This document shows positions 1 through 41,230 of a DNA stretch of 41,230 bases, in pieces. This DNA is from Gammaproteobacteria bacterium. Its GTDB lineage: Bacteria; Pseudomonadota; Gammaproteobacteria; Steroidobacterales; GCA-2729495. A model generated the notes under the pieces. The model saw only the letters and a program-made list of their open reading frames with translations, was not told where the DNA came from and did not search any database. Where the stretch lies: positions 1-41,230 of the forward strand of contig JAJFJS010000090.1 in NCBI GenBank assembly GCA_021773815.1. Direction: 5' to 3'. Every line of letters starts with the position of its first letter. Within the stretch, counting starts at the first letter, position 1. The translations under genes and the position numbers were made by a program.

Positions 1-460
1 AGTACCGCACATCCTGCTGGGCCATCGAAAAGTGGGTCTTGTCGAGTAATTTATGAAATTGTTTCTGGCCGATCGAAATTTCTCGATTCGCCTCGATGTC
101 CTCGATAACCGGGAAATCGGCCGCCGGCAATGTTGCCAACACAACACGACTGCGTCCCGATCGGACGACCATGCGATCACCGTCAAGCTGCACCCTGACC
201 GTCGCTTCATCCGGCAGTGCTCGACAAATATCGAGCAGCTTGCGCGCCGGCACCGTCACTTCACCATCGACCTTGATTTCATCGACGGCGCTCTCGGCAA
301 CCAGTTCAACTTCCAGGTCTGTTGCCGTCAACGACAAACATCCATCGCGGACCTGCAACAAAGCATTCGACAGGATTGGCATCGTCTGCCGCCGCTCTAC
401 GACACCGATAACAGCCTGCAGCGGTCTGAGCAGAGATTCCCTCGAGGTAGAGAAATTCAT
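1..460 (-). CDS. dnaN: DNA polymerase III beta sliding clamp, N-terminal part (truncated by window edge)
   Basis: Read on the minus strand from an ATG at 460, this frame stays open to base 1 and gives 153 residues beginning MNFSTSRESLLRPLQAVIGV. Next come PILSNALLQV and LTATDLEVEL, the characteristic N-terminal domain of the beta clamp. The ring-shaped clamp tethers DNA polymerase III to DNA. Only about two fifths of the usual ~366 residues are present; the rest lies left of the window. An AGGGG ribosome-binding site sits seven bases before the ATG. The gene follows dnaA on the same strand, the standard dnaA-dnaN order. A perfect TATAAT on the minus strand (505-500) could be its -10 element, but no convincing -35 is visible. 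Confidence 0.95.
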   Translation of the reverse strand, partial: MNFSTSRESLLRPLQAVIGVVERRQTMPILSNALLQVRDGCLSLTATDLEVELVAESAVDEIKVDGEVTVPARKLLDICRALPDEATVRVQLDGDRMVVRSGRSRVVLATLPAADFPVIEDIEANREISIGQKQFHKLLDKTHFSMAQQDVRY

Positions 461-706
461 TCGTAACCCCTGTAATTAATTAATCTATATATATATAAGA
501 TTATAGTTATTATTAAGCACGAACCGAGGTTCTGGTAACTCTATTTTATCTTTTAAAATCAAACAATTAAACTGTTTTTTCCGGTGTGTATGAGGCCTCA
601 CCAACACTGTATCGCCTGTTGATAACCTGTGTCGAAAAACCAGCGTAGTGTTTGTCCACAAGATGTTACCGGTTCCTCATCGGTTCTTGCACACGTTACT
701 CATAGG
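461..706. other. oriC: Candidate chromosomal replication origin (oriC) between dnaA and dnaN
   Basis: The 246 bases between dnaN and dnaA contain a strongly AT-rich stretch (about 471-575, with runs such as TTAATTAATTAA and ATATATATATAA) suitable as a DNA unwinding element. Beside it are two DnaA-box-like nonamers, each one mismatch from TTATCCACA: TTGTCCACA at 652-660, and TTATCAACA on the minus strand at 625-617. An origin at the dnaA-dnaN boundary is common in bacteria. No exact box occurs here; the nearest exact one is at 2106-2114, on the other side of dnaA, so that gap is a second candidate or an auxiliary part. GC skew and box clustering were not computed. Confidence 0.6.
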
Positions 707-2035
707 TTATCTCGTCATTGTCCTATACAGGTTTTGATAGTCCTCAGAGATCCGGTTGTCCGCTTCACGCAATGACTTGACCTTGCGACAGGCATGCAAA
801 ACAGTGGTGTGATCACGACCACCGAAGGCGTCACCAATTTCCGGCAGGCTATGGGTTGTTAATTCCTTGGCCAGGCTCATCGCAATCTGTCGGGGTCGCG
901 TGATTGATCGGCGTCGGCTTTTCGACAGCAGATCGGAAATTCGAATCTTGAAATACTCGGCAACGGTTTTCTGAATGTTATCGATCGTCACGAGTTTTTC
1001 CTGCAACGCCAGTAGGTCTTTGAGCGCTTCTTTAGCAAATTCCAGCGTAATCGGGCGACCGGTAAAGGCCGACGTGGCGATCACCCGCCGCAACGCGCCT
1101 TCGAGTTCCCGGACATTCGACCGGATCCGCTGGGCAATGAAAAAAGCGACTTCCTCCGGTAATTCGATCCGTGCCGCGGCAGCCTTGCTCATCAGGATGG
1201 CGACGCTCGTTTCGAGCTCCGGGGGGTCGATGGCGACGGTCAGGCCCCAGCCGAACCGCGATTTGAGCCGCTCCTCGAGGCCGTCGACCTCTTTCGGATA
1301 GCGGTCGCAGGTCAGCACGATTTGCTGCTGACCCTCTATTAATGCATTGAAAGTATGAAAGAATTCTTCCTGAGAGCGCTCTTTTCCGGCGAAAAACTGA
1401 ATATCGTCGATCAACAGCGCGTCGAGCGACCGGTAGGCCTGCTTGAACTGGTTGATCGTATTGTGTTGCAGCGCCTTGACCATGTCGCCGACAAATTTCT
1501 CGGAATGAACGTAGGCCACCTGGGCGGCCGGATTCTGCTCGACGATCAGGTTGCCGATGCTGTGCATCAAGTGGGTCTTGCCAAGGCCGACGCCACCGTA
1601 AATAAACAGCGGGTTGTAGGCCTGCCCGGCACTACTGGCAACCTGCGATGCCGCCGCGCGGGCCAACTGGTTGCTTTTACCCTCGACAAAGCGGTCAAAC
1701 GTATAGTCGGGATTGAGTTTGCCGCCGATATAGGCGCCGGAAGGCGTTTTGGTCGGACCTGCCGGCTGCGCCCGGACCTCGTCGCGACCACCCCGGCTGC
1801 CCACCTCGATACTGACGATGACGGGCTTTTCGGCGCCATTAGTAGCGACCAGCGAGGTGATGGTCTCCATGCAGTTGCGGTTCACCCAATCAACGACGAA
1901 CCGGTTGGGCGCCAGCAGCCGCAGTGTCAGGCTGTCCTCGACGGCCTGCAGGGGCCGGATCCACGTGTTGAAATGCTGCTCGGACAAATCGGAGCGAAGC
2001 TGACGGACGCAGCGATTCCAGACGGAGGCCTGCAC
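707..2035 (-). CDS. dnaA: Chromosomal replication initiator protein DnaA
   Basis: DnaA is the AAA+ ATPase that binds DnaA boxes, opens the origin and loads the helicase. The 442-residue product has all four domains: an N-terminal DnaB-interaction domain ([20 protein letters not shown]), a short linker (about 80-105), the ATPase domain with Walker [10 protein letters not shown] (147-155) and Walker B LLIDDIQF (207-214), the [11 protein letters not shown] box near 255-265, and the domain IV DNA-binding signature [15 protein letters not shown] (401-415). The start is GTG at 2035; no ATG precedes it, and the N-terminus matches the family from this point. The Shine-Dalgarno sequence is weak. It is divergent from rpmH, and an exact DnaA box lies in the shared upstream region, which would fit autoregulation. 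Confidence 0.97.
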
Positions 2036-2105
2036 GATAGAATTCCCGGGGGCTCTTGATTGTCAATTAGATCCAGACGCCAAAGTCTATACCGCTTCCC
2101 GAGAG

Positions 2106-2114
2106 TTATCCACA
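2106..2114 (+). promoter_or_regulatory. Exact DnaA box in the dnaA-rpmH divergent region
   Basis: TTATCCACA, the consensus DnaA-binding nonamer, lies 71 bases upstream of the dnaA start and just before the -35 of the rpmH promoter. On the minus strand it would overlap the -35 region of a possible dnaA promoter whose -10 is TATAGA (2091-2086, 17-base spacer). DnaA could therefore repress its own gene and affect rpmH from one site. Alternatively it belongs to a second origin segment. The box is seen directly; its role is inferred. Confidence 0.7.
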
Positions 2115-2127
2115 GGAGCAGTCGCTA

Positions 2128-2156
2128 TTGACAGGGCTCCCGGGCGTGCGTACGCT
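2128..2156 (+). promoter_or_regulatory. Probable sigma-70 promoter of rpmH
   Basis: There is a perfect -35 TTGACA at 2128-2133, a 17-base spacer, and TACGCT at 2151-2156 as a weak -10 that keeps only the three best-conserved positions. It lies about 50 bases ahead of the rpmH ATG and points rightward. It probably drives rpmH-rnpA-yidC, which follow with no obvious terminator between them. Confidence 0.55.
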
Positions 2157-2206
2157 TCGCGCTCTTTTTACGTCAGACCAGCGCCTGCCGGCTGGTAATC
2201 AGGCCC

Positions 2207-2341
2207 ATGAAACGCACGTATCAACCCAGCAAGCTCAAACGCAAACGCGCACATGGTTTCCGGGCACGCATGGCCACTCGCGCCGGCCGCCTGATTCTCA
2301 AGCGTCGCCGCGCGAAAGGGCGGGCACAGCTCTCTCGCTAG
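2207..2341 (+). CDS. rpmH: 50S ribosomal protein L34
   Basis: A 44-residue, very basic protein beginning [18 protein letters not shown] and ending GRAQLSR, the near-invariant bL34 sequence. L34 sits deep in the large ribosomal subunit against 23S rRNA. The length matches the family (44-46). It opens the rightward unit next to the origin and is divergent from dnaA, as in pseudomonads. The gene is short and lies in a different frame from the longer open frame that contains rnpA. Confidence 0.97.
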
Positions 2342-2457
2342 GTCGGCAACCGCGACGTCGCGTATCAGCCGTCATCCGGACGGCGATTTCCCCGGCGCGG
2401 CGCTGTTCACCAGCTCGCGCTGTGGCCCAAAACGACTCAATTATCCCGATCGATGCA

Positions 2458-2850
2458 TTGCTCATCGACGCGCCGGTGTTTCCGCGGCGCAATCGCCTGA
2501 CGGAAGCGGCAGATTTCGACCGCGTGTTCAAATCGGCCCGGCGGTCCCGGGATGGGCACTTTACCGTGCTGTATCACACGAATGACCTCGGTTATCCGCG
2601 GCTGGGCCTGGCGATTGCGAAGAAACGCGTACGCCGCGCCGTCGACAGAAACCGGCTTAAACGGATCGTCCGGGAGAGTTTCCGTCTGGCAAAAAAACAG
2701 CTAACCGGCGTCGACATCGTTATCATGGCGGGCGGCCGGGCAGTTGCAGCGCGCAATGCCGAAATATTCGCGAGCCTGGAAGAACATTGGCGGGCCGTGG
2801 CCCGCGCGACCGACACTCGGGTGAATGAATCCCGGGCGAATAAAACGTAG
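2458..2850 (+). CDS. rnpA: Ribonuclease P protein component
   Basis: RnpA is the basic protein subunit that helps the RNase P ribozyme remove the 5' leader from tRNA precursors. The recognisable part begins FPRRNRLTEAADF and includes GLAIAKKRVRRAVDRNRLKR followed by IVRESFR, the RNA-binding signature of the family. The start is uncertain. TTG at 2458 gives 130 residues, with seven residues before FPRR, close to the five before FPRE in E. coli. GTG at 2422 (142 residues) and GTG at 2476 are also in frame. None has a clear ribosome-binding site, so translation may depend on rpmH upstream. The 116 bases from rpmH to this start hold no other gene I can see. Confidence 0.9.
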   Translation: MLIDAPVFPRRNRLTEAADFDRVFKSARRSRDGHFTVLYHTNDLGYPRLGLAIAKKRVRRAVDRNRLKRIVRESFRLAKKQLTGVDIVIMAGGRAVAARNAEIFASLEEHWRAVARATDTRVNESRANKT

Positions 2851-2862
2851 TGACTGAGATTT

Positions 2863-4536
2863 ATGGATAACATCCGACTGGTGCTGTGGGTAGGGTTCGG
2901 AACGCTCTGCTGGTTAACGCTGCAAGCCTGGCAGAAGGACTATGCGCCGACGCCGGTCAATGCGCCGACCGAATCGGTGGCTGCACCGACCGATGCATTG
3001 CCGGCCACCGATGACCTGCCGCAACTGCCCGCCAGCGCCGCCCCCGCCCGATCCCCGAACGGCGCAGCCGATGCATCGGCTGCGCTTCCAACGCCTCAGG
3101 CCGAGCCGACTCCGGACCTGGTGCGCGTGCGTACCGATGTGCTCGATGTCTGGATTAACCTCGCCGGCGGCGACCTGCAGTCGGCGGCGTTGCCGACGTA
3201 CCCGGTTGCCAAGGACCGGCCGAACGAACCAGTGCGCCTGTTGTCGGGCGATCCGGAATCGATTTTCGTCTTCGATGCGGGTTTGCGCTCACTCGACGGC
3301 GCGCCGGAACCGAATCACCTGGCCGTTTTCACGACCGGTCGCATGGACTACGTATTGGCCCCCGGCAAGAATGAGCTCGTCGTCACGCTGAACTGGTCTG
3401 GCGCCGAAGGTGTGTCGGGAACCAAGCGCTATCGATTCCGCCGTGGCAGTTATGCAATCGACCTGGAACAGGCGATCGACAACGGCAGTGCGGCGCCGTA
3501 TCGGGCCGTCAGTTATCTGCAAATCCGCCGCCGGCATTTGCCGCCGGAACGGTCGATGTTTAACGTCGATACATATTCGTTCGTCGGGCCGGTCGTTTAT
3601 GACGGGGAAAAATACGAAAAACTCGATGCTGACGACCTGATTGAAGAACCGTTCGAGCAGGTCATCACCGGCGGCTGGATCGCGTCGATTCAGCACCACT
3701 TCCTGGCGGCCGCAATTCCGTCCGACGACCAGACGCGCAAATACGCCGGTTCGTATGACGGCCGGAATACGCTGCTGCGAGCCATCGACACCGAGGCAAC
3801 CAGCATCGCACCGGGTGAACGCGCGACGTTTGCATCGACGCTGTTCGTCGGCCCGAAATTGCAGTCGCAGCTGGCCGAAGTGGCCGACGGTCTGACGCTG
3901 ACCGTCGACTACGGCATGCTGACGATCCTGGCGCAACCGCTGTTCTGGTTGTTGCAGACGGTGTTCGATTTCATCGGCAACTGGGGCTGGACGATCATCA
4001 TCGTCACGCTGATGATCAAGCTGGTCTTCTACAAGCTGACCGAGAAGAGCGGGCGATCGATGGCCAAGATGCGCAAGATCGCGCCGCGTCTCAAGGCCGT
4101 GCAGGAGCGGCACAAGGACGATCGCGAGGCGCTGAGCAAGGCGATGATGGACCTGTACAAGCGTGAAAAGGTGAATCCGGCGGCCGGCTGCTGGCCGATG
4201 CTGATCCAGATTCCGTTCTTCATCGCGTTCTACTGGGTGCTGCTCGAGAGCGTCGAAATGCGCCAGGCACCGTTCATGCTGTGGATCACCGACCTGTCCA
4301 CGCGCGATCCGTTTTTCATCCTGCCGTTGCTGATGGGCGCGGCGATGTTCTTTCAGCAGCGACTCAATCCGCCGCCTCCCGATCCGATGCAGGCCAAGGT
4401 CATGCAGTTTCTGCCGGTGATCTTCACGGGCATGTTCGCGTTCTTCCCGGCCGGGCTCGTGCTGTACTGGCTGACGAACTCGGTGCTGTCCATGGCGCAA
4501 CAGTGGCGGATTAACAAGCTGCTCGGAGCGGACTGA
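2863..4536 (+). CDS. yidC: Membrane protein insertase YidC
   Basis: YidC inserts and folds inner-membrane proteins, alone or with SecYEG; typical clients include the a and c subunits of the ATP synthase, encoded in this window. The 557-residue product has an N-terminal membrane segment (about 5-21), a large periplasmic domain (about 60-340) and the conserved C-terminal core. The core contains SMAKMRKIAPRLKAVQERHK, VNPAAGCWPMLIQIPFF and FFPAGLVLYWLTNSVLS. The groove arginine of the E. coli protein (R366) aligns with lysine 386, which keeps the positive charge. The gene starts 12 bases after rnpA. The small yidD gene, usually found between them, is not there. Confidence 0.97.
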   Translation: MDNIRLVLWVGFGTLCWLTLQAWQKDYAPTPVNAPTESVAAPTDALPATDDLPQLPASAAPARSPNGAADASAALPTPQAEPTPDLVRVRTDVLDVWINLAGGDLQSAALPTYPVAKDRPNEPVRLLSGDPESIFVFDAGLRSLDGAPEPNHLAVFTTGRMDYVLAPGKNELVVTLNWSGAEGVSGTKRYRFRRGSYAIDLEQAIDNGSAAPYRAVSYLQIRRRHLPPERSMFNVDTYSFVGPVVYDGEKYEKLDADDLIEEPFEQVITGGWIASIQHHFLAAAIPSDDQTRKYAGSYDGRNTLLRAIDTEATSIAPGERATFASTLFVGPKLQSQLAEVADGLTLTVDYGMLTILAQPLFWLLQTVFDFIGNWGWTIIIVTLMIKLVFYKLTEKSGRSMAKMRKIAPRLKAVQERHKDDREALSKAMMDLYKREKVNPAAGCWPMLIQIPFFIAFYWVLLESVEMRQAPFMLWITDLSTRDPFFILPLLMGAAMFFQQRLNPPPPDPMQAKVMQFLPVIFTGMFAFFPAGLVLYWLTNSVLSMAQQWRINKLLGAD

Positions 4537-4581
4537 CGCGGCACGGGCCGCGCGCTCGTCACGGCGACAGAATCGGTTGCA

Positions 4582-5955
4582 ATGTCCGTCGCCCGGCCAC
4601 AACCCAAAGACACGATCGTGGCCCGCGCCACGGCGGCCGGTCGTGGTGGCGTCGCCATCGTGCGCATCTCCGGCGCAGCTGTTGCCGGGATTGCGCAGCC
4701 ACTGATCGGCAGTTTGCCGGAACCGCGTTATGCAGCGTTGCGGCCTTTTCTCGATGCCGACGGCGAGCCGATCGACACCGGCATCGCGCTTTGGTTCCCG
4801 GCGCCGCATTCATACACCGGCGAAGATGTACTCGAATTGCACGCGCACGGCGGCCCGGTCATCAGCGAACTGCTCGTGGCGCGCGTCGTTGCGCTTGGCG
4901 CCCGACGGGCCGAACCCGGCGAGTTCACGCGCCGTGCCTTCATCAACGACAAGCTTGATCTCAGCCAGGCCGAAGCCGTTGCCGACCTGATCGACAGCGG
5001 TTCGGCCACGGCCGCGCGCGCGGCGCAGCGGGCGTTGCAGGGCAAATTCTCCGCCGCGGTCTTCACGTTGAATGCAAAAGTCACGCAGTTGCGCATCCAT
5101 GTCGAAGCGGCGATCGATTTTCCCGAAGAAGAAATCGACTTTCTGCAGGATGCGGCATTACTCGAACGGCTCGATGATGTGCGGGCAGAATTCGTCCGGC
5201 TCGAGGCCACGGTCCGGCACGGCCGGCTGCTGCGCGACGGCGTGCACATCGTGCTCGCCGGCCGGCCCAATGCCGGCAAGTCATCGCTGCTCAACGCGCT
5301 TGCCGGTTACGACGCGGCGATCGTGACCGATGTGCCGGGCACGACGCGCGATGTTGTCCGCGAAAACATCGAGATCGACGGCCTGCCCGTGCACATCATC
5401 GACACGGCCGGGCTGCGTGAAGGCGAGGGGGTTGTCGAGCAAGAAGGCATTCGCCGCGCGCGGCAACAGATCGCCGCCGCTGATCACGCGCTGATCGTCA
5501 TCGATGCGGCCAACGACCCGCCGTCCACGGCCGCATCACTCGTCAACGAGCTGCCGGCCGGACTCCGCGTTAGCGGAGGGCATACCATCGTCCGGAACAA
5601 GATCGATCTGACCGGCGAGCGTGTGGGCATCGATGCCGATAATCCGGCCACGATTCATCTGTCCGCGCTGCACGGCGACGGCATCGACGAACTGCGAGCG
5701 CGCATCCAGGCGACGGTCGGCTACTCGGTCGACGCGGGTGAGACGATCACGGCCCGGCAGCGCCATGTCGAGACGCTGCGTCGCGCGCGTGAACACTTCG
5801 AAGCCGGCCGCTCATGTCTGCTCGACCAGGCGGCCGGCGAACTAATGGCCGAAGAACTGCTGCAGGTCCAGAATTGCCTTGCCGAGATCACCGGCGAATT
5901 CACCAGCGATGACCTGCTGGGTGAGATATTCGCGGCTTTCTGTATCGGCAAATAG
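4582..5955 (+). CDS. mnmE: tRNA modification GTPase MnmE
   Basis: MnmE works with MnmG to add a (carboxymethyl)aminomethyl group to the wobble uridine of certain tRNAs. The 457-residue protein has the N-terminal folate-binding domain ([20 protein letters not shown]), a helical domain, an inserted G domain with P-loop GRPNAGKS (227-234), the DTAGLRE G3 motif, and the C-terminal FCIGK whose cysteine (C454) is conserved in the family. It starts 45 bases after yidC. Its partner mnmG lies about 5.8 kb downstream, beyond an accessory block. Confidence 0.97.
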
Positions 5956-5960
5956 CGAGC

Positions 5961-5976
5961 GCCCGGCAACCCGGGC
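5961..5976. terminator. Small GC hairpin between convergent mnmE and a membrane-protein gene
   Basis: GCCCGG (5961-5966) and CCGGGC (5971-5976) form a perfect six-base-pair stem with a CAAC loop in the 25-base gap between two convergent genes. There is no T run, so a termination role on either strand is only a guess. Confidence 0.35.
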
Positions 5977-5980
5977 CTGA

Positions 5981-6397
5981 TCAGGATCCCCGTCGCTTGG
6001 GCATGAAATAGCCGATGCCCATATCGAGCGCATAGGCCAGTACGAAATTCAGCACTGTCACGAGTACGGCCATGATCACGCCGCCGATGATGACGTTGTC
6101 GCGGAATTCGCCGGCTGCTGCTGCGTCCCGGGCATAAAAGACCATCCAGCCGATCGCGACCAAGGTCGCGGTGACGGCCCAGACGCGGAACGCGAACCGC
6201 TCCAGTGCCGCCGCATCAGGCCCGCTCTTGAGCCGGTAGATCGGTGTCGCGATGAGCGCGCCGAGCATGAATGCGATGACAAAACCGAGCAGCGCCGGTG
6301 CCGCTTCCTGGATCTCATATTCGATGCCACGGAACGCCCAGCCCATATATACGGCCATGACGACGCTGAGGACACTTATTCTTATTGCTGTATTCAT
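5981..6397 (-). CDS. Small hypothetical inner-membrane protein
   Basis: I do not recognise a family. The 138-residue product starts MNTAIRISVLSVVMAVYMGW and has four hydrophobic stretches (about 5-21, 32-50, 70-87 and 103-124) joined by short charged loops, ending in the basic tail FMPKRRGS. It looks like a four-helix integral membrane protein. It runs opposite to mnmE and is divergent from the lipoprotein cluster at 6758. A good promoter (6464-6436) and an AAGGG-type ribosome-binding site precede the ATG at 6397, so it is probably a real, independently expressed gene. Nothing in the sequence ties it functionally to the neighbouring cluster. Confidence 0.75.
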   Translation of the reverse strand: MNTAIRISVLSVVMAVYMGWAFRGIEYEIQEAAPALLGFVIAFMLGALIATPIYRLKSGPDAAALERFAFRVWAVTATLVAIGWMVFYARDAAAAGEFRDNVIIGGVIMAVLVTVLNFVLAYALDMGIGYFMPKRRGS

Positions 6398-6757
6398 GAT
6401 CGACCGCCCTTCACCTGATGGACACCTATGCGGTGAACATATTGGAATAGTTTGTGTCTATCAATACTATGCGGAGTCCCGATGACGCACAGCGGTAACA
6501 TCCCGTGCTTCCACGGGGCGGTCGACGCATCGCGGCTGATACAATTTGTTACGACCTGTAAGGGATTCGGTAAGAGATCCCGGTTAGAATCGCGGAGCGC
6601 ACAGGGGGACGAAAGCCCGGTTGGCCCAAGCAAGGGGCTGCGGTGCGACGAATTCACATTGTTGGGAAAAACCAGTGGCGGCGATGAGAGATGCGCTTGC
6701 ATGGCGCGACGTCGCCCCGGAGTTTTTGCCGAATAACTGGTAATGCAGGAGAAGAAC
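6398..6757. other. Long divergent intergenic region and leader of the lipoprotein cluster
   Basis: This 360-base region separates the leftward membrane-protein gene from the rightward lipoprotein cluster. Besides the minus-strand promoter it contains a -10-like TACAAT at 6540-6545 without a good -35. Several stretches could fold on the plus strand, for example GGGAT and ATCCC arms around 6563-6583 and a G-rich/C-rich pair around 6604-6622. No coding sequence is convincing here. The length and the potential structure allow a cis-acting RNA element. I compared it by eye with known riboswitch cores, including cobalamin, and could not match one. Confidence 0.4.
6436..6464 (-). promoter_or_regulatory. 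Probable sigma-70 promoter of the small membrane-protein gene
   Basis: On the minus strand TTGATA (6464-6459; five of six consensus bases) is followed by a 17-base spacer and TATGTT (6441-6436; four of six). It lies about 40 bases upstream of the ATG at 6397. The element is seen in the sequence; its activity is inferred. Confidence 0.5.
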
Positions 6758-7729
6758 TTGATCGGAACAACCATTCGACTGGCGCTGATTGTACTTGTCA
6801 GTGCCGTATTGCTTACGGCCTGCGACAGCGGACCGGCTCCGGCCGAGCAGGGCAAAGTCAACATCGGCGTGTTGCTGATCGCGCACGGTTCGACGTCTTC
6901 CACATGGAACGGCATGATCAAGACCTTCGCCGATGAACTCCGGACCTCACTGGCGGGCAACGACGCAGTCGGCGATCTTCGCCTGGCTTTCATTGACGAG
7001 CCGAAGTCGAGTATTGCCGACGAACTGCGCGCCTTCGACAAGGCGAATTACGATGAGGTCATCATCGTGCCGCTATTTATCGCCGCTGAATCGACGCGGT
7101 CGAATAAATACCTGGCCTACCTGATCGGCATGCGCTCGGACGCGGGCCAGGTCAAGCAGCTCGAGAAAGAGGGTTACGATATTTATTATCCGCGCACCCG
7201 CGTCAGCGTCGCGCCGGCCCTGAACGAGGGCGGCGCGCTGAAGAAAAACGTATTGCGCCGCGTTCAGGAATTGCAGAAAGACGATGACGGCGAGGACATG
7301 GGCGTCCTGCTGGTCGGTTACGGCGATCAGGCCTACGGCCAGCAAATGCAGGAAACGATGGAGAACATCGGCCGTTATCTGAAGATCAAGACGGACATGG
7401 ACACGGTGGCCTACGCATTTTGCGGTGATCTGGTCGACTATTCCGGTGAGCCGGTCGTCAAAGCGATCAACGAAGTGCTCGACCTCGAAGAAGAGGTGCT
7501 CGTCGTGCCGGTGTTGCTCGGCATCGATGAGAAGCTCCACGTCAACACGATCGAGGCGGCCGTGAATGCGGTGCCGACCGCATCGCGTATACGCTATGCG
7601 CCGACGGCCGTTTTGCCGGATCCGAAGATCAACGCCTGGGTCGAACAGCAGATCGTGGCCGCGGTAGTGCGGGTGAACGCCGCAGGCGGCGACATTGTCG
7701 GCAAGGTCATCCCGGCCAGCGAACTTTGA
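6758..7729 (+). CDS. CbiX-like (sirohydrochlorin chelatase fold) lipoprotein, second metal histidine missing
   Basis: The product is a predicted lipoprotein: a hydrophobic signal peptide ending in the lipobox LLTAC (acylated cysteine 22 from the TTG start), then a mature part with the strand-HGS motif of CbiX/SirB-type chelatases (IGVLLIAHGS; H43). A second half repeats the fold with GVLLVGYGD, where the histidine is replaced by tyrosine-glycine. In cytoplasmic CbiX a second metal ligand comes from a GGH motif after a PLFL strand; here the strand is VPLFIAAES, so that histidine is absent. I chose TTG at 6758 because AGGAG lies six bases before it; ATG at 6743 (five residues longer) has no ribosome-binding site. 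The chelatase fold is recognised, but catalysis is unproven and doubtful. It heads a three-gene cluster with 7765 and 9262. Confidence 0.85.
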   Translation: MIGTTIRLALIVLVSAVLLTACDSGPAPAEQGKVNIGVLLIAHGSTSSTWNGMIKTFADELRTSLAGNDAVGDLRLAFIDEPKSSIADELRAFDKANYDEVIIVPLFIAAESTRSNKYLAYLIGMRSDAGQVKQLEKEGYDIYYPRTRVSVAPALNEGGALKKNVLRRVQELQKDDDGEDMGVLLVGYGDQAYGQQMQETMENIGRYLKIKTDMDTVAYAFCGDLVDYSGEPVVKAINEVLDLEEEVLVVPVLLGIDEKLHVNTIEAAVNAVPTASRIRYAPTAVLPDPKINAWVEQQIVAAVVRVNAAGGDIVGKVIPASEL

Positions 7730-7764
7730 TTCGCGGACGAGAATGACATGAAGCGCGGACAAAT

Positions 7765-9210
7765 ATGAATACCAACACTGCAAGCCTGCCGCTTCCGTGG
7801 AAGAAATTCGGGTTGACGCTGATTGCGGGCGCGGCATTCATGTACTTCTGGGTCAACGGCCCGCTCGCTGAGCGGGCGCCGGTGTTTGAATTTGAGGAAC
7901 ACGTGACCGGTTTTGGCGAACCGGTGCGCGTCGGTGACGAATTTATCCCGCCAAAGTTCGGCGTCGTCGGCAGTTCGGAACGCAATCCGTACCATCACGT
8001 CATGGCCGCGAAAGAAGAGCCCCGTCCATTGTTTGCCATCATCGGCGACTCGCGCACCAACCCGGGTCTCGCGGCGGAGGTCGCCGAACAGGTACTGGCG
8101 AACGGCGTGAGTCATGCGATGAATCCGGATGGCGTCACGCTCAGGACGGCACTCGATCTCTATTTCACGGAGGAGCGCAACGCCGACGGACAGGTCGTGC
8201 AGCTCTATTTCGAGAACACCGGCCTGAACAAATACATCAAGGGTTATGCCGGGCCGATCGATATCGGCATGGCGGTCGGCGCGGACGGCTTGATTCGTTC
8301 GGTCACGCACGTGCAGTCGATGGAAACGACAAGTTATCTGCGGGACATCGAGAATGCCGGTTTCTACGAGCAGTTCCAGGGCCTGCCGCTCGACGATCAG
8401 ACTTACGAGGTCGATATCGTCAGCGGCGCTTCGCTGACGACCGAAGGCATCGCCCGCAGCGTCAGCGATCTCGTCAGCATCGCCCGCGAATCACCGCTGG
8501 AAATCTATATCGATACGCAGGCCGCCGGGTTCGAGACGATACCCGTTCTGCCGAGCACCTGGATGATCGACGCGGCGCTGATCTCGCTGTTGTTCGTCCT
8601 GACATTCTTCAAGTTTGCCCGGCGATCCACGAAACTGAGCCTGGCGTTCGGGCTCGTCACGATTGCCTACCTCGGGTTCTGGCATAACAACTCGTTTACG
8701 TACGCGACCTTCACGCAGCCGTTCCTGGGCATCACCTGGTCCTACATACTCGGGATCTACGCAGCGTTGGTGTTGCTGAGCGCAATCTGGGATGCGAATT
8801 CGTATTGTCGTTACATTTGTCCGTACGGCAACGTGCAGCGCGTGCTGATGCGATTGATTCCTTGGCACGGCAAGCTGAAGGTTTCCAATCGCATGCTGGA
8901 TCTGTTGCGCTGGGCCATCACGATTACGCTGGTCATCGGTATCTTTACCGGGCTGCGCGACTGGGCGAGCTACGAGCTGTTCCCGGACCTGTTTGGTCTC
9001 GAGATCATGGACTCGCCGTGGTTCTGGCTGTCGCTGGGACTCGTGCTCGTGTCCGCGTATTACCCGATGCTGTGGTGCCGCATGCTGTGTCCCACCGGCG
9101 CAGTTCTCGACGGCATCGCGTTTGTGGCAAGATCGAAGTCAGGGAAACAGCGGCACAAGGCTGCGGGACGGCCGGGTCCGTCTGCGGTGGGACAGCCGGT
9201 CAGCGCATAA
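7765..9210 (+). CDS. NosR-like membrane protein with FMN-binding domain and two CX3CP motifs
   Basis: The 481-residue protein has an N-terminal membrane helix (about 14-32), an extracytoplasmic FMN-binding domain of the NosR/RnfG/NqrC type (about 90-240), then about five membrane helices (about 265-440). The flavinylation motif is DIVSGAS (217-223); serine 223 occupies the place usually held by the FMN-accepting threonine. CRYICP (C348, C352) and CRMLCP (C438, C442) resemble the paired CX3CP motifs of NosR and related four-helix ferredoxin-like membrane proteins. NosR's C-terminal ferredoxin domain is absent; the tail after 455 is short and basic. Such proteins carry electrons between the membrane and the periplasm. 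No nitrous oxide reductase gene is nearby, so NosR itself is unlikely. It lies 35 bases after one CbiX-like lipoprotein gene and 51 before another. Confidence 0.85.
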   Translation: MNTNTASLPLPWKKFGLTLIAGAAFMYFWVNGPLAERAPVFEFEEHVTGFGEPVRVGDEFIPPKFGVVGSSERNPYHHVMAAKEEPRPLFAIIGDSRTNPGLAAEVAEQVLANGVSHAMNPDGVTLRTALDLYFTEERNADGQVVQLYFENTGLNKYIKGYAGPIDIGMAVGADGLIRSVTHVQSMETTSYLRDIENAGFYEQFQGLPLDDQTYEVDIVSGASLTTEGIARSVSDLVSIARESPLEIYIDTQAAGFETIPVLPSTWMIDAALISLLFVLTFFKFARRSTKLSLAFGLVTIAYLGFWHNNSFTYATFTQPFLGITWSYILGIYAALVLLSAIWDANSYCRYICPYGNVQRVLMRLIPWHGKLKVSNRMLDLLRWAITITLVIGIFTGLRDWASYELFPDLFGLEIMDSPWFWLSLGLVLVSAYYPMLWCRMLCPTGAVLDGIAFVARSKSGKQRHKAAGRPGPSAVGQPVSA

Positions 9211-9261
9211 TGCGCCAGACGGTCGCCTGAGTAACGCCGAATTGCGGCAGGAGGAGATGAA

Positions 9262-10224
9262 ATGAATAAGTTTTGGTCACTATTGAGTATCACCGTGCTA
9301 TCGGTGCTGATGCTCGCTGGCTGCGGCCAGTCGAAGGATTCGACACAGGTGGCGGCTGCCAAGGATGCCGGGCCGAAGATCGGCGTGTTGCTGATCAATC
9401 ACGGCTCCGAGCAAAAGGCCTGGCGCGACATGCTCGTCGATGTCGAAAACAAGGTCAAAAAACAGCTGCTCGCGCTGCCGAACGTGCAGGGCGTGAAGAC
9501 GGCGTTTAACGAATATACCGAGCCGTCACTCGCCACACAGATGAAGGCATTCGATGACGAGGGTTTCGATGAGGTCATCGCATTGCCGCTGTTCCTGACG
9601 GTCGGCGGCCACACCAACGCGGACTTGCCGAACGGGCTCGGGCTGAAGAACGACTCCGACCTGCTCGAATCGTTGCCGAAGGAGGGCGTGCCCGTGTATC
9701 GCCCGCGCGCTCGCGTCACGCTATTGCAGACCATCGACGCGACCGAGTTCCTGAAGACCAACATCCTGCGCCGGACCAAGGCGCTGATGCCCGAAGGTGC
9801 TGACGGCAGCAAGTATGGTGTGACGCTGGCAGCCTACGGCGATGCCGGCTTCAACCAGCAATGGGAAGAGCTGATGGCCGAACTCGGCAATCATCTGAAA
9901 GAGAACCTCGGCATCGATATGGTGAACTCCGCGTGGAGCGGCCACCTCGTCAACTATTCGATCGAGCCGACGAAAAAGGCGATCAACCAGGTGCTGGCCG
10001 AGAAAGAAAAGGATGTTCTGATTTCGGTCTACGTCGCTTACGACTATATGTTCCAGCGGGACATCATCGGCGAAGCCGGCCGTCTGTCGGTCCGGCCGGA
10101 CGACGTGCTCTATAACGAGCCCGAAGCGATTCTGCCGGACGAGAACCTGAATGGCTGGGTCGTCAAGTCCATCGAGGAAAGCCTGTCGACCGGTCGTCTC
10201 GGATCAATGACCGCCGGGACGTAA
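9262..10224 (+). CDS. CbiX-like (sirohydrochlorin chelatase fold) lipoprotein with both HGS and GGH motifs
   Basis: A 320-residue predicted lipoprotein: signal peptide MNKFWSLLSITVLSVLMLAG, then acylated cysteine 21. The mature part has GVLLINHGS (H47) and LPLFLTVGGHTNADLP (H117), the two conserved histidine motifs of CbiX-type cobalt or iron chelatases, so this copy keeps a plausible metal site. The C-terminal half repeats the fold, with AAYGD (192-194) where an HGS would be. It is clearly paralogous to the product at 6758 (shared IGVLLI.HGS, YGD, and RxRV segments). The start has a strong AGGAGG-type site eight bases upstream. Known cytoplasmic CbiX inserts Co2+ into sirohydrochlorin; a lipid-anchored envelope version must do something else or be a binding protein. 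It ends the cluster, followed by two hairpins. Confidence 0.87.
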   Translation: MNKFWSLLSITVLSVLMLAGCGQSKDSTQVAAAKDAGPKIGVLLINHGSEQKAWRDMLVDVENKVKKQLLALPNVQGVKTAFNEYTEPSLATQMKAFDDEGFDEVIALPLFLTVGGHTNADLPNGLGLKNDSDLLESLPKEGVPVYRPRARVTLLQTIDATEFLKTNILRRTKALMPEGADGSKYGVTLAAYGDAGFNQQWEELMAELGNHLKENLGIDMVNSAWSGHLVNYSIEPTKKAINQVLAEKEKDVLISVYVAYDYMFQRDIIGEAGRLSVRPDDVLYNEPEAILPDENLNGWVVKSIEESLSTGRLGSMTAGT

Positions 10225-10256
10225 GAATTCCCGGGAAGTAAATATCCTGATGGTCG

Positions 10257-10325
10257 ACCCGTGTCGGATGACTCCGGTTATCTGACACGGGTTCGATCGT
10301 CTGCACTGCCGGCGCTCGCCGGCAG
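10257..10325. terminator. Two strong inverted repeats between convergent genes
   Basis: ACCCGTGTC (10257-10265) pairs with GACACGGGT (10284-10292), and CTGCCGGCG (10306-10314) pairs with CGCCGGCAG (10317-10325). Both stems are nine base pairs without mismatch. They lie between the end of the lipoprotein cluster and the end of the leftward GGDEF-like gene and may end transcription from both sides. Neither is followed by a T run, so Rho-independent termination is uncertain. Confidence 0.45.
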
Positions 10326-10377
10326 GCTGCACGCCAGCGCGGCGCAAATCCGTTCAACCAGCCGGTGAGATTCCGCG

Positions 10378-11592
10378 CTAGCTGCGCCGCGGCTCCAGCC
10401 TGACGATTTCTGCGTGGCGCGGCGCCGGTGTTGCGGCGCTGCAAATACGGCTGGTGCTGGCAAGCCGCGCTCGTCCGAGCGCATCATCGGCACGCGCCAG
10501 CAGATCCGCTGTCGATTCCCCGCGACGGTATTCGGCAATACCGCAATACAGTGTGACGCCATGCAATTCGCCGTCGCGTTCTTTGTTGCACGCTGCGAGT
10601 ATGCGCTCGGCCGTTCGGCCGGCGCCGGCTAACCCGGTTTGCGGCAGAATCGCGACATATTCGGTGTCGCTGTATGGCCCGAAGCAATCATGGAAACCGG
10701 TCGCATTCAGGGAATCCATGTCGCGTAACTGATTGCGGATAAACACCTCGACCGCGCCGGCGGCCCGTAAACGATCCGGGTCATCGTCAGACCCGGGGGT
10801 CGGCGCGATATCGGCGTTAAACAGGCAGATGCAAAACGGCACGTTGGATCGATTCGTTCGGCCCTTTTCGCGGGACAGGATATCGAGAATGTAACGCCGC
10901 CGGACCGAGTGCGCGGTATTTCCCTGGTCCGCGCGGCTTAGCCGGGCCTGCAGTTCTGCATGCTCTGACTGCAGCCGGCGATGCAGCCGGTGGACGTACC
11001 CGCCGGTGACGGAGATAGCAAACATGATGGCGGCAAACACCAGGATCTTCGTCAGGTCGGCAACGGTGACGGCGGGCGGTTCCCCCGACAATGCCTGCAC
11101 GAGGTTGACGACGGCATAGCTGACGACGGCGAACACGGCAATCTGGTTCAGCGTATTGCGCCCCACGCGCAGCACCGCGAACAACACAATGGATGCGTAT
11201 ATCCCGATGATCAGTTCGCCGGCGCCGGTGCTCATGAACGCGAATAGCGTGGCCCAGGCGATACCCACGACACACTGCGCGAGTGCGATGGTTGCCATCG
11301 GCGGTTGTTGCAGCGCGTTGCTGCGTGCCGTAAAGAAGAACAGGATGTTCGTCGCGCCAACGCCCAGCAGCATGATGCCGGCCGCGCGCTGGGCCATGAA
11401 CAAAGTGCCGGCGGCTACGCTGAGCCAAGCCAGTGCAGACCAGCCGGCATACACCGTCAGGACGATGCAGAACTGCGCCATCGGCGTCGCCCCGTCGGGC
11501 GCAGGCCCGTTTTCGGACTCTGGTTCGGGAGCCGTCAATTCTTGGCGCGTTAGTGGCACGTCATGGGTGATGCGTTGAAAAAGACGGCCCAT
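10378..11592 (-). CDS. Membrane protein with degenerate GGDEF domain
   Basis: The product (404 residues from ATG 11592) has about seven hydrophobic segments in its first 200 residues (MASE-like sensor arrangement, exact family unknown), a helical linker, and a C-terminal domain aligning with diguanylate cyclases: YVAILPQTGLAGAGRTAERI, GVTLYCGIAEY and ADDALGRAR. The signature loop reads YSDTEY (307-312) instead of GGDEF, and the metal-binding DxD is not intact (LFNADIA). It is therefore unlikely to make cyclic di-GMP; it may bind a nucleotide or act only as a signalling partner. TTG at 11634 is an alternative, longer start; neither start has a clear ribosome-binding site. Confidence 0.8.
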   Translation of the reverse strand: MGRLFQRITHDVPLTRQELTAPEPESENGPAPDGATPMAQFCIVLTVYAGWSALAWLSVAAGTLFMAQRAAGIMLLGVGATNILFFFTARSNALQQPPMATIALAQCVVGIAWATLFAFMSTGAGELIIGIYASIVLFAVLRVGRNTLNQIAVFAVVSYAVVNLVQALSGEPPAVTVADLTKILVFAAIMFAISVTGGYVHRLHRRLQSEHAELQARLSRADQGNTAHSVRRRYILDILSREKGRTNRSNVPFCICLFNADIAPTPGSDDDPDRLRAAGAVEVFIRNQLRDMDSLNATGFHDCFGPYSDTEYVAILPQTGLAGAGRTAERILAACNKERDGELHGVTLYCGIAEYRRGESTADLLARADDALGRARLASTSRICSAATPAPRHAEIVRLEPRRS

Positions 11593-11706
11593 GATGTCAA
11601 GGCGTCCCGGCCGGTTCCGTGATTCAATCCGCAAAGAGGCCGGTCCCGGATTACGTTAAACTGCCCGCGTGGGGCGACGCGCGCGGCGTATCCGTGAAAC
11701 GGTAGA

Positions 11707-13638
11707 ATGACCGCCCGTTCAATCAGGGCCACGGATGTCGTGAACAATCATTTTGATGTCATCGTCGTCGGCGGCGGACACGCCGGCACGGAGGCCGCGG
11801 CCGCGGCCGCGCGCGCCGGCGCGCGCACTGTGCTGTTGTCGCAGAGCCTCGATGCGCTCGGGCAGATGAGCTGCAATCCGGCCATCGGCGGCATCGGCAA
11901 GGGTCACCTGGCCCGCGAGATCGATGCGCTCGGCGGGCTGATGGCTCGCGCAATCGATCGCGCTGGTATTCATTTTCGGATCCTGAATGCCAGCAAGGGC
12001 CCCGCTGTGCGGGCGACCCGCGCGCAGGCCGATCGCGTGTTATACCGACAGGCCATAAGGCACCTGCTCGACGAACAGCCCAATCTGTCGTTGTTTCAAC
12101 AGAATGTCGATGACCTGCTGCTGGACGGCGATCGCATCACCGGCGTCGTCACGGGCCTCGGCATCCGTTTTTATGCGCCGGCCGTCGTACTGACCGTCGG
12201 CACGTTCCTGGGCGGACGCATCCACGTCGGCCAGTCGAATCACAGCGGCGGCCGTGCCGGTGACCCGGCATCCGTTCGGCTCGCCGACCGGTTGCGTGAG
12301 CTGCCGTTTCGCGTCGGCCGGTTGAAGACCGGTACGCCGCCCAGGATCGACGGTCGCACGATCAACTTCGATGTCATGGGCGTTCAGCATGGCGATACGC
12401 CCACGCCGGTATTCTCGTTTCTCGGCCGCCGGTCGGAACATCCGCGGCAACTACCGTGTTACCTGACCAAGACGACGGCCGCGACCCACGAGATCATTCG
12501 CGGGGCGCTCGATCGGTCGCCGTTGTATACCGGCGCCATCGACGGCGTCGGTCCGCGCTATTGCCCGTCGATCGAAGACAAGATTACGCGTTTTGCCGAT
12601 CGCCAGTCGCACCAGGTGTTCGTCGAGCCCGAGGGGCTGGATGCGGCCGAGTACTACCCGAACGGTATCTCGACAAGCCTGCCGTTTGATGCGCAGGAGG
12701 CATTCGTCGCGACGATACCCGGCTTCGAGGCGGCGCGAATCACCCGGCCAGGTTATGCGATCGAGTATGACTACTTCGATCCGCGTGATCTTCGCCCAAC
12801 GCTCGAGACGCGCGTGCTCGGCGGGTTGTTTTTCGCCGGACAGATCAACGGTACGACCGGTTACGAGGAGGCCGGTGCGCAGGGCCTGCTCGCCGGCATC
12901 AATGCGGCGCTGCTGGCGCGCGACGAAGCGCCGTGGACGCCGCAGCGCCACGAGGCCTATATCGGCGTACTCGTCGATGACCTGATCACGCGCGGCACGC
13001 AGGAACCGTACCGGATGTTCACGAGTCGTGCCGAGTATCGGCTGCTGCTGCGCGAGGACAATGCGGACCTGAGATTGACGGAAAAAGGCCGCGAACTCGG
13101 CCTCGTCGATTCGGTCCGCTGGCAGTTCTTCGCGACGAAACGCGAACGCATCGAACGGGAAACGGCACGCCTGGCCGCGACGATCGTCCACCCCGAGGCG
13201 CTCGATGACATCCATCGCAAGCAGCTCGGCGGGCCATTGCGGAGAGAGCAGACGGCGCTCGAGTTGCTGCGGCGACCGGAACTGGATTACCACGCGCTGA
13301 CGAGCATTACCGCGGTCGGCACGCGCGAGCGCGACCCGGCAGAAATCGAAGAGATGACGGCACAGATCGAGGACCAGGTGCAGATCAACGCGCGGTACAG
13401 CGGCTACCTGGCGCGACAGGATCAGGAGATCCTGCGCGCCCGGCGTAATGAGACGACGACGCTGCCCGACGACCTCGACTACGATGGGGTGCGCGGGCTG
13501 TCGAATGAAATCCGGCAGAAACTCACGGCCACGCGTCCGGCGACCGTCGGTCAGGCATCGCGAATCTCCGGCATGACGCCGGCCGCGGTCTCATTGTTGC
13601 TGGTGCATTTGAAGAAGCAGGAGCTGAAACGTGCCTGA
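11707..13638 (+). CDS. mnmG: tRNA uridine-5-carboxymethylaminomethyl modification enzyme MnmG (GidA)
   Basis: MnmG is the FAD- and NADH-dependent partner of MnmE in wobble-uridine modification. The 643-residue frame has the dinucleotide-binding [11 protein letters not shown] (21-31), [31 protein letters not shown] and the C-terminal helical region ending [15 protein letters not shown], all typical of the family. GTG at 11740 ([13 protein letters not shown]) is a plausible shorter start that matches the usual N-terminal length better. Its last eight bases overlap the oppA start. In most relatives rsmG follows directly; here about 7.1 kb of transporter and redox genes intervene. Confidence 0.97.
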
Positions 13639-15280
13639 TGGCTTTGCGTTGCCGTGCCGGCTCGGCATCGTCGCCACTGTCTTGCTGCTGACCGGCTGCG
13701 GCGGCGAATCCGATCCGCGGTCCGCTGTCGGCATCGGTGGTCAGACGGGTCAGGAACTGGCCGCGGACCAGACATTGCATGTCGGCAATTACGCCGAGCC
13801 GCAGACGCTCGACCCGCACCGCGCCGAAGGCGTTCCGGCCTCCAATATCCTGCGCGACTTGTATGAGGGTCTGACAAGCGAGGCGCCCGACGGCGCAGTC
13901 GTGCCCGGGGTCGCTGCGAGCTGGGAAGTCAGCGCGGACGGCCGCGTCTACACGTTCCGGCTGCGCGACGATGCGCGCTGGAGCAACGGCGATCCGGTCA
14001 CGGCCGAAGATTTCGTCTATGGATTTCGCCGCACAGTGAATCCGGCCACGTTGTCGCACTATTCGAGCATCCTCGAGCCGATCGACAATGCGGCCGCGAT
14101 CATCGCCGGTGAGCAGCCCCCGGAAACGCTGGGCGTGGAAGCCGTTGACGCACATACGCTGGTGATTCGGCTGACCGGGCCGACGCCGTACCTGCCCGGA
14201 TTGCTCAATCATTCGACGACCTATCCGGTGCACCGGCGTTCCGTCGAAGAGCACGGCAACCGCTTCGCGCGCCCGGGTCAGTTGATCGGTAACGGGGCCT
14301 ACCGGCTGGCCGAATGGAACGTGCAGTCGCACATCAAGCTCGTTCGCAATGAGCACTACTGGGACGATAAAGCGACGACAATCGACACTGTTTTTTATTA
14401 TCCGATCGAGAATCAGGACACCGAGCTCAAGCGATTCCGGGCCGATGAGCTCGACATCACGAACGATATTCCGTACCAGCAACTCAACTGGATCCGTGAG
14501 AATCTTGGCAGCGACCTCGTCGTGTCTGCCTACCTGGGCAGCTATTACTTCGGCTACAACGTCACGCGCCCGCCGTTCAAGGGCAACGCGAAACTGCGCC
14601 GCGCGCTGTCGCTGGCCGTCGATCGCGACATCATCACGGAGCGGATCACCAATGCCGGGGAAATACCCGCTTACGGCTGGGTACCGCCGGTCACCGGTTA
14701 TCCGCCCGCTGAACCCGAGTGGGCCGGCTGGACGCAGGCCGAGCGCAATGCCGAGGCTCGTCAGCTGTACGCCCAGGCGGGTTATTCGGCCGAGCGGCCG
14801 CTGACCGTCGAAATCCTCTATAACACGAGTGAGAACCATAAACGCACCAGCGTTGCCATCGCCTCGATGTGGAAAGAAACGCTCGGTGTCGAGACGAAAC
14901 TCCTGAACCAGGAGTGGAAGGTGTTCCTCGATACGCGGCGGCGCAAGGAAACGACCGAGGTCTTTCGCGCCGGCTGGATCGGTGATTACAACGATGCGTT
15001 CTCGTTTTCCCAGCTCATGCATTCGGCAAACGAGATGAACCATGCCGGCTACGCGAGTCCCGCCTACGACGCGCTGATCGACAGCGCCGCGTCGGAACAG
15101 AACACAGATGTGCGCGCCGCGATCCTCGCGCGCGCCGAGGCGCAATTGCTCGAAGATATGCCGATTATTCCGGTGTATTTCTACGTGTCGAAGCACCTGG
15201 TCAAGCAATGGGTCGGCGGGCGCCGGCCCAATATCATGGATCACCACTACACGAAGAATTTCTATATTCTTGAACACTGA
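13631..15280 (+). CDS. oppA: Oligopeptide ABC transporter substrate-binding lipoprotein (OppA-like)
   Basis: A 549-residue SBP_bac_5-type periplasmic solute-binding protein. The signal peptide ends in the lipobox LLLTGC (cysteine 23), so it is membrane-anchored. Family landmarks include [50 protein letters not shown] and [20 protein letters not shown]. The start is GTG at 13631 inside the end of mnmG (overlap of eight bases), which suggests translational coupling. It is followed by two permease genes and a fused ATPase gene, a complete importer. Oligopeptides are the likely substrate; MppA-like murein-peptide binding is also possible. Confidence 0.92.
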
Positions 15281-15386
15281 CAGTGGCGTCCCGGGCGCCG
15301 GCTCGGGCCGGCCGTGATTCGGAAATCTATCGAGGCGCGTAGCCGGGGCGACGGAATGCAGAGAGTCTCTTTTTGCCGCTGATGCC

Positions 15387-16307
15387 ATGCTGAAATTTGT
15401 CGTCCGCCGTCTGCTCAGCGCGATTCCGACGCTGCTGATCCTGATCGCGCTCGCGTTCTGCCTGATCCGCCTTGCGCCCGGCGGCCCGTTCGATGGTGAG
15501 AAGCAGTTGCCGCCCGAGATCGAGGCCAATTTGCGCGCCGCCTATCACCTGGATGAGCCGCTGTATCGGCAGTTCGGGCGCTACATGGCGAACCTCGCGC
15601 GCGGTGATTTCGGTCCGTCATTTCAGTACCGGGATTTCAGCGTCACGGAACTGATCCGCAGCGGTTTTCCGGTCTCGCTGAAACTCGGCGGGCTGGCGAT
15701 GCTGCTTGCGCTGTTGATCGGCGTGACGGCAGGCTCGGTCGCGGCATTGCGCCAGAATTCGCTGATCGATCATGGGGTCATGACGACGGCGATGATCGGT
15801 ATCTCGATTCCCAACTTCGTCGTCGCGCCGCTGCTGATCCTGGTGTTTGCGGTCGGGTTGCGCTGGTTGCCGGCCGGCGGGCTCGGTGACGGTTCGCCGC
15901 GGCACCTGGTGCTGCCGGTGATCGCGCTGGCATTGCCGCAAGTCGCCTACATCGCGCGGCTGACCCGCGGCAGCATGATCGAGGTGCTGCGCAGCCCGTT
16001 TATTCGCACGGCGCGGGCGCAGGGGCTGTCGATGCGCCGGATCATGGTCCTGCACGCACTCAAGCCGACGCTGCTGCCGGTCGTCTCCTACCTCGGGCCG
16101 GCGACGGCTGCGGTGGTGACCGGCTCGGTCGTTATCGAGCAAATCTTCGGCGTGCCGGGCCTCGGCCGGTATTTCGTGCAGGGGGCGTTGAATCGCGACT
16201 ACACGCTCGTCATGGGCGTTGTCGTGTTCTACGGCACGTTGATCATCGTCTTTAATTTCCTGGTCGATCTCATTTACGGCTGGCTTGACCCGCGCGTGCG
16301 GCCGTGA
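15387..16307 (+). CDS. oppB: Oligopeptide ABC transporter permease OppB
   Basis: A 306-residue inner-membrane permease with the OppB/DppB N-terminus (MLKFVVRRLLSAIPTLLILI), about six membrane helices and the EAA-type loop (RTARAQGLSMRRIMVLHALK) that contacts the ATPase. It ends in the typical [14 protein letters not shown]. It starts 106 bases after oppA, and its stop overlaps the oppC start by four bases. Confidence 0.95.
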   Translation: MLKFVVRRLLSAIPTLLILIALAFCLIRLAPGGPFDGEKQLPPEIEANLRAAYHLDEPLYRQFGRYMANLARGDFGPSFQYRDFSVTELIRSGFPVSLKLGGLAMLLALLIGVTAGSVAALRQNSLIDHGVMTTAMIGISIPNFVVAPLLILVFAVGLRWLPAGGLGDGSPRHLVLPVIALALPQVAYIARLTRGSMIEVLRSPFIRTARAQGLSMRRIMVLHALKPTLLPVVSYLGPATAAVVTGSVVIEQIFGVPGLGRYFVQGALNRDYTLVMGVVVFYGTLIIVFNFLVDLIYGWLDPRVRP

Positions 16308-17188
16308 ATGCACCGGCACATCCCACGACCGGACGCAGCCTGTGGCGCGATGCCTGGACGGTGTTGCGGCGTAACCGGGCGGCGGTGACGGCGCTCGTCA
16401 TCCTCGTCGTGCTGACCGTGGTCGTCGTCGTGGCGCCGTGGTTCAGCGGGCACAGCATCGATGCGACCGACTGGGATCACATATCCGTGCCGCCGTCATG
16501 GACAGGCGGACACTGGTTCGGTACCGACGGGCTGGGCCGCGACCTGTTCGTGCGCACGCTGCACGGCGGACGCGTCTCGCTGCTCGTCGGGATCGTCGCG
16601 ACGCTGGTCAGCCTCGTGATCGGCGTCACTTACGGCGCGATTTCGGGATATGCCGGCGGACGCGTTGACCAGGTCATGATGCGGATTGTCGATATTCTGT
16701 ATGCGCTGCCGTTCATGTTCCTCGTGATCCTGCTGATGGTTTTTTTCGGTCGCAGCATCGTGCTGATCTTCGTTGCGATCGGCGCCATCAACTGGCTGGA
16801 TATGGCGCGCATCGTCCGTGGTCAGGCGCTGAGCCTGAAGAACCGGGAATTCATCGAGGCCGCGCGAGCCGGCGGCGTCTCGCCGGCACGAATCATCCGG
16901 CGCCATGTCGTGCCGAACCTGCTCGGCGTCGTGGTGATCTACATCACGCTGACGATTCCGCAGGTGATCCTCGTCGAGTCGTTCCTGAGTTTCCTGGGTC
17001 TCGGTGTGCAGGAGCCGATGACGTCCTGGGGCGCCCTCGTCAACGAAGGCGCACAGGAAATGGAAAATGCACCGTGGATGCTCATTTTCCCGGCGCTGTT
17101 TCTGACCATCACGCTGTTTTGCTTTAATTTCGTCGGCGACGGGTTGCGCGACGCGCTCGATCCGCGCGACCGGGGCGCTGCATCGTGA
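16304..17188 (+). CDS. oppC: Oligopeptide ABC transporter permease OppC
   Basis: The second permease, 294 residues, with the OppC N-terminal domain ([20 protein letters not shown]), the [13 protein letters not shown] motif and the EAA loop [20 protein letters not shown]. It ends [11 protein letters not shown], as is usual. The start is GTG at 16304, overlapping the oppB stop in a GTGA arrangement. Its own stop overlaps the next gene in the same way, so the three genes are translationally coupled. Confidence 0.95.
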
Positions 17189-18996
17189 CGGCGGTGGGGG
17201 AACCGTTGCTATCGGTCACCGCGCTCGACGTGACGTTCGACACCGCCGACGGTCCCGTGCATGCGGTCCGTGATCTGAGCTTTGACGTCGCCCACGCCGA
17301 AACGCTGGGCATCGTCGGCGAGTCGGGTTCCGGCAAGACCCAGACCGTCCTCGCGGCGCTCGGCCTGCTGGCCCCGAACGGCGCCGCCACCGGCCGGGCG
17401 CTGTTCGAGGGCCGTGACCTGCTGCTCCTGTCTGAGTCGCAACTGCGCGAGATTCGCGGTAACCGCATCGCGATGATCTTCCAGGATCCGATGACCTCGC
17501 TGAATCCCTACCTGACGATCGGTCGGCAGATGGCCGAGGTCCTGCGCCGACACCGCGGCCTCGACCGGCGCGCCGCGCTGCGTGAATGCGTGATGCTGCT
17601 CGATGCCGTGCAGATCGCCGATGCCCGGCGGCGCCTCGATCAGTATCCGCATGAACTTTCGGGCGGCATGCGCCAGCGCATCATGATCGCGGCAGCGTTG
17701 CTGTGCCGGCCCGCGCTGCTGATCGCCGACGAACCGACGACGGCGCTCGACGTGACGGTGCAGGCGCAGATCCTGATGCTGCTCGGCGAGTTGCGGGCGG
17801 AATTTTCCACGTCGATCATCCTGATCACGCACGATCTCGGTGTCGTGGCCGGCACCTGCGAGCGCGTTATGGTGATGCGCGACGGGGTCATGCAGGAGAG
17901 CGGCGCGATCGACGATGTCTTCTTCGGTTCCACGAACGACTATACGCGTGCGCTGCTCGCGGCCGTGCCGCGGCTGGACGGTGAGAACGCCGATGCGTTG
18001 CGGCCTGCGCCGGATGATGCGGCGCCGATACTTGCCGCCGCCAACATCAGCGTGGACTTTCGTCTGCCGGCCGATAGATGGTTCGGCCCGGCCCGTTACC
18101 TGCGGGCGGTCGATGACGTGTCCATCGACATTCGGCCCGGTGAAACCGTGGGTATCGTCGGGGAATCGGGCTGCGGCAAGTCGACGCTGGCGCGCGCGAT
18201 CCTGCGGCTTGTCGACATGCATGAAGGTCGGGTCAGCCTGCTGGGCCGCGATCTGTCCGGACTCGACAAAGCGACGCTGCGCGGCGCGCGCCGGGATATG
18301 CAGATGATCTTTCAGGACCCGCTGGCGTCGCTGGATCCGCGCATGTCGATCGGGCGCATTGTCGGCGAGCCGCTCGAGACGTTCTTCCCGGCGCTGTCCG
18401 CCGCCGAACGCGCGGATCGCATCGCCGGGATGTTGCGGCGGGTCGGGCTCGATCCCGAGTGCGTGAACCGCTACCCGCACGAGTTTTCCGGCGGCCAGTG
18501 TCAGCGTATCGGCATCGCGCGCGCGCTGATCTGCAGGCCGCGGCTGGTGATCTGCGATGAACCGGTCAGCGCGCTGGATGTCACGATTCAGGCGCAGATC
18601 ATCGCGCTGCTGATCGACCTGCAGCGCGAGTTGCAGCTGGCCGTCGTGTTCATCGCGCACGATCTGGCCGTCGTGCGGCGCATCAGTCACCGGGTTGTCG
18701 TGATGTACCTGGGCAATGCGGTCGAGGTTGCCGCGACCCGGACGCTTTTCGCGACGCCGCTGCATCCGTATACCCGCGCGCTGATCGCGGCGGCGCCGGT
18801 GCCTGATCCGCGCATCGAGCGGTCCCGCCGCCGCGCGTCGGTGCGGGGTGAGGTACCGTCGCCGCTGGAACGCCCGACCGGGTGCGCGTTCCAGACCCGC
18901 TGCGTGCATGCCGAGCGCCGCTGTGAGCTGCAGCAACCCGCGCTGGCCCGCCACGGCGCCTCGTCCGTGGCCTGTTTGCGGGTCGGTGAGATCTGA
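17185..18996 (+). CDS. Fused oligopeptide ABC transporter ATPase (OppD-OppF in one chain)
   Basis: One 603-residue chain with two complete ABC ATPase domains. The first has Walker A GESGSGKT (45-52) and signature LSGGMRQR (158-165). The second has Walker [10 protein letters not shown] (326-334) and signature FSGGQCQR (434-441). Each half also has its Walker B ([12 protein letters not shown] and [12 protein letters not shown]). Only the second half ends in the cysteine-rich oligopeptide/dipeptide C-terminal segment ([14 protein letters not shown]). Separate oppD and oppF genes are the common form; fusions occur in YejF and GsiA. The start GTG at 17185 overlaps the oppC stop by four bases. Confidence 0.95.
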
Positions 18997-19078
18997 TGTT
19001 GCCCGTGCCGTGGTCTGGCAAATCCCGGATCGGGCCACTACCATAGCGGGCCGCCGCCCATCAGACTGTGAGGAGCCA

Positions 19079-19690
19079 ATGGAAAACGTGCGACCAATCT
19101 TGCTGACACTCCTGGTGCTGGCCGTTGCCGGCGCCTCATTGCCCGCCGCCGCCGCAGGCGATGCCGAGCGCGGCGCCGTGCTGGCAACAACCTGCATGGG
19201 TTGTCATGGCATTCCCGGCTACCGCAACGCCTATCCGTCCTACCGTGTGCCGAAGCTCGCCGGCCAGCATGCCGATTACCTGGCGATCGGGCTGAACGGC
19301 TATAAGAATGCGGGTCGCGCGCACGAGACGATGCAGGCACAGGCTGTCGACCTGTCGGCTCAGGACATCCAGGATGTCGCGACGTATTTTGCGTCCAGTG
19401 GTGAACTGGCAGCCGGCACGCCGCAGTCCGGCGAACGCGTTGCGCGGGGCAAGGAGAAGGCGGCCGTTTGCACGGCCTGCCACGGCGCGAACGGCGTCAG
19501 CACGATGCCGACCTGGCCGACGCTGGCCGGTCAGCACGAAGATTATCTGCGCCAGGCGCTCACGCAGTACCAGCTCGGCGAGCGCACGGATCCGGTCATG
19601 GCCGGCCAGGTCAACGACCTCAGCGAGGCAGATATTGCCGATCTCGCCGCCTACTTTGCCGCGCAGCCCGGCCTCGTGTCGATTGATTGA
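19079..19690 (+). CDS. Dihaem cytochrome c4
   Basis: A 203-residue periplasmic protein with an N-terminal signal peptide (cleavage probably after LPAAAA, near 26) and two haem c sites, CMGCH (39-43) and CTACH (131-135). Each half has a downstream methionine as possible axial ligand (M85 in HETM, M174 in PVMAGQ) and repeats the LAGQHxDYL segment, as expected for cytochrome c4. Cytochrome c4 passes electrons to terminal oxidases or other periplasmic enzymes. The ATG at 19079 has AGGAG just upstream; the frame runs further upstream inside oppDF, but that part is not coding. It could serve the flavin-dependent cluster upstream, although nothing links them directly. Confidence 0.93.
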
Positions 19691-19751
19691 GCGCGGGTGA
19701 CGCGATGCACTTGTCGTCCGGCCCGGCCTTGAACGCCGGCGCGGTCGGCCC

Positions 19752-20750
19752 GTGAGCGACCCGACCTTCAAAGCCTTTCGTATTCATTCTGCCGACGGCC
19801 GCAAGGTTGAACCGCGGCTGGAGACACTGACGCTGGATGACCTGAGCGCCGGCGATGTCGTCATCCGGGGCGCCTGGTCGAGCATCAATTACAAGGATGC
19901 GCTGGCCGCGACCGGGGTCGGACGAATCCTCAGGTCTTTCCCGCTCGTCGGTGGCGTCGATATCGCCGGCACTGTCGTATCGTCCTCGGATCCGCGCGTG
20001 GCCGTGGGCGACGAGGTAATCGTCAACGGCTGCGGCCTGAGCGAGACGCACGACGGCGGGTTCGCCGAGTTCGCGCGGGTCCGCGGTGAATGGACGACGC
20101 CGATCCCGGCGGGCCTCGATGCGCGGACTGCGATGGGCCTGGGCACGGCCGGCTTCACGGCGGCGCTGGCGATACACCGGATGGAACAGAATGGCCAGGC
20201 GCCGGGCAACGGGCCGGTGCTCGTCAACGGGGCGACCGGCGGCGTCGGCAGCGTGGCCATCGACATGCTTAGCCGGCGTGGCTACAGCGTGACGGCGCTG
20301 ACCGGCAAGACCACGGCGACCGACTACCTGACCGGCCTCGGTGCGGATACGGTACTGCATACCGCAGCGCTGGATATGGGTACTCGCCCACTGGAGAAGG
20401 CGCTGTGGGCGGGGGCGATCGATAACCTCGGCGGCGACATCCTCGCGTGGCTGACGCGCACGATGCAGCCGCACGGCAATATCGCGAGCATCGGGATGGC
20501 CGCCGGTATCGAGCTGTCCACGACGGTGATGCCGTTCATTCTGCGTGGCGTGAACCTGCTCGGGATCAATTCCGTCGAAGCGCCGCGCGCCGTGCGCATC
20601 GCGGTATGGAATCGCATCGCCGACGACCTGCGGCCGGCGCACCTCGACGACATTGTCCGGCACGAGATTTCGCTCGACGACCTGGTTGAAGCCTTTCCGG
20701 CCTATATCGACGGCAGCGTTATCGGCCGAACGATCGTGCGCCTGCGCTGA
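19752..20750 (+). CDS. acuI: AcuI/YhdH-type NADPH-dependent acryloyl-CoA reductase (quinone oxidoreductase family)
   Basis: A 332-residue zinc-free medium-chain dehydrogenase/reductase. It has WSSINYKDALAATG near the N-terminus, the nucleotide-binding loop NGATGGVGS (159-167), and IASIGMAAG and LLGINSVEAPR typical of the YhdH/AcuI subfamily. AcuI reduces acryloyl-CoA to propionyl-CoA, for example after DMSP cleavage or in 3-hydroxypropionate metabolism. The start is GTG at 19752. No DMSP lyase or other acu gene is in the window, so the physiological role stays open. Confidence 0.88.
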   Translation: MSDPTFKAFRIHSADGRKVEPRLETLTLDDLSAGDVVIRGAWSSINYKDALAATGVGRILRSFPLVGGVDIAGTVVSSSDPRVAVGDEVIVNGCGLSETHDGGFAEFARVRGEWTTPIPAGLDARTAMGLGTAGFTAALAIHRMEQNGQAPGNGPVLVNGATGGVGSVAIDMLSRRGYSVTALTGKTTATDYLTGLGADTVLHTAALDMGTRPLEKALWAGAIDNLGGDILAWLTRTMQPHGNIASIGMAAGIELSTTVMPFILRGVNLLGINSVEAPRAVRIAVWNRIADDLRPAHLDDIVRHEISLDDLVEAFPAYIDGSVIGRTIVRLR

Positions 20751-20785
20751 TTCCCCCGGACCGGGTTTTTCGGTAGCGTGTCGGC

Positions 20786-21433
20786 ATGAGAGCGCTTCAG
20801 ACAGAACCGGAACTTGAGGATCTGCTGCGCACGGGGCTCGCGGCGATGGAAATCGACGCGGCGCCGGACGTGGTGCGCCGCTGCTCGCGGCTGTTGCGGC
20901 TGTTGGAGAAGTGGAACCGCGCCTTCAACCTGACCGCCGTTCGCGATCCGTCCGAGATGGTGGCGCGCCATATTCTCGATTCGCTGAGCGCGCGACCGTT
21001 CCTGAGCGGCGCCTCCGTGCTCGATGTCGGCACCGGGGCAGGGTTTCCGGGGTTACCGCTGGCCATCGTCGAGCCACGGCGTCACTTTACGTTGCTCGAT
21101 TCGGCCGGCAAGAAAATTCGCTTCCTGCGCCATGTGCTCGGCGAGCTCGCGCTTGATAATGTGGTCGTGGAGCAGGCGCGCGTAGAAGTATTCGAGCCGG
21201 CAGACCTATATGATGTGGTCGTCAGCCGGGCATTCGCCTCGACCAGCGACTTCGTGCGCCGGTGCGGGCGGCTGGTGGCAACCGGAGGGCGCCTGCTGGC
21301 GATGAAGGGCCGTTATCCGGACGGCGAATCGGGGGCGTTGCCGGGTGGCTGGGAGGTTACCGAGGCGACGCGCGTTACGGTGCCGGGCGTGGCCGGCGAT
21401 CGACACATGGTCGTCATGCGGCGCCGTGACTGA
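20786..21433 (+). CDS. rsmG: 16S rRNA (guanine-N7) methyltransferase RsmG (GidB)
   Basis: RsmG methylates N7 of G527 in 16S rRNA using SAM. The 215-residue product has the family hallmarks KWNRAFNLTAVRDPSEMV, the SAM-binding LDVGTGAGFPGLPLAI and the SRAFAS segment. It precedes parA by 24 bases, the standard rsmG-parA-parB arrangement, but is detached from mnmG. Confidence 0.96.
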   Translation: MRALQTEPELEDLLRTGLAAMEIDAAPDVVRRCSRLLRLLEKWNRAFNLTAVRDPSEMVARHILDSLSARPFLSGASVLDVGTGAGFPGLPLAIVEPRRHFTLLDSAGKKIRFLRHVLGELALDNVVVEQARVEVFEPADLYDVVVSRAFASTSDFVRRCGRLVATGGRLLAMKGRYPDGESGALPGGWEVTEATRVTVPGVAGDRHMVVMRRRD

Positions 21434-21457
21434 AAACACCTGACCAGGCGGAACGAC

Positions 21458-22246
21458 ATGGGCGAAATCATCGCCGTGACCAATCAGAAAGGCGGCGTCG
21501 GCAAGACGACGACCTGCGTCAATCTCGCGGCGGCGCTGGCGACGATGAATCGCCGTGTGCTGGTCGTGGATTTTGACCCGCAGGGCAACGCCACGACGGG
21601 CTGCGGCATCGACAAGGAAGGGATCGAGCTGTCGTCGTGCGAGGTCATCCTCGGCGAGGCGACCGCGCTCGATGCGATTCAGTCGGCGCAGGACGGCGCG
21701 TTCTCGGTGTTGCCGGCGAACTCCGACCTGACGGTGGCCGAGGTGCGGCTGTTGCAGGAACTCGGCCGCGAGCAGAAGTTGCGCAATGCGCTCGAACCGG
21801 TTCGCGCCCTGTATGACTATGTGCTGATCGATTGCCCGCCGACGATCAACATGCTGACGCTCAACGCGCTGACGGCCGCCGACGGTGCACTGATCCCGAT
21901 TCAGTGTGAGTACTACGCGCTCGAAGGCCTGTCGTCGCTGCTCGAAACGGTCAAGCAGGTGCGCAACACCGTCAACCACGCATTGCGAATCAAGGGACTG
22001 CTGCGGACGATGTTCGATCCGCGCAACAACCTCGCCCGCGAGGTTTCCGAGCAGTTGCTCAAACACTTCGGCGACAAGGTGTATTCGACCGTGATCCCGC
22101 GCAACGTGCGGCTCGCGGAGGCGCCGAGCTTCGGCCTGTCGATATTGCTGCATGACCGCGAATCGACCGGCGCGAAGGCGTATACGGCCCTGGCCGAAGA
22201 GATCTGTGCGCAGGAACCGGGCGCCCGCGAGGCCGGCGCCGCGTAG
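21458..22246 (+). CDS. parA: Chromosome-partitioning ATPase ParA (Soj)
   Basis: A 262-residue ParA/MinD-family ATPase with the deviant Walker A KGGVGKTTT near the N-terminus, FDPQGNAT, and the DCPPTINMLTLNAL switch region. It moves the ParB-bound origin region apart after replication. The full length and the origin-proximal position argue for the chromosomal rather than a plasmid type. A palindrome-rich gap of 189 bases separates it from parB. Confidence 0.96.
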   Translation: MGEIIAVTNQKGGVGKTTTCVNLAAALATMNRRVLVVDFDPQGNATTGCGIDKEGIELSSCEVILGEATALDAIQSAQDGAFSVLPANSDLTVAEVRLLQELGREQKLRNALEPVRALYDYVLIDCPPTINMLTLNALTAADGALIPIQCEYYALEGLSSLLETVKQVRNTVNHALRIKGLLRTMFDPRNNLAREVSEQLLKHFGDKVYSTVIPRNVRLAEAPSFGLSILLHDRESTGAKAYTALAEEICAQEPGAREAGAA

Positions 22247-22286
22247 CGGGAATGACGGAATTCCACCGGCACGGGTGCCAGGAATT

Positions 22287-22383
22287 GGTGTCTGACACCA
22301 TTTTCAGACGCAATTTTCAGACACCCTTAATATCACCTACTATTCCCTGTAAATCTGAAATAGGGCGTCAGACCCCGATTTTC
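22287..22383. repeat. Palindromic GTC-TGAC repeat patch between parA and parB
   Basis: The patch begins with GGTGTCTGACACC (22287-22299), an exact odd palindrome. Next come two near-copies of TTTTCAGACRC (from about 22302), and then TCAGACCCCGATTTTC (22368-22383). Similar motifs recur at 34252-34272 and, in variant form, at 40121-40183. It resembles REP-like intergenic repeats found in many environmental gammaproteobacteria. It interrupts a gene pair that is usually tightly spaced. Confidence 0.5.
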
Positions 22384-22435
22384 GGGCTAGAATCCGATGC
22401 CATCTATGGCTGCCACCCCGGATGCGGAGTTGTCA

Positions 22436-23344
22436 ATGAGCGCAAAAAGAACCGGGCTCGGACGTGGGCTGGACGCCCTGCTGGGTGATGTTGATATTTC
22501 GCCGGCGCCGGTGGCTGTCGGCGGACCCGCTCGATCAGCGCCGGACAGTGACCTGCGCATGATTCCGGTCGATCTGCTGCGGCGCGGGGCCTATCAGCCT
22601 CGCCAGGTCATGCGCCAGGAGGGGCTCGAAGAACTGGCCGACTCGATTCGCGCCCAGGGACTGGTGCAGCCGATCGTGGTTCGCCCGCTCAAGGGTCAGG
22701 ATGCCGGTGGCACGCGGCAGTACGAGATCGTCGCCGGCGAACGCCGCTGGCGTGCCGCACAGCTGGCAGGGCTGGCCGAGATCCCGGCCGTCGTCAGGGA
22801 TCTGCCCGATTCGGCGGCGATCGCCGTCGCGTTGATCGAGAACATCCAGCGCGAGAACCTGAGTCCGCTCGAAGAAGCCGGTTCCCTGCGGCGCCTGATC
22901 GATGAGTTCGAGCTGACGCATCAGCAGGCCGCCGACGCGATCGGCCGCTCGCGAACGGCCGTCAGCAACCTGCTGCGTCTGCTCGATTTGGGTGAAGAGG
23001 CCAAGGCTCTCGTGACGGCCGGCAAGCTGGAAATGGGCCATGCCCGTGCCCTGCTGTCGATCACGGCGCCGCGCGTCCAGGCCGAACTGGCGGCGCTGAT
23101 CGCCCGCAAGGGCCTGTCTGTCCGGGCGACCGAGGCGCTGGTGCGCAAGACCCAGAGCGGCGGCAAGGAGCCCGCATCGCCCCGTGCCGGCGGAGATCCG
23201 AACATTCGCCGCCTGCAGACCGACCTGTCCGAACGCCTCGGCGCGCCGGTGACGATCCAGCATCGCGCCAAGGGCAACGGCCGGCTCGTCGTGACCTACC
23301 ACAGCCTTGATGAGCTCGACGGTATTTTGTCGCATATCAAATAG
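22436..23344 (+). CDS. parB: Chromosome-partitioning protein ParB (Spo0J)
   Basis: ParB binds parS sites, spreads along DNA as a CTP-dependent clamp and loads partition machinery. The 302-residue product has the N-terminal KRTGLGRGLDALLG motif (ParA-interacting), the CTP-binding ParB/Srx region with GERRWRAAQLAGL and ENIQRENLSPLEEA, a helix-turn-helix (THQQAADAIGRSRTAVSNLL), and the C-terminal dimer domain. I chose ATG at 22436 because GGAG lies seven bases upstream; the in-frame ATG at 22397 has none. I found no convincing parS palindrome inside the window. Confidence 0.96.
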   Translation: MSAKRTGLGRGLDALLGDVDISPAPVAVGGPARSAPDSDLRMIPVDLLRRGAYQPRQVMRQEGLEELADSIRAQGLVQPIVVRPLKGQDAGGTRQYEIVAGERRWRAAQLAGLAEIPAVVRDLPDSAAIAVALIENIQRENLSPLEEAGSLRRLIDEFELTHQQAADAIGRSRTAVSNLLRLLDLGEEAKALVTAGKLEMGHARALLSITAPRVQAELAALIARKGLSVRATEALVRKTQSGGKEPASPRAGGDPNIRRLQTDLSERLGAPVTIQHRAKGNGRLVVTYHSLDELDGILSHIK

Positions 23345-23404
23345 GCGCATCCCGCGCCGGCGGCGGCCATCGGTAAGTACCTAAGCGCATGATCCGCTGC
23401 GCCC

Positions 23405-23433
23405 TTGAACCGGGTTGGGGCTATCCGTAGAAT
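23405..23433 (+). promoter_or_regulatory. Probable sigma-70 promoter upstream of the atp operon
   Basis: TTGAAC (23405-23410), a 17-base spacer, and TAGAAT (23428-23433) make one of the best promoter matches in the window. Transcription would begin near 23440, about 135 bases before atpI. A terminator-like hairpin lies between this promoter and atpI. Confidence 0.6.
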
Positions 23434-23465
23434 ACGCGGGCTAACCGGCGGGTAGGCCGGATGTT

Positions 23466-23508
23466 GCCACGCGTCGCCGCGTAGACGGCGGCTGAAGTGG
23501 CTTTTTTT
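23466..23508 (+). terminator. Intrinsic terminator or attenuator in the atp leader
   Basis: GCCAC (23466-23470) pairs with GTGGC (23497-23501), with an inner GCCGC/GCGGC stem (23476-23480 and 23488-23492), and the outer stem runs straight into seven T residues (23502-23508). This is the clearest Rho-independent terminator shape in the window. It may end the parAB transcript. Because it lies downstream of the promoter at 23405 it could also act as an attenuator of the ATP synthase operon. Confidence 0.65.
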
Positions 23509-23575
23509 GTACCCACGATCCTGCACGCAAGGGGCCGACAAGGGTCTCGCGTCAGGGTATTGGCAGACAATCAAT

Positions 23576-24875
<1,300 letters not shown>

Positions 24876-24911
24876 GCTGTGTTTTCTTTTCATGTCCAAA
24901 ATGCTTTGTAG

Positions 24912-25190
<279 letters not shown>

Positions 25191-25244
25191 GTCTGTTTTG
25201 CCCGTTGTGAATATTTGGGCGAATCGTAAATCAGGAGAAGCCAG

Positions 25245-25715
25245 GTGGATCTGAACGCCACACTAATCGGCCAGACGATAGCGATGATCGTGTTCGTCTG
25301 GTTCTGCATGAAGTTTGTATGGCCGCCGTTGATGGGCATGATCGAGGAACGTCAGATTGAAATTGCTGACGGACTCGCTGCTGCCGACAAAGGCGCGCGA
25401 TCGCTGGAACTGGCCGAGGTCGAAAAGACGAAGATGCTCGATCAGGCGCGAGGACAGGCGCGGGAAATCATCGAGCAGGCGAACACGCGTGCCGGCGGCA
25501 TCGTCAACGAGGCGCGGACGACGGCCGATCAGGAGCGGGAGCGGATTCTGGTCTCGGCCCGGGCCGAGGTCGAGCAGGAAGTGAACCGGGCCCGCGAGGA
25601 ACTTCGCCGCCAGGTGGCGGAAATCGCCGTCGACGGTGCCAGGAAGATAATCGGCCGGGAAATCAACGCAGCCACCCACCGCGATCTGCTCGACAACCTG
25701 GCGCGGGAGATCTAG
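25245..25715 (+). CDS. atpF: ATP synthase F0 subunit b
   Basis: The 156-residue peripheral-stalk subunit has one N-terminal membrane helix (about 5-27, TIAMIVFVWFCMKFVWPPLM), then a long charged coiled coil rich in E, R and A. The start is GTG at 25245, preceded by AGGAG. The length matches E. coli AtpF. Confidence 0.97.
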   Translation: MDLNATLIGQTIAMIVFVWFCMKFVWPPLMGMIEERQIEIADGLAAADKGARSLELAEVEKTKMLDQARGQAREIIEQANTRAGGIVNEARTTADQERERILVSARAEVEQEVNRAREELRRQVAEIAVDGARKIIGREINAATHRDLLDNLAREI

Positions 25716-25721
25716 CCGGAC

Positions 25722-26273
25722 ATGGCTGAGAAATCGAGCATCGCTCGGCCCTATGCGGAAGCGGCATTTGCGCTGGCACGAGAGGCCGGTGAGCTGGCCG
25801 GCTGGTCGGATTCGCTGCATGCGGCCGGTCACGCCGTTCGCGATGAATCGCTGGCGCGCATGATCGATCGTCCGCGTGCGGATGTTGCGCTGATCGTGGA
25901 CGTCATCGTCGATGTCTGTCGGCAGGCTTCGTCGTCGGCAGTCAGCGAAGACCGTCTGCGCAACCTGCTGCGCCTGTTGGCCGAGAACGGTCGCCTGGCC
26001 GCTCTGCCGGAAATCGCCGCGTTCTTCGATCTTCTCAAGTCGGACGTCGAAAACCGCGTCGATGTCGTGTTGACGGCCGCGGCAGCCGTGGATGAAGCAC
26101 AACAGGCAAAAATTATCGAAGCGCTGAAGAAGCGCTTCGGTCGCGATATTAATCTGCACTTCGAGCTGGACGAAACACTGATCGGCGGCGCCCGCCTGCA
26201 GGCGGGCGACCTCGTGATCGATGGTTCGATACGCACCGGTCTGGAAAAACTGTCCAGCACTCTGACGAACTAG
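25722..26273 (+). CDS. atpH: ATP synthase F1 subunit delta
   Basis: The 183-residue OSCP/delta subunit joins the peripheral stalk to the top of F1. It has the N-terminal RPYAEAAFALARE motif and the C-terminal GGARLQAGDLVIDGSIRTGL segment, both typical of the family. It starts six bases after atpF. Confidence 0.96.
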   Translation: MAEKSSIARPYAEAAFALAREAGELAGWSDSLHAAGHAVRDESLARMIDRPRADVALIVDVIVDVCRQASSSAVSEDRLRNLLRLLAENGRLAALPEIAAFFDLLKSDVENRVDVVLTAAAAVDEAQQAKIIEALKKRFGRDINLHFELDETLIGGARLQAGDLVIDGSIRTGLEKLSSTLTN

Positions 26274-26285
26274 AGGAAATACAAG

Positions 26286-27827
26286 ATGGCGATCAAAGCC
26301 TCTGAAATCAGCGAACTCATCAAAGCGCGCATCAAGGATTTCGATAGCGCCGCCGAGGCGCGCGACGTCGGCACCGTAATTGCGGTCACTGACGGCATCA
26401 CGCGTATTCACGGCCTGGGCTCTGCCCAGTACGGTGAGATGCTCGAATTCCCGGGCGACACGTTTGGCCTCGCGCTGAATCTCGAGCAGGATTCGGTCGG
26501 CGCGGTCGTGCTGGGCGACTACAAGCACATCTCGGAAGGCGACGAGGTCAAGACGACGGGTCGCATTCTCGAAGTGCCGGTCGGGCGCGAGTTGCTTGGT
26601 CGTGTGGTGAACTCGCTCGGTGAGGCGATCGACGGCAAGGGCGCGATCAAAACGGCCCAGGTCTCGCCGATCGAAAAGGTCGCCCCGGGCGTTATCGAGC
26701 GTCAGTCGGTCGATCAGCCGGTGCAGACCGGCCTCAAGGCGATTGATGCGATGGTGCCGATCGGTCGTGGCCAGCGCGAGCTGATCATCGGCGATCGTCA
26801 GACCGGCAAGACGGCGGTGGCGATCGACGCAATCATCAACCAGAAAGGCACGGGCATAAAATGTGTCTATGTCGCGATCGGTCAGAAGGCATCGACGATC
26901 GCGAACGTCGTGCGTAAGCTCGAAGAGCATGGCGCGATGGAACATACGATCGTCGTCGCTGCGCCGGCGTCGGACTCGGCCGCCATGCAGTACATCGCAC
27001 CGTACTCGGGTTGCTCGATGGGCGAGTTCTTTCGAGATCGCGGCGAAGACGCCCTGATCATTTATGACGATCTGACCAAGCAGGCCTGGGCCTACCGCCA
27101 GGTGTCGTTGCTGCTGCGTCGTCCGCCGGGTCGCGAGGCCTATCCGGGTGACGTGTTCTATCTGCATTCGCGTTTGCTCGAACGTGCCGCGCGCATCAAT
27201 GCCAAGGAAGTCGAGCGACTGACCAACGGTGAGGTCAAGGGCAAAACCGGCTCGCTGACGGCGCTGCCGATCATCGAGACGCAGGCCGGAGACGTCTCCG
27301 CATTCGTGCCGACGAACGTGATCTCGATTACCGATGGTCAGATCTTCCTGGAAACCGATTTGTTCAACGCCGGTATCCGGCCCGCGATCAACGCCGGTCT
27401 GTCGGTGTCGCGAGTCGGTGGCGCGGCGCAGACGAAAATCATCAAGAAGCTCGGCGGCGGTGTCCGCCTCGCGCTCGCCCAGTTTCGCGAGCTGGCAGCG
27501 TTCGCGCAGTTTGCGTCGGATCTGGACGAGGCCACCCGCAAGCAGCTGTCGCGCGGCCAGCGCGTTACCGAACTGATGAAACAACCGCAGTACACACCGC
27601 TGTCGGTCGGCGACATGGCCGTCTCGCTATTTGCGGCGAACGAGGGCTATCTTGACGACGTCGATGCGAACAAGATCGTCCAGTTCGAGGCCGCGATGCA
27701 CTCGTACATCAACGACAAGTTTGCCGATCTGATCAAGGGAATCAACGATACCGGTGATTACAACGACGAAATCATCGCCGGCCTGAAGGCCGCAATCGAA
27801 GATTTCAAGGCAAACGGCGCTTATTAA
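26286..27827 (+). CDS. atpA: ATP synthase F1 subunit alpha
   Basis: A 513-residue non-catalytic nucleotide-binding subunit with Walker A GDRQTGKT (169-176, the same numbering as in E. coli), the [16 protein letters not shown]-type loop and the [13 protein letters not shown] signature. Length and sequence are fully typical. Confidence 0.98.
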
Positions 27828-27875
27828 GGGTTGCTCGGCAAGAGCGGGAACCGGGGTTAACGAAGAACTGTATAC

Positions 27876-30126
<2,251 letters not shown>

Positions 30127-30144
30127 CGGGTCGAGGATGTCTTG

Positions 30145-30570
30145 ATGAGCACTATTCACGTCGAAATCGTCAGCGCCGAAGGCGAAATCTATTCAGGCGA
30201 TGCCGAGATGGTCATCGCACCGGCGAAGATGGGCGACGTCGGCATCACGCCGCGCCATGCGCCGTTGATGACGACGCTGCGTCCCGGTGAGATCCGGATT
30301 CAAGATCCTAACGAGGCCGACGAGATTTTTATCTATGTGACCGGCGGGGTGCTGGAGGTGCAGCCGCATCTGGTGACGGTGCTCGCCGATTCGGCGACGC
30401 ACGGTGACCAGCTCAGCGAGCAGGCCGCGCTCGATGCGCAGAAGCAAGCCGAGGAAGCGCTGGCCGGCGCCACGGATAGAAAAGACATCGAGCATGCACA
30501 GATGCAGCTCGTCGAGGCCGCGGCGCGCTACCGGGCCGCGCAGAAACTCAAAGGCCGGCGCAGCACCTGA
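30145..30570 (+). CDS. atpC: ATP synthase F1 subunit epsilon
   Basis: The 141-residue epsilon subunit regulates rotation and binds gamma. It has an N-terminal beta sandwich (VEIVSAEGEIYSGDAEMV, GITPRHAPLMTTLRPG) and a two-helix C-terminus. I chose ATG at 30145 over the adjacent TTG at 30142; GAGG lies upstream. It is the last gene of the operon. Confidence 0.96.
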   Translation: MSTIHVEIVSAEGEIYSGDAEMVIAPAKMGDVGITPRHAPLMTTLRPGEIRIQDPNEADEIFIYVTGGVLEVQPHLVTVLADSATHGDQLSEQAALDAQKQAEEALAGATDRKDIEHAQMQLVEAAARYRAAQKLKGRRST

Positions 30571-30910
30571 CGCGGTGAGCGCTACCGGTTGATCGGCCGC
30601 GGGTTCGGGATCGGACCAGTGCAAGCCATTGATATATAGTTGATTCAGGCGGTCGTCGCCGCGAATTGTCTGCTTGAACCGGCCTTTTGCCAATGGTTTG
30701 GCCGAATTCAACCAACCGCAGCACGGCGCGGACCGCAGGCCGGTACCCCGTTTTCGTCTGCCCGGCGCCGCCGCCGGACGGGTTTTCGCCATGGCTGCGC
30801 AAGGTCCATGCCGTTGGATTCCGCCACCGGTTGTGACGCCGGGACTGCTAATTTTCATGGCGAGCGGGTAAAGTTCATCCGATGTATATCACGACTCACT
30901 TGTTAACCGC
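30571..30910. other. Gap between atpC and glmU, with a possible terminator
   Basis: No convincing gene is present in these 340 bases. A hairpin at 30762-30777 (CCGGCG and CGCCGG around a CCGC loop), extended by flanking GC pairs and followed by TTTT at 30783-30786, could end the atp transcript. I see no strong promoter for glmU, although an AT-richer stretch lies around 30845-30900. Confidence 0.4.
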
Positions 30911-32284
30911 ATGGACGTAAGTGTCGTCATCCTGGCTGCCGGACAGGGCAAGCGGATGTGTTCCGATCTGCCCAAGGTCCTTCAGCCGCTGGCGGGTCGG
31001 CCGCTGCTCGGGCACGTCATCAGTACGGTCCGGGCGTTGCAGCCGGTGCGTATCTGCGTCGTCTACGGCCATGGCGGCGAGCGCGTTACGGAGGCTTTCG
31101 CCGACGAGGATATCGTCTGGGCCCTGCAGGCCGAACAGTCCGGCACCGGCCACGCGGTCATGCAGGCAATGCCGCATATCGGCGCAGACGACATCGTGCT
31201 GATCGTGTGCGGTGATGTGCCGCTGGTTCGCGCCGAGACGCTCGCGCCGCTGATCGAGGTTGCGCAGAGCGACAAGCTTGCGGTCCTGACGACCGAACTC
31301 GACGATCCGCACGGTTACGGACGTATCGTGCACGACATCGACAGCCACGTCGTGGCGATCGTCGAGGAACGTGATGCGACCGACGATCAGAGATCCATCG
31401 CCGAGATCAATACCGGGCTCATGGCCTGCCGCGCGCGGCAGTTGTCGCAATGGCTGGAGCGTATCCGGCCCGACAATGTGCAGGGCGAGTACTACCTGAC
31501 CGACATCGTCGGCTGTGCGATCGAAGACGGCGTTGCCGTCGTGCCGGTCGGCGCCGACTGCCCGACCGAAGTGCTCGGCATCAACGACAAGCGGCAACTC
31601 GCCGAAGCGGAACGCAATTATCAGGCCGCCGTCGCTGATGGCCTGCTTGAGCAGGGCGTCACGCTGATCGACCCGCGCCGCATCGACGTGCGCGGCACGT
31701 TACGGTGCGGTCGGGATGTCGTGATCGACGTCAACACGATTTTTGAAGGCGATGTTGAACTAGCCGACGGCGTACAGGTCGGGGCGAATACGTGCATCCG
31801 TGATTCGACGATTGGCGCCGGCACGACGATACTGGCCAACTGTATTCTCGATCAGGCGATCATCGGCGCCGCCTGTGAGATCGGTCCGTTCTCGCGCACC
31901 CGGCCGGGTGTCGAACTGGCCGATCGCGCCAAGCTCGGTAATTTCGTCGAGATCAAAAAGAGCCGCATCGGCCCCGGCAGCAAGGTCAACCACCTGACCT
32001 ATATCGGCGATACGACGATCGGCGCCGACGTGAACGTCGGCGCCGGCACGATTACCTGTAATTACGACGGCGCGAACAAGCACCCGACGGTGATCGGCGA
32101 CGGGGCGTTCATCGGCTCGGGCGTCGAACTCATCGCGCCGGTGACGATCGGCGCGGGGGCGACGATCGGCGCCGGGGCGACCATCTCCCGGGATGCGCCG
32201 GCCGACGAACTGACGGTCGAGCGGGGCCGGCAAAAGGTCATCAAGGGCTGGCAGCGCCCGGTCAAGAACAAACCCAGGGACTGA
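30911..32284 (+). CDS. glmU: Bifunctional GlmU: glucosamine-1-P acetyltransferase / GlcNAc-1-P uridyltransferase
   Basis: GlmU makes UDP-GlcNAc for peptidoglycan and LPS. The 457-residue protein has the N-terminal pyrophosphorylase domain with LAAGQGKRM (8-16) and SDLPKVLQPLAGRPLL, then a C-terminal left-handed beta helix of hexapeptide repeats (for example IGADVNVGAGTITCNYDGAN). It follows the atp operon and precedes glmS, the common gammaproteobacterial order. Confidence 0.97.
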   Translation: MDVSVVILAAGQGKRMCSDLPKVLQPLAGRPLLGHVISTVRALQPVRICVVYGHGGERVTEAFADEDIVWALQAEQSGTGHAVMQAMPHIGADDIVLIVCGDVPLVRAETLAPLIEVAQSDKLAVLTTELDDPHGYGRIVHDIDSHVVAIVEERDATDDQRSIAEINTGLMACRARQLSQWLERIRPDNVQGEYYLTDIVGCAIEDGVAVVPVGADCPTEVLGINDKRQLAEAERNYQAAVADGLLEQGVTLIDPRRIDVRGTLRCGRDVVIDVNTIFEGDVELADGVQVGANTCIRDSTIGAGTTILANCILDQAIIGAACEIGPFSRTRPGVELADRAKLGNFVEIKKSRIGPGSKVNHLTYIGDTTIGADVNVGAGTITCNYDGANKHPTVIGDGAFIGSGVELIAPVTIGAGATIGAGATISRDAPADELTVERGRQKVIKGWQRPVKNKPRD

Positions 32285-32371
32285 GTTCCCGAAATGGGAT
32301 CGCTTCACGTGCAGACGCCGGCAAAACCCGGATAATCGGGGCTCGGCGGATATCTGGGGTCTGAACAGCGT

Positions 32372-34204
32372 ATGTGTGGAATCGTCGGTGCGGTCGCGGA
32401 ACGAAATGTCATCCCGATATTGCTCGAGGGGCTGCGGCGCCTCGAGTATCGCGGCTATGATTCCGCGGGCGTAGCTGCTCTGGCCGACGGCCGCCTTGAC
32501 CGCCGGCGGCGCCTCGGCAAGGTTGCCGAACTCGAACAGGCGCTGGACGACGAACCGCTGTCCAGCCCGCTCGGCATTGCACACACACGCTGGGCCACCC
32601 ATGGCAAGCCGAGCGAGGGCAATGCCCATCCGCACATGTCCGGCGACGACCTGGCGATCGTGCATAACGGCATCATCGAGAATCACGAAGGCCTGCGCGC
32701 GCGCCTGGCCGAGCTTGGCTATAGCTGCGTGACGGAGACCGACAGCGAGGTTGTCGCGCACCTCGTGCATCATCACCTGAAAACGCAACCGGATCTCATC
32801 GACGCGGTCCGCGCGACGGTGGCCGAACTCGACGGGGCCTATGCGCTGGTTGTGTTGTCGCTCAACCATCCCGACCGGCTCGTGCTCGCGCGCCGGGCCA
32901 TGCCGGTCGTCATCGGTCTCGGCATCGAAGAAAATTTTATCGCTTCGGACATCGCCGCGCTGCTGCCCGTGACGCGGCGGTTTATTTTCCTCGAAGAGGG
33001 CGACGTTGCCGATGTGCGCAAGGACACGGTGCAGATCGTCGATGCGAACGGCGCCGTCGTGAACCGGAAGGTCACGGAAAGCAAGCTGGCGGCCGATGCT
33101 GCCGACAAGGGCGGTTATCGGCATTACATGCTCAAGGAGATTCACGAGCAGCCGGACGGCATCGTGCAGACGCTCGAGGAGCGGATCAGCGGCGGCCGTT
33201 TGCTGGATGCGGCGTTCGGTCCCGGTTCGGCGGAGGTGTTCAAGCGCACGAAGAATGTTCATATCATCGCCTGCGGCACGAGCTACCATGCGGGCTCGGT
33301 CGCGCGATACTTTATCGAACAGATCTGTCGTCTGCCGTGCCAGGCCGAGATCGCCAGCGAATACCGGTACCGCAGCCCTGTTGTGCCCCCGGACACGCTG
33401 TTTGTGACGATCTCCCAGTCAGGAGAAACGGCCGATACGCTGGCGGCGCTGCATCTTGCCAAGGACGCCGGTTACCTGGCGACGCTGGCGGTCTGCAACG
33501 TACCGGAGAGCGCGCTGGTCAGAGAGTCGGATCTCGTGATGCTGACCCGGGCCGGCCCGGAGATCGGCGTGGCGTCAACCAAAGCGTTCACGACACAACT
33601 GACGGCGCTGGCCCTGCTCGTGATCGCACTGGAAATGCATCACGGCAACGATCCGGAGCGGATCCAGGGGCTCGTCACGCGCCTGACGGAAGTGCCGCGC
33701 CTGGTCGACCAGACGCTGGCGCTGGATGCGGCGATGTCCGATCTGGCGGAACTATTTGCCGACAAGCATCATGCGCTGTTCCTCGGCCGCGGCGTTCTGC
33801 ACCCGATCGCGATGGAAGGGGCGCTGAAGCTCAAGGAAATTTCCTATATCCATGCCGAGGCCTACCCGGCCGGTGAACTCAAGCACGGGCCGCTGGCGCT
33901 CGTCGACAACGACATGCCGGTCATCGCGGTCGCGCCGAACAACGATCTGCTCGAAAAGCTCAAGTCGAACCTGATGGAAGTGCGCGCCCGTGGCGGGCAA
34001 CTGATCGTCTTCGCCGATCCGGATGCCGGCATGGTATCGAGCGACGGCATCACGATCATCGAGATGCCCCAGCATGTCAGCTACTTCCAGGCGCCGATCG
34101 TCTACACGGTGCCGCTGCAACTGCTGTCCTATCACGTCGCGGTGCTCAAGGGCACGGACGTGGACCAGCCGCGCAACCTGGCCAAGTCGGTGACCGTCGA
34201 ATAA
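32372..34204 (+). CDS. glmS: Glutamine-fructose-6-phosphate aminotransferase
   Basis: GlmS makes glucosamine-6-phosphate, the first step of amino-sugar synthesis that GlmU later uses. The 610-residue product begins MCGIVGAV, with catalytic cysteine 2 (exposed after removal of Met1), followed by [15 protein letters not shown]. The two SIS isomerase domains follow, with CGTSYHAG and SQSGETADT, and it ends [13 protein letters not shown]. It is 87 bases after glmU. No glmS ribozyme would be expected in this group and none is apparent. Confidence 0.98.
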
Positions 34205-34217
34205 CGACGCGGCGCCG

Positions 34218-34250
34218 GGCCACCGGCGCAGAAAGAACCTGCCGGTGGCC
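34218..34250. terminator. Strong hairpin after glmS
   Basis: GGCCACCGGC (34218-34227) pairs perfectly with GCCGGTGGCC (34241-34250) around a 13-base loop. There is no T run directly after it. It lies 14 bases after the glmS stop and probably marks the end of the glmUS transcript. Confidence 0.5.
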
Positions 34251-34251
34251 A

Positions 34252-34320
34252 GGGTCCTGACCCCGGGTTTTCTTCAGCGTATTGATTCTGTGTGTTGTTC
34301 TTGAATGCTTGAGGGTCAGA
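34252..34320. repeat. Palindromic GTC-TGAC repeat after glmS
   Basis: GGGTCCTGACCC (34252-34263) is an exact palindrome followed by a TTTTC run ending at 34272. GGGTCAGA at 34313-34320 is a second, imperfect element. The motif matches the patch between parA and parB. It sits between glmS and the convergent HD-domain gene. Confidence 0.45.
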
Positions 34321-34339
34321 GCCGCGACGATCGGCTCGG

Positions 34340-35413
34340 TCAGGTGCCGGGCGGCGACGCGGTGGCCAGCGCGCTGGCGGGTGCGTTGAGGTCGGCGAGA
34401 CGGCGGCTGACCAGCGCCGTGACCGACTGTAGCGGATTCTTCAGCACCGTAAAGCACGGCGGGTTGCGGCGCAGGGCGCGCCAGTTACCGGTGGCGATGA
34501 CCCGGTCCAGGTAACGCAGATTCTGTTCGATGAACTCAAAGTACGGATTGCGTCCGTCGTACAGCGCCTCGATGTAGCGGTAGACGCAGTTGAATTTCAC
34601 CTCCAGCCGATGCATCGCCATGTTCCGACAGAACCCGGGCGTCTTCTTCAGCAGATCGATGCCCGACGCATAGGCCGCGGGGTTCGTTGGTCCGCCGACC
34701 GTCGTCACCGGAATGCCGGCGAGCACGAATTCGGAGTACAGGCGATCGCGGCATTTCTCCAGATAGCAGCGGTCGGCCATCTGGGTCATCAGGTCGGCGG
34801 TACCGAGCAGATGACCCATCATCATGTCTTGCGGATCGTCGACTTCAATGTCGTCGATGTTGATCTCGTAACCGGTGAAATGCACGATGCGCGTGACGAC
34901 CCCGGTCCAGTGGTCGAGCCCGAGACGCGGCATGATTTCCCGCAGCAGGTCCGCGCTGCGCGATACGTGCCAGGCAGTGAATTGTGCGCCGTTTTGCCAG
35001 CGCGGTTCGTCGTCACGGCGGAGATAACCGGCGTCATGTAATAACGCGGTGACGATGCCGGCCATCACACGTTCGACGTCGAACCGGTCCGCCTCCGCGC
35101 AGCTCCGCTGATAGCCGGCCAGTAGTCGCGCCAGCGCCAGCGTCACGTCCAGGGAATGCTGCTTGTCGTGATAGACGGTGTCGCAGCCACGATAGCCGGG
35201 AAACTGCCCTTCGAATAGCCGGTCGAAATCGTGAAAAGCCAGCCACAGCACATCGAACGATGCCGTCGGCAGCATCGCGGCGAACAGTCGTTGCACTGCA
35301 TTGCGCACGTCGGCCGTCGTGCTGACCCGCACGGTGTTCGTGACGTCATAGTCGTTGCGGCGGTCCGACGGTTGCGAACGGCTGCCGGGAAGAAATTGCG
35401 GGTTGTCCGACAT
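34340..35413 (-). CDS. HD-domain protein, probable metal-dependent phosphohydrolase
   Basis: The 357-residue product has the HD-superfamily ligands in order: H82/H86 (YHDKQHSLDV), H126-D127 (LLHDAGY), H149, H178 and D207 (TADLMTQ). The arrangement resembles the catalytic core of cyclic-nucleotide phosphodiesterases, but the substrate cannot be read from the sequence. No signal peptide or membrane segment is visible. I chose ATG at 35413; the frame continues upstream into the xthA region, but that extension is arginine- and proline-rich and looks non-coding. It is downstream of xthA on the same strand (56-base gap). Confidence 0.82.
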   Translation of the reverse strand: MSDNPQFLPGSRSQPSDRRNDYDVTNTVRVSTTADVRNAVQRLFAAMLPTASFDVLWLAFHDFDRLFEGQFPGYRGCDTVYHDKQHSLDVTLALARLLAGYQRSCAEADRFDVERVMAGIVTALLHDAGYLRRDDEPRWQNGAQFTAWHVSRSADLLREIMPRLGLDHWTGVVTRIVHFTGYEINIDDIEVDDPQDMMMGHLLGTADLMTQMADRCYLEKCRDRLYSEFVLAGIPVTTVGGPTNPAAYASGIDLLKKTPGFCRNMAMHRLEVKFNCVYRYIEALYDGRNPYFEFIEQNLRYLDRVIATGNWRALRRNPPCFTVLKNPLQSVTALVSRRLADLNAPASALATASPPGT

Positions 35414-35469
35414 GCCGGCGATTATCTCATATTCACTGCAACCGGCCGGGGAGCCCGTCGGCAGCGGCG

Positions 35470-36234
35470 TCAGTCGAACTCGGCGTACACCGGCGCGTGA
35501 TCGGACGGACGTTCCAGTGCGCGCGGCCCGGGGTCGACGCCGCTGGCCGTGCAGCGGCCGGCTATCGCGGTCGAGGCCAGGATCAGGTCGATGCGCAGGC
35601 CGCGTTTGCGGCGAAAACCCGCGGCGCGGTAGTCCCACCAGCTGAAGGTATCGTCGGGTTGCTCGAATAGCCGGAACGAGTCGACGAAACCGGCGGCCTC
35701 GATGGCCTGCAGGCGCGCGCGTTCGTCGTCACTGCACAGGATCTTGCCGCGCCATTCCTCGGGATCGTGTACGTCGCGGTCGGCCGGCGCAATATTGAAG
35801 TCGCCGACGACGACTGTCTCCGGATGTGTGGCCGCTTCTTCGGCCAGCCAGGTGCGCAACGCATCGAGCCAGCCGAGTTTATAGACATATTTGTCGGCGC
35901 CCACGGCCTGACCGTTCGGCACGTAGAGGTTAACGACCCGCACGCCGTCATAGTCCGCGGCGATGACCCGTCGCTGTTCGTCCGGAAAATTTGGCAACCC
36001 CGTCATCACGTTGGCCGGCGTCTGCAACGATATGAGCGCGACGCCGTTATAGGTTTTCTGTCCGTACGCGACGGATTCGTAGCCGATCTCTTTGAAGGCA
36101 TCCGCCGGAAACGCCTCGGTCGGCATCTTGAGTTCCTGCAGGCCGAGTACGTCCGGTCGTTGTGTCTCCAGCCAGTCGAGCACGTGCGGCAGACGCACAC
36201 GCAGCGAGTTGACATTCCAGCTCGCGATCTTCAT
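35470..36234 (-). CDS. xthA: Exodeoxyribonuclease III (AP endonuclease family)
   Basis: A 254-residue Xth/APE1-type enzyme for base excision repair. It begins MKIASWNVNSLRVRL and has metal-binding E34 (LQELK), Y104, D145/N147 (GDFNIAP) and the C-terminal RPSDHAPV with D245 and H246. Its ATG (36234) overlaps the stop of prlC as ATGA, so the two are translationally coupled. Confidence 0.95.
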   Translation of the reverse strand: MKIASWNVNSLRVRLPHVLDWLETQRPDVLGLQELKMPTEAFPADAFKEIGYESVAYGQKTYNGVALISLQTPANVMTGLPNFPDEQRRVIAADYDGVRVVNLYVPNGQAVGADKYVYKLGWLDALRTWLAEEAATHPETVVVGDFNIAPADRDVHDPEEWRGKILCSDDERARLQAIEAAGFVDSFRLFEQPDDTFSWWDYRAAGFRRKRGLRIDLILASTAIAGRCTASGVDPGPRALERPSDHAPVYAEFD

Positions 36235-38267
36235 TCGGCTTCGGCGTGAATGCCGGACTGGGCGAGCAACGGCTCGATGCTCGGCGGGCGGCCGCGAAAC
36301 GCGGTGAAGGCGTCGCCGATTTTCCGCGTGCCGCCGATCTCGAGGATCTCCCGGCGAAAGCGTCCGGCGGTGTCCGGGTCGAATATGCCCTGTTCCTCGA
36401 AGGCCGACCAGGCGTCTGCGGCGAGCACCTCGGCCCACTTGTAGCTGTAATACCCGGCCGCATAGCCGCCGGCAAAGATATGCGAAAACCCGTGGGCAAA
36501 CCGGTTGAATGCCGGTGGCTCGATCACCGCGACCTGGCGCCGGACCTCGTCGAGCAGCGCATCGATATCGGTATTACCGTGCGGATCGAATTCTGCATGC
36601 AGCCGCAGGTCGAAAATGGCGAACTCGAGCTGCCGGAGCATTTGCAGGCCCGCCTGGAAGATGCGCGAGGCCTGCAGTTTGTCCAGCAACGCATCCGGCA
36701 GCGCGGCGCCGGTCTCATAATGCCCGGATAAGCGCCGCAGCACGTCCGGCTGCCACGCGAAATTTTCCATGAACTGGCTCGGCAACTCGACGGCGTCCCA
36801 TGGCACGCCGTTGATGCCGGCCACGCTCGGATAGTCGACCTGCGTGAGCAGGTGATGCAGCGTGTGGCCGAATTCGTGGAATAACGTCACGACATCGCTG
36901 TGCGTCAGCAGGCTCGGCGTCGAGGCCGTCGGCGGAGCAAAATTGCACACCAGGTGCGCGACCGGACGGGTCAACCGGCCGTGCACTTTTTTGCGGCTCA
37001 GGCACTCATCCATCCAGGCGCCGGATCTTTTCTGCGGCCGTGCGAACAGGTCGACATAGAAACCGCCGATGACCTCCCCGGCGGCGCTACACAATTCGTA
37101 ATAGCGTACGTCCTCGTGCCACGTGTCGACATTTTCGAGGCGCCGGATTGTGAGTCCGTACAGATTGCCGACCACGTCGAACATGCCGTCCAGCACGCGC
37201 TCCAGCGGCAGGAAGGGGCGCAGTTGTTCGTCGGAAACGGCGTAGCGCGATTCGCGCAGTTGCTCCGACCAGAACGCGATATCCCAGGCCTCGAGCGGTT
37301 GGCCGGCAAAAGCCTCGAGTTTGGCCAGTTCACGGGTCGCGGCCGCGCGGGATTGCGCCGCGAGGTCGTTCAAAAAGCCGAGCACTTCATCGACCGAGTC
37401 GGCCATCTTGGAAGCCAGCGAGTAATCGGAGAAATGCGCGAAACCGATGAGACCGGCGACTGCCTGGCGCAGCTCGAGTATTCGGCGCATCGTCGCGGTG
37501 TTGTCGAAGGCGCCGTCACCATCGGCCTGATCGGACGCACGAGTGACCCAGGCGCGGTAGAGCCGGTGGCGCAGGTCGCGATCCTGTGCGTGGGTCACGA
37601 CGCCGACATAGGTGGGCTGGTCCAGGTGGAACAGCCAGCCTTCCCGTCCGACCGCGGCGGCGTTATGTGCCGCCTGCTCGCGGACCTGTGCCGGCAGGCC
37701 GGCAAGCTTTGCGGCGTCGGTTTCGTGCCAGGTCCAGGCGGCCATCGAGTCGAGCACATTCTGCTCGAAGCGGGCGCCGAGCTGTGCCAGTTCCTCGATC
37801 GCAGCCTTGAAGCGCTGTTTCTTGTCGTCGGGTAGGTCCACGCCGGCGAGCCGGAAGTTGCGCAGCGCGTGTTCGACGACGCTCGCGGCGTGGTCGGCCG
37901 GACGATCGGCCAGCGTGTCACCGACCCTGCGATAGAGACGCCACAAGCGGACATCCTGCGCCAGTTCGGTCTGGTACCGTGACAATGCCGGCAGAGCCTG
38001 ATTGTAGGCGGCCCGCAGTTCGGGCGAGTTCAGGACGCCGTGCAGGTGACTGACCGGTCCCCAGACGCGACTCAATCGGTCGCCGAGTTCCTCGATCGGC
38101 AGAATCGCCGCCGCGAAATCGGCATCGTCCGCCACTTCGGTGAGCAGCGCCTCAAGCCGTTCACGATTCTCCGTGAGCGTTCGGGACAGCGCCGGCTCGA
38201 CATGCTCGGGCCGGATCGTGCTGAACTCGGGAAGCAGGCCGGTGGCCAGCAGCGGGTTGGTCTCCAT
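36231..38267 (-). CDS. prlC: Oligopeptidase A (M3 family zinc metallopeptidase)
   Basis: A 678-residue cytoplasmic peptidase that degrades peptides, including cleaved signal peptides. The zinc site is HEFGH (464-468) with downstream glutamate E494 in VELPSQFMENF. The length is close to the 680 residues of the E. coli protein. I chose ATG at 38267 (METNPLLATGLLPEF); an open extension upstream to 38495 runs across the divergent gene's leader and is not coding-like. It is followed directly by xthA. The peptides it handles could include those imported by the opp system, but that link is only a thought. Confidence 0.95.
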   Translation of the reverse strand: METNPLLATGLLPEFSTIRPEHVEPALSRTLTENRERLEALLTEVADDADFAAAILPIEELGDRLSRVWGPVSHLHGVLNSPELRAAYNQALPALSRYQTELAQDVRLWRLYRRVGDTLADRPADHAASVVEHALRNFRLAGVDLPDDKKQRFKAAIEELAQLGARFEQNVLDSMAAWTWHETDAAKLAGLPAQVREQAAHNAAAVGREGWLFHLDQPTYVGVVTHAQDRDLRHRLYRAWVTRASDQADGDGAFDNTATMRRILELRQAVAGLIGFAHFSDYSLASKMADSVDEVLGFLNDLAAQSRAAATRELAKLEAFAGQPLEAWDIAFWSEQLRESRYAVSDEQLRPFLPLERVLDGMFDVVGNLYGLTIRRLENVDTWHEDVRYYELCSAAGEVIGGFYVDLFARPQKRSGAWMDECLSRKKVHGRLTRPVAHLVCNFAPPTASTPSLLTHSDVVTLFHEFGHTLHHLLTQVDYPSVAGINGVPWDAVELPSQFMENFAWQPDVLRRLSGHYETGAALPDALLDKLQASRIFQAGLQMLRQLEFAIFDLRLHAEFDPHGNTDIDALLDEVRRQVAVIEPPAFNRFAHGFSHIFAGGYAAGYYSYKWAEVLAADAWSAFEEQGIFDPDTAGRFRREILEIGGTRKIGDAFTAFRGRPPSIEPLLAQSGIHAEAE

Positions 38268-38482
38268 TGCGTCGGGCGGGTCTCTTGCGGCGTCGATGCG
38301 GGAAGAGCGGCATGCTATCACAGCGCTGCATCGTGACTTACACTGCCCCAACGCGCCGGCGCGGCCCGGGTCGATGTTGCCCTGATCGATATCGCCCCAT
38401 TGATTGCGCCCGGGGCGGCCCCATCGCAACGGAGGCCGGAGGCTCCGGTCACGCTGCGGCGCCAATGCAGGAACCCACGACC

Positions 38483-39835
38483 ATGTCCGAGCCATCAGTT
38501 TTCGATCTTGTCGTCATCGGCGGCGGCAGCGGCGGACTGGCCGCCGCTCAGCGCGCGGCCGAGTACGGCGCCCGGGTTGCGGTCATCGAGTCCGGGCGGC
38601 TCGGCGGCACGTGCGTCAATGTCGGCTGCGTGCCGAAGAAAATCATGTGGAACGCGGCCGCTGCAGCGCACGCCGTCGCGGACGCGGCCGGCTACGGATT
38701 CGATGTTACCGCCAACGGCCACGACTGGGCCGGGCTCAAGGCGCGTCGGGACCAGTATGTCGCACGATTGAACGAGATCTATGCACGCAACCTGGCGAAC
38801 CGGGACATCGAATCGATTGCCGGTTTCGGCGTACTGGAAGATGCCCGCCACGTGCGCGTCGGCGAGCGGCTGTTACAGGCCGACCGGATCCTGATCGCAG
38901 TGGGCGGAGAACCGGTTGTGCCGCCGCTGCCCGGCGCCGAGGCGGGTATTACCTCGGACGGTTTCTTCGCGCTCGAAGCGCTGCCGCGCCGGGTCGCGGT
39001 CGCGGGCAGCGGCTATATCGCGGTCGAACTGGCCGGCATGCTGCGGGCGCTGGGCGCCGATGTCGAATTGTTTGCCCGCTACGACAGCGTGCTGCGATCC
39101 TTCGATACGCTGCTGCAGGCGGCGGTCGTCGACGCGCTGCGGGCGGACGGCGTCACGCTGCACCCGTTTGCGGTCCCGGCTGGCCTTGAGCGGAGCGATG
39201 ACGGTCTGATGATGAACACGCAGGCCGCCGGTCAATTCGGTCCGTACGACAGCGTGATCTGGGCCGTCGGCAGACGCCCGTTGACCGACGGTCTCGGTCT
39301 CGAGTCGGCCGGAGTCGCGCGTGATGAGGGTGGTTTCATTCCAACGGATGCCTTCCAGGAAACCAACGTGCCGGGCATCTTCGCCGTCGGCGACGTCACG
39401 GGTCGCGCGGCGCTGACGCCGGTCGCGATCGCCGCGGGCCGACGGCTCGCCGACCGTCTCTGGGGCGGCATGGAGGGCCGGCATCTCGATTACGACAATA
39501 TCGCCAGCGTGGTCTTTACGCACCCGCCCGTGGGGACCTGCGGGCTGACCGAAGCCGGCGCCCGTGAACAATACGGCGATGCTGTCGAGGTGTTCACATC
39601 GGAGTTTGTGCCGATGGTCAACAGCTTTTCCGAACACCGGACGGCCGCGCGCATGAAGCTCGTGACGACGGGCGCGGAACGGCGCGTCGTCGGCGTGCAC
39701 CTGTTCGGTCCCGGCGCCGACGAGATGCTGCAGGGCTTTGCGGTCGCGATGCGCATGGGGGCGACCAAGCAGGATTTTGACGACACGGTGGCGATCCATC
39801 CGACCAGCGCCGAGGAACTGGTCACGATGCGGTGA
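38483..39835 (+). CDS. gor: Glutathione reductase (pyridine nucleotide-disulfide oxidoreductase)
   Basis: A 450-residue FAD enzyme that reduces glutathione disulfide with NADPH. It has the FAD loop VIGGGSGGLAAA, the redox pair C44/C49 in GGTCVNVGCVPKK, an NAD(P) loop AGSGYIAVELAG, and the C-terminal catalytic HPTSAEE (H439, E444), numbered as in E. coli. I chose ATG at 38483; ATG at 38465 is possible. It is divergent from prlC. Confidence 0.95.
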   Translation: MSEPSVFDLVVIGGGSGGLAAAQRAAEYGARVAVIESGRLGGTCVNVGCVPKKIMWNAAAAAHAVADAAGYGFDVTANGHDWAGLKARRDQYVARLNEIYARNLANRDIESIAGFGVLEDARHVRVGERLLQADRILIAVGGEPVVPPLPGAEAGITSDGFFALEALPRRVAVAGSGYIAVELAGMLRALGADVELFARYDSVLRSFDTLLQAAVVDALRADGVTLHPFAVPAGLERSDDGLMMNTQAAGQFGPYDSVIWAVGRRPLTDGLGLESAGVARDEGGFIPTDAFQETNVPGIFAVGDVTGRAALTPVAIAAGRRLADRLWGGMEGRHLDYDNIASVVFTHPPVGTCGLTEAGAREQYGDAVEVFTSEFVPMVNSFSEHRTAARMKLVTTGAERRVVGVHLFGPGADEMLQGFAVAMRMGATKQDFDDTVAIHPTSAEELVTMR

Positions 39836-40252
39836 GCGTGCGCGGCAGGTAGCGATTCCCGGTTCGAGGCGTTTTCTTTTTTCACGGCTTCGGCGGTCAT
39901 CGAACGGAAAGAATTCCGGAAACGCCGGGCTGATCAGTTGCGATTCCTGATTGCGAAAAACAGTGCTTCACGAGCGTGATCCCGGGAAATAAAAACCGAG
40001 TCTCGTATTACGCGCACCTGATCCACCGTAATCCATTGTTGCCGGATTCGCATTTTGTGGCTAGAAAGCATGAAGCTAAAAGGGGTTATTTAATTAAGTC
40101 CATTCCATATGGAAATAAAAGGGGTCGAGCTGATTATTTACGGCTCATCCTTATAACTAATTCGCGAAATGCAATCCGACCCCATTAATTCTTTAACTGC
40201 GCCTAAGAAGCAGTAAAATATTGGCCCTGATTTCAAAAACCAAGTGATTACC
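39836..40252. repeat. AT-rich, gene-free stretch with an inverted repeat upstream of tehB
   Basis: Base composition shifts from GC-rich to AT-rich at about 39990 and stays so through tehB. GGGGTCG (40121-40127) and CGACCCC (40177-40183) form an inverted repeat around about 50 bases and resemble the repeat family at 22287 and 34252. A short open frame here (39976-40188) has no recognisable features. I read this as a boundary of acquired DNA; no insertion-sequence transposase is visible. Confidence 0.4.
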
Positions 40253-40819
40253 ATGACAGTTGACCTAAATAGTCGCTACGGCTTAAGTCCTACGCATAGT
40301 GAAGTGGTAGAGGCGGGAAAAATTATTGAGCCATGCAATGCCTTAGACATGGGCTGTTCCAATGGACGTAACACCTTATACCTGAGCCAGCTTGGCTTTA
40401 ACGTAATCGCAGTAGACAACAATCCCAACGCCATTGACATGCTGCAGAAAATTGTAAGCGAAGAGGGAATGGCCAACATTAAGGCGCAGGTGTACGACAT
40501 CAATAATGCCGAGCTTGGTGTGGATTATGGCTTTATTGCCTGCACTGTAACCCTAATGTTTCTCGACCCAGCTCGTATTGATGCTGTTATTGCCGATATG
40601 CAAGAGCACACTCTGCCCGGCGGTTATAACCTGATTGTTTGCGCTATGAGCACTGAAGATCACCCATGCCCAGTCCGTTTCCCTTTTACCCTAAGAGCCG
40701 GGCAGTTGCGTGAGGCCTACGAGGGGTGGGAGCCGATTAAGTACAATGAAGATTTAGGTACTATGCACAAGGGCGCGCAATTGCAGTTTGCGACCATGTT
40801 GGCGCGGAAACCTGGCTAG
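40253..40819 (+). CDS. tehB: TehB-like SAM-dependent methyltransferase (tellurite resistance)
   Basis: A 188-residue methyltransferase closely like E. coli TehB: THSEVVEAGK, the SAM-binding LDMGCSNGRNTLYL, TLMFLDPARIDAVIADMQ, PGGYNLIVCAMSTED and the C-terminal GWEPIKYNEDLG ... FATMLARK. TehB methylates tellurite and probably selenite. ATG at 40253 fits the family; GTG at 40244 would add three residues. Codons are clearly AT-richer than in all neighbours, and repeats flank it, which suggests horizontal acquisition. No tehA is present. Confidence 0.92.
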   Translation: MTVDLNSRYGLSPTHSEVVEAGKIIEPCNALDMGCSNGRNTLYLSQLGFNVIAVDNNPNAIDMLQKIVSEEGMANIKAQVYDINNAELGVDYGFIACTVTLMFLDPARIDAVIADMQEHTLPGGYNLIVCAMSTEDHPCPVRFPFTLRAGQLREAYEGWEPIKYNEDLGTMHKGAQLQFATMLARKPG

Positions 40820-40829
40820 TTAAAAGTGT

Positions 40830-40848
40830 GGCCCTGCTGCGCAGGGCC
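40830..40848. terminator. Hairpin after tehB
   Basis: GGCCCTGC (40830-40837) pairs with GCAGGGCC (40841-40848) around a three-base TGC loop, 11 bases after the tehB stop. No T run follows. The base composition returns to GC-rich here. Confidence 0.45.
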
Positions 40849-40954
40849 GGGACGGCCGTACCGGTGGCCCCTTTCGTGGGCGTTAGGTTTCACCCATAGA
40901 CAATGCCATCGCTTCAGCCAAAAAATTTCGCAATAAACCAAGCTTACGCAACAG

Positions 40955-41230
40955 TTATTCACCGATGGCCGTGGCCAGCGAGACCGGGCCGCCGTCGGGA
41001 GCCCAGAACGGCGGCATGCGCAGGGCTATGGCCGACGCGCACATCGCCGCGGCGGTCAGCAGTACAAAAATACCGACGTTGCCGTAGATGATGAAGAACG
41101 CGAGGCTGGAGAACAGGAACGGCTGATGCGCGAGCAGGACCTTGCCGGTGTTCGTCGCCCGGATGTTATGCGGCGGCGAGACGTGCAGGTCCCACCAGCC
41201 GAGCTGGTAGTTCATGTTGTAGACCGACAG
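40955..41230 (-). CDS. C-terminal end of an unidentified membrane protein (5' part outside window)
   Basis: The frame is open from the window edge to a TAA at 40957-40955, giving the last 91 residues of a protein. An internal ATG at 41215 exists, but five in-frame codons precede it and no ribosome-binding site is apparent, so the gene most likely begins beyond the window. The visible part contains GWWDLHVSPPHNIRATNTGK, then two hydrophobic segments (about LFSSLAFFIIYG and IFVLLTAAAMCASAIAL) and a short tail. I do not recognise the family. The codon use is GC-rich, like the core genome and unlike tehB. Confidence 0.6.
   Translation of the reverse strand: MSVYNMNYQLGWWDLHVSPPHNIRATNTGKVLLAHQPFLFSSLAFFIIYGNVGIFVLLTAAAMCASAIALRMPPFWAPDGGPVSLATAIGE

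Follow-up and report, generated by a model that had tools for sequence, protein, structure and literature searches.

A candidate envelope module of two CbiX/SirB-fold lipoproteins and a NosR/PceC-like flavoprotein, with a possible role in taking iron from haem

Introduction

What would two lipoproteins with the fold of tetrapyrrole chelatases do on either side of a membrane flavoprotein? The question is raised by three genes in a gammaproteobacterial contig of 41,230 nucleotides (JAJFJS010000090.1 of assembly GCA_021773815.1), the whole of which is referred to here as the window. We hold with moderate confidence that they form an envelope module that takes iron from haem outside the cytoplasm, that is, a periplasmic reductive haem de-chelatase. 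We found no description of a CbiX/SirB-type lipoprotein paired with a flavinylated electron carrier.

The three-gene locus

The features of the locus and its upstream flank are as follows.

5981..6397, minus strand: small hydrophobic protein of 138 aa, divergent; no Pfam match
6398..6757, no strand: intergenic region between divergent genes, with neither an Rfam family nor a Fur box better than shuffled background
6758..7729 (alternative ATG start at 6743), plus strand: lpA, CbiX-fold lipoprotein, putative degenerate paralogue (PF01903, predicted model, site table)
7765..9210, plus strand: NosR/PceC-like membrane flavoprotein (PF12801, PF04205, motifs, alignment A2, PDB sequence matches)
9262..10224, plus strand: lpB, CbiX/SirB-fold lipoprotein, proposed de-chelatase (PF01903, predicted model, CfbA alignment, site table)

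The ORF coordinates confirm the co-orientation and spacing given in an earlier note on this DNA, with all three genes on the plus strand and gaps of 35 bases from lpA to the membrane-protein gene and 51 bases from there to lpB. That note had proposed a profile search and a neighbourhood survey as checks, and both bore it out: CbiX is found in both outer proteins and FMN_bind and Fer4_5 in the middle one, all above cutoff, and the gene order is conserved. All 8 carriers in the window's family, its own genome among them, show the three genes in the same order and orientation (99 genomes searched), so the arrangement is not mere chance. In the window's genome (3.87 Mb, 149 contigs), CbiX matches at E 0.001 are confined to the two lipoprotein genes. 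The locus is placed between mnmE and mnmG, and no haem gene or receptor gene was recognised adjoining the module in the window. A match in genome G091 (2.3e-4, within a 1292-aa frame) was left out of the carrier counts, and a chance match in Clostridiales (L012), spanning only 26 residues, was removed ahead of counting.

Both outer proteins match PF01903 (CbiX) above the Pfam cutoff of 22 bits, lpA with 40.4 bits (3.8e-10) and lpB with 52.9 bits (5.1e-14), and a simple pattern predicts lipobox-type motifs ending at Cys27 of lpA (ATG numbering) and Cys21 of lpB, in agreement with the description of two CbiX-fold lipoproteins enclosing a membrane protein. The TTG start proposed for lpA at 6758 is plausible, as two relatives (L005, L006) also show TTG after a purine-rich stretch. 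Both lipoproteins are predicted to be SirB/ferrochelatase-like, as the proposed chelatase fold would have it: the model of lpA (pLDDT 81.2) aligns with SirB over 227 residues (6jv6; Z 22.2, rmsd 2.8) and that of lpB (pLDDT 79.6) over 239 (5zta_B; Z 18.4, rmsd 3.5). Ranked by Foldseek E-value, 2jh3_A (Deinococcus DR2241) comes first for lpB and SirB next; the best fold matches are tetrapyrrole chelatases, with sugar-type binding proteins lower in the ranking. Alignment of the N-half of lpB with its C-half scored 52, where 200 shuffles gave a mean of 31 (sd 6, maximum 50.5), which lends mild support to a possible internal repeat.

The two lipoproteins, described as paralogues in that note, are not equivalent at the metal site, which lpB retains and lpA has mostly lost. 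His47, Glu84 and His117 of lpB map onto the SirB/CfbA site (His10, Glu43 and His76 in SirB numbering) and, together with His228, are present in all 13 non-lpA copies. HGS is retained in lpA, while the second metal His and the equivalent of His228 are gone. Among seven lpA copies the first His ligand is present in all and the second in none, and the Glu position holds Glu in three, Asp in three and Gln in one. In the best reading, lpA may be a degenerate partner of lpB; the backbone of the lipoprotein tree is open and does not settle where the lpA/lpB duplication falls.

The middle protein matches Fer4_5 (PF12801, 4.3e-9) and FMN_bind (PF04205, 1.2e-7) and contains an FMN attachment motif (DIVSGAS, residues 217-223) and CX3CP motifs at 348 and 438; its PDB sequence matches are RnfG and other FMN domains. 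Its earlier description as a NosR-like flavin membrane protein stands as regards the FMN motif and the two CX3CP motifs, but the likeness does not extend to a NosR-type C-terminal ferredoxin, none being detected (beyond Fer4_5, only Fer4_18 at E 0.63), and the NosR equivalog NF046105 scored 21.6 bits against a cutoff of 1000. The protein carries the PceC/RdhC feature set of an FMN domain and two CX3CP motifs, the PceC/RdhC-like definition (FMN domain, attachment motif, two CX3CP) being taken from PMC5928378. A crude hydropathy profile gave three distinct regions over threshold, where six helices are the PceC/RdhC-like criterion. The class survey placed the membrane protein in the three genomes that also have the lipoproteins; beyond these it gave a single remote homologue (L045), which comes after a reductive dehalogenase. 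A NosR-like protein of Prevotella (L044) was set aside, with no such lipoprotein recognised by eye among its neighbours.

Relatives of the module in HmuY loci

The earlier note had found the pathway not obvious. Relatives supply one: haem-iron acquisition is indicated because HmuY (a haem-binding family), TonB receptor and ExbB/ExbD genes adjoin the module in them. HmuY above cutoff is adjacent in three lineages, and the linkage spans two phyla. In two Persicobacter species (Bacteroidota; L003, L004) a single lipoprotein is followed by a membrane protein fused in frame to a TonB receptor and then by HmuY, and in two families elsewhere in the window's class (L035, L036) the module lies within an HmuY/TonB-receptor/imelysin locus. 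TonB receptor and imelysin are present in both of the latter, with ExbB, ExbD and ferritin in L035; the membrane-protein gene of L036 is incomplete. No HmuY match was obtained in any of eight genomes, the window's own and those of its seven family carriers. Haem is assigned as the window's substrate by homology.

Across the class, HmuY occurs in 13 of 369 genomes, including both carriers of that set other than the window's own (G228, G441), which have it in the same locus as the module. The 11 other genomes hold 12 HmuY loci, none with the module; three of the 12 have a CobN-type (HmuS-like) chelatase (L063, partial; L067; L069) and three have HutZ/HugZ-like proteins. Receptor and HmuY of the CobN-bearing loci are 48-52% identical to those of L036, and HmuY loci equally close to L036 carry a HutZ-like gene (L065) or a weak CbiX-like gene (L066). 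The receptor and HmuY of L035 belong to another lineage, nearest L061, whose locus has neither CobN nor the module. A swap of the module and a CobN-type chelatase among HmuY loci is not clean.

Beyond the locus, ApbE was found in all 26 genomes (10/10 carriers, 16/16 non-carriers) and FeoB in 10/10 carriers and 14/16 non-carriers; both are near-ubiquitous, non-carriers included, and fail as discriminators of carriers. PF02514 (CobN) had no match in the three module proteins or anywhere in the window's genome. CobN is absent from nine of the ten carriers, the tenth (G003) having CobN and the module together. This genome-wide anticorrelation is suggestive, but phylogeny confounds it, with CobN missing as well from 7 of the 9 relatives of the window's family that are not carriers, and a CobN gene located outside an HmuY locus may serve cobalamin. 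The HugZ family at E 0.001 matched 8 of 30 genomes, never over the curated cutoff and not in any of the eight window-family carriers; G228 and G441 match below cutoff, and the HugZ-like gene of G228 lies elsewhere than its HmuY locus.

A possible mechanism and its alternatives

A TonB-dependent receptor, encoded elsewhere in the window's genome, would bring haem into the periplasm. To judge from its family, the inner-membrane NosR/PceC-like flavoprotein would accept electrons, with quinol the probable source, and reduce Fe(III)-haem through a periplasmic FMN attached by ApbE. With its class II chelatase fold, lpB would run the chelatase reaction in reverse, yielding Fe(II) and free porphyrin. 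Import of Fe(II) could proceed via FeoB, for which a gene is present, and lpA might bind and pass on haem or dock lpB to the flavoprotein. The earlier idea of electrons passed to the envelope and metal removed from a tetrapyrrole is supported, while catalysis by the module is something that we infer; the predicted fold and ligands of lpB would fit metal insertion or plain haem binding equally well. To a more specific claim, that of a self-contained class II de-chelatase, powered by quinol via a covalently flavinylated NosR/PceC-like protein, of separate evolutionary origin from class I HmuS and exchanged with HmuS among HmuY loci, we give an even chance.

Plain haem binding deserves the most attention among the alternatives, unlikely as we judge it: the chelatase folds would be haem chaperones that capture and relay haem without iron removal, and the flavoprotein would hold haem iron or thiols in the reduced state. 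In 7/7 lpA copies most of the metal site is gone, two lipoproteins could make a relay, and CbiK-P, going by a paper title, provides a precedent for a class II chelatase turned haem-binding protein. The 13 non-lpA copies, however, each keep the three SirB metal ligands, which is unexpected in a mere carrier, and some other HmuY loci lack the module and have HmuS-like or HutZ/HugZ-like genes. Ligands and fold of the CbiX/SirB/CfbA type would also suit a forward or cobalt-directed chelatase, inserting or exchanging metal in a periplasmic corrinoid or porphyrin, and PceC-type proteins are tied to the reductive dehalogenases, a group of corrinoid enzymes. This we consider quite improbable, given that HmuY, imelysin, ferritin and TonB genes are what was identified next to the module in relatives and that no cobalamin riboswitch was matched at the Rfam gathering score in the window.

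Slightly less probable again is the reduction of ferric siderophores to release iron, with the chelatase-fold proteins as binding proteins. TonB receptors adjoin the module in relatives, and flavinylated membrane reductases of the PepSY class are associated with TonB genes (PMC8238504), but it is HmuY that adjoins the module in three lineages, and tetrapyrrole chelatases outrank sugar-type binding proteins as fold matches. We would be most surprised if the membrane protein had an unrelated redox role in the envelope, as a respiratory reductase or in stress, and the haem neighbours were incidental. Many reductases are served by NapH-like flavoproteins (PMC8238504) and the window's locus between mnmE and mnmG has no haem gene recognised alongside, but the HmuY linkage recurs in two phyla against the class background of 13/369.

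Comparison with known systems

As a reductive haem de-chelatase, the module would add a class II/flavoprotein variant to recently discovered bacterial haem-iron feeding. HmuS of the Bacteroidota hmu operon is comparable in its membrane-bound haem de-chelation, tied to HmuY/HmuR uptake, and in iron reduction (PMC12583661); there and in PMC13227078, haem-iron reduction is required and the in vivo electron donor is termed unresolved. HmuS is of the CobN-type class I, its relatives here having about 1340 residues with PF02514, whereas the window proteins are class II CbiX/SirB folds of about 320 residues with a flavoprotein between them.

The statement that CbiX-type chelatases normally work in the cytoplasm has to be qualified, with IhtB and CbiK-P as exported class II chelatase-like precedents. 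FetB, which we take to be the same protein as IhtB, is likewise a lipoprotein with the class II chelatase fold: its structure (9b86) matches lpB and lpA (lipobox predicted) with Z 13.5 and 19.2, respectively, but it is CbiK-like by sequence and was not listed in profile or phmmer searches of PDB sequences. One relative (L036:7417-8376) scores 27.8 bits with CbiK, the cutoff being 26.2. IhtB/FetB of Porphyromonas gingivalis is described as a putative haem-binding lipoprotein and CbiK homologue thought to strip haem iron, and the Iht system (IhtA to IhtE) differs in that no NosR-like protein is named there (PMC10913741). CbiK-P of Desulfovibrio vulgaris, a periplasmic class II chelatase called a haem-binding protein in a paper title, shares the fold (Z 13.8 for lpB and 19.8 for lpA) and differs in being a member of the CbiK family.

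The sirohydrochlorin chelatases SirB/CfbA/CbiX are the best matches among solved structures by VIA fold comparison and by sequence, and have the His/Glu/His metal site as in lpB; they are biosynthetic insertion enzymes, whereas the window proteins have lipobox-type signals and relatives in haem-uptake loci. NosR and PceC/RdhC, for which electron transfer outward from the quinol pool is proposed (PMC5928378; PMC8238504), share the FMN_bind domain, Fer4_5 region and two CX3CP motifs with the membrane protein, but beside the window gene no nosZ or rdhA was recognised and chelatase-fold lipoproteins flank it.

If haem de-chelation by the module is true, electron donor and chelatase would be joined in one gene set and the question of electron supply would become directly testable; the module occurs in environmental bacteria, some members of which are culturable, the carriers Rhabdochromatium marinum DSM 5261 and Persicobacter psychrovividus NBRC 101262 among them. 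A ferrochelatase-superfamily enzyme would be run backwards to feed the cell, in convergence with class I HmuS. Additionally, a function would be gained for part of the NapH-like flavinylated proteins, the reactions of most of which are said to be unknown (PMC8238504), and caution would be due in naming such lipoproteins sirohydrochlorin chelatases by domain alone.

Flanking region

No Rfam family, cobalamin riboswitch included, matched at gathering score in the window, and the idea of a structured RNA, such as a riboswitch, ahead of lpA was rejected: positions 5950-10450 gave one chance match, at E 2.3, and the folding z-score was -1.0. The best Fur box in the window (11/19) scored no higher than shuffled versions of the region could, 200 of them having been made; the best score was 13/19 in L011 and L036, two loci with no shuffled background. 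The gene for the divergent 138-aa protein was not seen beside the module in L008 and L009, and it adjoins the module in L005, L006, L007 and L010.

Gene content of the module

The three genes of the module are as follows:

6743 (ATG) or 6758 (TTG) to 7729, +, lpA, CbiX lipoprotein
7765-9210, +, NosR/PceC-like membrane protein, Fer4_5 and FMN_bind
9262-10224, +, lpB, CbiX lipoprotein

Open reading frame coordinates bear out the positions, the shared orientation and the gaps of 35 bases (lpA to membrane protein) and 51 bases (membrane protein to lpB) claimed in the earlier note, and the TTG at 6758 is the better start for lpA, preferred over the ATG at 6743. Pfam agrees with the proposed families, with CbiX above cutoff in both lpA and lpB and Fer4_5 and FMN_bind above cutoff in the membrane protein, and a simple pattern picked up lipobox-type motifs in the lipoproteins (LTAC27 and LAGC21). 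The two lipoproteins match a CfbA-type NCBIfam model at 44.9 and 61.3 bits, both below the equivalog cutoff of 120, the membrane protein scores 21.6 bits with NosR, whose cutoff is 1000, and no gene of the window's genome other than lpA and lpB matches CbiX at E 0.001. The membrane protein has a flavinylation motif and two CX3CP motifs, which PMC5928378 gives as the feature set of PceC/RdhC.

A small hydrophobic protein without a Pfam match is encoded divergently at 5981-6397 (-) and is retained next to the module in four loci of relatives (L005, L006, L007 and L010). At about 6538-6552, 5' of lpA, lies a GTAACAATTTGTTAC-like inverted repeat with equivalents in L005 and L006, sharpest in L005 and degenerate in the window, which is a possible operator.

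Conservation among near relatives

Among 99 genomes searched, the window's own and its near relatives, nine have a match to lpB; G091, with a weak match inside a long frame, was not counted as a carrier. Both lipoproteins are present in each of the eight carriers (own included; 99 genomes searched), and the order lipoprotein A, membrane protein, lipoprotein B is conserved on a single strand in 8/8. The search of genome contigs returned eight loci, seven of them from relatives; L012, whose match spans 26 residues only, was dropped. In the window's genus the module sits between mnmE and mnmG; both proteins were confirmed in the window, and the gene order is alike in L005 and L006. These flanks are absent from the module loci L007, L008 and L009, so the three genes travel together as one block.

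In L008 (874-6467) and L009, a rearranged Opp-type peptide transporter lies on the other side of the module, upstream of it; a related transporter follows mnmG in the window (13631-18996). Peptide permeases in E. coli can carry haem. Downstream of the module, both loci have a very large ORF on the opposite strand (L008:11055-16079, 1674 aa; L009:11058-15974, 1638 aa), which in L008 fuses Ig/cadherin-like domains with a TonB receptor.

Fold and metal site of the lipoproteins

The suggested chelatase fold is upheld by predicted models (mean pLDDT 81.2 for lpA and 79.6 for lpB, from shallow alignments of 15 rows), for which the best VIA match is SirB (lpA, Z 22.2, rmsd 2.8, 227 aligned; lpB, Z 18.4, rmsd 3.5, 239 aligned), followed by ferrochelatases. 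Among the fold matches listed are CbiK-P (Z 19.8 for lpA, 13.8 for lpB) and P. gingivalis FetB (Z 19.2 and 13.5), and the top sequence match among solved structures is CfbA (3.4e-9). PMC11301274 equates the SirB metal site His10/Glu43/His76 with CfbA His9/Glu42/His75; by alignment to CfbA, the lpB equivalents are His47/Glu84/His117. These residues and His228 are kept in all 13 non-lpA copies (seven lpB and six others). The seven lpA copies all keep the first His and three keep the Glu (Asp in three, Gln in one), and the site table has the second metal His and His228 in 0/7 each. With the ligands kept in the non-lpA copies and mostly lost in lpA, lpB looks catalytic and lpA degenerate. The two form separate clades in the tree (support 100/100), the backbone among other copies being unresolved.

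Haem-uptake loci

Homologues elsewhere occur beside haem-uptake genes. In two Persicobacter species (Bacteroidota; L003 and L004), a single lipoprotein is followed by a frame of 1211 or 1223 residues in which a NosR-like portion and a TonB receptor are fused (for L003, Pfam confirms FMN_bind, Fer4_5, Plug and beta-barrel), with the haem-binding family HmuY directly after it (1.3e-8 in L003, 1.1e-9 in L004). At the junction within this frame (L003:10980-14615; L004:10926-14597), visual inspection suggests an internal signal peptide; signal peptidase may cleave the product as a polyprotein, or there may be an internal start. In Rhabdochromatium marinum (L011), one lipoprotein and the membrane protein are flanked by a TonB receptor on either side, and HmuY was not recognised in the locus.

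HmuY was found in 13 of 369 genomes of the class, taken to be Gammaproteobacteria, and G228 and G441, which both have module genes in an HmuY locus, are among the 13. The G441 cluster (L035) comprises HmuY (2e-18), a TonB receptor, ExbB, ExbD, the lipoprotein, the membrane protein, DUF2325, two ferritin-like genes (one Pfam-tested), a porin-like gene without a Pfam match and imelysin. Just 5' of its lipoprotein, a 101-residue protein (L035:9759-10064) overlaps a weak HugZ-family match (5.2e-5). In the G228 cluster (L036) are ExbB/ExbD-like genes (assigned by similarity or by eye), a TonB receptor, HmuY (8e-15) and a peroxiredoxin, then lipoprotein, membrane protein and a second lipoprotein, and further DUF2325, a gene judged porin-like by eye, and imelysin. 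Its membrane-protein gene (L036:8366-10227) lacks the N-terminal part and its first lipoprotein has a TGA close to the start, reflecting either assembly error or decay.

The comparison set was 12 HmuY loci of up to 19 kb each from the 11 other HmuY genomes, and the lipoprotein/NosR-like pair is in none of the 12, including by profile search with the lipoprotein. In three (L063, L067 and L069), DUF2325 is accompanied by a class I chelatase of CobN type, which in L063 is a 414-residue piece. Three others (L064, L065 and L068) hold HutZ/HugZ-like proteins, all below curated cutoffs, adjoined by a binding-protein gene (Pfam-tested in L064; by eye and similarity in L065 and L068). L066 encodes a protein of 565 residues in which some stretches weakly resemble CbiX (0.0017 with CbiX, 5.8e-5 with the CfbA-type model), maybe a tandem class II chelatase and a further de-chelatase candidate. 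This protein (L066:4980-6677) adjoins HmuY and a TonB receptor, its N-terminus reads as a signal, and the CbiX-like stretches fall in both halves. L061 has a PepSY membrane protein and L071 an ABC ATPase, and no haem-iron release gene was recognised in the HmuY loci L062, L070 and L072. Alongside either a CobN-type gene or the module, a DUF2325-type protein is found repeatedly in HmuY loci:

L035:4400-5584, DUF2325-type gene
L036:6090-7433, DUF2325-type gene
L063:11873-12997, DUF2325-type gene
L067:10688-12061, DUF2325-type gene
L069:5525-6796, DUF2325-type gene

The receptor and HmuY of L036 share 48-52% identity with those of L063, L067 and L069, are nearly as close to L066 (receptor 49%, HmuY 45%), and compare with L065 at 51% for HmuY and 42% for the receptor. 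Thus close kin of one locus type bear an HmuS-like, HutZ-like or weak CbiX-like gene, or the module. The receptor and HmuY of L035 are of another lineage, nearest to L061 (42% and 38%). Counted over whole genomes, nine of the 11 HmuY genomes without the module have CobN (three inside the HmuY locus; partial in G172, in pieces in G383), and neither of the two with it does. Across carriers overall CobN is in 1/10, but it is absent too from seven of nine non-carrier relatives of the window's family, so weight is placed on the loci and not on the carrier-wide count.

Proposed mechanism

The proposed mechanism has its sequence basis in the order and domain content of the genes, the modelled folds, the conserved ligands and the haem-locus context of relatives. 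In its best reading, haem would enter the periplasm, the flavoprotein would reduce the haem iron, probably with quinol as donor, lpB would take Fe(II) out of the ring by reverse chelation, and the Fe(II) would then pass to FeoB; lpA may have a part as well. Haem is the likely substrate in the window's organism, and HmuY has no match in its genome. ApbE is present in 26/26 genomes tested and FeoB in 10/10 carriers, and neither discriminates carriers. The residue after the lpA lipobox Cys is Asp in the window, L005 and L006. Under the +2 rule of E. coli, Asp at this position keeps a lipoprotein in the inner membrane, a weak indication that lpA is held there beside the flavoprotein, since L007 to L009 have Gly.

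Relation to known systems and distribution

Haem de-chelation is already known. HmuS is the class I enzyme that carries it out in Bacteroidota (PMC12583661), and IhtB is a CbiK-like lipoprotein thought to strip iron from haem (PMC10913741, PMC6460266); CbiK-P, a class II chelatase of the periplasm, has been described as binding haem. The main text of PMC8238504 uses neither the word chelatase nor HmuY. What appears new is the pairing of a CbiX/SirB-type lipoprotein with a NosR/PceC-like flavoprotein and the presence of this pair in HmuY loci, neither of which was found described in open-licence PubMed Central papers.

The module lipoproteins are rare and scattered, occurring by profile search (E 1e-20; own included where in the set) in 3/369 genomes of the class, 1/54 of G441's family and 1/299 of the phylum. 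A separate search of the class set with the membrane protein returned the same three genomes plus G438, whose remote homologue lies downstream of a reductive dehalogenase. In this genome, of the window's class, L045:3918-7098 encodes the reductive dehalogenase (TIGR02486, 169 bits, above cutoff) and then a PceC-like protein.
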